Assembly (NCBI RefSeq): GCF_011390835.1
Contig: NZ_JAABRQ010000003.1
Span: 1 to 64,000, forward strand
Reading direction: 5' to 3'
DNA from: Hydrogenophaga sp.
Lineage (GTDB): Bacteria; Pseudomonadota; Gammaproteobacteria; Burkholderiales; Burkholderiaceae_C
Length of the DNA: 64,000 nucleotides
The translations under genes were made by a program, and so were the position numbers. The notes below the pieces were generated by a model. It was not told the origin of the DNA. It did not search any database and worked only from the letters and a program-made list of their open reading frames with translations. Shown here one piece after another: positions 1 through 64,000 of the stretch. The first letter of the stretch is position 1. Every line of letters starts with the position of its first letter.

Positions 1-18
1 TGAACTCCTAGGCATGTA

Positions 19-53
19 GAAAAAGAAAGGGCCCCGTCCTGTCGGAGGGGCCC
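19..53 (-). terminator. Rho-independent terminator of the oxidase operon
   Basis: On the minus strand a GC-rich hairpin (arms GGGCCCC and GGGGCCC, plus a short inner TCC/GGA pairing) is followed directly by a T-rich tract, seen on the plus strand as GAAAAAGAAA. It lies about 95 bp beyond the stop of the SCO gene, the last gene of the minus-strand oxidase operon, so it most likely ends that long transcript. Confidence 0.85.
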
Positions 54-148
54 AGTCGGGGTTCAAATCAGGCCAAGGGGGCCATCAACAGGTTAAGCGA
101 GGGGCTTGCCCGAGGGTGCCGTTTCTTCTGGAGGCGAAAAGCGGGCGA

Positions 149-751
149 TCAGCCCCCGGCCAGCAACTTTTTCACATCATCGGCCAGTGCCTGTGCACCC
201 GTGCCGTAGCGGTGGTAGAGGCGCACGCGGCCTTGCGGGTCGTACACATAGCTGCCCGCCGAGTGGTCCATCGTGTAAGCCTCTGGCGAGCTGCCCACCA
301 CCTTCTTGTAGTAAATCTTGAAGCTCTTGGCCACCTCGGGCAGTTCCTCTGGCTTGGCGTAGAGCGCGAGAAAGCTGGGGTCGAAAGCGGCCATGTAGGC
401 CTTCATGATCTCGGGCGTGTCGCGTTCGGGGTCGATGCTGACGAACAGGCCCTGCAGGCGATCACCGTCAGCGCCCAGCAGCTGCTTGGCTTGTGCCATC
501 TCGGTCATCGAGGTCGGGCACACGTCGGGGCACTGGGTGAAGCCAAAGAAGATGACCACCACCTTGCCCTTGAAATCGGCCAGGGTGCGCGGCTGCCCGT
601 TGTGGTCGGTGAGCGAGAATCCAGTGGCGTAGTCGGCGCCGGTGATGTCGATGCCGGTGAACGGCACCTTGGTTTCTCCACAGGCCGCCAGCGCCAACGA
701 CGCTGCGCCAGCCAACAAGCAACGACGACGGGAAATAGACAGGAATTTCAT
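149..751 (-). CDS. SCO1/SenC family copper-dependent oxidase assembly lipoprotein
   Basis: A thioredoxin-fold protein of about 200 residues that, in this family, delivers copper or reductant to the CuA site of cytochrome oxidase subunit II on the periplasmic side of the inner membrane. The family signature CPDVC (CxxxC) and the downstream metal-ligand histidine in MDHSAG are both present. The start at 751 gives a lipoprotein signal: basic residues, a hydrophobic run, then LALAAC as lipobox. The ORF-track start 13 codons upstream would bury this signal, so I prefer the internal ATG. It is the last gene of the oxidase operon, separated from ctaB by a dispersed repeat. A second SCO gene lies in the copper cluster at 39.1 kb. 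Confidence 0.93.
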   Translation of the reverse strand: MKFLSISRRRCLLAGAASLALAACGETKVPFTGIDITGADYATGFSLTDHNGQPRTLADFKGKVVVIFFGFTQCPDVCPTSMTEMAQAKQLLGADGDRLQGLFVSIDPERDTPEIMKAYMAAFDPSFLALYAKPEELPEVAKSFKIYYKKVVGSSPEAYTMDHSAGSYVYDPQGRVRLYHRYGTGAQALADDVKKLLAGG

Positions 752-787
752 GGTGGTTTGACCGAAGTGAGGTACCTGGTTCCAGTG

Positions 788-868
788 CACCGCGGAACCG
801 GCTTTGCCGCGCCGCCAGAGCGTCCCCCTGGAGAGGGTGACGAGCGCAGCGCGGCGCGGGGGGGTGGT
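788..868. repeat. Dispersed GC-rich intergenic repeat, copy A
   Basis: This stretch begins CACCGCGGAACCGGC, contains a C-run/G-run hairpin (CCCCCT...AGGG) and ends in a GCGCAGCGCGGCGCG-like tract. It fills the gap between the stop codon of ctaB and the SCO gene. Related copies lie at 61.4 kb and 63.2 kb in the same orientation and also abut the stop of a minus-strand gene. Similarity may extend leftwards to the shared word ACCGAAGTG near position 761. No coding function is seen. Confidence 0.8.
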
Positions 869-1768
869 CTAAATGTAATGATCGATCAGCAGCGCTGCAA
901 ACAGCAGTGACAAATGGATGAGCGAAAAGCGAAAGGTCTTGCGCGCAAGCGCATCGGAGTAATCGCGCCACAGCACGAAAGCGTAGGTGCAGAAGCCGAT
1001 GCTGAGGATCACCGCGGACAACAGGTAGAACCAGCCGCTCATGCGCATGATGAAGGGCATGAGGCAGGCGGCGAACAACACCACGGTGTAGAGCAGGATC
1101 TGCAAGCGAGTGAACTCCGAGCCGTGCGTGACCGGCAACATCGGCAGGCCGGACTTGCGGTAGTCCTCCACCCGGTACAGGGCCAGCGCCCAGAAATGCG
1201 GCGGCGTCCAGAGGAAGATGATGAGGAACAGGATCAGCGCCTCGGGCGCGACCACTCCCGTCATCGCGGCCCAGCCCAGCACCGGCGGCATGGCGCCTGA
1301 GGCACCACCGATGACGATGTTCTGCGGTGTCAGCGGCTTCAAGATCACGGTGTAGATCACCGCGTAGCCCACGAAGGTGGCAAAGGTCAGCCACATGGTC
1401 AGCGGATTGACCCAGAAGTACAGGATGGCTGAACCGGCGGCGCACAGCACGGCCGAGAAGCTCAGCGTGCGCACATTGGTCAGCTCACCTTTGGCAGTCG
1501 GCCGCCAAGAGGTGCGCTTCATCCTGGCATCGATGTGCTGCTCGACCACGCAGTTGAACGCCGCCGCAGCGCCGGCCACCAGCCAGATGCCAAAACACGC
1601 GATGGCGGCGAGCTGCACGTCAGCCCAGCTCGGCACACCCGGCACCGACAGCACCATGCCGATCAGCGCGCAGAACACGATGAGCTGGATCACGCGCGGC
1701 TTTGTCAGCGCGTGGTACTGACGCCAGGCCGAAGGCAGGGCGACAGCATAAGAAGATGCGGTGCTCAT
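869..1768 (-). CDS. ctaB: Protoheme IX farnesyltransferase (heme O synthase)
   Basis: A polytopic UbiA-family membrane protein of 299 residues that transfers a farnesyl group from farnesyl diphosphate to protoheme, making heme O, the precursor of heme A for the aa3 oxidase. It opens with the TKPRVI motif, has the prenyl-diphosphate/Mg-binding region [15 protein letters not shown], and shows about eight or nine hydrophobic helices. The length is typical for the family. Its ATG overlaps the stop of the heme A synthase gene as ATGA, so the two consecutive heme-modifying enzymes are translationally coupled. It is often named cyoE when found with a bo3 oxidase; ctaB fits the context here. Confidence 0.96.
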
Positions 1769-2919
1769 GGGGACGATCGTGACAGGTTCAGGGCCTGCGC
1801 GGCGCTGGTTTGTTCGACGCTGCGGGTGCTCATCAGCGCGCCGGTCATGAGGATGACGAGCGCCGCCGCCCCACCGGTGTGGGCCACGGCGGCCAGCAGC
1901 GGCCAGTCGAGCACCACGTTGGTCAGCCCGCTGGCGAATTGCCAGGCGGCCAGCAGCAGCAAGCCTTTTGCGATCCCGCGCGTGTCAGGTGTCTGCCACA
2001 GCAGCCAGGCCAGCCAGCCCATGCCGGCCAACACCACGAAGGCGCTGAGCCGGTGCACATAGTGAATGGCCGTGAGGGCCGCAAACGGCAGTCCGTCGCC
2101 GGTGTGGGTCAAGCCGAGTTCGCGCCAGATGGCAAAACCGTGGCGGAAGTCCATCGCTGGCCACCAGCTGCCCTGGCAGGTTGGAAACTCGCTGCAGGCG
2201 AGTACCGCGTAGTTGGTACTCACCCATCCGCCTAGCGCAATCTGCAGCCACACAAGTGCGAATACACCGAGCAAGACTTTGCGAACCATGGCCGGCAGCT
2301 CGGTACGGCCCGCCCGACCGCGATCGGACAGCTCGTAGGCCACCGATTGAGCGCGCAGCAGGGCCAGCAGGCCCATGCCACCGAGCAGGTGCAGCGTGAC
2401 GATGGCGGGGAACAGCTTCATGGTCACGGTCAACGCGCCAAAAGCACCCTGCAGGCAGACCCAGACCAAGGTGACGGTGGGCCACCAGAATGAGACCTTC
2501 AGCCGCCGCCGCTCGACCCAGCTCACCGCAGCCAGCACCAGGATGAGCACGCCCACTCCCGTGGCAAGGTAGCGGTGGATCATCTCGATCCAGGCCTTGG
2601 AGAAGGTGACTGGCCCGGTGGGCATGGCGGCCTGGGCTGCCGCAATCGAATCCTTGGCACCGACCGGGCTCACGCTGCCGTAGCAGCCCGGCCAGTCGGG
2701 GCAACCGAGCCCGGAGTCGGTGAGGCGGGTGAAGGCGCCAAACAGGACGAGGTCGAAGGTGAGAAACAGGGTGACCAGGGTCAGCACCCGCAGGCGCTGA
2801 GCGGGCGCCGAGTCGCGGTTGCGCAGCCAGACCCAGGCCAGAGGCCCGAGTGCGATCACCACGCCCAGCAACATGATGCGGGCGATGGGGGCGAGGTCGT
2901 AGAGCGGCTGGATGTCCAT
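1765..2919 (-). CDS. ctaA: Heme A synthase (COX15/CtaA family)
   Basis: A 384-residue multi-helix membrane enzyme that oxidises the C8 methyl of heme O to the formyl group of heme A. The four family histidines are visible in two homologous halves: [29 protein letters not shown] and AHTGGAA. The length fits the proteobacterial COX15 type rather than the shorter Bacillus form. It lies between the SCO-like gene (59 bp upstream) and ctaB (4 bp overlap). It carries a long N-terminal segment with an Arg/Asn-rich cytoplasmic stretch after the first helix. Confidence 0.95.
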
Positions 2920-2978
2920 GTCAGTGGTGTCCGACCCCTGCAGGAGCGGTGAGCTCGGGTGTGCGCGGGAGCTTCATA

Positions 2979-3659
2979 TCAAGGGAGGTTACGGCCCGAC
3001 TTGTCCCAGAACGCAGAGGCGCGCAGAAGGCGGTCCAGGTCTCGCTTGGCCTGCTTGGGATCGAGGTTGGCCGGAAAACGCATCATCCAGTTGCCCAGGG
3101 GGTCGACCACATAGAGGTGGTCCTCCAGGCGCTGTCCGGGCGCGGGCTCAAGCCAGCTGGCGATCTCGACGGCGTCGACCTGCAACACGTCGGCGGCTGC
3201 AGTGGCCAGTCGCAGCGGCTCGGTGAGCGGTGCCCCTCCGGTGCGAAGCCAGACCCAGTCGAGCCGGTCTTTTTCACGGCCCAGGGTTTCGCGCAGCTGG
3301 CGCTGCAGCAGCAGGTGGTCCAGGCATGCGGCGTTGCACGCGCTGTCGGCCACGCTGATCAGCAGCCACTGGTCTTTCAGGCTCGCCAGCGGCACGGTCT
3401 GTCCCGCTGCGTTCACGCCGGTGAAAGCGGGAATCGGACGTTGTGGCTGGATCAGCTCACCGTAATTGCGACGTCCTTCGGGACGGATCACGTAATAGGT
3501 GAAATACGACGCAATGACGGGCGTGGCACACACCAGGAACAGTGCCAGCATCTTCCATCGACCTGAGCGGGTGACGGCGGCCGAGCGCGCGCTGGCCTGA
3601 TCCAGCTGCGGCAAGCTGTGCACGGTCAGGGTCAGGGGTTCATCAGGCAGCTGGGCCAT
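2979..3659 (-). CDS. Membrane-anchored SCO-like protein of the oxidase operon
   Basis: A 226-residue protein with one N-terminal membrane helix (around residues 38-57, MLALFLVCATPVIASYFTYY) and a periplasmic domain. The start at 3659 is chosen because it overlaps the end of SURF1 by 17 bp and removes a low-quality extension. Burkholderiales oxidase operons often carry such a protein here, usually annotated only as hypothetical or cytochrome oxidase-associated. The domain looks thioredoxin/SCO-like: it keeps a Cys pair with SCO spacing (CNAAC, compare CPDVC) and a later DHLYVVDPLGNW segment that aligns with the SCO segment DHSAGSYVYDPQG. I infer a thiol or copper role in CuA or CuB assembly; this is not established by the sequence alone. 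Confidence 0.8.
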   Translation of the reverse strand: MAQLPDEPLTLTVHSLPQLDQASARSAAVTRSGRWKMLALFLVCATPVIASYFTYYVIRPEGRRNYGELIQPQRPIPAFTGVNAAGQTVPLASLKDQWLLISVADSACNAACLDHLLLQRQLRETLGREKDRLDWVWLRTGGAPLTEPLRLATAAADVLQVDAVEIASWLEPAPGQRLEDHLYVVDPLGNWMMRFPANLDPKQAKRDLDRLLRASAFWDKSGRNLP

Positions 3660-4380
3660 GGGACTTGGGCTTTCGGCGAGGGGAGAGAATTTGGAACCAG
3701 AGGTAAAGCAGAGCGGCCAGCGCAAACAGCGCGAACCACTGCACGGCGTAGCCATAGTGCTTCTGCACGCCCGCATTCACGCGGGGCCACTCGCGCAAAA
3801 GGCCGTCTTCGGTGTCACCGGTCTGCATGACCGAAGCATCCAGAAGGCGCAGACCCGACGCTTCGGCCATCGTAGCCACATCGATATTTTGCCGGATCGG
3901 TCCTGGCGTAGGCTCGCCGAGCTCGTATAGCTTGGCTGGTGGCGGGGCCAAACGGCCGTCGATGACTACCTCGCCAGCGGGCGTGTCCACGACGGGTATC
4001 CGACTGCGGTCGGTGAAGTCGCGCGGTGTCCAACCTCGCTGCACCAGCACGGCCTGATCGCTCCCGCTCAGCCGCAGCGGTGTGACCAGGAAAAATCCGG
4101 TGCGGCCATTCATCTGGCGGTTGTCGAGAAACACGCTGGCCTCAGGCAGCCATTGGCCGCGCAAGCGCACCGATCGATGAATCTCTGCCTGCAGGTCACT
4201 CGAAGCGAGCAAACTCTGCTCATTCAGGGCAGGCAACCCGGATCGCTGGTCCACCTTGGCCTGCAGCGCTTCCTTCTGGGCCGCCCGGTCTAGCTGCCAG
4301 CGACCGAGCGATGCGGTGATCGCCAGGGTGAGCACAGTGGCTGCCGTCACGACCCAGAAGCGCCGTCCTCGGGTACTCAT
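3643..4380 (-). CDS. SURF1 family cytochrome oxidase assembly protein
   Basis: A 245-residue inner-membrane protein with the SURF1 layout: an N-terminal helix (WVVTAATVLTLAITASLGRWQ) carrying the family LGxWQ motif, a large periplasmic domain, and a C-terminal helix (YAVQWFALFALAALLYLWFQ). SURF1 proteins help insert heme A into subunit I. The domain has the typical RGWTPRDF and GEPTPGPIRQN elements. The ORF track extends 87 codons upstream, but the ATG at 4380 immediately precedes the basic residues and first helix, and the extension runs antisense into the divergent DUF2909 gene. Confidence 0.93.
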   Translation of the reverse strand: MSTRGRRFWVVTAATVLTLAITASLGRWQLDRAAQKEALQAKVDQRSGLPALNEQSLLASSDLQAEIHRSVRLRGQWLPEASVFLDNRQMNGRTGFFLVTPLRLSGSDQAVLVQRGWTPRDFTDRSRIPVVDTPAGEVVIDGRLAPPPAKLYELGEPTPGPIRQNIDVATMAEASGLRLLDASVMQTGDTEDGLLREWPRVNAGVQKHYGYAVQWFALFALAALLYLWFQILSPRRKPKSHGPAA

Positions 4381-4425
4381 GGCCAGATCCCCACCCGGGC
4401 GGGCGCGGCGCCGATAATGGTGGCC

Positions 4426-4668
4426 ATGAAATATTTTGTGATCGCTGGCTTCGTGGCCATCATCGGCAGTCTGGGCGCGGCGCTGGTCTTCATGATGCGG
4501 GGCGGCCAGGGGGGGGATGAAACTACCGACGCCGCCACCCCTCCCCGCAACGGCATGGCTCGCGCCCTGGCGTTCCGGGTGGGGTTTTCGATTTTGCTGT
4601 TTCTGATCGTGCTCATCAGTTATTGGATGGGCTGGATCCAACCCACCGGATTGCCGGTTCAGCCCTGA
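4426..4668 (+). CDS. DUF2909 family twin-transmembrane small protein
   Basis: An 80-residue protein with two hydrophobic helices (about residues 3-24 and 50-69) joined by a Gly/Asp/Thr-rich linker. This matches the DUF2909 or twin-transmembrane family often found beside cox3 and SURF1 in betaproteobacteria. The second ATG (4426) gives the usual MKYFVIAGF-type start; the ATG at 4417 would add three residues. It is the only plus-strand gene within the oxidase operon, divergent from SURF1 with about 45 bp between starts, and ends at a bidirectional terminator. Its role is unknown; an oxidase-associated membrane function is inferred from position only. Confidence 0.85.
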   Translation: MKYFVIAGFVAIIGSLGAALVFMMRGGQGGDETTDAATPPRNGMARALAFRVGFSILLFLIVLISYWMGWIQPTGLPVQP

Positions 4669-4689
4669 AGAGGCGCTCAGGCCAGTGCC

Positions 4690-4721
4690 AAGAAAAAAGC
4701 GCCGGTCGGCGCTTTTTTCTT
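4690..4721. terminator. Bidirectional Rho-independent terminator
   Basis: A symmetric hairpin with stem GCGCC/GGCGC and flanks AAGAAAAAA and TTTTTTCTT works on both strands. On the plus strand it ends the DUF2909 transcript. On the minus strand it lies 32 bp after the cox3 stop, so the oxidase operon may be partly terminated here before SURF1, or SURF1 may have its own promoter. Confidence 0.88.
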
Positions 4722-4752
4722 GGGCCAGTGGGACGCCGGTACGCCCCGACGA

Positions 4753-5634
4753 TCACATCCAGTAGACCAGGATATAAAGCCCCAGCCACACCACGTCCAC
4801 GAAGTGCCAGTACCAGGCCGCGCCTTCGAAACCAAAATGGCTCTTGGCGCTGAAGTGACCTTTCTGCAGGCGCAGGGTGATGAACAACAACATCAACATG
4901 CCTACAAAAACGTGGAAACCGTGGAAGCCGGTCAGCATGAAGAAGGTAGAGCCGAAGATGCCCGAGCTGAGCTTGAGGTTCAGGTCGGTGTAGGCGTGGT
5001 AATACTCGTAGCCCTGCACGCAGAGGAAGACGATACCCAGCAACACGGTCATCCACATGAAGCCGATGGTTTTGGCGCGCTGGCCCGCCTGCAGGGCGTG
5101 GTGCGCAATGGTCAGCGTCACGCCTGAAGTCAGCAGTAGGGCAGTGTTGATGGTGGGCAGCCAGAATGGACCCATGGTCTGGAACGGGTCGACGATGCCA
5201 CCCGGCGACGCGGTAGCACCAGCCTGCACGCTGGGCCAGACCGCGCTGAAGTCAGGCCAGAGCAGCGAGTTCTCAAAATTACCCAGGGCCGGCACCGAGT
5301 GAGTGCGCGCCCACCAGAGAGCGGTGAAGAAGGCGCCAAAGAACATCACTTCGGAGAAGATGAACCAGCTCATGCTCCAGCGGTAGGACAGGTCAATCTT
5401 GCGACCATACAGACCGCTTTGGCTTTCACCGACCGCATCGCGGAACCACTGAAACAGCACCACAGACCAGAACGTCAGACCGAAGGCCACCGAGTAGGCG
5501 CCCCAGCCTGCGCCGTTCACCCATTGCCCCGCGCCCAGAATGACGAAGAACAGACCGATGGAGGCCATCACTGGGTGCCGCGAAGGGCCCGGAACAAAGT
5601 AGTACGGCGTGGTGCCGTGTGCGGCTGAAGACAT
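4753..5634 (-). CDS. ctaE: Cytochrome c oxidase subunit III
   Basis: A 293-residue seven-helix subunit III of the heme-copper oxidase. The N-terminus MSSAAHGTTPYYFVPGPSRHPV is typical for proteobacterial COX3, and later motifs include FMLTGFHGFHVFVGM near the C-terminus and WYWHFVDVVWLGLY at the end. The ORF-track start lies 120 codons upstream and runs through the DUF2970 gene in another frame; the ATG at 5634 is the family start. The subunit stabilises the catalytic core and may form an oxygen channel. Confidence 0.96.
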   Translation of the reverse strand: MSSAAHGTTPYYFVPGPSRHPVMASIGLFFVILGAGQWVNGAGWGAYSVAFGLTFWSVVLFQWFRDAVGESQSGLYGRKIDLSYRWSMSWFIFSEVMFFGAFFTALWWARTHSVPALGNFENSLLWPDFSAVWPSVQAGATASPGGIVDPFQTMGPFWLPTINTALLLTSGVTLTIAHHALQAGQRAKTIGFMWMTVLLGIVFLCVQGYEYYHAYTDLNLKLSSGIFGSTFFMLTGFHGFHVFVGMLMLLFITLRLQKGHFSAKSHFGFEGAAWYWHFVDVVWLGLYILVYWM

Positions 5635-5699
5635 GCTCACTCCTAAACGCTTGTCGCTTGTTTGAATATTGAAATACCGAAATTCGCGATGGTCCGCGG

Positions 5700-5909
5700 T
5701 CAGCGAACCACCCAGTTGACGAGCGCAATCAGGCCGCCCACAAACAACAAGGCCATGACGACGCCGACCACGATGATGTGGATCGGATTCAGGCTGGCAA
5801 TGTCTTTTTGGTAGTCGGCCTGGCGGCGCACACCCAAAAATCCCCAGAGCACGGCCTTGACCGTGCCCCGAATCGAGCCCTTGCGCTGGTGGATCGGCAG
5901 ATCGCTCAA
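5700..5909 (-). CDS. DUF2970 family small membrane protein
   Basis: A 69-residue protein with a basic N-terminal segment (HQRKGSIRGTVKAVLWGFLGVRR) and one C-terminal helix (IHIIVVGVVMALLFVGGLIAL). It matches the DUF2970 family, which is typically encoded between cox11 and cox3 in betaproteobacteria. Its ATG overlaps the cox11 stop by 4 bp, indicating translational coupling. The function is unknown; a role in oxidase assembly is inferred from its conserved position. Confidence 0.88.
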   Translation of the reverse strand: MSDLPIHQRKGSIRGTVKAVLWGFLGVRRQADYQKDIASLNPIHIIVVGVVMALLFVGGLIALVNWVVR

Positions 5910-6535
5910 ACAGCCCCCGCCAACGCTTTGGGTGCCAGCACGGGCGTGCCGGCCACATCCTGTGGCGCGGCAGGAACCTTGCCGCCCACTTCAAAGAAGG
6001 TGTAGGACAATGTAATGGTGGACACGTCCTTCGGCAGCTTAGGGTCGATCACGAACGCGACCGGCCATTCTTTCTTTTCACCCGGCGCCAGGGTGTACTG
6101 CGTGAAGCAGAAGCACTCAAGCTTGTTGAAATGCGCCATGGCCTGTTTGGGCGCGTAGCTGGGAATCGCCTGCGCTGCCATGGTGCGGTTCTGAATGTTC
6201 TGGAACTCGTAGAGCACTGTGGTCAGTTCACCCGGATGTACCTGCAACGAACGAACCTCAGGCTTGAAATGCCAGGGACCGCGCACGTTGACATCGAATT
6301 CCACCGTGATAGTACGCGAGCGGTCAACCTGGGTGTTGGAAGGCAGCTTGGGCTTGAGACCAGGCACCTCGCGCTCGGACAGCGCGAGGATGTTGATGCC
6401 AGTGACCTCGCAGATGGCGCGGTAGATCGGGACCAGCGCGTATCCGAATGCGAACATGCCCAACGTGATCACGCCGAGCTTGCCCACCATTTTGAAATTT
6501 TCGCGCTTCAGTCCCATGGTCGATGCTCTGTTCAA
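5906..6535 (-). CDS. ctaG: Cytochrome c oxidase assembly protein CtaG/Cox11
   Basis: A 209-residue protein with one N-terminal helix (VGKLGVITLGMFAFGYALVPIYRAIC) and a periplasmic immunoglobulin-like domain. It delivers Cu(I) to the CuB site of subunit I. The diagnostic copper motif ECFCFTQ is present, as is the family YTFFEV element near the end. The start could be the first Met or the Met at position 7 (MGLKREN); I keep the first. It follows the 37-residue assembly gene by 16 bp and overlaps DUF2970. Confidence 0.95.
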   Translation of the reverse strand: MNRASTMGLKRENFKMVGKLGVITLGMFAFGYALVPIYRAICEVTGINILALSEREVPGLKPKLPSNTQVDRSRTITVEFDVNVRGPWHFKPEVRSLQVHPGELTTVLYEFQNIQNRTMAAQAIPSYAPKQAMAHFNKLECFCFTQYTLAPGEKKEWPVAFVIDPKLPKDVSTITLSYTFFEVGGKVPAAPQDVAGTPVLAPKALAGAV

Positions 6536-6551
6536 AAGGGTTCGACGGGCT

Positions 6552-6665
6552 TCAGCCGCCGAACAAGGTCATCTTGCCCACAAAGCCAAGGAAAAAGACC
6601 GCCGCCACCGACGCCAGAATCAGCGCCAGGCGGAGGTTGTGTTTCTTTTGTTCGTTCGGGTTCAT
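6552..6665 (-). CDS. 37-residue cytochrome oxidase small assembly protein
   Basis: This gene is too short for the ORF track. On the minus strand an ATG at 6665 opens a 37-codon frame ending in TGA at 6552. It begins MNPNEQKKHNLR, has a single hydrophobic helix (LALILASVAAVFFLGFVG) and ends KMTLFGG. The gene lies 15 bp after the ctaD stop and 16 bp before cox11, exactly where betaproteobacterial oxidase operons carry a very small membrane protein. The polar, basic start followed by one helix is typical of a small membrane assembly factor. Its biochemical role is not established. Confidence 0.85.
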   Translation of the reverse strand: MNPNEQKKHNLRLALILASVAAVFFLGFVGKMTLFGG

Positions 6666-6680
6666 GGGCAGTGAAGCCAA

Positions 6681-8300
6681 TCAGCCCACCACTTTGGTGG
6701 CAGCCGCATTGAGCTTGGGCGGGTTCTCAAAGGTATGGAATGGCGCTGGCGAGGGAACTTCCCACTCCAGGCCTTCGGCACCTTCCCAAGGGTTCTGCGG
6801 CGCTTTTTCACCCTTGCCACGCATGGCGGGGATGATCACGGCAACGAAGAAGTAGACCTGGGCAATGCCGAAGGCAAACGCGCCCACCGAAGCGACAGCG
6901 TTGAAGTCGGCGAACTGCATCGGGTAGTCGGCGTAGCGACGGGGCATACCGGCCAGACCCAGGAAGTGCATCGGGAAGAAGGTGATGTTGAAGGAAATCA
7001 TCGACCACCAGAAGTGGATCTTGCCCTTGGTTTCGCTGTACATCACACCGGTCCACTTGGGCAGCCAGTAATAGATGCCGGCGAACATGGCGAACAGGGA
7101 ACCGGCGACCAGCACGTAGTGGAAGTGAGCCACCACGTAGTAAGTGTCCTGCATCTGGATGTCGATCGGCGCCACCGACAGGATCAGGCCGGTGAAGCCA
7201 CCCAGCGTGAACACGAAGATGAAGCCAACCGCCCATAACATAGGGGTCTCGAACGTCATCGAGCCTTTCCACATGGTCGCGATCCAGTTGAAGATTTTCA
7301 CGCCGGTGGGCACGGCGATCAACATCGTCGAGTACATGAAAAACAGCTGGCCGGTCACCGGCATGCCGGTGGTGAACATGTGGTGGGCCCACACGACAAA
7401 GGACAGGATGGCAATCGAGCCGGTCGCGTAGACCATGGAGGCATAGCCAAACAACTTCTTGCGCGAAAACGCGGGCACCACCTGACTCACGATGCCAAAG
7501 GCCGGCAGGATCATGATGTAGACCTCGGGGTGGCCAAAGAACCAGAAGATGTGCTGATACATCACCGGGTCACCGCCGCCGGCGGGGTTGAAGAAGCTGG
7601 TGCCGAAGTGACGGTCGGTCAGCGTCATGGTGATGGCGCCGGCCAGCACGGGCATGACGGCGATCAGCAAATAGGCGGTGATCAACCAGGTCCAGCAGAA
7701 CATGGGCATCTTCATCAGCGTCATGCCGGGGGCGCGCATGTTGAGGATGGTCACGATGATGTTGATCGAGCCCATGATGGAGCTCGCGCCCAGAATGTGC
7801 AGCGCGAAAATGCCAGCGTCCATGCTGGGGCCCATTTGCAGCGTCAGCGGTGCGTAAAGCGTCCAGCCAGCGGCGGGTGCGCCACCGGGCATGAAGAACG
7901 AAGAAACCAGCATCAGCGCGGCGGGGATCATCAGCCAGAAGCTGAAGTTGTTCATGCGCGCGAACGCCATGTCCGAGGCGCCGATCTGCAACGGCACCAT
8001 CCAGTTCGCGAAGCCCACGAAGGCCGGCATGATTGCGCCGAACACCATGATCAGGCCGTGCATGGTGGTGAGCTGGTTGAACAGCCCCGGGTTCACCAGC
8101 TGCAGGCCGGGCTGGAACAGTTCGGCACGGATCAGCAGTGCCAGCACGCCGCCCACCATGAGCATGGTGAAAGCGAACAGCAGGTACAGCGTCCCGATGT
8201 CTTTGTGGTTGGTCGCGTAGACCCAGCGACGCCAGCCAACGGGAGCGTGGTGGTCGTGGTCATGGCCGTGGGCGTCGTGGTGGTCGAGAACTGCACTCAT
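6681..8300 (-). CDS. ctaD: Cytochrome c oxidase subunit I
   Basis: The 539-residue catalytic subunit, with twelve helices carrying heme a, the heme a3-CuB centre and the proton channels. The CuB ligand region FGHPEVYIMILPAFGI and the double-His motif AHHMFTTGM are present, as are the conserved YATNHKDIGTLY start and the VVAHFHYVL heme-ligand region. It reduces oxygen to water and pumps protons. A His/Asp-rich N-terminus (HHDAHGHDHDHH) precedes the first helix and could bind metal, although such tails are common. It lies 44 bp downstream of coxB. Confidence 0.98.
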   Translation of the reverse strand: MSAVLDHHDAHGHDHDHHAPVGWRRWVYATNHKDIGTLYLLFAFTMLMVGGVLALLIRAELFQPGLQLVNPGLFNQLTTMHGLIMVFGAIMPAFVGFANWMVPLQIGASDMAFARMNNFSFWLMIPAALMLVSSFFMPGGAPAAGWTLYAPLTLQMGPSMDAGIFALHILGASSIMGSINIIVTILNMRAPGMTLMKMPMFCWTWLITAYLLIAVMPVLAGAITMTLTDRHFGTSFFNPAGGGDPVMYQHIFWFFGHPEVYIMILPAFGIVSQVVPAFSRKKLFGYASMVYATGSIAILSFVVWAHHMFTTGMPVTGQLFFMYSTMLIAVPTGVKIFNWIATMWKGSMTFETPMLWAVGFIFVFTLGGFTGLILSVAPIDIQMQDTYYVVAHFHYVLVAGSLFAMFAGIYYWLPKWTGVMYSETKGKIHFWWSMISFNITFFPMHFLGLAGMPRRYADYPMQFADFNAVASVGAFAFGIAQVYFFVAVIIPAMRGKGEKAPQNPWEGAEGLEWEVPSPAPFHTFENPPKLNAAATKVVG

Positions 8301-8344
8301 GATCGATTCCTTTGATGCTCAGTATTTGTTGTGCTGTCGGCGGG

Positions 8345-9550
8345 TCACGGGCGGGCAGCCAGTACCTCGGCAGGCTGCACGAGCCGCTGGGTCTGATTCG
8401 ACCAGCTGTTCTTGGTATAGGTCATCACGGCGGCCAGCTCGGTGTCGGACAACTGCTTCCACGCCGGCATGGCGCCATTGTTCTGACCGTTAAGCAACAC
8501 GTTGATCATCGTGGACTTGTCGGTATCCACCACCACGGCGGACCCATCCAGCGGCTTGATCGGACCAGCTCCCTTACCCTGCGCGCCGTGGCACGCCAGG
8601 CAGTTGGCGGCATACACCGACTCGCCACGCTGCACCAGATCAGCCAGGTTCCAGACCTTGGACGGGTCGTCTGCCGCAGCGGCCATCGCCTTTTTCTGGC
8701 CATCGACCCAGGCGGTGTACTCGTCAGCGGTCACCACCTTGACGTGGATCGGCATGTAGGCGTGCTCCTTGCCGCACAGTTCAGCGCACTGACCATAGTA
8801 GTCACCCGTCTTCTCAGCGCGGAACCAGGTGTCGCGCACAAAACCGGGGATAGCGTCCTGTTTGACGCCGAAAGCCGGCACCATCCAAGCATGGATCACG
8901 TCGTTGGCGGTAGTGATGATGCGCACCTTCTTGTCCACGGGCACCACCAGCGGGTTGTCGACCTTGAGCAGGTAGTTGTCGGTAGGCGGCGGATTGCCGC
9001 TGCTCGACATCACACGATGGCTGTTGTCCAGGGTGGAGAGAAAGCCGATGCCCTCACCCTCACCCTTGATGTAGTCGTAGCCCCATTTCCACTGCATGCC
9101 GGTAGCCTTGATGGTCAGGTCGCTGTTGGTGGTGTCCTTCTGGGCTACCAGCACCTTGGTGGCTGGCAGCGCCATGCCGATCACGATCAGGAGCGGCACG
9201 ATGGTCCAGCCGAGCTCAACCCAAATTGGCTCGGCCAGCACCTGCGACTTGTGACCCACCGATTTGCGGTGCTTCAGGATGGAATAAAACATCACGCCGA
9301 AAACGATCACGAAGATCACGGCGCAGATCACCATCATGAACCAGTGCAGCCAGTGCTGCTCTTCGGCGATCTTGGTGACTGCCGGCGCAAAGTTGAGCTG
9401 GTTCACGGCCGGGCCACCGGGCAGGTCATTGACCTTCTGGGCCAGGGCGGTGCCCCAGGCACCCGCCGTGAACGCCAGCGCGATGACTGCCGAGCGCCAA
9501 GCCGCGCCTTGTTTCCCTGGATTCACCACCGACTTCATGGTCTTGCTCAC
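8345..9550 (-). CDS. coxB: Cytochrome c oxidase subunit II with fused C-terminal cytochrome c (caa3 type)
   Basis: A 401-residue protein with a signal peptide (ending near GTALAQ), two helices, a cupredoxin CuA domain with the binuclear motif CAELCGKEHAYM, and a C-terminal class I cytochrome c domain with heme motif CLACH at about residue 320. The fused heme makes this a caa3-type electron entry, able to take electrons from another cytochrome c directly. The ORF-track start is a GTG at 9550; an ATG four codons later (9538) is equally possible. It is the first gene of the oxidase operon, and an exact FNR-type palindrome lies 27 bp upstream. Confidence 0.95.
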   Translation of the reverse strand: MSKTMKSVVNPGKQGAAWRSAVIALAFTAGAWGTALAQKVNDLPGGPAVNQLNFAPAVTKIAEEQHWLHWFMMVICAVIFVIVFGVMFYSILKHRKSVGHKSQVLAEPIWVELGWTIVPLLIVIGMALPATKVLVAQKDTTNSDLTIKATGMQWKWGYDYIKGEGEGIGFLSTLDNSHRVMSSSGNPPPTDNYLLKVDNPLVVPVDKKVRIITTANDVIHAWMVPAFGVKQDAIPGFVRDTWFRAEKTGDYYGQCAELCGKEHAYMPIHVKVVTADEYTAWVDGQKKAMAAAADDPSKVWNLADLVQRGESVYAANCLACHGAQGKGAGPIKPLDGSAVVVDTDKSTMINVLLNGQNNGAMPAWKQLSDTELAAVMTYTKNSWSNQTQRLVQPAEVLAARP

Positions 9551-9576
9551 GTTTTCCGCCTCGAAGAATATAAGTA

Positions 9577-9590
9577 TTGATTTATATCAA
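9577..9590. promoter_or_regulatory. FNR-type operator upstream of coxB
   Basis: The sequence TTGATTTATATCAA matches the FNR/Anr consensus TTGAT-N4-ATCAA at all ten specified positions. It lies 27 bp before the first possible coxB start. On the minus strand a TATATT hexamer (9572 to 9567) lies just downstream and could be the -10 box. The operator would then overlap the -35 region, which suggests repression rather than class II activation. That promoter reading is an inference; the palindrome itself is seen directly. Confidence 0.75.
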
Positions 9591-9659
9591 CACCGATTAG
9601 AACAAATTTTTCCGCCTTCGCCCAGCCAAACCTGCCAGCACCGAGCGCGTTTCCCAACT

Positions 9660-10142
9660 TCACCCAGCCCTCAACGCCTGCCGAATCTCCTTGGCCAGCA
9701 CCGGGCGCAGATCGGACCGCAAATAACGACCGACCCGCACCGAGCGGCCCCCGGCGCGCAGCTCCACCAGACCGTGCCCGGTGCGAGGCTCGACGCGCAC
9801 CCAGTCACGCGCAAACTCACAGCGCTCGGTTCGGCCTGCGCTCTCCAGCTCCACGACCAACTGGCCTTCTTGAACGCTGATGCGCTCTCCGTCGGCCGCG
9901 TGGCGCGCATAGACCAGAAACGCGGTGGCGAGTGCCGCCAGCTCCAGTGCCGCAAAAGGCAGCACCAGCACCGCCCCCTGAAACCAGAAGAACAGTGCCA
10001 CCGACAGCGACAGGGCACTCAGCAAACCGAAGGTCAGACCCAGCTGGGCCGGGCTGACCGAACAGTTGCGTCTCAGGATCCAGTGCAAGCCGTCTGCAGA
10101 TGCTGTTGCCAATCGGAACGAATTGCTGGATTGAACCACCAC
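9660..10142 (-). CDS. DUF2244 family membrane protein
   Basis: A 160-residue protein with two adjacent helices (about residues 33-75, LGLTFGLLSALSLSVALFFW and VLPFAALELAALATAFLVY) followed by a soluble beta-rich tail with the ARHAADGERI and FARDWVRVE elements typical of DUF2244. These proteins are commonly found beside oxidase genes in betaproteobacteria, but no function is assigned. It is transcribed in the same direction as the oxidase operon, about 110 bp upstream of coxB, with the FNR-type site in between. Confidence 0.85.
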   Translation of the reverse strand: MVVQSSNSFRLATASADGLHWILRRNCSVSPAQLGLTFGLLSALSLSVALFFWFQGAVLVLPFAALELAALATAFLVYARHAADGERISVQEGQLVVELESAGRTERCEFARDWVRVEPRTGHGLVELRAGGRSVRVGRYLRSDLRPVLAKEIRQALRAG

Positions 10143-10305
10143 CGACTCCAGTCAATGCGCCCACACCCAGCTGGGTATGGCGTTGATCAGGGAAGATGCC
10201 CCAGATACGTTGAATTCATGCAATTGTAGCGAGCACCGGCAGCCCGCTGGACTGCAAAGGCGCCACTCCCGAGTAGGACAAGGTGGCATGGCTCTTAGCG
10301 CCGCA

Positions 10306-11232
10306 TCAGCGCCGACCCGAACGCAACATGGCCCGCATGTCTTGCATCGACACCGCTGCCTCACCGGCCGGGCCCTTGGGAGGTTTTGGCGCGGCCTTGA
10401 AGGCATGGCCGTAGATCAGCTCTACCGTCATCACCAGCCGGCCGTCGACATCGCGCGGCAAGCCGGCTTCGAGGGCATCGACCAGGGCCTGGCGCCAGCG
10501 GCGCGTCCTCAGGCCGGGATGGCGGGCGGCGTGCAGGTTGCGCCCTAGCGAACGCAGGTCATCCAGCAATGTGCTGCCCGAGCTGTAGGTGAGTGTCAGC
10601 CGCTCCATGTCCATTACCGGCTCGGCAAACCCGCTGTGCACCAGCATGTCGCCCCAGTCGTGCATGTCGGTGAACGGGTGGTGGGGCAGGGGCCAGCCCT
10701 GCTGGCTGAACACGCTCCGCAGCTCGCGCAAGGTGTCAGGCCCCAGGCAAGAGAACATCAAAAACCCGTTGGTCTGGATGTGGCTGTTCCATTGGCGCAA
10801 CAGCTTCTGGGGTTGCGGTTCCTGGTGCAAGACCAAGTTGGCCCACAACATGTCGACCTGGGTCTCCTGTTCGGCGAGAGGCGGCGCCCGGTGGCGACCC
10901 CACAACAGCGGGTTCCACGAGCGGCCACCCGCTGGCTGCAGAGCGTTCAGGGCGGCGGGCCCGGCGTCGGCAACGACCCAGCAAGCGGCGTCGGGAAACA
11001 GACCGCGCAGGCGCCGGTGCGCTTCGATGCCGCCCTGCAGCGGCTCCCAGTGCAACCAGCTGGCGGGCGGGTGGCGGAACCACTGCAGCCGATCGACCAT
11101 GCGCGAAGCCACCTCTTCGTGCAGCCACGGACTTTGCGCGCGCGGCAGGCGGCGCCAGCGGCGTGCGGCCACGGCGTCAAGATTAGGAACCGGTGGTTCA
11201 GCTTCGGTGGGTGGGGACAAGCGGACTACCAA
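10306..11232 (-). CDS. BioC-like methyltransferase domain protein
   Basis: A 308-residue protein resembling the malonyl-ACP O-methyltransferase (BioC) / class I methyltransferase group. Recognisable parts are the central DMLWANLVLHQEPQPQKLLR segment, the LMFSCLGPDTLRELRSVF motif and a following MHDWGDMLVHSGFAEPVMDME stretch, all shared with BioC-type proteins. The usual SAM-binding glycine motif (DxGxGxG) is not recognisable; the corresponding region reads WLHWEPLQGG. It may therefore bind SAM differently or be inactive. A biotin-pathway role is plausible but unproven, because no other bio genes are in the window. It is divergent from comF. Confidence 0.7.
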   Translation of the reverse strand: MVVRLSPPTEAEPPVPNLDAVAARRWRRLPRAQSPWLHEEVASRMVDRLQWFRHPPASWLHWEPLQGGIEAHRRLRGLFPDAACWVVADAGPAALNALQPAGGRSWNPLLWGRHRAPPLAEQETQVDMLWANLVLHQEPQPQKLLRQWNSHIQTNGFLMFSCLGPDTLRELRSVFSQQGWPLPHHPFTDMHDWGDMLVHSGFAEPVMDMERLTLTYSSGSTLLDDLRSLGRNLHAARHPGLRTRRWRQALVDALEAGLPRDVDGRLVMTVELIYGHAFKAAPKPPKGPAGEAAVSMQDMRAMLRSGRR

Positions 11233-11295
11233 GATGGGGGATGTGAGCGGGACGCGTCACGCCGAAAGGCAGCGCTGAGCCCTATTGTTGGTCCG

Positions 11296-12015
11296 ATGTT
11301 AAAGACCTTGTGGCGAGCGGCAGGCCTGGGACCTGGCATTTGTCAGGTTTGCGGCCGCTGGCCGGCACACCCCATTTGCGATGGCTGCGTGCGCCGATTC
11401 GGCACGCCACGGATGCGCTGCATCGCATGCGCCGCTCCGCTGAACCGCGCCGAATCGCTGTGCGGCGCCTGCCAGGTGCGCGATGAATCGCACGCCCTGC
11501 CCCGCTGCGTGGCGGCGGTGGACTATGCGTATCCGTGGGACAACCTGATCGCCCGATTCAAGTTTCGCGACGAGCCTGGCTGGGCCAGACCCCTGGCGCA
11601 GCTCATGGTGCAAGCGCCAGACACGCTGGCTTTGTTGCGATCCAGCGACTGGCTGGTGCCGGTGCCCTTGAGACCTGCGCGGCTGGCCAGCCGTGGCTAC
11701 AACCAGGCCTGGGAGCTGGTCAAGGCCCTGCGGACCTTGCAACCCGATGCGCCGGCTGGATTGGCCGATGCTCTGGTGCGGCTAAGTGACGCACCAGACC
11801 AGCACAGCCTGCCGCGCGAGCAGCGGCTGCGCAACCTGCGCGGCGCGTTCGCCGCACACCCCGACCACGTCGTTCACCTGCAAGGCCGCCGGGTGCTGCT
11901 GGTCGATGACGTGAGCACGACCGGCACCACGCTGCGCAGTGCCGCCATGGCCCTGCGCCAGGCTGGCGCCATGGAAGTCAACGCCCTGGTAATCGCACGC
12001 ACCCTGCGCCATTGA
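11296..12015 (+). CDS. ComF family phosphoribosyltransferase-like protein
   Basis: A 239-residue ComF/GntX-type protein. The N-terminus carries cysteine pairs of a zinc-ribbon (CQVCGRW, CDGC, CIAC, CGAC), followed by a type I phosphoribosyltransferase domain with the SRGYNQAWEL motif and the PRPP loop VLLVDDVSTTGTT. Homologues are needed for DNA uptake during natural transformation in some bacteria and for use of extracellular DNA in others. The ORF track starts 220 codons too early, antisense to the methyltransferase gene; the ATG at 11296 gives the family start. Confidence 0.92.
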   Translation: MLKTLWRAAGLGPGICQVCGRWPAHPICDGCVRRFGTPRMRCIACAAPLNRAESLCGACQVRDESHALPRCVAAVDYAYPWDNLIARFKFRDEPGWARPLAQLMVQAPDTLALLRSSDWLVPVPLRPARLASRGYNQAWELVKALRTLQPDAPAGLADALVRLSDAPDQHSLPREQRLRNLRGAFAAHPDHVVHLQGRRVLLVDDVSTTGTTLRSAAMALRQAGAMEVNALVIARTLRH

Positions 12016-12189
12016 CAAGAGGCAGGCCACCTGCACGCGGGGTCGAACCGACACCCTGTCAGATCTGACGTGACACGGGCAGCGCGGACAATACATCCGG
12101 CGGTATCATTTGCCACGCAGGGAGAGCCAAGAAGATCCGAACACGGATCCGCTCTGATCATGGGCCATCGCCCATCACCACCCTGCCCG

Positions 12190-12663
12190 ATGTTTCACAT
12201 CGTCCTCGTTGCTCCCGAGATCCCGCCCAACACGGGCAATGTGATCCGCCTGTGCGCCAACATCGGCTGCACGCTGCATCTGGTGGAGCCCCTGGGCTTC
12301 TCGATGGACGACAAGCAGATGCGCCGGGCCGGCCTCGACTACCACGAGTACGCCGAGATCAGGCGACACAGCAGCTGGGACGCGCTGCTCGCGGCCGAGC
12401 AGCCCGACCCGAAGCGGCGCTTTGCACTCACCACCCGCGGCAGTCACAACCTCTTCGACACCCCCTTCCAGCCAGGTGACTGGCTGGTATTCGGGTCCGA
12501 AACCCAAGGCCTGCCTGAGGCGATCCGCGAGCAGTTTCCTGCCGAGCAGCGCCTGCGCCTGCCCATGCGCGCGGGGCAGCGCAGCCTCAACCTGTCCAAC
12601 GCGGTGGCGATCTCAGCGTTCGAGGCGTGGCGCCAACAACGCTTCCAAGAGGGCAAAGCGTGA
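12190..12663 (+). CDS. trmL: tRNA (cytidine(34)-2'-O)-methyltransferase
   Basis: A 157-residue SPOUT-class enzyme that methylates the wobble ribose of tRNA-Leu species. The three knot motifs are present: PPNTGNVIRLCANIG, LVFGSETQGLP and RSLNLSNAVAI. The ATG at 12190 (MFHIVLVAPEIP) is the normal family start; the 40-codon extension in the ORF track is discarded. The gene follows comF by about 175 bp on the same strand. Confidence 0.95.
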   Translation: MFHIVLVAPEIPPNTGNVIRLCANIGCTLHLVEPLGFSMDDKQMRRAGLDYHEYAEIRRHSSWDALLAAEQPDPKRRFALTTRGSHNLFDTPFQPGDWLVFGSETQGLPEAIREQFPAEQRLRLPMRAGQRSLNLSNAVAISAFEAWRQQRFQEGKA

Positions 12664-12811
12664 CAAAACACACCGATTTCCTGGGGAGCTGGCCCAACCA
12701 CTTGGGGGCATCCGGCCGGAGAATATCGGCTTATCTTTTGGTGTGCCGCCTGTCCCAATCCACAGCCGACACCCACCCAACAGCGGCTTACCCAGCCGCG
12801 CGGAGACTGCC

Positions 12812-13135
12812 TTGATCACCACCCTTGCCCGGATGCTCGGCATTCAGCCCAGCAACCGCATGCCGGTGCGAAGCGCGCCCAGCCTGAAGACCCTGCTCGC
12901 GATCCGTCAGGCCTTGCTGGCCTGCATCGTGGACTGCGACACCACCGCTTCTGAACGCCTGCGCCACAAGATCGGCCACACCCAGACGCCGCAAGAGCTC
13001 TGGATGCTGCGCAACGACGCCTACCAGCTCATCGCCCAGCGCCACAACCAGACCGTAGCGGCCGAGCGCATCAACGAACTGATCGAGCACTTCGAAGGCT
13101 GGGTCGATCCCAAACAGTTGGTGCGCATCGGCTGA
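12812..13135 (+). CDS. Conserved-looking hypothetical protein, 107 residues
   Basis: I do not recognise the family. The chosen start is a TTG at 12812, because a GGAG Shine-Dalgarno lies 6 bp upstream; the ATG at 12833 has none. The product would be a small soluble, largely helical protein (LLAIRQALLACIVDCDTTAS, then LRNDAYQLIAQRHNQTVAAER). It has no signal peptide or membrane helix. The reading frame has codon use like its neighbours and ends 13 bp before the convergent maoC gene. The preceding 148 bp after trmL carries no other evident feature. Confidence 0.7.
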   Translation: MITTLARMLGIQPSNRMPVRSAPSLKTLLAIRQALLACIVDCDTTASERLRHKIGHTQTPQELWMLRNDAYQLIAQRHNQTVAAERINELIEHFEGWVDPKQLVRIG

Positions 13136-13148
13136 TGCTCGGACCCGG

Positions 13149-13604
13149 TCAGGGGTAGCGGCGTACCAGCGACTCGGCCACGCAAACCGGCTTCTCCACG
13201 CCTTCGCGTTCCACCGCCACACCCCAGGTCATCTGCATGCCATTGCCGTCAATCGGTTGGGCTGTCAAGAGCGTCATGCGAGCGCGCAGTCGGCTGCCCA
13301 CCGGGACTGGCGCGGTGAACCGCACCTTGTTGAGCCCGTAGTTCACGCCCATGGCGGACTGGCGCACCGTCAGCGCCGATTCGAAGAACACGGGCAGCAG
13401 CGACAGCGTCAGAAAGCCGTGCGCGATCGGCGCTCCAAACGGGCCTTGCTGCGCCCGCGCTACGTCCACATGGATCCACTGGTGGTCGCCCGTCGCCTGG
13501 GCGAACAGGTTCACCTGTTCCTGGGAGATGGTGACCCAGTCGCTCACCGCCACTTCCTGGCCGACACACGCGGCCAGGTCGGCCAAGGTTTCAAAGGTTT
13601 TCAT
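13149..13604 (-). CDS. MaoC-like dehydratase (R-specific enoyl-CoA hydratase family)
   Basis: A 151-residue single hot-dog domain protein. The catalytic hydratase-2 motif is present as ATGDHQWIHVD followed by GPFGAPIAHGFLTLSL, providing the Asp and His of the active site. Family members hydrate trans-2-enoyl-CoA to (R)-3-hydroxyacyl-CoA, for example to feed polyhydroxyalkanoate synthesis or fatty-acid metabolism. The true substrate cannot be read from the sequence. The gene stands alone, convergent with the small hypothetical gene and upstream of nothing obviously related. Confidence 0.9.
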   Translation of the reverse strand: MKTFETLADLAACVGQEVAVSDWVTISQEQVNLFAQATGDHQWIHVDVARAQQGPFGAPIAHGFLTLSLLPVFFESALTVRQSAMGVNYGLNKVRFTAPVPVGSRLRARMTLLTAQPIDGNGMQMTWGVAVEREGVEKPVCVAESLVRRYP

Positions 13605-13685
13605 GGAACTGACTCTAGTGGTGCCTTGAGCACCCGCCTGTCTGAGTCGGGACAGCGATCCGCGCAGCGGTAGAGCACGGAGGCT

Positions 13686-14303
13686 CTATTGCTCCAGCCA
13701 CTCTCGGATGCCCTGCCACTGCAGCAGATCCTTCTCGACCCGGCTCGGCGCAACATCGAACAAGGTGAGCCCGCGCGCGGCGAGATGGATGTAGTTCTGC
13801 GTGTCGCGCAGGTAGCCGAGCACGGGCAGCCCGAGGCTGTCCACAAACTCGTGCAGCTTATCGGCCGCAATCGTGCGCGCATCCACCCGCATGCCCACGA
13901 TCCCAATCTGCAATTTATCAGCGTGTCGCGATTCGGCCAGCTCGTCCAGAAAGGCGCGTGTGGCGTAGATGTCGAAGATGCTGGGCTGCAGAGGCACCAG
14001 GATCTTGTCGGCCAGCTTGAGCACATCCTTGAAGCGCCAGCCGTGAAGGCCAGCCGGGGTATCGAGCACCACATGGGTCGTGTCCCTTGGCGGGCGGGCG
14101 ATCAGGTCGGCCGAGACCGCCCAGGTGTTGATCGGTCGCGCCTGTGGCGGGCGCAGCCGCAGCCACAACGCCGATGACTGCTGCCGGTCGGCATCGCCCA
14201 GCATCACCGCATGGCCCTGGCTGGCGAAGTAGCCGGCCACGTTCGTCGACAGCGTGGACTTGCCCACGCCTCCCTTGGGATTGGCCACCACCACCACTGG
14301 CAT
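13686..14303 (-). CDS. ParA/MinD-type P-loop ATPase
   Basis: A 205-residue deviant-Walker ATPase: KGGVGKST at residues 10-17, a switch I region GDADRQQSS, and VVLDTPAG as the Walker B/switch II. It lacks the N-terminal DNA-binding extension of plasmid ParA, so it resembles small orphan ParA proteins such as ParC or those that position cellular cargo. No parB-like gene is next to it. It is not the chromosomal soj/spo0J system by context. It is transcribed on the minus strand between maoC and tauE. Confidence 0.9.
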   Translation of the reverse strand: MPVVVVANPKGGVGKSTLSTNVAGYFASQGHAVMLGDADRQQSSALWLRLRPPQARPINTWAVSADLIARPPRDTTHVVLDTPAGLHGWRFKDVLKLADKILVPLQPSIFDIYATRAFLDELAESRHADKLQIGIVGMRVDARTIAADKLHEFVDSLGLPVLGYLRDTQNYIHLAARGLTLFDVAPSRVEKDLLQWQGIREWLEQ

Positions 14304-14353
14304 AAGAAGCTCCTCGGAATCTGGGTTTGAAGCGCAATGTTACGCCTTGTGTC

Positions 14354-15103
14354 TCAGTGAAACGCGTCCCAGACCAGCTTGATGCCAGTGAGAAACATGC
14401 CCAAATACACCAAGCGGTAGAACAGTCGAGGCTGGATGCGGTGAGCGATCCGCACACCCAGCCACACGCCCAGCGGCGCCAATGGCAGCAGAACCAGCGA
14501 AGTCAGCATGTTCTGCACATCGAGCAACCCCAGCCAAGCGTAGGGCACCCATTTGGCCAAGTTGATGAAGAAATAAAAGAACGCCATGGTGCCGGTGAAC
14601 AGCAGAGGCGAGAGCTCGAGCGGAATCACGTAGGCGTTGAGCGGCGGCCCGCCGGCATGGGCGATGAAGCTGGTGAAACCCGAAGTCACGCTCAGCAAGC
14701 GGCCGAGCCAGCGTGGCGGCGGCGGCGCATCTGGCCTCGGCGGAAACAGCAGGCGCTGCGCCAGAAACACCAACGTGAACACACCCACGATGCCAGCCAC
14801 CCAGCGCGGTTCCAGTAGCTTGAACAGCGCGGCACCAATCACGATGCCGATCAGGCCATAGGGCAACAGGAACTTCAGCAACTGGCGGTCAACGTTGTTT
14901 CGGAAAGCCGCCATACCCAGCAGATCCATGAGCAGCAGCACCGGCATCAGAATCGCCGCTGCCTGCGGCACCGTCACCGCAATCGCCATCATGGGCACGG
15001 CCAGCGAGCCAAAACCCGCGCCAAAGCCGCTTTTGCTGATGCCCAGCAGCAGCACCGCGGGAACCGCCACAGCGTAGAAAAACGGATCGGTGTTGATCAG
15101 CAT
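14354..15103 (-). CDS. TauE/SafE family sulfite exporter-type permease
   Basis: A 249-residue membrane protein with about eight helices in two related halves. It carries the family signature GFGAGFGSLAVPMM in the first half and SGFTSFIAHAGGPPLNAYVIP in the second. Members move sulfite, sulfoacetate or other organosulfonates, and in many cases the substrate is unknown. The start MLINTDPFFYAV at 15103 is preferred; the ORF-track extension of 22 residues has no family match. The gene is divergent from the DUF1841 gene, about 75 bp away. Confidence 0.9.
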   Translation of the reverse strand: MLINTDPFFYAVAVPAVLLLGISKSGFGAGFGSLAVPMMAIAVTVPQAAAILMPVLLLMDLLGMAAFRNNVDRQLLKFLLPYGLIGIVIGAALFKLLEPRWVAGIVGVFTLVFLAQRLLFPPRPDAPPPPRWLGRLLSVTSGFTSFIAHAGGPPLNAYVIPLELSPLLFTGTMAFFYFFINLAKWVPYAWLGLLDVQNMLTSLVLLPLAPLGVWLGVRIAHRIQPRLFYRLVYLGMFLTGIKLVWDAFH

Positions 15104-15177
15104 GGTGGCGCGAGCATAAGCGGGCGAAGCGCCTCGCGTGGCCCACCAGGTGCGCCCCATGGACCACAATAGCGGTC

Positions 15178-15612
15178 ATGTTCAATCCGTCCCAGGCCGA
15201 CGTCAGGCGTTTTTTCTGCGGCGTTTACCGCAAGCAACTCGGCGCCGAGCCCATGCAGGCGATCGAAACCTTGGCAGCCCAGTGGATCACCGAGCACCCG
15301 GCCTACCACTCCGAACTGGCCGACGAGGCCTCAGCCCTCGAGCGCATGGGCGAGGCCCAGACCACCGCCGAGAATCCGTTCTTGCACCTGTCGATGCACC
15401 TCTCGATCAGCGAGCAATGCAGCATCGACCAGCCGCTCGGCATCAGGCAAGCGGTGGAGCTGCTGGCAGCGCGCCGCGGCGACCTGCACGCCGCCCACCA
15501 CGAGGTGATGGAGTGCCTGGGCCGCATGCTGTGGGAAAGCCAGCGTGCGGGTCGCCCCCCTGACGGCGAGGCATACATCGAGCAGGTGCGCCAGCGCGCG
15601 ACGAGGGACTGA
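15178..15612 (+). CDS. DUF1841 family protein
   Basis: A 144-residue soluble protein matching the DUF1841 pattern: start MFNPSQADVRRFF, the central PFLHLSMHLSISEQ and SIDQPLGIR motifs, and a closing HHEVMECLGRMLWES segment with conserved His and Glu. The function is unknown. The His/Glu arrangement could suggest metal binding, but that is speculation. It is divergent from tauE and convergent with the cytochrome c gene, and ends near a bidirectional terminator. Confidence 0.88.
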   Translation: MFNPSQADVRRFFCGVYRKQLGAEPMQAIETLAAQWITEHPAYHSELADEASALERMGEAQTTAENPFLHLSMHLSISEQCSIDQPLGIRQAVELLAARRGDLHAAHHEVMECLGRMLWESQRAGRPPDGEAYIEQVRQRATRD

Positions 15613-15717
15613 CCCCCCTGCGCCGCTTCGCGGCTCCGTCTGTGGGTTGAACAAACCAGTTCCACTGCTTGTGCTGGTCCGAGCCCCGCGCTGCAGACAG
15701 ATGTTCGCAAAGTCCAC

Positions 15718-15744
15718 AAAAAAGCCGCTCGGTGAGCGGCTTTT
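15718..15744. terminator. Bidirectional Rho-independent terminator
   Basis: The hairpin GCCGCTC-GGT-GAGCGGC is flanked by AAAAAA on the left and TTTT on the right. It serves both the DUF1841 gene (plus strand) and the convergent diheme cytochrome c gene (minus strand). The 100 bp before it begins with CCCCCTGCGCCGCTTCGCGGC, which resembles a short decayed piece of the dispersed repeat family. Confidence 0.87.
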
Positions 15745-15764
15745 GGGGATAGGTAATTTGCGCT

Positions 15765-16433
15765 TCAGCGGAAGCGCGACTGTGGCACCACCGAGAGCTC
15801 GGTGTCCAGGGTGGACAGGTACTTGGCCATCTCACGCATTTCGGCGTGCGAATACTGCTTGGCGATGCCGGACATGATGGCGTTGTTGCGGCCCACCACC
15901 TGGTTGCCCTCGACCGTGTAGGCCTTGAGGGCCACGTACAGGTAGTCAGCGTGTTGGCCAGCCAGCTTGGGATAGCTAGGGTCGATCGGCTTGCTGAAAT
16001 TGGCCCCGTGACAGGACGCGCAAGCGCCTTTTTCAATCAGCGCCGCCGCCGTCACGCTCGCGGCCTTGGGTGTCTCGGGTGCGGTCTTGTCGGCGTGCGA
16101 CGCGTAGTACGCAGCGAGGTCGGCCATGTCCTGCTCGGACAGCGCTGCGGCAATACCGCGCATGGTCGGGTGCTTGCGATCGCCCTTCTTGTAGGCGGTC
16201 AGCGAAGCCACGATGTACTTGTCCGACTGACCCGAAATCTTGGGCACCTTGTGGATTTCCGGGAAGCTGTTCTGGTAGCCCGGAATGCCATGGCAGCCGA
16301 TGCACATCTCGGCTTTCTGTTTGCCGGCTTGCACGTCGCCCGTTGCGCCCTGGGCCATGGCGGCAGTCCCCATCATCGCGAGCGTCGCGGCGGTGACAAG
16401 GGTACGAACGGAGGCGGTCAACAGGTGGATCAT
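15765..16433 (-). CDS. Periplasmic diheme cytochrome c (c4-like)
   Basis: A 222-residue protein with a signal peptide (cleavage after AAMA, near residue 27) and two class I cytochrome domains, each with a heme-binding motif: CIGCH (about residue 44) and CASCH (about residue 138). Axial Met ligands are likely in PTMRGIA and NAIMSGIA. Such c4-like proteins carry electrons to terminal oxidases, so the caa3 oxidase in this window is a possible partner. An exact FNR-type palindrome lies 25 bp upstream of the start. The gene ends at a bidirectional terminator. Confidence 0.93.
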   Translation of the reverse strand: MIHLLTASVRTLVTAATLAMMGTAAMAQGATGDVQAGKQKAEMCIGCHGIPGYQNSFPEIHKVPKISGQSDKYIVASLTAYKKGDRKHPTMRGIAAALSEQDMADLAAYYASHADKTAPETPKAASVTAAALIEKGACASCHGANFSKPIDPSYPKLAGQHADYLYVALKAYTVEGNQVVGRNNAIMSGIAKQYSHAEMREMAKYLSTLDTELSVVPQSRFR

Positions 16434-16457
16434 TTTGCTAGCACAATGAGATGAACG

Positions 16458-16471
16458 TTGATAAAAATCAA
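16458..16471. promoter_or_regulatory. FNR-type operator between the diheme cytochrome c gene and moxR
   Basis: TTGATAAAAATCAA matches TTGAT-N4-ATCAA exactly. It lies 25 bp upstream of the cytochrome gene (minus) and 103 bp upstream of moxR (plus). On the plus strand TTGATA (16458) and TATATA (16480) with a 16 bp spacer could form a promoter for moxR, overlapped by the site. On the minus strand a TATAAT word lies upstream of the site. In either case the position suits repression better than activation at -41.5, but I cannot place transcription starts. Confidence 0.75.
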
Positions 16472-16573
16472 CTTCCGATTATATAGACCCGATTCGGGGT
16501 CTTCCCGCAATGCCCCCCGCCATGGGCACAGGCCGCCACTGTCCCACCCAGCTGACCTAACCGCACACCCACC

Positions 16574-17416
16574 ATGAAATTCCAAGGCTCCGAGAATTAC
16601 ATCGCCACCCAGGACCTGATGCTGGCCGTGAACGCCGCCATCACCCTCAAACGCCCGCTGCTGGTCAAGGGCGAGCCTGGCACCGGCAAGACCATGCTGG
16701 CCGAAGAGGTGGCCCAGTCGCTGAAACTGCCGCTGCTGCAGTGGCACATCAAGAGCACCACCAAAGCACAACAAGGCCTGTACGAATACGACGCAGTTTC
16801 GCGCCTGCGCGACTCCCAGCTTGGCGACGAAAAGGTCAAGGACATCCACAACTACATCGTCAAGGGCGTGCTGTGGCAGGCCTTCACTGCCGATGAGCCA
16901 GTCGCGCTTCTGATCGACGAGATCGACAAGGCCGATATCGAGTTTCCCAACGACTTGCTGCGCGAGCTCGATCGCATGGAGTTTTACTGCTACGAGACGC
17001 GCGAGTTGGTGCGCGCCAAACACCGGCCGCTGGTCTTCATCACATCCAACAACGAAAAAGAGCTGCCCGACGCCTTTCTGCGTCGCTGCTTCTTCCACTA
17101 CATCAAGTTCCCCGATGCCGAGACCATGCAGCGCATCGTCGACGTGCACTTCCCAAATCTCAAGAAGGAGTTGCTGGCGGCAGCCATGAAGACCTTCTTC
17201 GACGTGCGCAACCTGCCCGGCCTCAAGAAAAAGCCCAGCACAAGCGAGCTGCTGGACTGGCTCAAGCTGCTGATGGCCGAAGACATCCCGCTCGAAGCGC
17301 TGCAAAGCGCCGACAGCAAAGTCAGCATCCCGCCGCTGGTGGGCGCCTTGTTGAAGAACGAGCAGGACACCTCCTTGTTTGAGAAGCTGGTGTTCATGAA
17401 TCAGAGAAATCGGTGA
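16574..17416 (+). CDS. MoxR family AAA+ ATPase
   Basis: A 280-residue AAA+ ATPase. Walker A is GEPGTGKTML (about residues 36-45), Walker B is VALLIDEIDKAD (about residues 112-123), and a sensor 1 segment FITSNNEKELPDAFLRR follows. MoxR proteins act as chaperone-like ATPases, usually with a VWA-domain partner, to mature or insert metals into enzyme complexes. The VWA partner is encoded two genes downstream. The usual length is about 280-330 residues, so the protein is complete. Confidence 0.94.
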   Translation: MKFQGSENYIATQDLMLAVNAAITLKRPLLVKGEPGTGKTMLAEEVAQSLKLPLLQWHIKSTTKAQQGLYEYDAVSRLRDSQLGDEKVKDIHNYIVKGVLWQAFTADEPVALLIDEIDKADIEFPNDLLRELDRMEFYCYETRELVRAKHRPLVFITSNNEKELPDAFLRRCFFHYIKFPDAETMQRIVDVHFPNLKKELLAAAMKTFFDVRNLPGLKKKPSTSELLDWLKLLMAEDIPLEALQSADSKVSIPPLVGALLKNEQDTSLFEKLVFMNQRNR

Positions 17417-17419
17417 GAA

Positions 17420-17500
17420 CTGGCCTCCACGCTCCGCCGCTGCGCGGGTCGCTGCCCTCCGAGGGGGCTGACCCGGCTTGGGACGGCACGGCGCCGAATC
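17420..17500. repeat. GC-rich intergenic repeat, divergent copy D
   Basis: The stretch between moxR and the acetyltransferase (CTCCACGCTCCGCCGCTGCGCGG, CCCTCCGAGGGGG, ACCCGGCTTGGGACGGC) resembles the hairpin-rich intergenic elements common in Comamonadaceae. It shares the C-run/G-run hairpin and GC-rich flanks with copies A-C but lacks their CACCGCGGAACC start. The ORF track reads it as the first 30 residues of the acetyltransferase, which is not credible. Confidence 0.6.
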
Positions 17501-17538
17501 ACATCGCTGCAAGTCCGCTACAGGGTTTTGTACAGCCC

Positions 17539-18117
17539 GTGATCCTGAGCGACCACGGCATCCGCCTGGAGCCGTTGGCCCCGTCGCACGAAGCAGGTCT
17601 GAGCGAGGCGGCGGCCGACGGCGAATTGTGGAACTTGCGCATCACCTCGGTGCCCGCGCCCGGCGAGACACGTGCCTATATCGATACCGCCTTGGAGATG
17701 CGAGAAGCCGGGGAGCGCTTGGCCTTCGCGGTGATCGATGAGGCCTCGGGCAAAGTGCTGGGTAGCACCAGTTACCACGATATCCTGCCGGCGGTGAAGC
17801 GGGTGGAGATTGGCTACACCTGGTACGCCAAGCGCACGCAGCGCAGCCACGTCAACACCACCTGCAAGCTGCTCATGATGGGCCACGCGTTCGACACCCT
17901 GGGCTGCCGCACCGTGGGCTGGCGCACCGACAACTTCAACTTCGCTTCGCAACAGGCGATCGAGCGCCTGGGCGCACGCAAAGATGGCGTGATCCGGGGC
18001 CATGCGATGCGGCGCGACGGCACCATCCGCGACACCGTGATCTACAGCATGATTGCGGGCGAATGGCCCGAGGCCAAGGCACAGTTGCGGTACCGCCGCA
18101 GCCTGCATGTAGGCTGA
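17539..18117 (+). CDS. GNAT family N-acetyltransferase (RimJ/RimL-like)
   Basis: A 192-residue acetyltransferase of the RimJ/RimL subgroup (Acetyltransf_3). It begins ILSDHGIRLEPLAPSHEAGL and carries the family IGYTWYAKRTQRSHVNTTCK segment, which binds acetyl-CoA, followed by GCRTVGWRTDNFNFASQQAIERLG. The substrate is unknown. I choose the GTG at 17539 because the upstream part of the ORF is a translated repeat. It sits between moxR and the VWA gene on the same strand, an unusual interruption of that pair. Confidence 0.85.
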   Translation: MILSDHGIRLEPLAPSHEAGLSEAAADGELWNLRITSVPAPGETRAYIDTALEMREAGERLAFAVIDEASGKVLGSTSYHDILPAVKRVEIGYTWYAKRTQRSHVNTTCKLLMMGHAFDTLGCRTVGWRTDNFNFASQQAIERLGARKDGVIRGHAMRRDGTIRDTVIYSMIAGEWPEAKAQLRYRRSLHVG

Positions 18118-18147
18118 CGCACGCGCCGCCTGCCAAAGGAATCCGAC

Positions 18148-19335
18148 ATGCTGATCGATTTTTTCTATACCCTGCGCTCGGCCAAGTTGCCGGTTTCGGT
18201 CAAGGAATACCTGATGCTGCTGGAGGCCTTGCAGGCCGATGTGGTGGGGCCACGCAACCCCGATGCCTGCAGCATGGACGACTTCTACTTCCTCAGCCGC
18301 ACCGCGCTGGTGAAAGATGAAAAGCACTTCGACAAGTTCGACCGCGCGTTCGCCGCCTACTTCAAGGGCGTGGAGATGATCGCGGACTTCACCAAGCCCA
18401 TTCCGGCCGACTGGTTGCGCCAGGAGATCGAACGCATCCTGTCCGAAGAGCAGAAGGCCAACGCGCCCAAGATGGACTGGGACGAGCTGATGGAGACGCT
18501 CAAGAAGCGGCTGGAAGAGCAGAAAGAGCGCCACGAAGGCGGCAGCAAGTGGATCGGCACCGGGGGCACCTCGCCCTTTGGAAACAGTGGCCAGAATCCG
18601 CAAGGAGTGCGCATCGGTGGCAAGGGCGGCAACAAGAGCGCGGTCAAGGTGTGGGAGCAGCGCGCCTACCGCGACTACGACGATTCGCAAGAGCTCGGCA
18701 CACGCAACATCAAGGTGGCACTGCGGCGTCTGCGCAAGTTCGCGCGCGAGGGCAATGATCTGGAACTCGACCTGCCAGACACCATCCGAAGCACAGCGGC
18801 CAACGCCGGCTGGCTGGACATCAAGATGATCCCGGAGCGGCACAACAACGTGAAGGTGCTGCTGCTGATGGACGTGGGCGGCACGATGGACGAGCACATC
18901 CAGCGCGTCGAAGAGCTGTTTTCAGCCGTCAAGAGCGAGTTCAAGCACCTGGAGTTCTACTACTTCCACAACTGCGTCTACGACTTCATGTGGCGCAACA
19001 ACCGCCGTCGCTACGCCGAAAAGTTTCCGACCTGGGACATCATCCGCAAGTACAACAAGGACTACAAACTGATCTTTGTGGGTGACGCGACCATGAGCCC
19101 CTACGAGATCCTGCAGCCCGGCGGCAGCGTGGAGTACAACAACGAAGAGGCTGGCGCGGAATGGATGCAGCGGCTGACCCACGCATTCCCGAAGTTCGCC
19201 TGGATCAACCCGGAACCTCAGGGCGTGTGGCAGTATCGACAGAGCATCAGCATCATCCAGCAGCTCGTGAGTCAGCGCATGTTTCCGCTGACCCTCAAAG
19301 GTCTGGAAGACGCGATGCGGATGCTCTCGAAATAG
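18148..19335 (+). CDS. VWA domain protein, CoxE-like partner of MoxR
   Basis: A 395-residue soluble protein. The N-terminal half is helical and charged, with a Gly-rich linker (GGSKWIGTGGTSPFG). The C-terminal half is a VWA-type domain beginning VKVLLLMDVGGTMDEH. The MIDAS motif is DVGGT rather than the usual DxSxS, so metal binding may differ. It resembles the CoxE-like family that works with MoxR ATPases in maturing metalloenzymes. It is 30 bp downstream of the acetyltransferase and 7 bp upstream of tamA. Confidence 0.88.
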   Translation: MLIDFFYTLRSAKLPVSVKEYLMLLEALQADVVGPRNPDACSMDDFYFLSRTALVKDEKHFDKFDRAFAAYFKGVEMIADFTKPIPADWLRQEIERILSEEQKANAPKMDWDELMETLKKRLEEQKERHEGGSKWIGTGGTSPFGNSGQNPQGVRIGGKGGNKSAVKVWEQRAYRDYDDSQELGTRNIKVALRRLRKFAREGNDLELDLPDTIRSTAANAGWLDIKMIPERHNNVKVLLLMDVGGTMDEHIQRVEELFSAVKSEFKHLEFYYFHNCVYDFMWRNNRRRYAEKFPTWDIIRKYNKDYKLIFVGDATMSPYEILQPGGSVEYNNEEAGAEWMQRLTHAFPKFAWINPEPQGVWQYRQSISIIQQLVSQRMFPLTLKGLEDAMRMLSK

Positions 19336-19342
19336 CTGTTGC

Positions 19343-21316
19343 ATGAACCTTTTCCTCCTGCGCCGCGTCCTGCGGGCGCGGTGGCACCTGCTGGGGTGCG
19401 CGTTTTGTCTGCCGGTGCTGGGTTTCGCCCAAGCGCCGAACACTCCCACGCCTGCGGCTGAACCGACCACCAGCGCAGCAGCGAGTCCGAGTCGCAAGGA
19501 CAAGCCGAGTGACGAACCGGTCTACCGCTTCGGCATCGAGCTCCAGACCGAATCCAAGGATTTGCGCGAATTCCTTCTGCGGCACATGGAGTTGCAGCGA
19601 TTTCGCACCCTGCCCGACCTGGACGCCAGCGAACTCGCCCGTCTGGTGGACAAGGCGCCGGACAACATCGGCGACCTGCTGGGCACGCTGGGCCACTTCA
19701 ATCCCCAGGTCGAGGTGCTGGACCTGGCGCAAGATAGCGCCTTCCCCTTGGGCACGCTGCGCCTGAAGGTCGACCCCGGGCCCTTGACACGGGTGGAGTC
19801 GGTGCTGATTGCGTTCCGCGGTGAAATCGCCAGCCGACCCGAGGCGGCCGAGCAGCGCGCCGCCATCCAGAGCGCCTTCTCCATGAAGGCGGGCGACCGG
19901 TTCACCCAGGCCGACTGGGCAAGCGCCAAGACCGCTGCCCTGCGCCAACTCACAGCCCGGCGCTACCCGGCCGGACGCATCGACGGCAGCCTGGCCGATG
20001 TCGATCCCACCAACCACACGGTACGCCTTGCCTTGGAGCTCGACTCTGGCTTGCCAGTGCAGATCGGGGCGGTTCGGGTGGAAGGCACCGAGCGCTACGA
20101 AGGCAGCGACGCCGAAAATCTGGTGCGCCTGGCTGGCCTGTTGCCCGGCAGCGACTACGACCTCGTCAACCTGCAGGAGGCGCAGCGCCGCATTGCCGAA
20201 ACCGGCTATTACGACTCGGTGTTCGTGTACGTCGATCCTGGCACCGATGCTCAGGTCGCGCCCGTGGTGGTGCAGGTGCGCGAAAGCAAGCTGAAAAAAC
20301 TTGTCCTGGGCATCGGCGCCAGCACCGACAGCGGTGCACGGCTGTCCATCGAACACATCCACAACCGGGTGCCGGGCATCGGCTGGCGCGCGGCCAACAA
20401 GCTGCTGATCGAGCGCGACGACCAGCTGTTCACTACCGACTGGACCCGCCCGGTCGATGAGCGGGGATGGGGCTGGTTCGTGGGCGGCCAGCTGGCGCGC
20501 CAGATCGATGGCTTTGACACCACCACCAGCCAGCGCCTACGGGTGGGGCAATCGCAGACCGACCCCCTCCTGGACCGCAGCTTTTACCTGCAGTTCGACC
20601 GCGCGTTGTCGAAAAACTCGCAAGACGCCACGCTCGGTTCGGACGGCGCGGAATCGTCCTTGTCGGCGAACTACGCGTGGACTAGGCGGCGTTTTGACAA
20701 CCTGCTACAGCCCAACGATGGGCACGGCTGGGCGGTGGAGTTGGGTGCGGGCACGACGATCACACCCATCCGCCGCCCCTTTACCCGCACGCGCGTGCGC
20801 TGGCTCGGCCTGTGGCCCATCGCCTCGGGCCAGGCCACCACCGACCAGTCCACGGCGGCAGCGCTGGGTGAGGCCAAGCGTGCGCCGGTGAGCAGCAACG
20901 CCGGGCGCCTGGCCTTGCGCCTGGAGGGGGGTGCTGTGTTGGCGCAGTCCGATGCGCCGATTCCTGAAACGCAGCTGTTCCTCACCGGCGGTGACAACAC
21001 CGTGCGCGGCTACGGCCTGCGCTCCATCGGCATACCTCAATCCGATGGCGGCGTGCAGCCCGGTCGCTATCTGGCCGTCGCCAGCCTGGAGTGGCAGCGC
21101 CCCCTGGTGCGCAAAGGTGTGCGCACCCCGTTTGAAACGGTGCTGTTCGTAGACGCCGGCGCCGTGGCCGACCAACCTGGGGACCTGCGCATGCAGTGGG
21201 GGGTCGGTGCTGGCCTGCGCTACAACAGCCCGGTCGGGCCCTTGCAGTTGGACCTGGCTTACGGTCTGGATCCCAAGCGCCTGCGCCTGCACCTGAACGT
21301 GGGCTTCGCGTTCTGA
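19343..21316 (+). CDS. tamA: TamA, outer-membrane Omp85-family translocation and assembly factor
   Basis: A 657-residue Omp85 protein with a signal peptide ending near LGFAQA, a Pro/Ala/Ser-rich linker, N-terminal POTRA domains and a C-terminal 16-strand barrel. Visible barrel features are the lid-lock motif VRGYGLRS and the closing strand ending LNVGFAF with terminal Phe. TamA works with TamB to insert some outer-membrane proteins and to move phospholipids between membranes. The tamB gene follows 8 bp later. The ATG lies 7 bp after the VWA gene, but a functional link between the two is not known. Confidence 0.92.
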   Translation: MNLFLLRRVLRARWHLLGCAFCLPVLGFAQAPNTPTPAAEPTTSAAASPSRKDKPSDEPVYRFGIELQTESKDLREFLLRHMELQRFRTLPDLDASELARLVDKAPDNIGDLLGTLGHFNPQVEVLDLAQDSAFPLGTLRLKVDPGPLTRVESVLIAFRGEIASRPEAAEQRAAIQSAFSMKAGDRFTQADWASAKTAALRQLTARRYPAGRIDGSLADVDPTNHTVRLALELDSGLPVQIGAVRVEGTERYEGSDAENLVRLAGLLPGSDYDLVNLQEAQRRIAETGYYDSVFVYVDPGTDAQVAPVVVQVRESKLKKLVLGIGASTDSGARLSIEHIHNRVPGIGWRAANKLLIERDDQLFTTDWTRPVDERGWGWFVGGQLARQIDGFDTTTSQRLRVGQSQTDPLLDRSFYLQFDRALSKNSQDATLGSDGAESSLSANYAWTRRRFDNLLQPNDGHGWAVELGAGTTITPIRRPFTRTRVRWLGLWPIASGQATTDQSTAAALGEAKRAPVSSNAGRLALRLEGGAVLAQSDAPIPETQLFLTGGDNTVRGYGLRSIGIPQSDGGVQPGRYLAVASLEWQRPLVRKGVRTPFETVLFVDAGAVADQPGDLRMQWGVGAGLRYNSPVGPLQLDLAYGLDPKRLRLHLNVGFAF

Positions 21317-21324
21317 GCCGCCGC

Positions 21325-24300
21325 ATGACACGACCACCGAACGAGGCCGAGGCGCCAGTGCCAGTGGTAGCAGGGCGCCACTCGATTCGCAGCCTGGCGC
21401 GGGGCGTGGGGCGTGCATTCAAAGGCCTGGGCTGGTTGGGCGTGTGGCTGCCCGGTACCCTAGTGGCCTTGCTGCTGGCGGCCTTGGTGGTGGTCTGGGT
21501 CTGGAGCGGCACACCAGGCTCGCTGGCGCAAGCGCTGGGCTGGGCCCAGGCCTGGACAGAGGATCAGCCTCCCGAGGCTGGGCGTCTGCAGGCCACCAGT
21601 GTGCAGGGCAGCCTGCGCGAGGGCGGGCGGATCGAGGGCCTGCAGTGGTCGCAACCGGGCCTGGACGTGCAAGCTCTCGCTGTGCGACTGCGCTGGAGTC
21701 CCAGCCTCATCCTGCAGGCCCTGCGCGGCAAGGGTGTGCAGATCGACGAACTGGCCATCGGCGAACTGCGCGTACAAGACAACCGGCAGCCTTCGCCCAC
21801 AGTGCCGCTGGAATCGCTGGCCTTGCCGGTTCGCCTGAGCGTGCCCTGGTCGCTGGACCGCTTGGTGCTGACCGGCAATGCAGCGCTGGAGCTGAGCCAG
21901 CTCAAGGGCCTGTACCGCTACGGCGTGCTGGAACCGGACAGCCCGCCCAGCCAAGGCCTGGTGCCGGGCGCGGATGCCGCACACCAGCTCACGCTGGACT
22001 CCCTGCAACTGGCCCAGGGCCGCTACAGCGCGCAACTCGTGCTCGGCGCGCTGGCACCGATGCCACTCAAGCTGAGCCTGCTGGGCGATGTGCAAACCAG
22101 TGTGCCCGGCGGGCAGAGCCTCACCTTGAGGGCCACCGCCGATATGATGGGCACGCTGTCTGGCGCCAGCGCCTCGCTGGCCATAGAGGCCCGGGCTCAG
22201 CCCGCGAACAGCGCTGGCGCCAGCCCTACGCTGGTGGCCAGTGCCACCGTGCGCCCCTGGGCCAGTGAGCTGACCCAGATGGTGGAGCGGGCCAGCGCCA
22301 CCACCCGCGAGCTGGACCTGTCCTCGCTCTGGCCGCAGGCACCGCGGACCAAGCTGTCGGGCACGATGAGTGCTGCACCAAAAAACGGCGCCTGGCAGGC
22401 CAGTGCCCGCCTTGACAACCGCGACAGCGGCCCCTGGGACCAGCAGCGCCTGCCGGTCCAATCGCTGCGCGCCGAGGTGGAGCAGCGCGAGAGCCGCTGG
22501 GTGGTTCCCAGCCTGAGCGCGCGCATCGGCCAGGGCGAAATTCAGGCCCGTGGCGCTTTTCAACCCGCCGCCGGTTCTAAGCCCGCGACCTGGGAAGGCG
22601 ACGTGACCGTGGTGGGCCTGAGCCCGGCGCTAGTCTGGAGCACGCTGGCACCGCTCGCGCTCGATGCCCAGTTGCGGGCCAGCACCGGCGCGGCGCAACC
22701 CGATGCGATCGCACTCGACGCGCGCGTGCTGCCCTCGGACAGGCAGCCTTCGCGAGCAGCCCAGGGTCTGCGCATGCGCGAGGTTCAGGTCACTGGCCAA
22801 TGGCTGGCCGCGGGCGGCGTGGGCGGCGTGCTCGACCTGACGCAGGCCGTTGTCGACGCCGCTGGCCTGCGCGCCACCGCCCAGGGGCGCTTCGATGTGG
22901 CCGCGCGGGCGTTCAAAGGCCAGGCCAGTTTGACCCTGCCCGGTGCCCAGAGCTCCTTCCAGGGATATCTGGGGCATGCGCAAGGCAATGGCGATCTGTC
23001 CCTGAACATCACGGATGCCGCCCAGCTACTGGCCTGGGCCCGCAGTCTGCAGACGCTGCCAATGGCCGGCCCGGCCATTGCCGCCTGGCTGAAGGCACAA
23101 CCGCAGTTGAACACCTTGCAAATCGCCGGCAGCGGGCAGCTGAAAGCGACATGGCAAGGCGGTCTGGCCGAACTGGGTTTTCCGGCGCCGGGCACACCGG
23201 CCGCCGCCGCACGCGGCGCGCCATTGCAGCTGCAGGTCACGCTGGATGTGCCGAAGCTAGGTGGCCAGCTGCCGACGCCCCAGACCGGCACCAGCACAGC
23301 GAGCGCGGCCAAGCCCACCCCCTGGTCGGTGCAAGGGCTGCGCTTTGACGCCCGAGGCAGCCTAGCCGACCTCGCGCTCAAGCTGCAGGGCGACGCCGCG
23401 CTCGCGCCCTGGAACGGGTCGATCAACACCCAGGCCCGCCTGAAGAACGCGCTCGCGGGAATGGGTCTGTCCACCACCACGCCGACAACAGCCACCAGCC
23501 AGCTGGACCTTGCCGCGCTGCAGCTCCAGGTGCAGGACGCCTCCAGATCCGATCGCCGCGTCGACTGGCAGATCCGCAGCGAGCAAGCGCTGGCGCTCAG
23601 CTGGGTGTCGACACCGGCCGGGCTCCAGCTGCAGGCCAGGCCAGGCCGCCTGCAGGCGCTGCCCACCTTCCAGTCGCTCAAGCCGCCTGGCGCAAGAACC
23701 AAGCTGAGCGGCAACAATCCGCCCGCCGGTCCGGCGGCGAAAACGCCACTCACCCTGGCCTGGGACGCCATCCGCTGGCAGGGTGAGGCGATTGAGACGC
23801 GCGGCCGCCTCAGTGGCCTGCCGCTGTCGTGGATCGACGCGTTGGCCACCGCCGAGGGTGCCAGCAGCGGCCCCATCACCCAGGCCGGCGTGCGTGGCGA
23901 CATCGTGTTCGACGGCACCTGGGATGTGCTGTTGCCGGCAGCAGGCGCCAGCGGCGCACCGTTGCGTCTGGACGCGCAGCTGCTGCGCGCCAGCGGCGAC
24001 CTGTCGGTGCAGACCGAGCCATCGGGCAGCGGCTCGGCCCTGGCTGGCGCCGCCCGCGCGCCCGTGCAAGCCGGCGTGCGCGACGCCCGACTGATCCTCA
24101 ACGCCCAGGGCCGCACGCTGAACGCCAGCCTGCTCTGGGACAGTGAGCGGCTGGGCCAGGCCACGGCTGGCGTTCGCACCGAATTCAACGCCGGTGCGCA
24201 GGCAGCGCCGGGCGAGAGCCTGCTCGATGCCTGGTGGCCTGCCAGCTCGCCCATCGAGGGCTCGCTCAAAGCCACGCTGCCCCAGGTGGGTGTCTGGTCG

Positions 24301-25569
24301 GCGCTTGCGCCGCCAGGCTGGCGCATGCGAGGCACGCTCAAGGCCGAGGCCACGGTCGGCGGCACCCGTGGCGAACCCAAACTGCGCGGCAGCCTGGAAG
24401 CCGAAGAGCTGGCGCTGCGCTCGGTGGTCGACGGCATCGAGTTTTCCAACGGCCGACTGCGCGCGACACTGGACGACGAGCGCATCACCATCGAACGCCT
24501 CACGCTGGACGGCCCCTCCGGCAGCGAACCAGGTGGCAGCCTCGAGGCCAGGGGCCAGGCCCAGTGGCGCGCCCCCACACCCGGCGCACCGCGCGAGCCC
24601 CTGATCGACCTGGAGGTGCGCACCCAACAGCTGCGCGTCTCGACCCGCCCCGACCGCCGCCTCACGCTCTCGGGCGAAGTCAAGGCGCAGCTGGCTGGGC
24701 CGCGCCTGAACGTGCGCGGCAAGCTCACCGCCGATTCCGCGATGTTCATCCTGCCCGACGAGCTGGCGCCCACCCTGGGCGACGATGTGATCGTGCGCGG
24801 CGGGCGCAGCCTGCCCCAGGGCACGTCGACCGCGGTGCCGATCGAGCCCGACATCGAAGTCACCATCGACCTGGGCCAGCAATTCGAGGTGCGCGGGCGC
24901 GGGCTCAAGACGCGTCTGGCCGGCCTGCTCACGGTGCGCAGCACGCCCAAGCTGCCCACGCCGCGCGTGCTGGGCGAAGTGCGCACGGTCGGCGGCACGT
25001 ACCGCGCTTATGGCCAGAATCTCAACATCGACACCGGAGTGTTGCGCTTCACCGGCCCCTACGACGACCCCACGCTGGACATCCTCGCCGTGCGTGCGCA
25101 GGTTGGCGACAACCAGCGTGTGGGTGTGCAGATCACCGGCAGCGCACAGGGCCCACGTGTGCGCCTCTACGCCGACCCCGATCTGCCCGACAGTGAAAAA
25201 CTGGCCTATCTGGTCTTGGGCCGCCCCGCCACCGGCGCTGGCGCCGAGGCCGCCGTGTTGCAACAAGCCGCGCTCGCACTGCTGGCCGGCGGCGGTGGCC
25301 AGCGAGACGGAGGGATTGCCAGCACCATTGGCCTGGACGAGCTGGGCTTCAGTGGCGAATCCACCAACGCCGACGGTTCCACGACCGCCGCTGCCCTCAC
25401 ACTGGGCAAGCGCATCTCGGACAAGCTCTACCTGAGCTACGAGCGCACGCTGGCCGGCACGCTGGGCACCGTATCCATCTTCTACGATGTGTCCAGGCGC
25501 CTCACGCTGCGGGCGCGCGCCGGCGAAGAAAGCGCGATCGACCTGATCTTCACCATCCGCTACGACTGA
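21325..25569 (+). CDS. tamB: TamB, inner-membrane-anchored translocation and assembly module protein
   Basis: A 1414-residue protein of the TamB/YtfN (DUF490) family. An N-terminal helix (LPGTLVALLLAALVVVWVW) anchors it in the inner membrane. The remainder is a long beta-rich, Ala/Gly/Leu-rich periplasmic domain expected to form a hydrophobic groove. The C-terminal family segment is clear: GTYRAYGQNLNIDTGVLRF, PDSEKLAYLVLGRP and GKRISDKLYLSYERTL. The ORF track begins 43 codons upstream inside tamA; the ATG at 21325, 8 bp after the tamA stop, is the better start. Confidence 0.93.
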   Translation: MTRPPNEAEAPVPVVAGRHSIRSLARGVGRAFKGLGWLGVWLPGTLVALLLAALVVVWVWSGTPGSLAQALGWAQAWTEDQPPEAGRLQATSVQGSLREGGRIEGLQWSQPGLDVQALAVRLRWSPSLILQALRGKGVQIDELAIGELRVQDNRQPSPTVPLESLALPVRLSVPWSLDRLVLTGNAALELSQLKGLYRYGVLEPDSPPSQGLVPGADAAHQLTLDSLQLAQGRYSAQLVLGALAPMPLKLSLLGDVQTSVPGGQSLTLRATADMMGTLSGASASLAIEARAQPANSAGASPTLVASATVRPWASELTQMVERASATTRELDLSSLWPQAPRTKLSGTMSAAPKNGAWQASARLDNRDSGPWDQQRLPVQSLRAEVEQRESRWVVPSLSARIGQGEIQARGAFQPAAGSKPATWEGDVTVVGLSPALVWSTLAPLALDAQLRASTGAAQPDAIALDARVLPSDRQPSRAAQGLRMREVQVTGQWLAAGGVGGVLDLTQAVVDAAGLRATAQGRFDVAARAFKGQASLTLPGAQSSFQGYLGHAQGNGDLSLNITDAAQLLAWARSLQTLPMAGPAIAAWLKAQPQLNTLQIAGSGQLKATWQGGLAELGFPAPGTPAAAARGAPLQLQVTLDVPKLGGQLPTPQTGTSTASAAKPTPWSVQGLRFDARGSLADLALKLQGDAALAPWNGSINTQARLKNALAGMGLSTTTPTTATSQLDLAALQLQVQDASRSDRRVDWQIRSEQALALSWVSTPAGLQLQARPGRLQALPTFQSLKPPGARTKLSGNNPPAGPAAKTPLTLAWDAIRWQGEAIETRGRLSGLPLSWIDALATAEGASSGPITQAGVRGDIVFDGTWDVLLPAAGASGAPLRLDAQLLRASGDLSVQTEPSGSGSALAGAARAPVQAGVRDARLILNAQGRTLNASLLWDSERLGQATAGVRTEFNAGAQAAPGESLLDAWWPASSPIEGSLKATLPQVGVWSALAPPGWRMRGTLKAEATVGGTRGEPKLRGSLEAEELALRSVVDGIEFSNGRLRATLDDERITIERLTLDGPSGSEPGGSLEARGQAQWRAPTPGAPREPLIDLEVRTQQLRVSTRPDRRLTLSGEVKAQLAGPRLNVRGKLTADSAMFILPDELAPTLGDDVIVRGGRSLPQGTSTAVPIEPDIEVTIDLGQQFEVRGRGLKTRLAGLLTVRSTPKLPTPRVLGEVRTVGGTYRAYGQNLNIDTGVLRFTGPYDDPTLDILAVRAQVGDNQRVGVQITGSAQGPRVRLYADPDLPDSEKLAYLVLGRPATGAGAEAAVLQQAALALLAGGGGQRDGGIASTIGLDELGFSGESTNADGSTTAAALTLGKRISDKLYLSYERTLAGTLGTVSIFYDVSRRLTLRARAGEESAIDLIFTIRYD

Positions 25570-25636
25570 CGCATGGCCCTGGGTCCTCAGGGCATGAGAC
25601 CCCAGCGCGCCTGCATGTGCGCGAAGACCCCGCCTT

Positions 25637-25642
25637 TACAAT
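25637..25642 (+). promoter_or_regulatory. Candidate -10 box of tRNA-Arg
   Basis: TACAAT lies 14 bp before the first base of the mature tRNA, a normal distance for a tRNA promoter. No convincing -35 hexamer is found 16-18 bp upstream, so this is a tentative call. Confidence 0.4.
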
Positions 25643-25656
25643 CGCCGTTCCTCCTC

Positions 25657-25731
25657 GCCGCCATAGTTCAATGGATAGAACGAGCGCCTCCTAAGCGCTA
25701 GATACAGGTTCGATTCCTGTTGGTGGTACCA
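25657..25731 (+). tRNA. tRNA-Arg (anticodon CCU)
   Basis: A complete cloverleaf of 75 nt with encoded CCA. The acceptor stem is GCCGCCA paired with TGGTGGT, with a discriminator A. The anticodon stem AGCGC/GCGCT carries loop CTCCTAA, giving anticodon CCU, which reads AGG. The T-arm CAGGTTCGATTCCTG is canonical. It follows tamB by 87 bp and is followed by its own terminator. Confidence 0.97.
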
Positions 25732-25739
25732 AACTCAAG

Positions 25740-25777
25740 CCCGGAACGGTTCGCAGCCATCCGGGTTTTTGTTTTTT
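25740..25777 (+). terminator. Rho-independent terminator of tRNA-Arg
   Basis: The stem CCCGGA/TCCGGG encloses a 14-base loop and is followed by TTTTTGTTTTTT, an almost continuous T-run. It ends the tRNA transcript. Confidence 0.9.
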
Positions 25778-26051
25778 CACTCTGAAGTGGCTACCTATCG
25801 GTGCAACAAGGTGTCATGCGATCCAAGCATTCTGCGAGTGTCATCGGGTTCTCCAATGCACCGGCACCTTTGCGCAGCGCAGCTGCGCGCGTGCAGTACG
25901 ATTTCATCGTGCGCCACGACCTGCCGCTTGCGTTATCCCATGACAAGAAGCGATGCCGAGTCCTTGGTCAGCTCCAGATCAACCACCGTGGGCAGTTCCG
26001 CAGACCCTCTCGACGAATACCCTGAGCTGGCCGTGCGCTCGGCGTGCGGCC
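25778..26051. other. Gene-free stretch downstream of tRNA-Arg
   Basis: About 270 bp without a recognisable gene. The listed ORFs here are short, overlap each other on both strands and mostly continue antisense into the DUF3482 gene. Base composition looks a little less GC-rich than its neighbours. The end of one minus frame (LPTVVDLELTKDSASLLVMG) could be the tail of a decayed gene, but I cannot identify it. I see no repeat of the tRNA 3' end that would mark an attachment site. Confidence 0.5.
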
Positions 26052-27479
26052 CTACTCTGCCTTGGTATCGGCGTCCAGAAAGGCGTTCACCTGATGCGCG
26101 AGTTCGATACCCAGCGCTTCGCGTCGTCGGCTGTGGTTGCGGGATTGGCCGGACCGATGCTCCCACTCCGGGTGGGCGCGGGCCTGCTGTAGTGGCTCCA
26201 GCAACCGCAGCAGCGCTTTTCGGTAGGCGCTCGATGGGGCCAGTCGCAGCTCGATGGTGTCTTGCGCCGCATGCCCGCGCGCCTGCAACACCTGGCACAG
26301 GTGGGTCAGGTGGTCAGCCAGCAGCACGAGCACGCTGTTGTCCAGCGTCAGCTCCTCAATGCCCATGATCTTGTTTCTCAGCATGCGCGGTGCTTGCCCC
26401 CAGCCCTGGCTGACGGCGCCGCCGATGGCCGCGCCCAGCGCCGTGGCCGCGCCCAGCGACATACCCGCCAGCGCGATGTCGAGCGCAAAGCCCACGGCCG
26501 CGCCTGCCGCCGCGCCGCGGCCCAGCAAGCGCCCGACTGTGGCCAGCGTCTCCGGGTTGAACAGGTCCGAGGCCCAGCGGTCGCTGGTCCAGGGCACGAC
26601 TTCCAGGCTGGCATCGTCGCGCTCGAAGCCGTGCATCTGCAGCAGGTCGTGCACGCAGCGGCGAACGCTGTCCACCAGCTCAGCGCGAAACGCATTCACC
26701 AGGGCTTCTTTCGCCCTCGCATCGGCCAGGATCTCGGGTGAGACCTCGCGACGCATCGAGGCCGCCGAAATCAGCGTGTCGGCCACGCGCTGCGCACAGG
26801 CGACGCGGCGCTCGGCGGCCTGGCGATCCAGGTCAAGCAGTACGGTCTGGAGCGTGGCTTTGTGCTGGCGCATGAGCACGCTAAGGTCTTCGTAGAGTTG
26901 GCGCTCTGCGCCCACAAAGGGTGCGACCGCGTCGAACAGCACGGCGGCGTGCAGGCCGTAGGCGGCCAGCACCTCGCGCCATTCGGGCTCTCGGCTGTGC
27001 TTGCTGCGCACGAAGTTGAGCACCGGCATGATGGGTCGGGCACAGGTGTTAAGCACCTCGATCTCGCTGCGGTACTTGGGCAGCAAAGGCTCGCGGCAGT
27101 CGATCACGTAAATAGCCGCATCCGACGCCAGCATCTGGCGCAGCACCTTGGCCTCCTGCTCGAACACGCCGCGCGCCTCCGGTCCTTCGAGCAAGGCGCG
27201 CACCCGCTCGGGTGGCGAGAGCGCCTCGGGCATCTGCTTCAAGTGGTACTGAAGCGCGACCGAGTCCTCCAGGCCGGGTGTGTCGAAATAGCGCAGCAAC
27301 GTCTGGCCGTCGATGTCCAGATCGATGGCTTCCACATGCCGGGTGGTTCCGGGCCGGTCGGAAACCTGGCCAAATCGCACCTGGCGCGTCAGCGTGCGCA
27401 GCAGCGAAGTCTTGCCCGCGTTGGTGTGGCCCACCACGGCGATGTCGATTGGGCCACCCGTTTTTTTACGTTCAGCCAC
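26052..27479 (-). CDS. DUF3482 family GTPase
   Basis: A 475-residue protein with an N-terminal Era/Ras-like GTPase domain: P-loop GHTNAGKTSLLR (about residues 17-28), a G2 threonine in RPGTTRHVE, and DTPGLEDS as G3. The G4 position is not the normal NKxD; the segment reads PVLNFVRSKHS. The C-terminal half (DUF3482) has a Gly/Ala-rich hydrophobic region (AAGAAVGFALDIALAGMSLG) that could contact the membrane. Its start overlaps the end of the DUF2868 gene by 8 bp, so the two products probably act together. The function is unknown. Confidence 0.9.
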   Translation of the reverse strand: MAERKKTGGPIDIAVVGHTNAGKTSLLRTLTRQVRFGQVSDRPGTTRHVEAIDLDIDGQTLLRYFDTPGLEDSVALQYHLKQMPEALSPPERVRALLEGPEARGVFEQEAKVLRQMLASDAAIYVIDCREPLLPKYRSEIEVLNTCARPIMPVLNFVRSKHSREPEWREVLAAYGLHAAVLFDAVAPFVGAERQLYEDLSVLMRQHKATLQTVLLDLDRQAAERRVACAQRVADTLISAASMRREVSPEILADARAKEALVNAFRAELVDSVRRCVHDLLQMHGFERDDASLEVVPWTSDRWASDLFNPETLATVGRLLGRGAAAGAAVGFALDIALAGMSLGAATALGAAIGGAVSQGWGQAPRMLRNKIMGIEELTLDNSVLVLLADHLTHLCQVLQARGHAAQDTIELRLAPSSAYRKALLRLLEPLQQARAHPEWEHRSGQSRNHSRRREALGIELAHQVNAFLDADTKAE

Positions 27480-28914
27480 GGCGCTGCTCCATCCATTGCT
27501 TCGCTTCGGCGTCGGTGGCGCAGAAGCTTACCTCCTGCAGATCTCTTTCCGATAGCCAATCGGCCCAACGTTGCGGCTTGTTGGTGCCGGTCGCAGACTC
27601 GTCGCTCAGCGGCAGCAGCGCGCAGTCGACCGCCTCGCTGCAGACCTGGCGCAGAAAACGCTCGGCACCCCGGTCTGGACTGGCTGCAGCGGAGCAAGCG
27701 ATCAGGGTGCGCGCGCCGGGCGAAGCGGCCAGTGCCGTCAGCAAACCTAGGCGCTCGCTCATGGTACCGGTGATGATGTGCACCTGATCGGCCAGCGAGG
27801 CCAGTGCGTCCGGTGGCCAGCGTAGGCCATCGGGCAACTCGAAGCCGATCAGCACCACTGGCGCGGCCTGGCCAGAAACATGCGGACGGAACAGCGGCGC
27901 GCTGGCCCGCGGCCCGGCGTGTTCGGCATCTACCACCGAGGCTGACGCCATCGAGGCGAAGCGCGTGGCAAGCTGGCGGAAATAGGGCTCTCGCGTGTCC
28001 AGCGACAGGCGGTGGGCGCGCCGCTGCCACACTGCGGCACAGACGACCAGCGCGAGCAGACGCGGCAGCAAGCCATACAGCAAGGCGCTTGCCAGCAGCC
28101 ACCAGGCGATCGCCTGCGAATCGGCTGAGCTCGGCGCGGCGTGCACCACCGCCTGCGCCGGCACCCCGAAGCCCAGCATGCGCGGCAGCCAGCTGGTGAG
28201 ACGCAGAAATTCGTCAAAGAACGCCGGGCTCAGGATGGTGGTTTCCCAGGTCAGCTGGTAAGCCTGAAACGAAAACAGCGTCAGCAGCGTGACCAGCGCA
28301 AGGGCAAACGCCAGCGCCCACAGCCCATGGCTGATCGCGCCAAACACCCACAGCGACAGCCGCTGCTGACGCAGCACGGCGTTGGCGCCGCGCAGCAAGG
28401 TGAGCGAGTGCGGCCCGTGCAGCCAGGGCATGCGGGCCGCCAGCGACAGCATCAACTGGCCCAGTGACCAGGGTGCCGTGCCTTGGCCGGAGAGCGCCGA
28501 GGCCAGCGCCCACAACAGCCAGATCAGCAGCGCCAGCACCGGCACACCCAGCATGGCCACAAAAGCCAGCGCGGCGTTCAGCGTCTGCCCGCTGCCCAGC
28601 GCGCGGGTGAGCAGGCCACCCGCCAGCAGGTAGGCCAGCAGCACCAGCAGGCTCGCTGCGATCCACAACCCGGTCTTCAAGCGCGCCCAGTCCTCCAGCA
28701 GGCCCAGGCGACGCCCGAGCAGTCGGGCGCGCTCGAGGATGCGGTCCTGTTCGGTGTGCTGGCGCGCATGGGCCAGCGTCATCTCGCCGGCGTCGTCGAG
28801 CGCGCCCGCCTCCTCCATCAGCCGCAGCGTGTGGGCCAGGGTGGCATCGCGGAACGTGGCGGGCGAAGGTGGCGAGGATGGCTGGCTGATGGTGGCTCTC
28901 CGCATCCTGAACAA
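27472..28914 (-). CDS. DUF2868 family membrane protein
   Basis: A 480-residue protein with about four helices (residues about 85-150 and 195-300) separated by cytoplasmic parts, and a C-terminal soluble domain. It matches DUF2868, which is almost always encoded just before a DUF3482 GTPase. A helical N-terminal region contains ARQHTEQDRILERARLLGR. I infer that it tethers or regulates the GTPase at the inner membrane. A long inverted repeat lies 27 bp upstream of its start. Confidence 0.88.
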   Translation of the reverse strand: MFRMRRATISQPSSPPSPATFRDATLAHTLRLMEEAGALDDAGEMTLAHARQHTEQDRILERARLLGRRLGLLEDWARLKTGLWIAASLLVLLAYLLAGGLLTRALGSGQTLNAALAFVAMLGVPVLALLIWLLWALASALSGQGTAPWSLGQLMLSLAARMPWLHGPHSLTLLRGANAVLRQQRLSLWVFGAISHGLWALAFALALVTLLTLFSFQAYQLTWETTILSPAFFDEFLRLTSWLPRMLGFGVPAQAVVHAAPSSADSQAIAWWLLASALLYGLLPRLLALVVCAAVWQRRAHRLSLDTREPYFRQLATRFASMASASVVDAEHAGPRASAPLFRPHVSGQAAPVVLIGFELPDGLRWPPDALASLADQVHIITGTMSERLGLLTALAASPGARTLIACSAAASPDRGAERFLRQVCSEAVDCALLPLSDESATGTNKPQRWADWLSERDLQEVSFCATDAEAKQWMEQRRG

Positions 28915-28940
28915 GGTGCCAGGGCGGTGGGTTGGGGAAG

Positions 28941-28964
28941 GCGCCTGACTTGCGTCAGGGGCGC
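28941..28964. repeat. Inverted repeat upstream of the DUF2868 gene
   Basis: The core CCTGAC-TTGC-GTCAGG is a perfect 6+4+6 palindrome. The pairing extends outward with one bulge (GCG ... GCGC). It lies between the stop of the outer-membrane barrel gene and the start of the DUF2868 gene, both on the minus strand. It could be an operator for DUF2868 or a hairpin at the end of the preceding transcript; no T-run follows. Confidence 0.6.
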
Positions 28965-29011
28965 AAGGCCTATGCTACCCGGGGGGCCGGCGCCCAATGA
29001 AACACCGCGCC

Positions 29012-30697
29012 TCAGAAGCTCTTCTTTGTTTTGACGAGCAATTGCACACTGCTGATGCCCGGGTCGCGGTTCAGCGGCAGCGCCACGTCGATGTGCACCA
29101 CGTTGCTGGAGGCCGAACGCACGCTGACGATGCGCAGGCCAAAGCCCACGTCGCTGAGCCAGCCTGGGTTGACCGCGTTGGCACTGGTGCCACCCCAGGC
29201 CCGGCCCACGTCGAAAAATGCCGCACCGCCAATGCGGAACAGACGCCAGAGGTAGACGTCGGTGTAAAAACGCTGCTCGACCGTGAAGAGCATGCGCCGC
29301 GCGCCACTCTGGTAGCGCAGCGGGTAGCCGCGCAGGCCGTTGTCGCCCCCGAGCACCAGGCTGTCGATCGGACCTGCCTGCGTGATCCAGTCACCCGCGG
29401 CCGCAGCGTAAAACAGGCGCCGCTCGCTCTGGGGCAGGTAGTACTGGGCCGCTGCGCTGAGGTAATGGCCGCCCGAGCCCGAGAGCTCCCCGCTCAGCGC
29501 GGCGCGGGCGATCAGCGAGTGGTCGGGCAACGGCTCGAAGCCCTTGCTGACCGAGGCCGAATAGAACGCTACGTTGCGGCTGGAACCCAGCGCCTTGGAC
29601 GCCCAGTTGATCTGCACCGATGCGTTAATCCCCACGGCAAAAAACTCGGGTTGACCCACCAGATTGCGGTTGACCTCGCGGTCGAAGCGGTCCTCGATCA
29701 AGTCGTAGCGGTAGTAGGGCCCCACCTGCTTGTCGTCACCGGGCAGAGAAGCAGGCGCGACCAGTCCGGGCTCGGCTGCATAGCGCACCTGATTCGAACT
29801 CAGCCCCAGGGTATGCCGCCGCACCCAGCCATCCACCAGACCGGCCGACCTACCACCGAAGATCCGGGCCTGCGACTGCTTGACTCGGTACTGGCTGGCA
29901 ACCACCCCGCTGCTGTAGACCGCATCGATGCGTTCGTCGCTGGAGACCGCGACCCCGGCAGTCCAACGGCTGTCCAGCGCGTAAAACGGTCGCACGACCG
30001 ATACTGCACTGGCCTTGCCGTCGCTGCTGCTGGCGTGTCTCAGGGCCACCGCCGCCCAGGTGCCCAATGCCCGGTCGTTCGCGTACTCGACGCTGCTGCT
30101 GGAGCGGTCGATGTCGTTGGTGCGCTTGAGGCTGAGCCGTGTGCCGGTGCCGAACAGGTTTTCGTCGCTGAACTCCACATTGCTGAAGTTGGCGCCACCG
30201 CTGCGCCCTACCCCGGCGCCGACGTTGAGCGACCAGGTGTCGCGCGTCACCACCTCGATGTCGACCAGTCCGTCGCGTACGGCTACCGGCCGCAGGCTGA
30301 CTTCATACAGATAACCGTTGCTGCGCAGCAGACGCTCGGTTTCCTCGATCGCGCGCACCGACACCGGGTCACCCGACTGGAACAGGATGGCGCGCCGGAT
30401 CACGCCTTCCCGTGTCTGGATGTGCAGCCGGTTGGCCAAGCGGAACAGCGCATAGTCTTCGGCCGGGTCGCTGGTGTCGAAGATGTCCTTCGGCATGACC
30501 CGGATCGTGCCGATCCGGGCACCAGCGGCCTCCAGCTCGGCAAAGCTGGGTAGCGCGCTGTCTGCCTGCTGCGCCGTTACCGGCCCTGCCAGCATCAGTG
30601 CACACAGGGCGACCCACCGGGTGACCTGGCGGCGCCAGGCTCGGGTCAGCGATGGCCTCCACGGTTCATTCAACAACAGGCGGCGATTGGGCGACAT
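29012..30697 (-). CDS. Omp85-family outer-membrane barrel protein with POTRA region
   Basis: A 561-residue protein. An N-terminal signal peptide (about residues 22-42, WVALCALMLAGPVTAQ) follows an unusually long basic lead (RRLLLNEPWRPSLTRAWRRQ). Next come POTRA-like segments and a C-terminal barrel with GGDNGLRGYPLRYQ, the Omp85 lid-lock motif (RGY), and a final strand ending KTKKSF. It is neither BamA nor TamA; its partner or substrate is unknown. The ATG at 30697 is preferred to the ORF-track start 16 codons upstream. It stands between DUF2868 and the ABC permease. Confidence 0.82.
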   Translation of the reverse strand: MSPNRRLLLNEPWRPSLTRAWRRQVTRWVALCALMLAGPVTAQQADSALPSFAELEAAGARIGTIRVMPKDIFDTSDPAEDYALFRLANRLHIQTREGVIRRAILFQSGDPVSVRAIEETERLLRSNGYLYEVSLRPVAVRDGLVDIEVVTRDTWSLNVGAGVGRSGGANFSNVEFSDENLFGTGTRLSLKRTNDIDRSSSSVEYANDRALGTWAAVALRHASSSDGKASAVSVVRPFYALDSRWTAGVAVSSDERIDAVYSSGVVASQYRVKQSQARIFGGRSAGLVDGWVRRHTLGLSSNQVRYAAEPGLVAPASLPGDDKQVGPYYRYDLIEDRFDREVNRNLVGQPEFFAVGINASVQINWASKALGSSRNVAFYSASVSKGFEPLPDHSLIARAALSGELSGSGGHYLSAAAQYYLPQSERRLFYAAAAGDWITQAGPIDSLVLGGDNGLRGYPLRYQSGARRMLFTVEQRFYTDVYLWRLFRIGGAAFFDVGRAWGGTSANAVNPGWLSDVGFGLRIVSVRSASSNVVHIDVALPLNRDPGISSVQLLVKTKKSF

Positions 30698-30748
30698 GTC
30701 GCCATGGTAGGCCAGCCGTGCGCGCCAGCCTGGATCAGCCTGCAAACT

Positions 30749-32362
30749 TCAGCGGCTGCGCAAGGTCCGGCTCAGCAGGATCACCGGCAACAGGCCCACC
30801 GCCACCAAGGCCAGCGCCGGCAGCGCCGCTTCGCCCAGCCGCTCGTCGCGGGCGAGCTGGTAGGTGACCACGGCCAGGGTGTCGCTGTTGAAGGGGCGCA
30901 ACACCAGGGTGGCTGGCAACTCCTTCATCACGTCCACAAACACCAGCAGCGCCGCAGCCAGCGTGGCGCGCTTGAGCAGCGGTGCGTGCACGCGCAGCGC
31001 CAGACCCGGACCGGTGGTGCCGAGCATGCGAGCCGAATCGTCCAGACTGGTCGGCATGCGGGCGTAACCCGCCTGCACCGACTGCAGCGCAACTGCCGTG
31101 AACCGCACCAGGTAGGCCCAGACGATGCCAAGCGCGGTGGCGGTGATCACGTAGCCCACCGTCGAGTCGGGCCAGGCGGTCTGCACCCAGCCCACCGGCA
31201 GCAGCAGACCGACCACGATCACCGCCCCCGGCACCGCATAACCCAGACTGGTGAGCTGGACCGCGATGCGCGTGGGCCAGCCGGGCCGGGTGCGCAAGGC
31301 AAAGGCCAGCGCCAGCGCCAGCGAGGTGGCCAGCACCGCACTCAGGCCCGCCAGCCAGATGCTGTTGCGAGACCACTGCACAAACGCGCCCCAGGGCAAT
31401 TCGTCCCAGCCTCCGATCAGCGGGCGCAACATGAAGAGCACCGGCAACACAAAACCGAACAGCACCGGCAGCGCGCAGACCAGCAGCGCCAGCGCCGCCG
31501 GCCTGCCCGCCAGGCGCACCGGTGTTGCCTCAGCACTGCTGCCGCGACCGGCGCGCAGGGTGGCAAAGCGCATGCGGCGTTGTGCACGATGCTCCAGCCA
31601 CATCAGCAACGCCACCGTGGCCAGCAGCATGGTGGCGAGCTGGGCCGCGGCCAGGCGGTTGTCCATCGCCAGCCAGGCCTTGTAGATGCCGGCGGTGAAA
31701 GTCTGGATGCCGAAGTAGCTCGCCACGCCATAGTCGGCCAGAGTTTCCATCAGCGCCAGCGCCACGCCGGCGGCCACGGCCGGGCGTGCCAGCGGCAGCG
31801 CCACCTCGCGGATACGGCGCGTCAGGGGCGCACCCAGCAGGCGCGCAGCCTCCATCAGCTGGGCTGCGCGCTCGGCCAGCGCGGTGCGCGCCAGCAGGTA
31901 GACATAAGGGTAGAGCGAAAAAGTGAACACCCAGACCGCGCCTGGCGTGTTGCGGATCTCCGGGAACACGCGCCCCTCCCAACCGAAGCTCTCGCGCAGG
32001 CCCACCTGCAGCGGCCCGCTGAACTGCAGGAAATCGGTGTAGGCATAGGCCACCACATAGGCCGGCATGGCCAACGGCAGCAACAGCGCCCATTCGAAGA
32101 TGCGCCGCCCCGGAAAGTCGAACAGGGTGACCGCACTGGCCGTGCCCATGCCCACCACCGCCACGCCCAGCGCCACGCTGACACACAGCAGCAACGACGT
32201 CAGGGCGTACTCGGGCAACACCGTCTGCGCCATCTGGCTCAGCACGTCGCGGCCCGCCGCGTCGAATTCCAGCCAGGACAGTCCGAGCGCCACCACCGGC
32301 AGGGTCAGCACGACCGCCAGCAGCAGCAGGGCAACGGGGGCCAACCAGCGCAGCATGGACAT
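30749..32362 (-). CDS. Fe(III)-type ABC transporter permease (FbpB/SfuB-like)
   Basis: A polytopic permease of about 537 residues, a fused double-domain type with about 12 helices. Two copies of the ABC permease EAA-loop are present: one near EAARLLGAPLTRRIREVALPL, the other near DSARMLGTTGPGLALRVHAPLL. This architecture is typical of ferric iron (Fbp/Sfu) importers. The track start at 32419 is a TTG inside a palindrome and gives a Pro-rich lead; the ATG at 32362 (MSMLRWLAPVA) fits better. It is divergent from its ATPase gene. No substrate-binding protein gene is present in the window. Confidence 0.88.
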   Translation of the reverse strand: MSMLRWLAPVALLLLAVVLTLPVVALGLSWLEFDAAGRDVLSQMAQTVLPEYALTSLLLCVSVALGVAVVGMGTASAVTLFDFPGRRIFEWALLLPLAMPAYVVAYAYTDFLQFSGPLQVGLRESFGWEGRVFPEIRNTPGAVWVFTFSLYPYVYLLARTALAERAAQLMEAARLLGAPLTRRIREVALPLARPAVAAGVALALMETLADYGVASYFGIQTFTAGIYKAWLAMDNRLAAAQLATMLLATVALLMWLEHRAQRRMRFATLRAGRGSSAEATPVRLAGRPAALALLVCALPVLFGFVLPVLFMLRPLIGGWDELPWGAFVQWSRNSIWLAGLSAVLATSLALALAFALRTRPGWPTRIAVQLTSLGYAVPGAVIVVGLLLPVGWVQTAWPDSTVGYVITATALGIVWAYLVRFTAVALQSVQAGYARMPTSLDDSARMLGTTGPGLALRVHAPLLKRATLAAALLVFVDVMKELPATLVLRPFNSDTLAVVTYQLARDERLGEAALPALALVAVGLLPVILLSRTLRSR

Positions 32363-32405
32363 CCAATCGGGAGAAGGCGGTGAAGGGGCGGGTGGCCGCA
32401 GGGAC

Positions 32406-32450
32406 TTGACGCGCGTCAATACAAATGAGAATTGTAGTTATCTACAATTC
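32406..32450. promoter_or_regulatory. Divergent operator region of the iron-type ABC transporter
   Basis: Two perfect palindromes lie side by side: TTGACGCGCGTCAA (32406-32419) and GAATTGTAG-TTAT-CTACAATTC (32429-32450). The stretch ATGAGAATTGTAGTTATC between them resembles a Fur box (about 12 of 19 consensus positions by eye, reading the minus strand). Each arm of the second palindrome contains TACAAT, a -10-like hexamer, one per direction. Iron-dependent control through Fur is plausible for this transporter. The first palindrome has a Crp/Fnr-family layout (TTGAC-N4-GTCAA). Confidence 0.55.
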
Positions 32451-32455
32451 AATTC

Positions 32456-33577
32456 ATGTTTCTCAACGTCTCACAGCTCAGCGTGCGCTACCCCGGACAG
32501 GCCGCGCCAGCGGTGGACGGCGTGTCGCTGGGTCTGCGCGCAGGCGACATCGGCGTGCTGATCGGGCCGTCGGGCTGCGGCAAGACCACCTTGCTGCGCG
32601 CGGTGGCCGGGCTAGAGCGAGCCAGCAGCGGCAGCATCCATCTGGGGGGTGAGCTCGTCAGCGATAACCAGCACCACACACCGGCTGAACGGCGCCGCAT
32701 CGGCATGGTGTTTCAGGATTACGCCCTGTTCCCCCACCTCGACGTGGGCCGTAACGTGGCCTTCGGCATCGACCGCCTGCCGCGCGGCGAGCGCGAGCAA
32801 CGCGTGGCCGAGGTGCTGGCCCTGGTCGGGCTAGATGGCCTGCAGGCGCGTTTTCCGCACGAGCTCTCGGGAGGTCAACAGCAGCGAGTGGCGTTGGCGC
32901 GTGCACTCGCGCCTCGCCCGCGCCTGCTGCTGCTAGACGAACCTTTTTCCAACCTTGATGTGGACCTGCGCGAACGCCTGGCGCACGAGGTGCGCGCCAT
33001 CCTCAAAGCGGCCGGCGCCACCGCCCTTTTCGTCACCCACGACCAACTCGAAGCCTTTGCCATTGGCGACCTGATTGGCGTCATGCACGAAGGCCACCTG
33101 CACCAGTGGGACGAGGCCTATGCGCTCTACCACCGGCCGGCCACCCGCTTTGTGGCCGAGTTCATCGGCCACGGCGTGTTCGCACCGGCGCAGATTCGGC
33201 AAGATGGTGAAGAGGTGTCGGTGCAGACGCCGCTGGGTGCTCTGCATGACATGGACGAGTGCCCCTTGCCTAGCGCCTACGAGGCAGGTCTGTGCGACGT
33301 GCTGCTGCGCGCCGACGACATCGTGCACGACGACCACGCACCAGTGAAGGCGCAGATCATCCGCAAGGCCTTTCGCGGTTCGGAGTTCCTCTACACACTG
33401 CGACTGGCCAGCGGCGAGGTGCTCATGACCCATGTACCTTCGCACCACAACCACGCGGTGGGCGAGTGGATCGGCATCCGCGCCGAGGTCGACCATGTGG
33501 TGACCTTTGCGCGTGGCGGCGGCGCGAGTTCGGCGCCGGTGCCGGGAGCCAGCAGGCCCATTCCCAAGGTCGCCTGA
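32456..33577 (+). CDS. Fe(III)-type ABC transporter ATP-binding protein (FbpC-like)
   Basis: A 373-residue ABC ATPase: Walker A GPSGCGKTT (about residue 38), Q-loop VFQDYALFPHL, signature LSGGQQQRVALARAL, Walker B LLLLDEPFSNLD and switch VTHDQLEA. A C-terminal TOBE-type regulatory domain follows (about residues 230-350), as in FbpC and PotA. It is divergent from the permease gene, so the transporter is split over two promoters. The ATG has no Shine-Dalgarno; TACAAT lies 7 bp ahead, so the mRNA may be leaderless. Confidence 0.9.
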   Translation: MFLNVSQLSVRYPGQAAPAVDGVSLGLRAGDIGVLIGPSGCGKTTLLRAVAGLERASSGSIHLGGELVSDNQHHTPAERRRIGMVFQDYALFPHLDVGRNVAFGIDRLPRGEREQRVAEVLALVGLDGLQARFPHELSGGQQQRVALARALAPRPRLLLLDEPFSNLDVDLRERLAHEVRAILKAAGATALFVTHDQLEAFAIGDLIGVMHEGHLHQWDEAYALYHRPATRFVAEFIGHGVFAPAQIRQDGEEVSVQTPLGALHDMDECPLPSAYEAGLCDVLLRADDIVHDDHAPVKAQIIRKAFRGSEFLYTLRLASGEVLMTHVPSHHNHAVGEWIGIRAEVDHVVTFARGGGASSAPVPGASRPIPKVA

Positions 33578-34016
33578 AGCAGCAGATCCCGCGCGCTCAG
33601 GCTCTCAGCCTTTCAACACCACCCAGGCCTGCATGCCGCCACCGGACCGCACGCTTAAGCCTGCGACGGTGACCGCAGTACCACTGCCAGATCCCTGCTC
33701 GCTTCCCTATGGGAAGGGCTACGAGCAACGCCAGCATTTCCAATCGCCTGCCGCCACGTCGGTTCAGGCACCCAATACCAGCGAGTCGCCCACCGTGAAC
33801 GCTGGCAGCACGGGCAATGCAGTCAACGCTTCCAGCGGCAGGGCCGCGGGCAGACGCAGTGGCTCAGTCGGCTCAGGCCGTGGTCGCTGAACAGGAAAAT
33901 CCTGCGGACAAGGCACACAGCTCCGACACGGTTCCTTACGCCGGGCCGGAGTTGGGCGAAAGCTCTTGTTCCGAGAGAGCCAAGGCAGATGGTGAGTGAG
34001 CCTGCTGCTCAGGTTG
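33578..34016. other. Orphan stretch between the ABC ATPase and copper receptor genes
   Basis: About 440 bp without a confident gene, between two convergent genes. On the minus strand one frame stays open from the end of the receptor gene to 33764 and ends LPAFTVGDSLVLGA. Another ends TVAGLSVRSGGGMQAWVVLKG near 33620. Neither has a good start codon or a recognisable family. The plus-strand ORFs at 33507 and 33817 are equally unconvincing. It may hold a decayed gene. A 6 bp hairpin CTTCCC-TAT-GGGAAG is present without a T-run. Confidence 0.5.
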
Positions 34017-36335
34017 TCAGAACTTCACATTCACACCGGCGTACAGCGTACGTCCCATACCTGGCACGGCAGTGCCCCACTGCGGGTAGTTGGGCACTGC
34101 GGGGTTGGTCATGGTGGTGCCCTGGCCGACATAAGCTCCACCGGTGGGCAAGTAGTAGAACCGGTTGAACAGGTTCTCGATACCAAAGTCCAGGCGCACC
34201 GTTTTCCATGAATAGCTGCCGCGCAGATTCACCAGACCGTACCCAGGTGTCCTGATCTCGTTGCGCATCGTCGAGACGTGGGTCTTGGCTGCCACGGCTA
34301 CCAGTTCTACGCTGTTATCCCAGCCGCCCAGTTGGTGCGTGACGGTCAGTTTGGCGTTGAGCGGCATCATGTTGTAGAGGCCGTCACCAGTATCACGGTT
34401 GGAGCCCCGCGTGTAGTTCAGCCTACCCTTTAAACCCCATTCACCAGCATCGTTGCGTGCCAGAGGCATGTGCCCCGAGAGGTCCAAGCCATAGATACGC
34501 GCAGACTGGTTGACATACTTCAGCACGCTGAACTTGTCTGTGACCAGGGTCGTGGCGACCTGGTTGGTGGTGGCGTTCCACTGCACCGCGTCGATGTAGT
34601 CGCTGACGCGGGTGTAGTAAGGCGTGGCCCTGAAGCCCCAGCGCTGGTCTTCAGCGTGCCAGTCAAAGGTAGTCGAGAGGGTGTTGGCCTTTTCGGGCTT
34701 GAGGGCCAGGTTGCCGATATAGCCGTTGCCGTCGCCGACAAAGTTGTTCATGAGTGCAGCCATCTGCCAAGTGGACCAAGTGAAGCGCTCGTATACGTTG
34801 GGCGAGCGCTCCTTGTGTGCAAAACCGAACTCGATGTCGAAATTGGCACTGGCCGTGTAGCGCGCCAGGGCGCTCAGATCCAGGTTGTGATCGGTACTCT
34901 GGTGATCCAACGCATTGAAGGCCGTGGCATCACGCCCCTGAAAGCCACCACCGGCCGGGTTGTAGCCGACCACGTCGCCCGCGTTCATCTTCACCTGCTC
35001 GACGCGCGCGCCGATCAGCGTCATCCACTGCTCGCTCTTGCGGGTTTCCAGCTCCCCCCAGATGGCTGTGCGATCGCGCTCGCCGTCGCGGATATTCCAG
35101 AAGGTACCAGGCCACATGCCGGCGCCGGAAGGCGGCCACCAGTCGTTGAGCCGGTAGGTCTGCAGATCGGCGCCCAGCCGCAGCAGGTCCTGCTCACCCA
35201 GGGGAGCCTCGGCCTTGACGCTGACACCGGTCGTCTTGCCCTCGGTGTACATCGGCATGCCCGCTGCACAGCTAGGGCCGATCGGGCTGCAGGGAATGCC
35301 ATCCAGCGCGGTGCCCCCCCCCGATGCCGTGCCGTACCAGTAACGCTTGTCAGCGCCAAAGTCCATGAAGTGATCGACTTTCTCGTGGTAGACCCGTGCC
35401 TCCAGGTGGCCCCAGTCGAGCTCGCCCGTGTAGCGCAGGTTCACACTGGCCTGATCGTTCTTGAGCATGTCCATGCGCTGGTTGGGGTAGAGCTGGTAGG
35501 GCATGTCCTGCAAACCCAGCCGGGCCTCGAACAGGTGCCGGTCCTGCTTGAACGCCAGCCCTACCGTGTGGTTGTGCGTCTCATAGGCGGTGGAGCCCAC
35601 CTCGTCGCGCGGCAGTGTGTGGCCGACCCGTCCCGTGAAGTCGTAGTCCTTGAAGTCGTCGCCCGCCGTGTAGTTGTCGGCCTGGCTGGTGGCGCCGCTG
35701 TAGCTGATGTTGAAGCGGTCGGTGGCATAGGTGGCCGAGAGGCTGAGGCCCCTGGCGGCGTTGTTGCTGCGGTAGAAACCGCCGGCCTCGCCTTTGAGGA
35801 TCGGTGCCTGCCCGGGCGTTGCAAACTCGGGCGCGCGCGTCTCGGCCAGGATGCTGCCGCCGATGCTGTCGCCACCCGCGCTGACCGGCGAAATGCCGGC
35901 GTAGACTTTCAGCGAGCCGAGCTGCGTCGGGTCGATGTATGAGAGCGCCGGATTCATGTGGTTGGGACAGGACGCGATCAGGTCCATGCCATCGACCTTG
36001 ATGCGCAGACGGTCATCGGCCAGGCCATGGATCGATGGCAGGCTCGACACACCGCCGGCCGCATTGAGGCTCACGCCGGGTACGTCGGCGAGCAGGCTGG
36101 CGGTGTCACTGGTGGCGGCCCGTCCGGGGAGCAGCTGTGACTGCCTGAGCTGTCCTGCGGCCTGGGGCAGAGGCTCCACTCGGGTGCCCCGGACCACGAC
36201 CTCTTCCAGTTGGGCAACCGGTTCGGCGGCCTGACTGGCTGGCATGTACAGCAGTGGAAACACGGCGGCGAGCGAAGCGCTCAGCAGCGAGAGGCGGTGC
36301 GCGGGTGCGCGCTGGGGTTGATAACGGGATGGCAT
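34017..36335 (-). CDS. TonB-dependent copper receptor (OprC/NosA-like)
   Basis: A 772-residue outer-membrane receptor with a signal peptide (ending near ASQAAEP), a plug with the TonB box region LEEVVVRGTR, and a 22-strand barrel ending in Phe. The plug contains CPNHMNPALSYI, matching the copper-binding CxxHM segment of OprC. A second Cys/Met-rich loop (CSPIGPSCAAGMPMYTEG) could also bind copper. OprC/NosA proteins import copper across the outer membrane and supply copper enzymes. The ATG at 36335 gives the signal peptide; the 88-codon extension in the track is antisense noise. It is the last gene of the copper cluster. Confidence 0.92.
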   Translation of the reverse strand: MPSRYQPQRAPAHRLSLLSASLAAVFPLLYMPASQAAEPVAQLEEVVVRGTRVEPLPQAAGQLRQSQLLPGRAATSDTASLLADVPGVSLNAAGGVSSLPSIHGLADDRLRIKVDGMDLIASCPNHMNPALSYIDPTQLGSLKVYAGISPVSAGGDSIGGSILAETRAPEFATPGQAPILKGEAGGFYRSNNAARGLSLSATYATDRFNISYSGATSQADNYTAGDDFKDYDFTGRVGHTLPRDEVGSTAYETHNHTVGLAFKQDRHLFEARLGLQDMPYQLYPNQRMDMLKNDQASVNLRYTGELDWGHLEARVYHEKVDHFMDFGADKRYWYGTASGGGTALDGIPCSPIGPSCAAGMPMYTEGKTTGVSVKAEAPLGEQDLLRLGADLQTYRLNDWWPPSGAGMWPGTFWNIRDGERDRTAIWGELETRKSEQWMTLIGARVEQVKMNAGDVVGYNPAGGGFQGRDATAFNALDHQSTDHNLDLSALARYTASANFDIEFGFAHKERSPNVYERFTWSTWQMAALMNNFVGDGNGYIGNLALKPEKANTLSTTFDWHAEDQRWGFRATPYYTRVSDYIDAVQWNATTNQVATTLVTDKFSVLKYVNQSARIYGLDLSGHMPLARNDAGEWGLKGRLNYTRGSNRDTGDGLYNMMPLNAKLTVTHQLGGWDNSVELVAVAAKTHVSTMRNEIRTPGYGLVNLRGSYSWKTVRLDFGIENLFNRFYYLPTGGAYVGQGTTMTNPAVPNYPQWGTAVPGMGRTLYAGVNVKF

Positions 36336-36421
36336 GTTTGAAACGAAAATGAAGGTGGAGAGGCGCTGGCCGGGACAGCCAGCCTGGCGCACGGTGTGAT
36401 TTCCTGGATGCGCGGGACGGT

Positions 36422-36829
36422 TCAGGTCCACCGGGCGGGAGGTGCCCGCATCGCTGACATGAGCAGCACCCGGAGGATGTTGTCTGGCAGGTGCATCGCC
36501 CGGACCTGCTGAAGGCCGGGCGCATGAAAATCGGGAACCGCCGTCGGCGGGTAGCCGACGTCCAGGCCAGGCGCCATGGCCACATGGGCGCCAGCCCATA
36601 CACAGCCGGCAGGTTGTTCCTCCGCACTGCTTGCGCCTTCATCCAGCGCCACCCACTGCATCCCTTGCGGCGTGCAGATCTGTACCGTTGGCTCGTTGGC
36701 GATCAGAGGGACCACCCAGGCACCCAGCGTGCCGTGCAAGGCTGCAAAGAGCGTGCACAGCAGCAAGCCACGCAGCCAGCGTCGGGCACCGGCGTTCAAG
36801 GCTTGTGTGCTGCCGATGGCCGGTCGCAT
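36422..36829 (-). CDS. DUF2946 family protein (copper cluster, first paralogue)
   Basis: A 135-residue protein with an N-terminal hydrophobic segment (LRGLLLCTLFAALHGTLGAWVV) and the DUF2946 core VQICTPQGMQWVAL. The second Cys-rich motif of the family (CxxC in the other two copies here) is reduced to CVWAGAH. DUF2946 proteins are usually encoded beside copper uptake or oxidase maturation genes, but their role is unknown. It lies 86 bp upstream of the copper receptor gene and 86 bp downstream of the Crp/Fnr gene. Confidence 0.78.
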   Translation of the reverse strand: MRPAIGSTQALNAGARRWLRGLLLCTLFAALHGTLGAWVVPLIANEPTVQICTPQGMQWVALDEGASSAEEQPAGCVWAGAHVAMAPGLDVGYPPTAVPDFHAPGLQQVRAMHLPDNILRVLLMSAMRAPPARWT

Positions 36830-36915
36830 GGCTCAGACCCGGGTCGATGCCGCTGCACCGACGGACAAGTGCGCAGTGCACACGGTCCCGGTGCGGACCC
36901 GTTCCGCTGCGAATC

Positions 36916-37557
36916 TCACGCCGCAGCGCCCAGTGGCGCGGCGTTGGCGGCCCAGCTGGTGGCCAGACGTCCCAGTCCGGCCACCGGGTCGAAACGGTCC
37001 GCCCGCACCGACCCGCTCTTGCGGCTGCGCGGTGGCAGCAGATGCGCCAGCGCGCGGCACACGGTTTCGGTCTTGGCATCCACCACCTGCGCCATTTCAC
37101 GCAAGGCAGGCAGGGCCTCGCGGATGGCGTCGGCGTTGCGGCCCCAGGCCAGGTCGCCCGGATGCCACTCCAGACCCATCAGGCCCAGGAGGTGGGTGAT
37201 GCGCTGCAGCACGGTGCCGGTGCGCAGCATTGCCATGTCCTGGCAGCGGTCCTGGTGCTGCAGCAGGGCCTGCTGCAAGAGCGGTTCGCGCGCGCTCTCG
37301 GCGCTCAGGCGCACGGGTTCCAGGCGGCAGGCGGTGAAGGCTGTGGCGCTGAACTGGTAGCGCCGTTCGCACAACGATTCGATGCCGACCAGATCGCCGG
37401 GCAAGGCCAGCTGCACCGGCTGGCGGACCGGGCCGCTGTCGCGGTCGAGGCGCACGATGCCTTCGACCACGCGCCACACGGGGCCGGCTTCACCGGCGAG
37501 AAAAACGGCCTCTGCGCTCGCACAAGCGAGGGCGACTGGGGTGTCTTGATGTTTCAT
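36916..37557 (-). CDS. Crp/Fnr family transcriptional regulator
   Basis: A 213-residue regulator with an N-terminal cyclic-nucleotide-binding-like beta domain (VWRVVEGIVRLDRD, LALPGDLVGIESL), a dimer helix, and a C-terminal winged helix with recognition segment VDAKTETVCRALAHL. In FNR the recognition helix reads ETxSR; here Ser is Cys (ETVCR), which may shift DNA preference. The N-terminal cysteines do not form the FNR cluster pattern. The ATG at 37557 follows an AGGAG Shine-Dalgarno. Its position inside the copper cluster suggests it controls these genes, possibly in response to copper or redox. Confidence 0.88.
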   Translation of the reverse strand: MKHQDTPVALACASAEAVFLAGEAGPVWRVVEGIVRLDRDSGPVRQPVQLALPGDLVGIESLCERRYQFSATAFTACRLEPVRLSAESAREPLLQQALLQHQDRCQDMAMLRTGTVLQRITHLLGLMGLEWHPGDLAWGRNADAIREALPALREMAQVVDAKTETVCRALAHLLPPRSRKSGSVRADRFDPVAGLGRLATSWAANAAPLGAAA

Positions 37558-37644
37558 GGGAGCTCCTGTGTCTGACGGACGGATCACCGATGGTGAACAT
37601 CGGCAACCTGACGGAGGCCTCCCACCAGGGGAAGCCGTTGTGTG

Positions 37645-38034
37645 TCAGACGAGGAGAGGCGGACCGCGCGCGGCCGGGCTGGGCACAGCGCGCGAGGCCG
37701 GCGTGCGGATGGTGTGTTCGGGTGCCGGCCATGGCTGGGCCATTGCCGGCACCACGGGCAGCGTCGGTAGCAGAGGCGCAAAGCGCTCAGCCGCCAGGCC
37801 GCAGTGGCCACAGTGGTCGAGCGCGTGCAGCAGGTCGTCGGCACTCAGCGGGTCGGCGCCGGTGCTGGCCGCTTCCAGCTGCATCCAGCGCATGCCGCCC
37901 GTGGTGCAGATCTCCACCCAGTCGCTTGCGCCGCGCGTGCCGGCGAGCCCGCGCGAGATGGCCGGCGCCAGCGCGGCCAGCAGCATCGCCACCAGCAGGC
38001 AACGGGCCAGGGTGCGCATCATGCGGGCGGACAT
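37645..38034 (-). CDS. DUF2946 family protein (copper cluster, second paralogue)
   Basis: A 129-residue protein with an N-terminal signal or anchor (LARCLLVAMLLAALAPAIS), the DUF2946 core VEICTTGGMRWMQL, and a later HCGHCGLA motif carrying the Cys pair. The C-terminal part is Pro/Ala-rich. The CxxC and the preceding His are candidate metal ligands. It sits between the Crp/Fnr gene and the Spy-like gene on the minus strand. Confidence 0.8.
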   Translation of the reverse strand: MSARMMRTLARCLLVAMLLAALAPAISRGLAGTRGASDWVEICTTGGMRWMQLEAASTGADPLSADDLLHALDHCGHCGLAAERFAPLLPTLPVVPAMAQPWPAPEHTIRTPASRAVPSPAARGPPLLV

Positions 38035-38069
38035 GGGAGATGCAGGTTCTCAGGGCAACGGGCAGCGGA

Positions 38070-38507
38070 TCAGCGCAGGCCGTCGAGGTACAACTTGCTC
38101 AGTTGCGCGAACTGCTCGGCGCTCAGGATCTTGCGCAAGGCTTCCACGCAACGGTCGCGGCCCTTGAAGTGCTCGATTTCGGCATCACCGATCTGCTTCA
38201 TCAGCGCTTCGCGGTCGGCGGCCGGCTTGTTGTCCAGGATCGCCATGCGCAGCTCGCCGCGCAGCATCTGAATTTTCTTCTGGACCGAGATGCGCCCTGG
38301 CATGGCCTGCTTGCGGTAATCGGCCAATGCCGCGATCTGCTCGGCACTGAGCCGCAGGTCGGCTTCGTGCTTGATGACCAGCGGCATCAACTCAACCACG
38401 GGAAGGCCTTGATCGGCTGGCACCGATTTCGCCATGGCGACGCTGCCCAACGTCAACAGACCGAGCGCCAACACGGCACCACGCATAAAAACAAGGGAAC
38501 GGTTCAT
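38070..38507 (-). CDS. Spy/CpxP-like periplasmic helical protein
   Basis: A 145-residue protein with a signal peptide (cleaved after SVAMA) and a helical mature part that contains two LTxxQ-like motifs, RLSAEQIAAL and ILSAEQFAQL. This is the pattern of the Spy/CpxP/ZraP family of periplasmic chaperones and metal-stress proteins. The ATG at 38507 has a strong Shine-Dalgarno (AGGAG) and replaces the ORF-track start 13 codons upstream. In this cluster a copper-stress or copper-sensing role is likely but not proven. Confidence 0.8.
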   Translation of the reverse strand: MNRSLVFMRGAVLALGLLTLGSVAMAKSVPADQGLPVVELMPLVIKHEADLRLSAEQIAALADYRKQAMPGRISVQKKIQMLRGELRMAILDNKPAADREALMKQIGDAEIEHFKGRDRCVEALRKILSAEQFAQLSKLYLDGLR

Positions 38508-38553
38508 CGGAATCTCCTGAAAGTGGGAAGGGGTACAGAGAGCCAATCGCTTG

Positions 38554-39039
38554 TCAGTTCTTGTGGTCCATGCCTGGCTTCATGTCGTGTTTCATCGGCG
38601 CGTTACCACCACCCAGAGCGGTCACCTGGGCCTTCACCTCCTGGGTGAAGCGTTGCTTGGCCGCATCCTCGAACACCAGGGTCAGCGGTACCACATCACC
38701 CCCCTTGACCGGCGCCTTGAGGTCCATCAGCATCACATGAAAGCCGCCTGGCTTGAGTTCGGTGGTGCGGCCAGCAGCGAGGTCCAGCCCGGCCACCTGA
38801 CGCATCTTCATGACGTCGTTTTCCATGGCCATTTCGTGGATTTCAACCAAGCCGGCCACCGGTGAACTGACCGACACCAGTCGCGCGTTGGCGCTGGGCG
38901 TCAGGCGCATGAAGGCGCCAGTGGCTTTCTGGGTGGCGACCGTGCCACGCACCCAGGCATCTTCTACCTGGACGGTGATGGACTGGGCCCAGGCGCTGGC
39001 GCTCAGGGTGATGAGGGAGGCGATGAGGAGTTTTTTCAT
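38554..39039 (-). CDS. PCu(A)C-type periplasmic copper chaperone
   Basis: A 161-residue protein with a signal peptide (ending SAWAQ) and a cupredoxin-like domain. The copper-site pattern H(M)x10Mx21HxM is visible: IHEMAMENDVMKM and, later, GGFHVMLM. A short Met/His-rich tail (APMKHDMKPGMDHKN) adds possible copper ligands. Such chaperones bring Cu(I) to the CuA centre together with SCO, whose gene follows on the 5' side (48 bp). This links the cluster to oxidase maturation. Confidence 0.93.
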   Translation of the reverse strand: MKKLLIASLITLSASAWAQSITVQVEDAWVRGTVATQKATGAFMRLTPSANARLVSVSSPVAGLVEIHEMAMENDVMKMRQVAGLDLAAGRTTELKPGGFHVMLMDLKAPVKGGDVVPLTLVFEDAAKQRFTQEVKAQVTALGGGNAPMKHDMKPGMDHKN

Positions 39040-39086
39040 GGGGATACCTTGGGTTAAAGAAGAAGCGTAAGAAAGAAAACGAAATA

Positions 39087-39731
39087 TCAGATGGTCGGCT
39101 CGGCCAGCAGGTGCCGCACATCAGCCGCGTAGTCGTCAGCGGTCTGCTCGTGGCGCAAGGCCACGCGGATGCGACCGGCGGGGTCGAACAGGTAGGTGAG
39201 CGCGGTGTGGTCCACGGTGTAGCCACCGCCCGTGGGTACTTTCTTGAAGTGCACACGAAAGGCATCGGCTGTGGCCCGGATCTGCTCCAGGTTGCCCGTC
39301 AGGGCCACAAAGCGAGGATCGAAGGCCGCCATGTACTCACGCAGCAGTTCAGGTGTGTCGCGCTCGGGGTCAACCGTGACGAACAGCAGCTGCACCCGGC
39401 CCGCATCCGTTCCTAGCTGCTGCATCACCGCCGAGGCTCGGGCCAGTGCGGTCGGGCACACGTCCGGGCATTGCACAAAGCCGAAGTACAGCATCACCAC
39501 CTGGCCCCGGTAATCGGCGAGGTTGCGCGACTGGCCGTGGAAATCGGTGAGCGAAAAGTCTTGGGCATAGGCGGCACCGGTGAGGTCGATACCGCGAAAG
39601 CCATCGCTGCCACCCAGGCGATCGCAGGCGATCAGCATCGGCATGACCGCACCGACCAGCAGGCTGGCGCACACCTGCCTGCGCACCAGGCTCAACTGGG
39701 CAGGCGACGGAAATGATCGGGAACGAGGCAC
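39087..39731 (-). CDS. SCO1/SenC family copper lipoprotein (copper cluster copy)
   Basis: A 214-residue SCO protein with CPDVC as CxxxC, a His in YTVDHTAL, and a lipobox (MLIAC) after a hydrophobic segment. The start is a GTG at 39731, chosen because an AGGAGG Shine-Dalgarno lies 4 bp before it; the track extends 112 codons further without support. It is a paralogue of the SCO protein at the end of the oxidase operon, with similar PERDTPELLREYMAAFDPRF and FGFVQCPDVCPT segments. The two may serve different oxidases or conditions. Confidence 0.92.
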   Translation of the reverse strand: MPRSRSFPSPAQLSLVRRQVCASLLVGAVMPMLIACDRLGGSDGFRGIDLTGAAYAQDFSLTDFHGQSRNLADYRGQVVMLYFGFVQCPDVCPTALARASAVMQQLGTDAGRVQLLFVTVDPERDTPELLREYMAAFDPRFVALTGNLEQIRATADAFRVHFKKVPTGGGYTVDHTALTYLFDPAGRIRVALRHEQTADDYAADVRHLLAEPTI

Positions 39732-39792
39732 GGCGCCTCCTGAAAAACGGGAACACTGGCACCACCCTTGGGCGGCGGGCCACGACGTGAGT

Positions 39793-40179
39793 TCAGGAAA
39801 CGAAAGGCGGGGCGCGGGCTGGTGCGGCGGTCCACACGCCCACGGGCGACGCGACGAGCACAACGCGACCGACAAGCAGTGCCGGTGCAGCGGCCGCAAC
39901 GCCCAAGGCGGTTGCCGGCGGCAGGCCGGCGCCCGGGCTGTGCAGCGAGCACCAGGGGCACTGCATGCCCGTCCCAGGCATGGGAGCGCTTTGCGAGTCG
40001 CCTGCAGCAGGGTCGGCTTGGATCCACACCATGCCGCTGGCACTGCAGATCTGGACCCAGTCGCCACGGTCCGAGGTCGACACCGCCGCCTGCGCCAGCG
40101 CGGGCGCGAGCGTGGTCAGCACCAGAGCCAGCATGGCCAGCCAAGCGCAGACGCGGCGTTGGGCGCGGGTAAACAACAT
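39793..40179 (-). CDS. DUF2946 family protein (copper cluster, third paralogue)
   Basis: A 128-residue protein, first gene of the copper cluster. The N-terminus is a signal or anchor (RVCAWLAMLALVLTTLAPALAQ), the DUF2946 core is VQICSASGMVWIQA, and a CPWCSLH motif supplies the family Cys pair and His. A C-terminal hydrophobic stretch (VAAAAPALLVGRVVLVAS) may be a second membrane segment. A 14 bp perfect palindrome lies 18 bp upstream. Confidence 0.8.
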   Translation of the reverse strand: MLFTRAQRRVCAWLAMLALVLTTLAPALAQAAVSTSDRGDWVQICSASGMVWIQADPAAGDSQSAPMPGTGMQCPWCSLHSPGAGLPPATALGVAAAAPALLVGRVVLVASPVGVWTAAPARAPPFVS

Positions 40180-40197
40180 GAAAATAGTTTACCAGCG

Positions 40198-40211
40198 GGT
40201 GCATCTGCACC
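40198..40211. promoter_or_regulatory. Palindrome upstream of the copper cluster
   Basis: GGTGCA-TC-TGCACC is a perfect 6+2+6 inverted repeat 18 bp before the first gene of the copper cluster. It is a candidate operator. A TTGA-N11-TCAA pattern lies just outside it (about 40215-40233) but does not have FNR spacing. No experimentally known copper-operator motif is recognised. Confidence 0.4.
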
Positions 40212-40312
40212 ATTTGATGAAAGTCACGTCAACTGGGCGACGGTCCCGGGCCTGCCCGCGGGCCTACCATCTGGACTGCCTCAACCCACCCACCCATTCG
40301 GAGACGGACCCC

Positions 40313-40975
40313 ATGCTCACACTCTGCGGCTTTGCGGCCAGCAACTACTACAACAAGGTCAAGCTCGCGCTGCTGGAAAAAGGCGTCGCCTTTGAAGAAG
40401 AGTTGGCCTGGGTCGGCGAGACCGACCGCAGCGCCAGCCCGCTGGGCAAAGTGCCTTACCTGAAGACCGAGTACGGGCCCTTGAGCGAGTCCACCGTGCT
40501 GCTGGAATACATCGAAGACCAGTTCCCAGAGGCACCCCTAATGCCGGCCAGCGCGTTTCACAAGGCCCAGGTGCGCGAGCTGCTGCGCTACATCGAGCTG
40601 CACCTGGAGCTGGTGGCGCGCAACCTCTACCCCGAGGCTTTCTTCGGCGGCAAGATTAGCGACGGGGCCAAGGAGAAAACCGGGCAACAACTGGAAAAAA
40701 ACGTGGCTGCGTTCGCGCAACTGGTGAAGTTCTCGCCCTTCATCGCCGGCGATCAGTTCACCTTGGCCGACTGCGCCGCCGCGGTGCACCTGCCGCTGGT
40801 GAGCAGCGCAACCAAGATCATTTACGGTCGCGATTTTCTGGTCGATTTGCCGGTGCGCGACTACCTCAAGCGCCTGGGCGAGCGGCCGACGGTGCAGCAC
40901 GTCAACGCCGACCGCAAGACCAACACCGAGCTGATGATGCAACGCGCGAAAGCGGCTGCAGCGGCCAAGAACTGA
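40313..40975 (+). CDS. Glutathione S-transferase family protein
   Basis: A 220-residue protein with an N-terminal thioredoxin-fold domain (LTLCGFAASNYYNKVKLALLE, then GKVPYLKTEYGPLSES with the conserved cis-Pro and glutathione-contact Ser) and an all-helical C-terminal domain with FIAGDQFTLADCAAAVHL. The substrate is unknown; typical roles are detoxification and thiol chemistry. The ATG at 40313 (MLTLCGF) is the family start. Confidence 0.9.
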   Translation: MLTLCGFAASNYYNKVKLALLEKGVAFEEELAWVGETDRSASPLGKVPYLKTEYGPLSESTVLLEYIEDQFPEAPLMPASAFHKAQVRELLRYIELHLELVARNLYPEAFFGGKISDGAKEKTGQQLEKNVAAFAQLVKFSPFIAGDQFTLADCAAAVHLPLVSSATKIIYGRDFLVDLPVRDYLKRLGERPTVQHVNADRKTNTELMMQRAKAAAAAKN

Positions 40976-41105
40976 GCCCAAACCACTGGCGTCCCGGCTT
41001 CCCGGCTTCCCGCCAATTTCTGGCACCAGCAGATTGAGGCAACCCTCTTGAGACGCATGGCTCTGGCAAAGCAGCGTAAAGTGGCGCACGAATAGGAGGG
41101 TGTCT

Positions 41106-42080
41106 ATGGAATACAAGGATTACTACAAGGTCATGGGCTTGGAGCGCAGTGCCACGCAGGATGAGATCAAGCGCGCGTACCGCCAACTGGCGCGCAAGTA
41201 CCATCCTGACGTCAGCAAGGACAGCGACGCCGAGGCGAAATTCAAAGAGCTGGGGGAAGCCAACGAGGTGCTGAAGGACCCGGAGAAGCGCGCCGCCTAC
41301 GACCGCCTCGGGGCCAACTGGAAGCAAGGGCAGGACTTTCAGCCGCCGCCTGACTGGAACGCAGGCTATGAGACCGGAGGCAGTGGGTTTGACGGGCAAG
41401 ACATGGGCGACCAGAGCGATTTCTTCGAATCGCTGTTCCGCCGGGGCTTTGCCCGTTCCCAGTCCACATCGGCGGGCGGCCAGGGCCGCGGTCAAGAATT
41501 CCACGCGCACGGCCAGGACAGCCACGCCAGGATTCAGATCACCCTGGAGGAGGCCTATCACGGGGGCTCGCGCAGGGTGAACCTGCAAATGCCGACGGTG
41601 GATGCCGACGGCCACGTGGTTCTGCGTGAGCGCCCGATCGAATTCACCATCCCACGAGGCGTGCGCGCGGGCCAGCGCATCCGCCTGGCGGGCCAGGGCG
41701 GCCCTGCGATGGGTCAAGGCCAGCCAGGCGACCTCTATCTGGAGGTGGACTTCCTGCCACATAAGCATTACCGGGTCGACAAGCACGACGTGTACATGAA
41801 TCTGCCGGTCGCCCCCTGGGAGGCGGCGCTCGGCGCGGTCATCGAAGTGCCCACCCCGACCGGAAAGGTCGAGCTCACGGTACCGGCCGGATCGAGTGAG
41901 GGGCGCAAGCTTCGACTGAAAGGGCGAGGCATCCCGGGGAAGACACCGGGCGACTTCTACTTCGTGCTGAAGATCGCGGTGCCCCCGGCCGACAGCGATG
42001 CCGCCAAGGCCGCCTACCGCGGCATGGCCAAAGAATTCGCGTCGTTCAACCCGAGAAACCTGCAGGGAGATACCGCATGA
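41106..42080 (+). CDS. cbpA: CbpA-type DnaJ homologue
   Basis: A 324-residue J-domain protein. The J domain is at residues 3-70 with the HPD motif (KYHPDVSKD). A Gly/Phe/Asp-rich linker follows, then the two C-terminal substrate-binding domains (LPHKHYRVDKHDVYMNL). There is no zinc-finger region, which separates it from DnaJ. It works with DnaK and can bind curved DNA. The ATG at 41106 has AGGAGG 6 bp upstream; the GTG listed by the track overlaps that site. The modulator cbpM follows with a 4 bp overlap. Confidence 0.93.
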   Translation: MEYKDYYKVMGLERSATQDEIKRAYRQLARKYHPDVSKDSDAEAKFKELGEANEVLKDPEKRAAYDRLGANWKQGQDFQPPPDWNAGYETGGSGFDGQDMGDQSDFFESLFRRGFARSQSTSAGGQGRGQEFHAHGQDSHARIQITLEEAYHGGSRRVNLQMPTVDADGHVVLRERPIEFTIPRGVRAGQRIRLAGQGGPAMGQGQPGDLYLEVDFLPHKHYRVDKHDVYMNLPVAPWEAALGAVIEVPTPTGKVELTVPAGSSEGRKLRLKGRGIPGKTPGDFYFVLKIAVPPADSDAAKAAYRGMAKEFASFNPRNLQGDTA

Positions 42081-42409
42081 ACACACCCGATGCCAACCCG
42101 AGCGAAGCACCTCTGGATACGCAAGCGTTGTTCTCACTTGAGCAGCTGTGCCGTACCTGCGCGGTGCAGACTGAATTCGTGATGGCCATGCTGGAAGAAG
42201 GCGTGGTGCAGCCCGTCAAAGGACAGGCTCCCGATAGCTGGCGATTCGGCGAAACCCAGGTTCACCACGTCACTGTGGCCTGGCGGCTGCAGCGCGATCT
42301 GGGCGTAAACCCGGCCGGCGCGGCACTTGCACTGCAGCTGCTGGACGAAATGGAAACCCTTCGCGCGCAGCTCGCAACACATCCAACCGATCAGGCCACC
42401 CACCGCTGA
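42077..42409 (+). CDS. cbpM: Chaperone modulator CbpM
   Basis: A 110-residue MerR-like helical protein that binds the J domain of CbpA and inhibits it. The family pattern is visible in FSLEQLCRTCAVQTEFVMAMLEEG followed by VAWRLQRDLGVNPAGAALALQLLDEME. Its start overlaps the cbpA stop as ATGA, typical of this pair. After it, about 200 bp without a gene separates it from the convergent plsC-type gene. Confidence 0.92.
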   Translation: MNTPDANPSEAPLDTQALFSLEQLCRTCAVQTEFVMAMLEEGVVQPVKGQAPDSWRFGETQVHHVTVAWRLQRDLGVNPAGAALALQLLDEMETLRAQLATHPTDQATHR

Positions 42410-42607
42410 CCATCACCGAGCGGCCTCTATTGGCCGGTGCTGCTCTGCCGGTTCAACGCCTGCATCCCGTCGGGTCCATGCATGCGCTGGCAAATTGGCC
42501 CGACGCGGGGCGCCGTGAGGGTGCTTGGCACAGGCCATCCACGCGGCACTGCGTCGACCGGGCTGCCGGTCGCTCACACCTGACCAGTGACCCCACGGGG
42601 TTCAAGT

Positions 42608-43375
42608 TCAGCCGGTTGGTGTGCTGTGCGTCTGCAGCAACTCGCCCACGGCTTCACGCAAATCGCCAGCCCAGGCGCGGCGGTCGCGCCCTGCGGCCTC
42701 TTGCGGCTTGCCGTAGGTCACCACCGCCTGAAGATCAGGCGCGCGTAGGGTGGACCAGATCGATTGAACCAGGGTGGTCTCGCCAAGAAACAGCGGCGCG
42801 GCGCTGGGTGTGCCCTGCTCGCCATCGAGGTATTTCAGCGCCACCGGCAGCGCCGGAGCCTCTGCCGAAATAGCAGCCTGTATCAGGTTGGCGTGGAACG
42901 GCAGCAGCTCGCCGCCGTCACTGGTGGTGCCCTCGGGGAAAACCGCCAAGGTGTCGTCCCCGAGCAGCGCAGCCGCCATCTGATGCACCACGCGCATGGC
43001 GTCCCGGCGCGATTCGCGTTCGATGTAGAGCGTGCCAGCGCCCGTGATGAGGGCGCCCAGCACCGGCCAGTGCTTCACGTCAGCCTTGGATACGAAACGA
43101 GCAGGATGTGCCGCATCCATCACCAGGATGTCGAGCCAGGAAATGTGATTCGCCACCAGCAACACCGGGCCACGAACGGGCGGCGTGCCGCGCACCACGA
43201 GCGCGACGCCCATGATGCGCAGCATCTGGCGCGACCACTCGCGCACCACCAGCGCACGCTGACTGGGCGTGAGCCGGTCGAATTCGCGGCGGATGATCCA
43301 CAAGCCGCGCAACACATGGAGCACGGCTCGCAACGCCCGCCACAGCGCCACCCAGCGACTGCGCGGCGCGCTCAC
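42608..43375 (-). CDS. 1-acyl-sn-glycerol-3-phosphate acyltransferase (PlsC family)
   Basis: A 255-residue acyltransferase with the block I motif NHISWLD (HxxxxD) and the substrate-binding FPEGTTSDG. It adds the second acyl chain in phosphatidate synthesis or related lipid remodelling at the inner membrane. An N-terminal hydrophobic/amphipathic segment is expected to attach it to the membrane. Its start overlaps the pyrC' stop by 4 bp, so it belongs to the pyrimidine operon transcript. Confidence 0.9.
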   Translation of the reverse strand: MSAPRSRWVALWRALRAVLHVLRGLWIIRREFDRLTPSQRALVVREWSRQMLRIMGVALVVRGTPPVRGPVLLVANHISWLDILVMDAAHPARFVSKADVKHWPVLGALITGAGTLYIERESRRDAMRVVHQMAAALLGDDTLAVFPEGTTSDGGELLPFHANLIQAAISAEAPALPVALKYLDGEQGTPSAAPLFLGETTLVQSIWSTLRAPDLQAVVTYGKPQEAAGRDRRAWAGDLREAVGELLQTHSTPTG

Positions 43376-44721
43376 ACCGTGGCCGAAGCAGCGTCCGGGG
43401 CCGAGTCGTGTGCAATCTGGCCGCCCACCAGCGTGGTGCGCACGCGCGCTGGCAGCTCGTGGCCTTCGAACGGCGTGTGGCGTCCCTGGCTGAGCAAGGC
43501 AGCCGGTTCAACGCGCCAGCTGGCGTTGGGATCAAAGATGCACAGGTCGGCCTGACCACCCACAGCGAGCTGGCCCAGGCTGGCCTGCAGCGTGCCCAGG
43601 CTGTGGCCGAGCACCGACTGCGGGCCGCGGGTGAGCACCGCCAGCGCCTGCATCAGCCCCAGCCCGTCCTGCTGCGCCCACTTGCAGGCCAGGCCGAGCA
43701 GCAGCTCAACCGCAGTCGCACCGGGCTCGGCTTCGGCAAAGGGCAGGATCTTGGCGTCGGCCGAAACCGGGTTGTGATCCGACACTAGCGCATCGACGCT
43801 GCCGTCGGCCAGGCCGGCGCGCAGCGCATCGCGGTCGCGTTGCTGGCGCAGCGGCGGCTGCAGTCGGAAGCGGCTGTCGTAGTAGCCCATATCCACATCT
43901 GTCAGGTGCAGGTTGTGCACGCTCACATCACAGCTCACCGGCAGACCCTCAGCCTTGGCCTGGCGCACCAGCTCCAGACCAGCCGCGCTGCTCAAACGGC
44001 ACAGGTGCACGCGCGCACCACGGCCCTCGTTGGCCTTACCCTTGCCTTGGGCGGCGCGCATCAGTTCAAACAGGGTGTGCAGCGCGATCGTCTCGGCCAG
44101 AACCGGCACACCGGAGAGGCCCATGCGCGTGGCCAGCGAACCGCTGGCCGCCACACCCTTGCCCATATAGAAATCCTGCGGCCGCAGCCACACGGTGTAG
44201 CCGAAGGTGGCGGCGTATTGCAGCGCACGCTGCAGCACCTGAGTGTTGACGATGGGCACCTCAGCCTGACCAAACCCGACGCAGCCCGAATCGGTGAGCT
44301 CGACCATTTCGGTCAGCACCTCACCGTGCAGGCCCCGGGTGAGCGCGCCCAGCGGAAACACCCGGGCCTGGTGCAGCTTTTCGGCGCGGAACTTCAGCAT
44401 GTCGACCAGGCCGGGCTCGTCGAGCACCGGATCGGTGTCGGGCGGACAGACCAGCGAGGTCACGCCGCCCGCCACTGCGGCCGCCATCTCGCTCTCCAGC
44501 ATGGCGGCGTGTTCCTGGCCAGGCTCGCGCAACCGCAGCGCAAGGTCCAGCAGGCCCGGTGCCACCACACAGCCGCGCACATCGAGCGTGCGGTTGGGAT
44601 GAAAATCGCCTCCGATCTGGCCGATGGCGATGATGCGCCCGGCTGCGATCGCCACATCGGCCATCTCGTCACGACCGGTCATCGGGTCCATCACGCGACC
44701 GTTTTGAATAAGGATCTTCAT
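43372..44721 (-). CDS. Dihydroorotase-like PyrC' (non-catalytic subunit of aspartate transcarbamoylase)
   Basis: A 449-residue dihydroorotase homologue of the cyclic amidohydrolase superfamily. The metal-binding HxH of active dihydroorotases (DLHVHLREPG) is replaced by [10 protein letters not shown]: both histidines are absent. This is the hallmark of the pseudo-dihydroorotase PyrC' known in Pseudomonas, which is needed for assembly of the pyrB product. The gene overlaps pyrB by 4 bp, as in those organisms. An active dihydroorotase must be encoded elsewhere. Confidence 0.9.
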
Positions 44722-45674
44722 GACTCATTCCCCGCCACGATGCCCATGACGGCCATGCGTACCGCGATGCCAAACGTGACCTGCGGCAGGATGACGCTTT
44801 GCGGGCCATCGACCACCGCCGAATCGATTTCCACCCCCCGGTTGATTGGTCCTGGATGCATCACGATGGCATCTTTCTTGGCCCAGCGCAGGCGCTCAGG
44901 CGTGAGGCCGAAGCTCTTGAAGTACTCCTGGCTGGAGGGCAGCAAGGCGCCGCTCATGCGCTCGTTCTGCAGCCGCAGCGTGATGACCACGTCGCAATCC
45001 TTGATGCCTTCTTCCAGCGTGTGGCACACGCGCACGCCCATGTGGCTCATGTCGGTGGGCACCAGGGTGCGCGGGCCGACCACACGCACGTCCGGGCATC
45101 CCAGCGTGGTCAGCGCGTGGATGTCGGAGCGCGCCACGCGAGAATGCAGCACGTCGCCCACGATCGCCACCGAGAGCTTGGTGAAGTCGTGCTTGTAGTG
45201 CCGGATGGTGTACATGTCGAGCAGCCCCTGGGTAGGGTGCGCGTGGCGCCCGTCACCGGCGTTGACCACGTGCACGTGGGGTGCAACATGCTGGGCAATC
45301 AGGTAGGGCGCGCCCGACTCGCTGTGGCGAACGACAAAGATGTCCGCTGCCATGGCGCTTAGGTTGGCGATGGTATCGATCAGCGACTCGCCCTTGGCGG
45401 TGGAGCTGCGCGCGATATCGAGGTTGATCACATCGGCTGACAGGCGCGTGGCCGCGATCTCGAAGGTGGTACGCGTTCGCGTGCTGTTCTCGAAAAATAG
45501 GTTGAACACGCTCTTGCCTCGCAGCAGAGGCACCTTCTTGACCTCGCGGTCGCTCACGCTGACAAAACCGGCGGCGGTGTCGAGGATTTGCGTGAGGATG
45601 GCGCGCGACAGTCCTTCAGTGGAGAGCAGATGGATCAGCTCGCCGTGTCGGTTGAGTTGGGGATTGCCGGCCAC
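44718..45674 (-). CDS. pyrB: Aspartate carbamoyltransferase catalytic subunit
   Basis: A 318-residue transcarbamoylase that makes carbamoyl aspartate, the first committed step of pyrimidine synthesis. The carbamoyl-phosphate loop [12 protein letters not shown], the [14 protein letters not shown] segment and HPGPINRG are all present. It lacks a pyrI partner here, and the overlapping PyrC' gene suggests the class A dodecameric holoenzyme. It follows pyrR by 2 bp. Confidence 0.96.
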
Positions 45675-45676
45675 GG

Positions 45677-46198
45677 TCAGGCTTTCTTGGGTTCGATGAC
45701 AAACTGCAGGCGCTCCTGATCGTCCCGCACCAGTTCCAACGACTGGCCTTGGGGCAGGGTCACGGCAGTGGCGGCGACATCGGCCTGGATCGGCAACTCG
45801 CGCCCACCGCGGTCCACCAGCACCGCCAGCCGTACGCTCGCCGGTCGGCCGTAGTCGAACAATTCATTGACCACCGCGCGCAGGGTGCGGCCGGTGTAGA
45901 GCACATCGTCAATCAGCAGCACATGCGCGCCCTGCACGTCAAATGGCAGCAAGGTCTGGGTACTGACCGCCAGGCCGCGACGCGCAAAATCGTCGCGGTG
46001 CAGGCCGTAGGAGATCACACCAGCATCCCCTTCAAGGTTCAAATCGCGCTGCAGCCGCTCGGCCAGCCACGCGCCGCCCGACGTGACACCGACCAGGCGG
46101 GTGGACGCCGGGCCGGCCTTCAGCAGCGCGCCCACGCGTGCCAGCAGCTCGGAGTAGAGCGCCTCAGCGTCCAGCGCAGAAGGATGGTCAAGGCTCAA
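45677..46198 (-). CDS. pyrR: Bifunctional pyr operon regulator / uracil phosphoribosyltransferase
   Basis: A 173-residue type I phosphoribosyltransferase. The PRPP loop is [16 protein letters not shown], and the PyrR-type segment [16 protein letters not shown] follows. In Gram-positives PyrR controls the operon by RNA binding; in proteobacteria its regulatory role is less clear. The start is a TTG at 46198 because GAGGAG lies 6 bp ahead and it overlaps the ruvX stop (TTGA); the ORF track extends 77 codons without support. Confidence 0.9.
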
Positions 46199-46623
46199 GG
46201 CAGGCTCCTCAGAAACTGTTCCAGGATGAGGCAGGCAGAAGCCGCGTCCGCATCTTTCGCACCCAGCGAAAGCGCTTCGGTGGTGGTGTAGCGCTCGTCC
46301 ACCTCGAATACCGGCAGGCCATGGCGACCACGCAGCTGGCGGGCAAATTTTTGCGCGCGCGCCGTGTTTTCGTGGGCCACGCCATCGGGGTGGAACGGCA
46401 CCCCGACCACAAGGGCGTCGGGCTGCCACTCATGGATGCGCTGGGCAATCTGGACAAACCGGGCATCGCCCTCGGCGTTCACCGTGGCCTGCGGTGTGGC
46501 GGTGCGGGTGAGGCGGTTGCCGCTGGCCACGCCGGTTCGCTTCTGGCCAAAATCAAAAGCCACAAACAGCTGGCAGTGAGCAGGCACTTCCAGCACAAAG
46601 GGCACGGGCACCAACACACTCAT
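46195..46623 (-). CDS. ruvX: Holliday junction resolvase-like protein RuvX (YqgF)
   Basis: A 142-residue RNase H-fold protein. The first acidic motif FVAFDFGQKRTGVA and the DERYTTTEA motif provide the active-site residues. YqgF homologues have been linked to processing of pre-16S rRNA ends as well as to DNA resolution. The gene overlaps algH by 4 bp on the 5' side and pyrR by 4 bp on the 3' side, making a tightly coupled algH-ruvX-pyrR-pyrB-pyrC' operon. Confidence 0.93.
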   Translation of the reverse strand: MSVLVPVPFVLEVPAHCQLFVAFDFGQKRTGVASGNRLTRTATPQATVNAEGDARFVQIAQRIHEWQPDALVVGVPFHPDGVAHENTARAQKFARQLRGRHGLPVFEVDERYTTTEALSLGAKDADAASACLILEQFLRSLP

Positions 46624-47219
46624 GCATGCCCCGCATCAGGTGACAACATCCACGACTGCAGCCCCAGCAAAGCCATGGCGCGGTCGTAACGCTCGTCCAC
46701 CGGCGCGTCAAAGATCAGGCTGGGGTCGGCTTCCACCGTCAGCCAGCTGTTTTCGGTGATCTCGGATTCCAGCTGGCCCTCGCCCCAGGATGCGTAACCC
46801 AGGGTCACGAACACCTTGCGTGGGCCAGCGCCCGATGCCATGGCCTCCAGCACGTCTTTGGAAGTGGTCATTTCCAGCCCCCCCGGAATCGACAGCGTGG
46901 ACGCGTAGACCGATTCGCCGTCACTACCTTCGCCCGCGTCAATCGCCTCGTGCAGCACAAAACCGCGCTCGGTCTGCACCGGTCCGCCCTGGAACACCGG
47001 CTGGTCGGCCAGGTCTTCGCGGCCCATTGGAAGGTCGACTTTTTCAAACAACCTCGACAGCACGATGTCGCTCGGCTTGTTGATCACCAGGCCCAGCGCG
47101 CCGCGCTCGCTGTGCTCGCACATGAACACGACGCTGCGACCAAAAAGCTCATCGCTCAGACCGGGCATCGCGATCAGGAAATGGCTGGTCAGGTTGATGG
47201 GAGCAGAATCCGCGGACAT
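46620..47219 (-). CDS. YqgE/AlgH family protein
   Basis: A 199-residue soluble protein with the family start LTSHFLIAMPGLSDELFGRS and the motif GALGLVINKPSDIVL. It is often annotated as a transcriptional regulator (AlgH), but a DNA-binding domain is not evident. The biochemical role is unknown. It is the first gene of the pyrimidine operon, and the divergent photolyase gene starts about 50 bp away. Confidence 0.92.
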   Translation of the reverse strand: MSADSAPINLTSHFLIAMPGLSDELFGRSVVFMCEHSERGALGLVINKPSDIVLSRLFEKVDLPMGREDLADQPVFQGGPVQTERGFVLHEAIDAGEGSDGESVYASTLSIPGGLEMTTSKDVLEAMASGAGPRKVFVTLGYASWGEGQLESEITENSWLTVEADPSLIFDAPVDERYDRAMALLGLQSWMLSPDAGHA

Positions 47220-47268
47220 GACTGCATTTTAAGCCGCCCCCCAACCGCCCTTGACCGCCCCCGCCGAG

Positions 47269-48771
47269 ATGAACACCTACGACAAAGGCCTGATGTGGTT
47301 CCGGCGCGATCTACGCGCCGAGGACAACGCAGCCCTCTCCCACGCGCTGCGCGCCTGCCGACAGCTCTGGTGCGTGTTTGTGTTCGACACAGACATCCTC
47401 GATCCGCTGCTGGCGCGAGGCCTGAAGGCCGACCGGCGGGTGGAGTTCATCTGGCGCTCGCTGCAGGCACTGGACGCCGAGCTCAAGGCCATGGCCCAGG
47501 AACACGGTGTGACAGAGGCTGGCCTGATCGTGCTGCACGGCCGGGCCCTGGGGCTGGTGCCCGAGCTGGCGCAGCGGCTGGAGGTGCAGGCGGTGTTCGC
47601 CAACCACGACGACGAGCCCGCTGCCCAGGCGCGCGATGCCCATGTGCTCGGCGATCTGGCGCACGCCGGCATCATGTTCCATGGGCACAAGGACCATGTG
47701 GTGTTCGAGCGGCGCGAAGTGCTCACCCAGGCTGGCCACGCATTCGGCGTATTCACCCCTTACAAGAACGCCTGGCTCAAGCGACTCACCGACGACGACC
47801 TGGCGCCGTACGCGGTCGCAAGACACAGCCAGGCCCTGGCTGACATCCCGACACCACTGCGCAAGCCCATGCCCAGCCTGGCCTCCATGGGATTTGAGCC
47901 CACCAACCTGACTCAGTTACCAATGCCCACCGGGGCGCCGGGCGCACAAACCTTGTTTGAAGATTTTGTCGAACGCATCGACCGCTATGACGAGTCGCGC
48001 AACTTCCCCGCCGTGAAGGGACCGAGCTACCTGAGTGTGCACCTGCGCTTTGGCACGATCTCGGTGCGGCGAATCGCGGCGGTCGCCTACGCCATGCATT
48101 TGCAGGGCGTGGCCGGCGCCAGCACCTGGTTGTCGGAACTGATCTGGCGCGATTTTTACCACCAGGTGCTGGCCAACTTCCCGCACGTGGTCGAGCGCGC
48201 GTTCAAGTCCGAGTACGACCTGATCAAGTTCGAACATGGCAAACACGCCCAGGCCTTGTTTGCGGCCTGGTGTGAGGGTCGCACCGGCTACCCGCTGGTG
48301 GACGCTGCCATGGCGCAGATTAACCAGTCCGGCTATATGCACAACCGGTTGCGTATGGTGGTCGCGAGTTTTCTGGTGAAAGACTTGGGACTGGACTGGC
48401 GCTGGGGCGAACGCTACTTTGCCGACCACCTGATCGACTTCGACCTTGCGGCCAACAACGGCGGCTGGCAATGGGCGAGCTCCAGCGGTTGTGACGCCCA
48501 GCCCTATTTCCGCATCTTCAACCCGGTCACTCAGAGTGAGAAGTTCGACCCGCAGGGCAAGTTCATACGCCGCTACCTGCCCCAGCTCGCTGGTCTGCCC
48601 GACGCCGTCATCCACGCGCCTTGGCAGGCACGGGAGCTGGAGCTGGTGGCGGCTGGCATCGAGGTAGGCAAGGACTATCCGCGGCCGGTGGTCAATCACG
48701 CCGAAGCCCGAGAGCGCACGCTGCAGCGCTATGCGGTGGTGAAGAAACCTGGAAAAACGCCGCGCACCTGA
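47269..48771 (+). CDS. phr: Deoxyribodipyrimidine photolyase
   Basis: A 500-residue class I CPD photolyase. The N-terminal antenna domain begins GLMWFRRDLRAEDN. The FAD-binding C-terminal part has the family segments FPAVKGPSYLSVHLRFGTIS, ELIWRDFYHQVL, NQSGYMHNRLRMVVASFLVK and GGWQWASSSGCDAQPYFRIF. It uses blue light to repair cyclobutane pyrimidine dimers. The ATG at 47269 is preferred over the TTG six codons earlier. Confidence 0.94.
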   Translation: MNTYDKGLMWFRRDLRAEDNAALSHALRACRQLWCVFVFDTDILDPLLARGLKADRRVEFIWRSLQALDAELKAMAQEHGVTEAGLIVLHGRALGLVPELAQRLEVQAVFANHDDEPAAQARDAHVLGDLAHAGIMFHGHKDHVVFERREVLTQAGHAFGVFTPYKNAWLKRLTDDDLAPYAVARHSQALADIPTPLRKPMPSLASMGFEPTNLTQLPMPTGAPGAQTLFEDFVERIDRYDESRNFPAVKGPSYLSVHLRFGTISVRRIAAVAYAMHLQGVAGASTWLSELIWRDFYHQVLANFPHVVERAFKSEYDLIKFEHGKHAQALFAAWCEGRTGYPLVDAAMAQINQSGYMHNRLRMVVASFLVKDLGLDWRWGERYFADHLIDFDLAANNGGWQWASSSGCDAQPYFRIFNPVTQSEKFDPQGKFIRRYLPQLAGLPDAVIHAPWQARELELVAAGIEVGKDYPRPVVNHAEARERTLQRYAVVKKPGKTPRT

Positions 48772-48819
48772 GACGCAACGCGTTATAAGGTGCAGCGGCG
48801 CTGGGCGCAGCGAGTGGCC

Positions 48820-51800
48820 TCAGGCCTCCGCTGCCACCCTGGCGTAGTGTGCGATCAGCCCAAGCAACTCGTCTTCCGAATAGGGCTTGCCCAAGTAGTG
48901 GTCGACGCCCAGTGCACGCGCATGTTCGCGGTGTTTCTCGGCAATGCGTGAGGTGATCATGATCACCGGCAGGTCCGAAAGGCGTGGATCGCTGCGGATG
49001 TTGCGCACCAGGTCGAAGCCGTCCATACGCGGCATTTCGATGTCCGACAGCACCACAGTGGGCCGCTCCTGCTGAAGCTTCTCCAGTGCCTGCAGGCCGT
49101 CGGCCGCCAGTGTGACGCGGTAGCCCTCGCGCACCAGCAGGCGCTGCGTGACCCGGCGCACGGTGATGGAGTCGTCCACCACCAGCACCTGCGGCACGGC
49201 GCTGATCGCCAGTGCAGCGGCTACATCGCCGTCCGCTTCCAGCACCTCGGTCTGGCGCTGCTCCTTGACCCACGCCGGCACTTGGGCGCCGTACACCGTG
49301 GCCAGCGCCACCGGGTTGTAGATCAGGGCCACGGCACCGGATGCGAGCACCGACATACCGGCCAGACCCGGCAGCCGTGAGAGCTGCGGTCCGAGGTTCT
49401 TCACCACCACTTCCTGGTTGCCCAGCACCTCGTCAACGTGCATCGCCACGCGCTGTGCCGCGCTTCGGAAGATCACTACCGGCAGTGTGCGACCCGCATG
49501 CTCCCGACTGGTCGGCGATGACTGCAGCAGCGCACCCGCCCAGTAGAACGGCACGGCTTCCCCGGCCACCGGCAGGCTGCCGCTTTCGTAGGCGCGTGCC
49601 AGCTCCTCCGGCGTGACGCGGCGCACCACCTCGACCAGCGTGGAAGGCACACCAAAGGCAAGCGCGCCAGCGCGCACCATCACAACCTGAGTCACCGCCG
49701 TGGTCAAGGGCAGCATGAGCTTGAAGCGGGTTCCTTGGCCAGGCTGCGATTGGGTTTCGATGCGGCCACCGAGAGCGACCACATCTGCACGCACCACATC
49801 CATGCCAATGCCTCGACCAGCCAGCGAGGAGGTTTCGCTCGCCGTGCTGAGGCCAGGCGTAAAGATCAGCTGGGCCGCTTCGTCATCATTCAGGCTGGCG
49901 GTGTCGGTAGCCAGACCGAGCGAGGCCGCCCGTTCTCGGATGCGGCCAAGGTCGAGTCCGGCGCCGTCGTCGCTGAAGACAACTGACACGTCGTTGAGCT
50001 CCTGGCTCAAGCGGATGTCGATGCGGCCTTCGCTGGACTTGCCTGCGGCTAGCCGGTCTTCCGGTCGCTCGATGCCGTGTACCACGCAATTGCGCAGCAG
50101 GTGCTCGAAGGCTGCGGTCATACGGTCCAGCACACCCCGGTCCATTTCGATGTTGCCGCCGGTGATGTCGAGGCGAACCTGCTTACCAGTTTCTTTGGAT
50201 GCCTGACGCACAACGCGGTACAGCCGCTCCGAAATGCCTTCGAATTCCACCATGCGCGTGCGCAGCAGGTCGCGCTGCAATTCGCGCGTCTGGCGCCCCT
50301 GGGCCACCAGGCTGTCTTCGGTGGCTTCCACCGCGCGCTGCAGGTTGCGCTGCACCGTGGCTACGTCGTTGACCGACTCGGCCATCATGCGGGTGATCTC
50401 CTGCACCCGGGTGAAGCGGTCGAACTCCAGCGGATCAAAAGACTGCTCGGCGTCGCGGGCCTGGGCCAGGCGCGACTGCATCTGGGTCTCGGCCTGCAGC
50501 TCCATGTCGCGCAGCTGCTGGCGCAGCCGGTCGAGGTTGCCGGTTAGTTCCTTGAGCGAGCCGCGCAGCGTCACCAGCTCGGACTCCATGCGCGTGCGGC
50601 TGATCATGACCTCGCCTGCCTGGTTCACCAGTCGGTCCAGCAGCTCAGGCCGCACCCGCACCGCCGCACCGGCGCGGGACGGCGCCAGCACCGGCTGGGC
50701 CGGCAGCGTCAGGCCTTGCAGACCGGTTGCGGACTCGACCGGAGCCGGGGCCACCGGGCTGGCCGTGGCCGGCTCGGCGTCGCCCACTGACGGCGCATCG
50801 GCGGTAGGCGCGACCTGCTCGGGAGCTGTCTGCACCACGTCCCGGGTTTCGGGGCTGGTTTGGCGCAGCAGCTCAAAACGCGCCTCGATGGCGTCGAAGG
50901 CAGTTTGCACCGGCTCCAGGTCCGCACCGCGTTGCACATCCGAGCCCATGCGCTCGACCGTGGTCTCCATGCGGTGGGTCATTTCACCCAGCCGCAGAGC
51001 ACCGGCGAGCCGAGCACTGCCTTTGAGAGTGTGCAGGTTGCGCAGCACCTCGGCGCGCGCGCTGGCGTTGTCCGGGCGAGCCACCCACTGGCGAAGGGCG
51101 CCGCCCAGCTGGGGCAGCAGCTCCTGCGCCTCTTCGGCAAAGATGGGGAAGAGGTCAACGTCGATGGTATCCAGCGCGTCGATGTCGTCGTCGATGTCCT
51201 GCACCGGTCCCCGAACGCCGCCCTCCCCCGCGGGCAGACCCGCGAACACGGTGGCCGGTTCGGCAAAGGCGGAAGGCTCGAAGTCGGGCAAGGTTCGAGT
51301 GGGTTCGCTGGCAGGCGAGGCTGCCGCATCGCCCCATTGGGTGGAGATCTCGATGTCCAGACCGTCTGCCGACTCCGCGCCGGCATCGGCCTGCGACTCG
51401 GGCAGGGGCTCGTGCACCACCAGGTGCAGGGCAGCCAGTAAGTCGGGATTCGGCTCCTTGAGGAAGCCAGCGGCAAACTGGTGCAGCAGGCGCCGGATGT
51501 CCTCGGAAGCGTCGACAAACAGCTGGGCCACCTCGGGTGTCGCCACCCAGCCGGCGCGCTGGTGCTGGCGCACGGTATCGATGGCGTGCTCCAGCGCGCG
51601 GGCAATGCCCGACAGCGGCTGGAAACCCACAGCGGCAGAGCTACCCGCCAGCGAATGGGCCAACGACTCGGCCTGCGCAGGCGCTGCTTCGTGGCGCTCC
51701 AGCGCCCACTCCGCTAGCTCGGTGCACAGGCGGCGAGACCACTCATCGGCCTCGTTCAGATACACGTTGTACAGCTTGATGCCGATGCGTAGCGGTCCAA

Positions 51801-54800
51801 TGACCTTGGTCTGCTCGTCGGCCATCTCGTCTGGGCTCTCTGCCATCGCCTGCTCGATCTCGGCAGGCGCTTCGACGGACTCGGGCGGCACCGAGGCCTC
51901 GACAGGTATGTCATCGCTCAGCTGGGGCAGCTCGGTCGGCGGTTCGACCCCGTCGCCCGCGACATTCACCGGTTCGGAGGCATCCGGTGCGTCCAGCGGG
52001 ATATCGTCGAATATCGACGCGGCGGTCTGGTCAGCGATTTCAGGCAGCTGCTCAGCAGCAGCTTCCTCATCCACCGCTGGCGTGCCAAGCGCCTTGGCGC
52101 TCAAGGCCGACAGGCTGCCGAAGTCGATGTCGTCGAGCATCGCCGGCAACGGCGTGGCGGCAGGCGGTTCGACAGCATCGGCGTCGGCCATCAGCGGATC
52201 GGTACCCAGGCTTGGCAAGTCTTCTGAAGGCACTTCGTCCTGTGTCGCAGCGGCGGCCTCGGCGAAATTGATCTCGGGCGTCTCATCCGATGCTGGCAGC
52301 GGCAGGTCGACATCAAGGTCCACATCCGGAACGTCTGCCCGTGATTCGACCGAGGACTCAGCCGTGGTCTTGTCTGCGGCATCGGTCGAATCGATGGCAG
52401 GATCGACCTCGACCGGAACCTCGCCCGAAACGGGTGTGGGCACAGGTTCCGCCTGGGGGAATGGCTGCAACGGCAGGTAACGCGCCTCGTTGCGCCAGGC
52501 TTCGGCGCTGGCGCGAAACGGTGCGGCACTCCAGCCCGCATCGCGCTGGCCGGCAATGTCTTCGACCCAGCGGACAAAGGCCTGCATGGCTTCTTGCGAC
52601 AGGTCCAGCAGCTCGCTGCGGGCGGGGCGTTGCTCGGCCAGCGCGGCATTGAGCATTTGCTCCATCGCCCAGCCCGCTTCGCCAAACTCGTTCAGGCCCA
52701 CCATGCGGGAGCTGCCTTTGAGGGTGTGGAAAGCGCGCCGCAGCGTGGTCATGCTCTCCAGGTCGGCGGGCTGTTCCCGCAACTGGGTGACCGCCCCCAG
52801 GCCATTGCCCACCACCTCGCGTGCCTCTTCCAGGAAGATGTCGAGCAAATCGTCTTCGTCGTCTTCGCTCACCAGCGACACCGGATGCGGCTCTTCCGTC
52901 TTGGGGGACGAGGCCTGGCTCAGGTCGACTAAGGCCCGGGCACCCGCTTCGGCGTCCTGGCTGGCCACCGCCTGGGCAGCATCGCGCGCGGCGCGAGCCA
53001 CACCGGTCTGATCGGCCAGCGAGGCCTGGTTGGCCAGGTGATCTAGCTGCTCGGTGAGGTCGGCCAGGTTGGTGTCGCCCTGGGCGTCTTCGACCAAGCG
53101 CTGAAGGCCTGCGCTGATGTCTTCCGCGTCCTGCTGCCTGGGCTTGCCGCCAGACACCGGCGTGTCGTGCCGACCCATCAGGGGCAGCAACTCGCCTTTT
53201 TCTTCATCAAAGACAAACAGTTTTTTGGCCAGCGCAGGCTGGTAATTGAGCATGTCCACCAGGAAGCTCAATGCGCTCAAATTGTTGCCCAAGTGTTGGA
53301 AGGTGCCAGCCTCTCGGGCTTGCACCTCGTCCACTTCGGTGTCGAGGATTTCGTCGACGGTGGCGCGCATCCGGGCCACCGTCTGCACCGCCTGGTCCAT
53401 GCCCAGCACCGACAGCACGCCGCGCATCTGCGCCAGCTGAGACACAGCCACATGCAGACCCGCCTTTTCGCCCGGAAAACGAAAAAACTGGTCGAGCGAC
53501 TTCTCAGCCTCACCGAGCGACACCTTGAGTTCACCGACCACGCTGCCCATGGTCTGGCGATCGCTCACGCGACGGTAAAGCTGCTCCATCCAGGCATCGA
53601 GCGGCTGAGCTGGAGCCCCGGAGAGCACCCCTTCGAGCCGCTCGGCCAGGGCCTGGGTGCGCAGCGTCATCTCTTCGTCGTTCGGATCGAAGTCCTCGAA
53701 CGCCGCCTCCAGGTACAAGGTGGTCGTGGCCACTTCCATCGCCAGTTCGGCACTCACACCGCCCGCTTCATGGGTGGCGACGTCCGCCGCCTTGACCAGT
53801 GCGCGAGCCAGCACGGTGCTGGCCGGGTGCAGCTTGAGCAGGGAATCCCCGATCAGGCCGATCTGGTCCTGCACCTGGCGCGCCCGGCTGGAGTCCCCAC
53901 CGGAGAACAGCGACCAGGCTTCCTTGGCCGCCTGGATGCGCTTGCGTGCCTGCACCAGCACAGCAGGGTCGTAGCGCCCCAGCGTGGCTTGGTGGTAGTC
54001 AACCGCATGGGTGTCGTTGAAGCCGAAGGCCTGGCGAACAGCGATCAGATGCGGCGTTTTTTCTGCCGAAGCGCCGCTGGCCTGGGCGCAGAAGAAAAGC
54101 AGATCGCGCAACAGCGTCTCGGACACCTGGGTCTGCCCTTGGGCGAAAGTGGCAAACTGAAGTAGGGTGCGGGACGCAGCGCGCTTGACGAACACGTCGG
54201 GCACCAGCAGCTGGTGGGACACGGCCTCGAAAAAGCCGGCGGCCACGCGCCAGAAGGTGGAGGCGCGCGGTGCGGCGGCGCCTGCCGAAAGGCCAACACA
54301 CAATTTGGTCAGTTGCTGGGCCGAGGCTGGGCTATGGGTCTTGACCAGCAACAACACCAGACGGTCAAACAGCGAGCGCATCGGCGCGTCGCAGCGCAGC
54401 TCGGTGACCCCGGTGGCAGCGGGCAGGTCCACGCCGTGTTGATCAAAAGACCAGAGATCGGCCGGGTGCACACGCTCAGCTGCAGCCAGCTCCTGCACCT
54501 CGCGGTACTGGGCGAACAGGGCCACCGGCTGCACCAGCTTGTTATTGAGCACCGCTTCGAGGTACTCGATGAGCGCAAAACTGGCGCGCTCCACGGTGCT
54601 GGCTGCGGCCGGGGTACAGACCTCGGGACGCTGCACAAAGCGCTGCACCGCGGCTTCCATCGCGCGGAGTACCTGCGCAGGCGGCGCCAGGCCGACCATT
54701 TCCAGTGCGCCCACGGCCTGATGCAACTGCTGGCGCGCCATGCGCAGCGAGCCGGGATCCACCGCCTCCAGGTCACTCGAGCGAGACTGTTCGGTCTCGC

Positions 54801-54930
54801 GCACATAGCGCTTGATGGCCTTGTTGGCGTTGTCCAGCGATTTGCGAAGTTCCTCAAAGACCCAGGCCAACGGACCGAGGTCGGCCAGCGGTGCGTCCGG
54901 CTGCAGGCTGTCGGTGGCGGTGTCGAGCAT
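48820..54930 (-). CDS. ChpA/PilL-type hybrid chemotaxis histidine kinase
   Basis: A very large CheA-type hybrid kinase of 2036 residues. Three Hpt-like sites are clear: FHTLKGSS (His near residue 734), LAHSLAGSS (near 1091) and LHTLKGSA (near 1300). Then follow a dimerisation segment, a HATPase domain (VVHGIERPEDRL near 1613; DDGAGLDLG near 1657; GRGIGMDVV near 1710), a CheW-like domain (about 1730-1900) and a C-terminal receiver (LVVDDS near 1921, phospho-Asp in SDIEMPRMDG near 1964). A long acidic Asp/Glu/Pro-rich linker lies between the Hpt units. It controls twitching motility and type IV pili. The ATG at 54930 is chosen over the TTG overlapping pilJ. Confidence 0.93.
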   Translation of the reverse strand: MLDTATDSLQPDAPLADLGPLAWVFEELRKSLDNANKAIKRYVRETEQSRSSDLEAVDPGSLRMARQQLHQAVGALEMVGLAPPAQVLRAMEAAVQRFVQRPEVCTPAAASTVERASFALIEYLEAVLNNKLVQPVALFAQYREVQELAAAERVHPADLWSFDQHGVDLPAATGVTELRCDAPMRSLFDRLVLLLVKTHSPASAQQLTKLCVGLSAGAAAPRASTFWRVAAGFFEAVSHQLLVPDVFVKRAASRTLLQFATFAQGQTQVSETLLRDLLFFCAQASGASAEKTPHLIAVRQAFGFNDTHAVDYHQATLGRYDPAVLVQARKRIQAAKEAWSLFSGGDSSRARQVQDQIGLIGDSLLKLHPASTVLARALVKAADVATHEAGGVSAELAMEVATTTLYLEAAFEDFDPNDEEMTLRTQALAERLEGVLSGAPAQPLDAWMEQLYRRVSDRQTMGSVVGELKVSLGEAEKSLDQFFRFPGEKAGLHVAVSQLAQMRGVLSVLGMDQAVQTVARMRATVDEILDTEVDEVQAREAGTFQHLGNNLSALSFLVDMLNYQPALAKKLFVFDEEKGELLPLMGRHDTPVSGGKPRQQDAEDISAGLQRLVEDAQGDTNLADLTEQLDHLANQASLADQTGVARAARDAAQAVASQDAEAGARALVDLSQASSPKTEEPHPVSLVSEDDEDDLLDIFLEEAREVVGNGLGAVTQLREQPADLESMTTLRRAFHTLKGSSRMVGLNEFGEAGWAMEQMLNAALAEQRPARSELLDLSQEAMQAFVRWVEDIAGQRDAGWSAAPFRASAEAWRNEARYLPLQPFPQAEPVPTPVSGEVPVEVDPAIDSTDAADKTTAESSVESRADVPDVDLDVDLPLPASDETPEINFAEAAAATQDEVPSEDLPSLGTDPLMADADAVEPPAATPLPAMLDDIDFGSLSALSAKALGTPAVDEEAAAEQLPEIADQTAASIFDDIPLDAPDASEPVNVAGDGVEPPTELPQLSDDIPVEASVPPESVEAPAEIEQAMAESPDEMADEQTKVIGPLRIGIKLYNVYLNEADEWSRRLCTELAEWALERHEAAPAQAESLAHSLAGSSAAVGFQPLSGIARALEHAIDTVRQHQRAGWVATPEVAQLFVDASEDIRRLLHQFAAGFLKEPNPDLLAALHLVVHEPLPESQADAGAESADGLDIEISTQWGDAAASPASEPTRTLPDFEPSAFAEPATVFAGLPAGEGGVRGPVQDIDDDIDALDTIDVDLFPIFAEEAQELLPQLGGALRQWVARPDNASARAEVLRNLHTLKGSARLAGALRLGEMTHRMETTVERMGSDVQRGADLEPVQTAFDAIEARFELLRQTSPETRDVVQTAPEQVAPTADAPSVGDAEPATASPVAPAPVESATGLQGLTLPAQPVLAPSRAGAAVRVRPELLDRLVNQAGEVMISRTRMESELVTLRGSLKELTGNLDRLRQQLRDMELQAETQMQSRLAQARDAEQSFDPLEFDRFTRVQEITRMMAESVNDVATVQRNLQRAVEATEDSLVAQGRQTRELQRDLLRTRMVEFEGISERLYRVVRQASKETGKQVRLDITGGNIEMDRGVLDRMTAAFEHLLRNCVVHGIERPEDRLAAGKSSEGRIDIRLSQELNDVSVVFSDDGAGLDLGRIRERAASLGLATDTASLNDDEAAQLIFTPGLSTASETSSLAGRGIGMDVVRADVVALGGRIETQSQPGQGTRFKLMLPLTTAVTQVVMVRAGALAFGVPSTLVEVVRRVTPEELARAYESGSLPVAGEAVPFYWAGALLQSSPTSREHAGRTLPVVIFRSAAQRVAMHVDEVLGNQEVVVKNLGPQLSRLPGLAGMSVLASGAVALIYNPVALATVYGAQVPAWVKEQRQTEVLEADGDVAAALAISAVPQVLVVDDSITVRRVTQRLLVREGYRVTLAADGLQALEKLQQERPTVVLSDIEMPRMDGFDLVRNIRSDPRLSDLPVIMITSRIAEKHREHARALGVDHYLGKPYSEDELLGLIAHYARVAAEA

Positions 54931-54974
54931 GGTCTTCGGGGCTTCCTGGTCTTGGGGGCGGCGCGCGGCGCCGC

Positions 54975-57227
54975 TCAAGCAATCTTGAATCGGGCAACCG
55001 ACTGGCGCAGTTCTTCGGCCATGGCCGAGAGCTCACGCACCTGCTGGGCGGTGGAGCGCGTGCCCTCACCGGTCTGCTCAGTCACCGCAAAAATGTGCTG
55101 GATGTTGCCCGCCACCTCGTTGGCCTGTTCGGCTTCGCGGGAGGTGGCGCTTGAGATCTGCTCAATAAGTTCAGCCAGTCGGCGAGACACGCGGTCGATC
55201 TCGGTCAGTGCACCACCTGCGTTGTCCGACAGCTTCGCCCCTTCGACCACCCCCTGGGTGGAGCGTTCCATGGCGGCCACCGCGTCCTGCGTGTCGGTCT
55301 GAATCGCCTTCACGAGCGCCGAGATCTGGCGCGTGGCGTCGGCTGAGCGCTCGGCCAGCCGCTGCACCTCTTCAGCCACCACCGAGAAGCCTCGACCGGC
55401 TTCACCAGCGGAAGCGGCCTGGATGGCGGCGTTGAGCGCCAGCACGTTGGTCTGTTCAGTGATGTCCGAAATCAGTTCAGTGATCTCACCAATTTCCTGT
55501 GACGACTCGCCCAGCCGTTTGATGCGCTTGGAGGTTTCCTGGATCTGGTCGCGGATGGCGTTCATACCGCCGATGGCGTCCTGCACCGCCTGCAGACCGG
55601 ACTCGGCGGCCTGCAGCGAAACGCGCGCCACCTGGGCCGACTCCTGCGCCTGACCCGACACCTGGTTGATGCGTTGCGCCATGTCCACCACTGACTGGCC
55701 GGTTTCACGGATCTCGCGCAGCTGTTCGTTGGACGCCGCCAGCAGCTCGGTAGAGGTGCTCTCCACCGCCGAGGTAGTTTGCGCCACGCGCGTAGCAGTG
55801 GCCTGCACGTTGCCCACCAGGGAGCGCAGCTCTTCGACCGTGTAGTTCACCGAGTCGGCAATGGCGCCGGTGATGTCTTCGGTCACCGTGGCTTCCTGGG
55901 TCAGGTCGCCTTCGGCCACCGTCTGCAATTCGTTCATCAGCCGGAGAATGGCGGCCTGGTTGGCATCGTTCACCCGCTTGGCGTCCTGCTCCATGGACTC
56001 GGCCGCCAGACGCTGGTTTTCAGCCATGAGCTGTCGCTGGCGGCTGTCCTGCAGACGCACATAACCCAGACCCACACCGCTGACCAGCGCCAGCAGCGCA
56101 GGCAACAGCAGCGCGAGCAACTGAGCGCCACCCAGACCCGAGCCTGCCGACACCCCCTCCTGCACCTTTTGCAAACCCAGGCGCAGCGGCTCACTGTCGG
56201 TGATGATGCTGGCCTGCGCTTCGCGCGCCGAAACAAGGCCTTGCAGGTTGCCGAGAATGGCACCAGCTTCGGTGCGGGTCTGTTCGTACAGTGCCAGCAG
56301 GGCTTCGAGCCGCTCACGCACCTGTGGGTCGCGTGAGGGCGAAAGCCGCAACTCTTCGCTACCCTTGAGCAGACCTTCGGACACTTCCTTAAAGGTATTG
56401 AGATCCTTGCCGAGCAAGAACACCGCCTCGGGGCTCACCCCCTCCATGGTCAGGAATTCGTTGGCTGATTTGCCTATGCGCTGAGTCAGCATCACCAGCT
56501 GGCCAGACGCCGAGATCTCGGCGGCCGGCGCGTTTTGCTGCAGCTTGAGCGAGGACACGGTCTCGGCGATCTCCAGCAGATCGGACGACTGGCGGTTGAT
56601 GGTGCGCAACGCGGTACCTACCTGGGTCAGGATTTCCTGCTGCGCCAGCACTGCCGCAGCGTTAGCCTCAGCCTGATCGACCTTGGGCATCAGAGCATCC
56701 AGCTCAGCCGCGAGGCCACCACTCAGAGGGTCAAGCCCGAGCTCGGCGTCACCCTGTTTGAGCCCGCGCAGGTTGCGAGCCAGCACCTCGGCGCTTTCTT
56801 TCACCTCTGGAAAAGCGGATTCGCTGCCAATCAGCGCCTGAGACACGCTCTTGGCCAGCCGCTGCGACTGCATCAGCGCCTGACCGCTCGCAGCCACCTG
56901 CTGGCTGGCCTTGTCGGTCTGGTTGAGCACGTAGGCCGCCGCACCCACCAGCAGCAGTAGGCTGACGCCGAGCACGGTCAGCAGGGTGCGCTGGTGCTGG
57001 TCGGCCGACTTGCGACCAAGCAGCGGCACGACCACAGTGCCCGCTTCGGACTCCGGTTCCAGGTCATCCGCGGCCAAGCGGCTTTCAACAAAATCGTCAC
57101 CGGCAGGATCCGGTGCCAGGCGAGCGGCTGCCACCTCGGCGAGGTCCTGCGTGGCCACATCATCGAGGTCCACCGCATCGGCGGACTTCTTCTTGAGCAG
57201 TCCCGAGAATCGATCTAGTGCGGCCAT
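54975..57227 (-). CDS. pilJ: PilJ-type methyl-accepting chemotaxis protein
   Basis: A 750-residue chemoreceptor for the Pil-Chp system. An acidic N-terminal cytoplasmic tail (about 80 residues) precedes helix 1 (LLTVLGVSLLLLVGAAAYVL), a periplasmic PilJ-type sensor region, helix 2 (near residue 364), a HAMP-like stretch and the signalling hairpin EQTNVLALNAAIQAASAGE. The ATG at 57227 has GGAAGG 7 bp ahead; the track start 5 codons upstream is a TTG. It couples to PilI and ChpA. Confidence 0.92.
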   Translation of the reverse strand: MAALDRFSGLLKKKSADAVDLDDVATQDLAEVAAARLAPDPAGDDFVESRLAADDLEPESEAGTVVVPLLGRKSADQHQRTLLTVLGVSLLLLVGAAAYVLNQTDKASQQVAASGQALMQSQRLAKSVSQALIGSESAFPEVKESAEVLARNLRGLKQGDAELGLDPLSGGLAAELDALMPKVDQAEANAAAVLAQQEILTQVGTALRTINRQSSDLLEIAETVSSLKLQQNAPAAEISASGQLVMLTQRIGKSANEFLTMEGVSPEAVFLLGKDLNTFKEVSEGLLKGSEELRLSPSRDPQVRERLEALLALYEQTRTEAGAILGNLQGLVSAREAQASIITDSEPLRLGLQKVQEGVSAGSGLGGAQLLALLLPALLALVSGVGLGYVRLQDSRQRQLMAENQRLAAESMEQDAKRVNDANQAAILRLMNELQTVAEGDLTQEATVTEDITGAIADSVNYTVEELRSLVGNVQATATRVAQTTSAVESTSTELLAASNEQLREIRETGQSVVDMAQRINQVSGQAQESAQVARVSLQAAESGLQAVQDAIGGMNAIRDQIQETSKRIKRLGESSQEIGEITELISDITEQTNVLALNAAIQAASAGEAGRGFSVVAEEVQRLAERSADATRQISALVKAIQTDTQDAVAAMERSTQGVVEGAKLSDNAGGALTEIDRVSRRLAELIEQISSATSREAEQANEVAGNIQHIFAVTEQTGEGTRSTAQQVRELSAMAEELRQSVARFKIA

Positions 57228-57293
57228 GAACTTACCTTCCAACGGAAAAACATCAAAAAACGGACGCCGGACACCCGGCAGACGGTGCGTGTA

Positions 57294-57830
57294 TCAGGCC
57301 GCAATGGCCATGAATTCGGGTTCGGTCGACAGGGCCTGCAGATCCAGCTCTTGCCAGGTCTGCCCCTGCGCGTCGACCAAGCGGTGACCAAAACAAGGCG
57401 GCGCGTCTTGGAGTCGATCATCCACCGCGGTGAACATAGCGGGGTTGCGCAAACCCAGCAGCCGATCGATCAGCAGCACGGCGTTGATACCGAGCGCTGT
57501 GTGCAAACTCACCATGCGCGAATCGGAGCTCACGCGCTCGCTCACGGGCGCCAGCGCAGATCCGCTACGATGAAGCAACGCGCCCAGGTCGATCACGCCC
57601 TGCAATCCGCCGCGCAGGCTGGCCACGCCGACGTACCAGGGTTTGGTGTACGGCACTTCCTGAACCGTTGACCAGGGAAAGATTTCGCCAGACTGAACCA
57701 GCGGCATAAGGTAGCGCTGACCGCCTGCCTCAACCGCCAGCCAGGATGCAGTGGCTACTTCAGATCGGGCTGCGGTCAGGCGTCGGGCCAGTCGTTCCTG
57801 CAGTTCCTTGAGTGACTGTCGGTTGGCCAT
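57294..57830 (-). CDS. pilI: CheW-like adaptor PilI
   Basis: A 178-residue protein with a single CheW domain (LMPLVQSGEIFPW, then GVASLRGGLQGVIDLGALL). It links the PilJ receptor to the ChpA kinase. It lies between pilH (40 bp) and pilJ (66 bp) in the canonical pilG-pilH-pilI-pilJ-chpA order. Confidence 0.92.
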   Translation of the reverse strand: MANRQSLKELQERLARRLTAARSEVATASWLAVEAGGQRYLMPLVQSGEIFPWSTVQEVPYTKPWYVGVASLRGGLQGVIDLGALLHRSGSALAPVSERVSSDSRMVSLHTALGINAVLLIDRLLGLRNPAMFTAVDDRLQDAPPCFGHRLVDAQGQTWQELDLQALSTEPEFMAIAA

Positions 57831-57869
57831 TCTGGGTGGTTCTTGATCGGTGGAGGACGCCTTCAGGCG

Positions 57870-58235
57870 TCAGCCCAGCGCCCGGATCTTGGACATCAGC
57901 TCTTCGGCATTGACCGGCTTGGTGACGTAATCACGCGCGCCCTGGCGCATGCCCCATACGCGGTCGGTTTCCTGATTCTTGCTGGTGCACATGATGATGG
58001 GAATGGACGAATACTGCGGGTCGCGGGAAATGGCTCGCGTCAACTGAAAGCCATTCTGACCGGGCATCACGACGTCCATCAGGATCAAGTCGGGCTTTCC
58101 CTCGCTGAGCCGACGAAAGGCCTCCTCGGCATTCTCGGCGGTACGCACCGTGTAGCCGTTTTTACCCAGTAAATCGCACAGCACCATCAACTCGGTCTTG
58201 GAGTCATCCACCACCAGCACGTTTTTGATCGACAT
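57870..58235 (-). CDS. pilH: Response regulator PilH
   Basis: A 121-residue single receiver domain: acidic pocket VDDSKTE, phospho-Asp in LILMDVVMPGQNG, and the conserved Lys in YVTKPVN. It has no output domain. In the Pil-Chp system PilH influences pilus retraction. The ATG at 58235 overlaps the pilG stop as ATGA; the track start is an upstream GTG. Confidence 0.92.
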   Translation of the reverse strand: MSIKNVLVVDDSKTELMVLCDLLGKNGYTVRTAENAEEAFRRLSEGKPDLILMDVVMPGQNGFQLTRAISRDPQYSSIPIIMCTSKNQETDRVWGMRQGARDYVTKPVNAEELMSKIRALG

Positions 58236-58630
58236 CACAAGGCTCCAGTCAGGTTGGCACCAAATTGCTGCACGGCCTGCAGCAATTGATCTTTGGTGAA
58301 AGGTTTGGTGAGGTAATCTTGCGAGCCCACCATGCGGCCGCGGGCCTTGTCGAACACGCCGTCCTTGGACGACAGCATCACGACCGGGATGTTCGCAAAG
58401 CGCGCATTGCGTTTGATGATGGCGCAGGTCTGGTACCCGTCCAGGCGCGGCATGAGGATGTCGCAGAACACCAAGTCGGGCAGATAGTCGTTGATCTTGG
58501 CCAGAGCGTCAAAGCCGTCGTCGGCCAGCAGCACCTCGTGGCCGCCTTGCTTAAGGAAAATTTCCGCACTTCGTCGGATGGTGTTGCTGTCGTCCACCAC
58601 CAGGACCTTGTAGGTCGGACTGTTGCTCAC
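58235..58630 (-). CDS. pilG: Response regulator PilG
   Basis: A 131-residue single receiver domain: VDDSNTIRRS, phospho-Asp in LVFCDILMPRLDG and Lys in YLTKPFTK. PilG promotes pilus extension in the Pil-Chp system. The start is a GTG at 58630, preceded by AGGAG about 10 bp upstream. The track extends 27 codons further into a Pro/Arg-rich region without family support. It is the first gene of the cluster and is followed closely by pilH. Confidence 0.92.
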   Translation of the reverse strand: MSNSPTYKVLVVDDSNTIRRSAEIFLKQGGHEVLLADDGFDALAKINDYLPDLVFCDILMPRLDGYQTCAIIKRNARFANIPVVMLSSKDGVFDKARGRMVGSQDYLTKPFTKDQLLQAVQQFGANLTGAL

Positions 58631-58717
58631 GATGGAATTACTCCTGTAAACGGGGGAACGCGGGGCTGTTTGACCCTCACGGCGTGCCCGGGAAGTGTCC
58701 TGGTTGAGCACACCACC

Positions 58718-58891
58718 TCAGATCTGCACCATTTCAAAATCTTCCTTGCGGGCGCCGCACTCGGGACAAACCCAGTTCATCGGCACGTCGGCCCAGGAGG
58801 TGCCTGCAACGATGCCATGCTCTGGATCGCCCGTGGCTTCATCGTAAATCCAGCCGCAAATCAGGCACATCCAAGTCTTGGTTTCGGTCAT
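58718..58891 (-). CDS. rubA: Rubredoxin
   Basis: A 57-residue iron protein. The two CxxC pairs that bind the single Fe are CLICGWIYDEA and CPECGARKEDFE, separated by the typical PMNWV segment. The ATG at 58891 (MTETKTWMCLIC) is the correct start; the track extends 34 codons. Rubredoxins pass single electrons, for example to hydroxylases or in oxidative-stress responses. Divergent from the thiD-like gene, with about 145 bp between starts. Confidence 0.95.
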   Translation of the reverse strand: MTETKTWMCLICGWIYDEATGDPEHGIVAGTSWADVPMNWVCPECGARKEDFEMVQI

Positions 58892-59035
58892 GGTCGCGGG
58901 GGTCGTTGTCTTAGAATCGCTGCATTGTATCGAGCCATCCCAAGCCAGCCGGTTGGATTGACCGCTGGTTTTCCCCATGCGACAGACGCGCATCCGGCTC
59001 TGTTTTTCCGCGCTCTGAACCTAAGAGCCACCGCC

Positions 59036-59974
59036 ATGACCGACCCCACCGCACCCAGCCCGACGGACATCGCCGACGCCGCGGAGGACGTATCTCTTCC
59101 CTGCGTGATGGTGTTCAACACAAACGACCCCAGCGGCGCCGGCGGCTTGGCGGCCGACGTGACGGCCATGTCCAGCGCCTCGGTTCACGTGCTGCCGGTG
59201 CTCACCGGCACCTATGTGCGTGACACCACCGAGATCCACGATCACTATGCGCTGGATGAAGAGGCGGTATCAGACCAGGCACGCTGCGCGCTGGAAGACA
59301 TCCCAGTTGCGGCCTTCAAAGTTGGTTTCGTCGGCAGCCCGGAAAACCTGGCGGCCATTGCCGAAATCACGACCGATTACGCTGATGTGCCGGTCGTCAC
59401 CTACATGCCCGATTTGTCCTGGTGGGACGAGCTGGCGATCGACACCTACCTGGATGCCTGCGTGGAGTTGCTGCTGCCGCAAACCACGGTGCTGGTGGGT
59501 AACCACAGCACGCTATGCCGCTGGCTGCTTCCCGACTGGGAAGGCGACAAGCCACCGCCGCCGCGCGAGGTGGCGCGTGCCGCCGCGGTGCACGGCGTGC
59601 CCTACACGCTGGTCACCGGCTTTAATGCCGCCGATCAGTACCTAGAAAGCCACCTCGCCAGCCCCGAGACCGTGCTGGCCAGTGCGCGCTACGAGCGTTT
59701 TGAGGCCACCTTCAGCGGGGCCGGAGACACCTTGTCGGCTGCTTTGTGCGCGTTGATTGCAGGCGGTTCGGACCTGCAGGCGGCCTGCGCCGAAGCGCTG
59801 ACCTATCTGGACCAGTGCCTGGATGCAGGATTCCAGCCCGGCATGGGCCATGCCGTGCCCGACCGTTTGTTCTGGGCCCACGACGAGACCGACGAAGACC
59901 TAGGCTCCGCCGATGGCGGCCCCGGGAGCGCCATCGATCCCGGCGACTTCCCGCTGGACACCACGCGCCACTGA
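59036..59974 (+). CDS. ThiD-like hydroxymethylpyrimidine (phosphate) kinase
   Basis: A 312-residue ribokinase-fold kinase. The N-terminal motif NTNDPSGAGGLAADVTAM and the ATP-binding SGAGDTLSAAL close to the end of the fold match ThiD. The pathway is thiamine synthesis or salvage. The C-terminus has an extra acidic tail (HDETDEDLGSADGGPG) beyond the normal fold, of unknown use. It sits between rubredoxin and hemL, a context common in Burkholderiales; the ORF track begins far too early. Confidence 0.85.
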   Translation: MTDPTAPSPTDIADAAEDVSLPCVMVFNTNDPSGAGGLAADVTAMSSASVHVLPVLTGTYVRDTTEIHDHYALDEEAVSDQARCALEDIPVAAFKVGFVGSPENLAAIAEITTDYADVPVVTYMPDLSWWDELAIDTYLDACVELLLPQTTVLVGNHSTLCRWLLPDWEGDKPPPPREVARAAAVHGVPYTLVTGFNAADQYLESHLASPETVLASARYERFEATFSGAGDTLSAALCALIAGGSDLQAACAEALTYLDQCLDAGFQPGMGHAVPDRLFWAHDETDEDLGSADGGPGSAIDPGDFPLDTTRH

Positions 59975-60092
59975 TCCACGGGCGCCAGCCCACCCGCGTC
60001 GGCCACTGGGGGATACCGAATGCGGGACACTCATGCAAGGGCTTTAAGGCCTGCCAGACCCAAACAACGACCACAAAACCGATAAGACCGCC

Positions 60093-61388
60093 ATGACCGA
60101 CCGCAACCAAGTCCTGTTTGAACGAGCCAAGACCCTGATCCCCGGCGGCGTGAATTCGCCCGTGCGGGCTTTCAAGGCGGTGGGCGGCACGCCGCGCTTC
60201 GTCCAGCGAGCCCAGGGCGCCTATTTCTGGGATGCCAACGGCCAGAAGTACATTGACTACATCGGCTCCTGGGGCCCGATGATCCTGGGGCACGGCCACC
60301 CCGCGGTGCTGGAGGCGGTGCAAAAGGCGGCGCTCGACGGCTTTTCGTTTGGCGCGCCCACCGAGCGCGAGGTCGAGCTGGCCGAGGCCATCGTCGAGCT
60401 TGTGCCCAGCATCGACATGGTGCGGCTCGTGAGCTCGGGCACCGAAGCCGGCATGAGCGCCATCCGACTGGCGCGCGGTGCCACCGGGCGCAAGAAAATC
60501 ATCAAGTTCGAGGGCTGTTACCACGGCCATGCAGACGCTCTGCTGGTCAAGGCTGGCTCGGGTCTGGCCACTTTTGGTAACCCCACCAGCGCCGGCGTGC
60601 CACCCGAGGTGGTGCAACACACCATCGTCCTCGAGTACAACAACGTCGAGCAGCTGGAAGCCGCGTTCGTCGAACACGGACCCGAGGTTGCATGCCTGAT
60701 GATCGAGCCGATCGCGGGCAACATGAACTTCGTGCGCGCCTCGGTGCCGTTCATGACACGCTGCCGCGAGCTGTGCACACAACACGGTGCGCTGCTCGCT
60801 TTTGACGAGGTGATGACGGGTTTTCGTGTGGCGCTTGGCGGTGCACAAAGCGTCTACGCGAAGCTCATTCCCGGCTTCGAGCCCGACATGACGGTCATGG
60901 GCAAGGTGATAGGCGGCGGCATGCCGCTGGCCGCGTTTGGCGCCAAGCGCGCGGCGATGGAACAGCTGGCCCCACTGGGCGGCGTGTACCAGGCCGGCAC
61001 CCTGAGCGGTAATCCGGTGGCCACCGCCTGCGGACTGGCCACGCTGAAAGAAATCAGGAAGCCCGGCTTTTTTGAAGCGCTGTCGGCCACCACCCAGTCG
61101 CTGGTAAGCGGTCTGACTAGCGCCGCGACCGCCGAAGGCGTCACACTGTGCGGGGACAGCCAGGGCGGCATGTTCGGCGTGTTCCTGTTTGATCAACTGC
61201 CGCAGAACTACGCCAAGGTCATGACCACCGACGGGCCCACCTTCAACAAGCTGTTCCACGGTCTGCTGGATCGCGGCGTATACATCGCGCCCGCGCTATA
61301 TGAAGCAGGCTTTGTCAGCGCGGCACACACCGCACAAGACATTGCGGACACCGTGGCAGCAGCCCGCGAAGTCTTCAAGACGCTGTAA
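60093..61388 (+). CDS. hemL: Glutamate-1-semialdehyde 2,1-aminomutase
   Basis: A 431-residue class III aminotransferase that converts glutamate-1-semialdehyde to 5-aminolevulinate, the entry point of heme synthesis by the C5 pathway. PLP-site features are [14 protein letters not shown] and the lysine in [16 protein letters not shown]. It begins [17 protein letters not shown], a strong family signature. The ATG at 60093 is the normal start. It ends just before intergenic repeat copy B and converges with purH. Confidence 0.96.
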
Positions 61389-61433
61389 CGAAACAAGTCA
61401 AGTCACGCGGACCGAAGTGCCTTGTTCCGGGGC

Positions 61434-61513
61434 CACCGCGGAACCGGCTCTGCCGGGTCGCCAGTGGCTCCCCCTTGAGGGGATGATGCGCCGCAGGCGC
61501 GGCTCGGGGTTGG
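61434..61513. repeat. Dispersed GC-rich intergenic repeat, copy B
   Basis: It begins CACCGCGGAACCGGC, continues with a CCCCCTTGAGGGG hairpin and ends in GCGCCGCAGGCGC. It directly abuts the purH stop and also lies beyond the hemL stop. Like copies A and C it sits 3' of a minus-strand gene, and it is preceded by the word ACCGAAGTG, shared with copy A. Confidence 0.8.
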
Positions 61514-61515
61514 AC

Positions 61516-63102
61516 TCAGTGCCTGAAGTGCCGGACCCCGGTCGTCACCATCACCACGCCGCGTTCATCCGCTGCATCGATCACCTCCTGATCGCGCATC
61601 GAACCACCCGGCTGGATGACGCAGCTGGCACCAGCGTCGACCACCACATCTAGGCCGTCGCGGAACGGAAAAAAGGCATCACTGGCCACCACCGTGTCCG
61701 CCAGCGAGAGCTGAGCGTGGCCAGCCTTGATGCTGGCGATGCGCGCCGAATCCAGGCGGCTCATCTGGCCGGCACCCACGCCCATGGTCATGCCGGCCTT
61801 GCAGAACACGATGGCGTTGGACTTGACGAACTTTGCCACTTTCCAGGCGAACAGCAGGTCATCAAGTTGTTGCTCGGTAGGCTGCTTTTTCGTGACCACC
61901 TTCAAGTCGGCCCGCGTGAGCACGTGGTTGTCGGCGCTTTGCATCAGCAGGCCCGAGCCGATGCGCTTGATGTCGGTGAGGTTCTGGCCTTGATCCCAGG
62001 CCGATGATCCGCCAGGTGGCAAAGCAATCTCCAGCACCCGGACATTGGCCTTGGCCTGAAAAATAGCCAGCGCTTCGGCTGAATAGCTTGGCGCCATCAG
62101 CACCTCGACAAACTGTTTGCTCACCGCCTCGGCCGCCGCTTTGTCCACCGGGCGGTTGAAGGCGATGATGCCGCCAAAGGCGCTGGTCGGATCGGTCTGG
62201 AAGGCTTTGCTGTAGCTTTCCAGCGCGTCTTGACCCACCGCCACGCCGCACGGGTTGGCGTGTTTCACGATCACGCAGGCGGGCACCTCAAAGCTCTTGA
62301 CGCACTCCCAAGCCGCATCGGCGTCGGCGATGTTGTTGTAGCTGAGCTCCTTGCCCTGCAGCTGTTTGGCCGTGACCAGCGAACCGGGAGCCGGGGACAG
62401 GTCACGGTAAAAAGCCGCGGTCTGGTGCGGGTTCTCGCCGTAGCGCAGATCTTGCAGCTTGACGAAGCGGCCGTTGGCCTGTTCCGCGTATTCCCTGCGC
62501 GCGGGCACCGCGGCCTGCGCATCGAAGGTGATGGAGGACAGGTAGTCGCTGATCGCGCCGTCGTACTGGCTGATGCGGTTGAACGCCGCCACAGACAGCG
62601 CAAAGCGCGTGGGGGCGCCAAGCTGGCCGCTGGCCTTGAGCTCGTCGATCACCGCCGGGTACTGGCTGGCATCGGTCAGCACCGCCACGTCTTTCCAGTT
62701 TTTGGCAGCGCTACGCACCATGGCTGGGCCCCCGATGTCGATGTTTTCGATCGCGTCGTCCAGCGTGCACCCCGGGTTGGCCACGGTAGCCTCAAAGGGA
62801 TAGAGGTTCACCACCAGCAGGTCGATGGTTTCGATGCCATGGGTCTTCAAGGCCGCCATGTGCTCGGGCAGGTCGCGGCGCGCCAGCAAGCCACCGTGTA
62901 CCTTAGGGTGCAACGTCTTCACCCGACCATCGAGCATCTCCGGAAATGCCGTGACTTCAGCCACCTCGGTCACGGGCAGGCCTTGTTCAGCCAGCAGCTT
63001 GGCGGTGCCGCCAGTGGAGATCAGCGACACACCCAGGCTGTGCAGCGCCTGGGCGAGTTCGACGATGCCGGTTTTGTCAGAGACAGAGATGAGAGCGCGC
63101 AT
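61516..63102 (-). CDS. purH: Bifunctional AICAR transformylase / IMP cyclohydrolase
   Basis: A 528-residue two-domain enzyme for the last two steps of IMP synthesis. The N-terminal MGS-like cyclohydrolase domain begins [18 protein letters not shown] and contains [11 protein letters not shown]. The C-terminal transformylase domain has the [14 protein letters not shown] and [13 protein letters not shown] motifs. The length and start are normal. It is transcribed after fis and dusB on the same strand. Confidence 0.96.
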
Positions 63103-63181
63103 ATGAGATGTGAGAAGAGGAAGGGTTCAGATCGGTTTTCGGAGCACGAGCCGCACTAGGTGAGGGCACGCCGTTCAGGGG

Positions 63182-63272
63182 CACCGCGGAACCGGCTTGG
63201 CCGGGCCACAGGGCCACCCTCCTCCCGCCGAAGGCGAGAGAGGGGGAGAGGCGAAGCGGCGCGGGGGGCAGC
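63182..63272. repeat. Dispersed GC-rich intergenic repeat, copy C
   Basis: It begins CACCGCGGAACCGGC, then has a longer hairpin arm (CTCCTCCCGCC-GAA-GGCG ... GGGGGAG) and a GCGGCGCGGGGGG end. It lies between the fis stop, which it abuts, and purH. The orientation is the same as in copies A and B. Confidence 0.78.
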
Positions 63273-63274
63273 GC

Positions 63275-63514
63275 TCACTCCATCAATTTGTGTTCGAGGA
63301 GCTTTTTGCGCAAGGTGTTGCGGTTCAGGCCCAGCCACTGAGCCGCGCGCGACTGGTTGTTCTGCGACTGCTGCATGACCACCTCCAGCAAAGGCTTTTC
63401 CACCGCTTTGACCAGCATCTCGTGCAGCCCCGCCGGATCGGTGCCGTTGAGGTCCTGGAAATACGCTTCGAGGCTGGCACGAACGCAGTCGTGCAGATTG
63501 TTCTGCTGGCTCAT
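63275..63514 (-). CDS. fis: Fis family nucleoid-associated DNA-binding protein
   Basis: A 79-residue Fis-type protein. The C-terminal helix-turn-helix NNQSRAAQWLGLNRNTLRKK is characteristic. Betaproteobacterial Fis is shorter than the 98-residue Escherichia coli form. It binds and bends DNA and helps control growth-dependent transcription. It is encoded just after dusB, as in many proteobacteria. Confidence 0.94.
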   Translation of the reverse strand: MSQQNNLHDCVRASLEAYFQDLNGTDPAGLHEMLVKAVEKPLLEVVMQQSQNNQSRAAQWLGLNRNTLRKKLLEHKLME

Positions 63515-63575
63515 GCCATCGCCTTCGTGCCGCGCACTTCGGTGCGAGCGTGTTGGGATCGGTCCTGCGCTTTGA

Positions 63576-64000
63576 TCATGCGGCCAGTTTCCATTGTTTT
63601 TGTGGGGGGGGGTGCAGCGCCTCGAGGCCGGCGACCCAGGCGTCGAAGCTGTCGCGAACGCAGTCGAGCTGAGCGCGTGCCGAGATCAACCCGTTGATGT
63701 GGGCGCGGAAACGGGCCGCGGCGCCCGCGGGCAATGGCAGCGCCTGCGCGTACCAGCCCAGGTGTTTGCGCGCGCTGCGCACGCCGGTGAGCTCGCCATA
63801 CAGCCGGTGATGGTCTTCCAGGTGATCGAGCAGCCAGCCCTTGACCTCCATCAGGTCGGGCGGCGGCAGGTGCTCTCCAGTGGCGAGAAAGTGCGCAATC
63901 TCGCGGAAGATCCACGGTCGGCCCTGGGCCGCGCGACCGATCATGAGGGCATCGGCGCCGGTGCGGGCGAGCACATCGCGCGCCGCCTCCGGGCTGCAGA
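63576..64000 (-). CDS. dusB: tRNA-dihydrouridine synthase DusB, C-terminal part (runs off the window)
   Basis: The C-terminal portion of a DusB-type flavoenzyme that reduces uridines in tRNA D-loops. The frame stays open to the window end, reading CSPEAARDVLARTGADALMIGRAAQGRPWIF, with the family motif GADALMIGRAAQGRPWIF-like segment. The first 200 or so residues lie outside the window. The track start at 63974 is only an internal GTG. It lies 61 bp upstream of fis, the standard dusB-fis operon. Confidence 0.93.
   Translation of the reverse strand, partial: CSPEAARDVLARTGADALMIGRAAQGRPWIFREIAHFLATGEHLPPPDLMEVKGWLLDHLEDHHRLYGELTGVRSARKHLGWYAQALPLPAGAAARFRAHINGLISARAQLDCVRDSFDAWVAGLEALHPPPQKQWKLAA

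Follow-up and report, generated by a model that had tools for sequence, protein, structure and literature searches.

Does the palindrome in front of the caa3 oxidase genes of this Hydrogenophaga contig act as an FNR operator, and would it raise or lower expression of the oxidase when oxygen is scarce? We considered this question for the window, by which we mean the whole 64,000-nucleotide stretch of DNA that was analysed, together with its genome and relatives. The oxidase cluster is complete and runs along the minus strand in the order coxB (8345..9550; Pfam COX2, COX2_TM and Cytochrom_C; NCBIfam CoxB), coxA for subunit I (6681..8300; Pfam COX1; NCBIfam CtaD_CoxA), the assembly gene ctaG/cox11 (5906..6535; Pfam CtaG_Cox11), an open reading frame containing coxC for subunit III, whose true start is internal to the frame (4753..5994; Pfam COX3), and then SURF1 (3643-4641), ctaA (1765-2919), ctaB (869-1768) and SCO1/SenC (149-790), the last four assigned by Pfam. 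CoxB combines a COX2 domain with a C-terminal cytochrome c domain, and this fused subunit II, found alongside subunits I and III (Pfam, NCBIfam), bears out the earlier assignment of the operon to the caa3 type. The nearest relatives are from Hydrogenophaga.

The palindrome, TTGATTTATATCAA at 9577-9590, agrees with TTGAT-N4-ATCAA at all ten specified bases, as originally predicted. Read in the orientation of coxB, on the minus strand, it becomes TTGATATAAATCAA and is predicted to span approximately +1 to +14 of the coxB transcript. Its location upstream of coxB also held, with the gap to the GTG start codon measured as 26 bp instead of the 27 bp first given. Two exact matches to the pattern occur in the window, against 0.01 expected from dinucleotide shuffles. 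Over the Hydrogenophaga-like genome (3.67 Mb), the exact pattern was found three times and the reversed control pattern was not found, while TTGAY-N4-RTCAA was found 29 times versus once for the control, which indicates that an FNR-type regulon exists. A further FNR-like palindrome, TTGACGCGCGTCAA at 32406-32419, lies 36 bp before a gene for an ABC-transporter ATPase, with a Fur-box-like AATGAGAATTGTAGTTATC between the two.

We then asked what might read such boxes. The product of L004 (contig C20) has a C-x2-C-x5-C arrangement at its N terminus, a fourth cysteine corresponding to E. coli C122 and the recognition helix LETVSR; it exceeds the NCBI Fnr cut-off and aligns almost end to end with crystallised FNR. 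Judged by these sequence features, L004 is a true FNR that has kept each of the four cluster cysteines as well as the recognition helix. The fnr gene adjoins hemN inside the cbb3 cluster, where boxes are found upstream of uspA and a ccoI-like gene, upstream of ccoN, and in the interval separating hemN from fnr. Among the 14 other gene-facing FNR boxes of the genome, 11 are followed 21-22 bp downstream by an xAxxxT hexamer, the layout of a class II activator, compared with a background of 2.9 percent (binomial tail 4e-15); boxes of ccoN, hemN, ccoI, uspA and haemerythrins have this layout. Class II-spaced boxes were noted before haemerythrin-, small cytochrome c-, DksA- and sulphide:quinone reductase-like genes (L137, L144, L145, L150, L151 and L153).

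The coxB promoter appears to be built on a different plan. Just upstream of the palindrome lies a predicted extended -10 element, TGtTCTAAT (9596..9604, minus strand; TG at 9604-9603, hexamer at 9601-9596). All 40 site-bearing relatives have a TNTAAT hexamer ending 3-6 bp upstream of the box, against a background rate of 0.0006 at that place, and in 39 of them it is preceded by TGn, making it an extended -10. From this spacing we infer that coxB transcription begins with the first bases of the box, so that the box is predicted to overlap the core promoter and start. A scan for the sigma-70 consensus gave no match, as would be expected because an extended -10 without a -35 should escape such a scan.

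The original prediction had instead pointed to TATATT (9572-9567, minus strand), between the box and the coxB start codon, as a possible -10. This now seems unlikely, and TGtTCTAAT is the more plausible candidate. A transcript starting 6-7 nt after TATATT would lose the likely Shine-Dalgarno sequence GAGGCGG (9556..9562, minus strand), of which GAGGC is conserved 7-10 bp before the GTG, and TATATT was rejected as a -10 partly for this reason. It is contained in a leader element, CTTATATT (9567..9574, minus strand), that is conserved with and without the box: TATATT persists even in L023, a relative whose box has decayed, and the box-less genera have a similar AT-rich TTAATTTGAGGC leader, and in several of these a likely -10 lies upstream at a distance of roughly 70-100 bp. 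TATATT is therefore better read as probably part of the coxB leader, and the promoter assignment is corrected in favour of TGtTCTAAT as the likely -10. As a separate observation, a GGG-N4-CCC-like inverted repeat is present in many relatives (L029, L035, L036, L038, L045, L049-L052 and L073), but not in the window; it lies near -43, about 45 bp ahead of the predicted coxB start, which is the position at which a class II activator would sit.

The second exact match in the window, TTGATTTTTATCAA (16458..16471, minus strand), stands 24 bp ahead of a dihaem cytochrome c4-like gene (15765..16433, minus strand) with two CxxCH motifs in two cytochrome c stretches. A predicted -10, TATAAT (16478..16483, minus strand), stands 6 bp before this box, and the resulting layout (TATAAT, 6 bp, TTGATTTTTATCAA) is the same as that of coxB. 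The c4 box is intact in five relatives, and its right half has decayed in five others. The TATAAT and the 6-bp gap are retained in 11/11 sequences whether or not the box is intact, which identifies this -10 independently of the box.

These layouts bear on the direction of control. Were FNR to act on coxB from 9577-9590 as a class II activator, raising caa3 at low oxygen, it would be following the layout of most FNR boxes in the genome and the role that FNR more commonly plays in Herbaspirillum, namely activation (PMC5934665). However, the start would then lie about 41.5 bp past the centre of the box, level with the coxB GTG or beyond it, and the -10 hexamer needed some 21-22 bp after the box is absent at the window coxB and in 39 of the 40 relatives. 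At c4 the sole class II candidate is CAAAAT at +20, which shares bases with the start codon. Class II activation was rejected for both promoters, as the required -10 was not found, and we consider activation of coxB from this site very unlikely. The position of the box relative to the predicted promoter fits a repressor and not a class II activator, and the repressor reading is favoured on this account. Within this one genome, predicted activated and predicted repressed targets can be told apart by where the FNR box stands with respect to the -10.

Among the 31 coxB loci most similar to that of the window, from Hydrogenophaga, Tepidimonas and their kin, 29 retain the coxB box, either exactly or as TTGACATAAATCAA; this is the unbiased figure, per-column conservation being biased in that only motif-matching loci entered it. 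In those motif-matching loci the N4 spacer of the box is likewise conserved, and so this stretch may have an additional role. The exact box occurs in 27 of the 80 named coxB relatives, and a further 8, most of them Tepidimonas, carry TTGACATAAATCAA instead. In a set of 110 genomes sampled across the family, 18 had a box near coxB with no more than one mismatch, versus none in the same sequences reversed, and about half of those 18 boxes are at the same place as that of the window. The box is absent from the Acidovorax, Rhodoferax, Limnohabitans and Variovorax relatives. One locus, L226 (genome G090), has two FNR-type boxes upstream of coxB, of which the distal, TTGATATAAATCAA, overlaps a TACAAT hexamer and the proximal, TTGACATTGATCAA, lies near the coxB start codon.

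This distribution also speaks to two readings in which FNR plays no part. Exact FNR boxes can be silent, and many predicted E. coli sites are unbound (PMC3688515); the palindrome might likewise be a chance match or an inert relic. Such an origin is nonetheless highly improbable given the expectation of 0.01 matches in the window, the retention of the box across genera in which CoxB is approximately 75-85% identical, its fixed spacing to the -10, and a second gene, c4, with the same layout. Alternatively, the palindrome might work in the mRNA, as a 5'-end stem-loop that stabilises the transcript. If transcription began with the first base of the box, the inverted repeat would open the transcript; the spacer, too, is conserved, and the relative MOLA814 retains the palindrome without having FNR. 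Yet the hairpin is weak (-1 kcal/mol), the T-to-C change in Tepidimonas breaks a pair while giving a standard FNR-box variant, and c4 has the same consensus around a different spacer. A hairpin of this strength was rejected as the function of the palindrome, and we give the idea almost no credence.

The presence of FNR was compared with that of the box in 40 genomes, of which just two lack FNR (L023 and L072); these two disagree, which leaves the comparison no more than suggestive. L023 is without FNR and ccoN, and both its coxB and c4 boxes have decayed; TCGATATCAATCGA stands in place of its coxB box. MOLA814 (L072) is also without FNR and ccoN, yet its coxB box and the full context are intact. 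L030, in turn, has FNR and has lost both boxes. The box kept in MOLA814 and the boxes missing from L030 each count against the repression reading, as does the existence of paralogues with a similar recognition helix: the genome encodes at least 14 strong CRP/FNR-type DNA-binding domains, among which L007 and L015 share ETVSR and L017 has ETIAR. These paralogues, together with MOLA814, raise the possibility that a different member of the CRP/FNR family, such as a nitric-oxide-sensing Dnr or an FNR-like paralogue, reads the box in response to a signal that is not simply oxygen. We regard this as unlikely, since both CRP/FNR proteins of MOLA814 have RQRVN helices that do not fit TTGAT, and FNR alone has its gene among the respiratory targets, next to hemN and the cbb3 genes.

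Together, these observations make it likely, in our view, that the palindrome is an FNR operator through which caa3, and c4 with it, would be repressed at low oxygen while cbb3 and hemN are activated. When oxygen is low, FNR carrying its [4Fe-4S] cluster would bind the operator at 9577-9590. As the box covers the predicted start, just downstream of the extended -10, bound FNR would block RNA polymerase and the caa3 oxidase genes would be shut down. From the similarly placed box at the c4 gene, a likely electron carrier would be shut down in parallel, and the same FNR would activate the high-affinity cbb3 oxidase and hemN through class II-placed boxes. The box, its conservation, the FNR protein and both promoter layouts are what the sequences show; we infer FNR binding, the transcription start, repression itself and the role of c4 as electron donor to caa3. 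The bacterium thus probably switches its caa3 enzyme off when oxygen is scarce. The original proposal of FNR-type repression of the high-oxygen oxidase gains support from the genuine FNR, the regulon, the conservation within the clade and the repressor-type position of the box. For the Hydrogenophaga-Tepidimonas clade as a whole, we put at about even the chance of a reciprocal FNR switch obeying a fixed promoter grammar, in which boxes at approximately +6 repress caa3 and c4 and boxes at -41.5 activate cbb3, with the caa3 and c4 boxes confined to the clade and being lost in some of its lineages.

FNR-dependent repression of an aa3 oxidase is already known, and the present caa3 case would be a further, well-supported example of it, in part of the Comamonadaceae. 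The paired operator at c4 is the less expected element. The scheme offers a concrete, testable model for switching between low- and high-affinity oxidases in hydrogen-oxidising Comamonadaceae. A literature search on Hydrogenophaga, caa3 and low oxygen returned no paper on coxB regulation in the genus.

Among better-characterised systems, the cyo oxidase of E. coli, with which the original prediction drew its comparison, is lowered at low oxygen, mainly by ArcA together with FNR. The two cases are alike in that a low-affinity oxidase is reduced when oxygen is scarce; cyo, however, is a quinol oxidase, whereas caa3 is a cytochrome c oxidase. As for box position, 19 of 23 FNR-activated promoters in E. 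coli have the box at -41.5 +/-4, whereas the boxes of FNR-repressed promoters range from -125.5 to overlapping +1 (PMC3688515), and the class II and coxB/c4 layouts of the present genome match these activated and repressed positions, respectively. Direct repression by FNR is established there for fnr (-0.5), can and hisL (-11.5) and ndh (-50.5) (PMC3688515). The predicted coxB arrangement resembles these promoters in that the box overlaps the core promoter or start, consistent with simple steric repression, but the target genes differ, and the starts that were mapped in E. coli are predicted here.

FNR proteins reconfigure the respiratory chain in other Burkholderiales, as proposed here: the Herbaspirillum proteins Fnr1/Fnr3 mainly activate, with cbb3 among their targets (PMC5934665), and in Burkholderia cenocepacia Anr represses cio-1 (PMC11742914). 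In contrast to the present proposal, deletion of anr in B. cenocepacia left cta and caa expression unchanged (PMC11742914), a result that counts against the repression reading for coxB, and the coxB box is missing from many other Comamonadaceae. The nearest parallel is FnrL of Dinoroseobacter shibae, which represses the aa3 oxidase (ctaCBGE, ctaD) and activates cbb3 (PMC5398030), so that in both cases an FNR protein would lower a low-affinity cytochrome c oxidase and raise cbb3 at low oxygen. Whereas that alphaproteobacterial system is known from expression data, the betaproteobacterial caa3 operon described here is known from sequence, and it adds a defined, conserved box on the predicted start and a paired box at c4.
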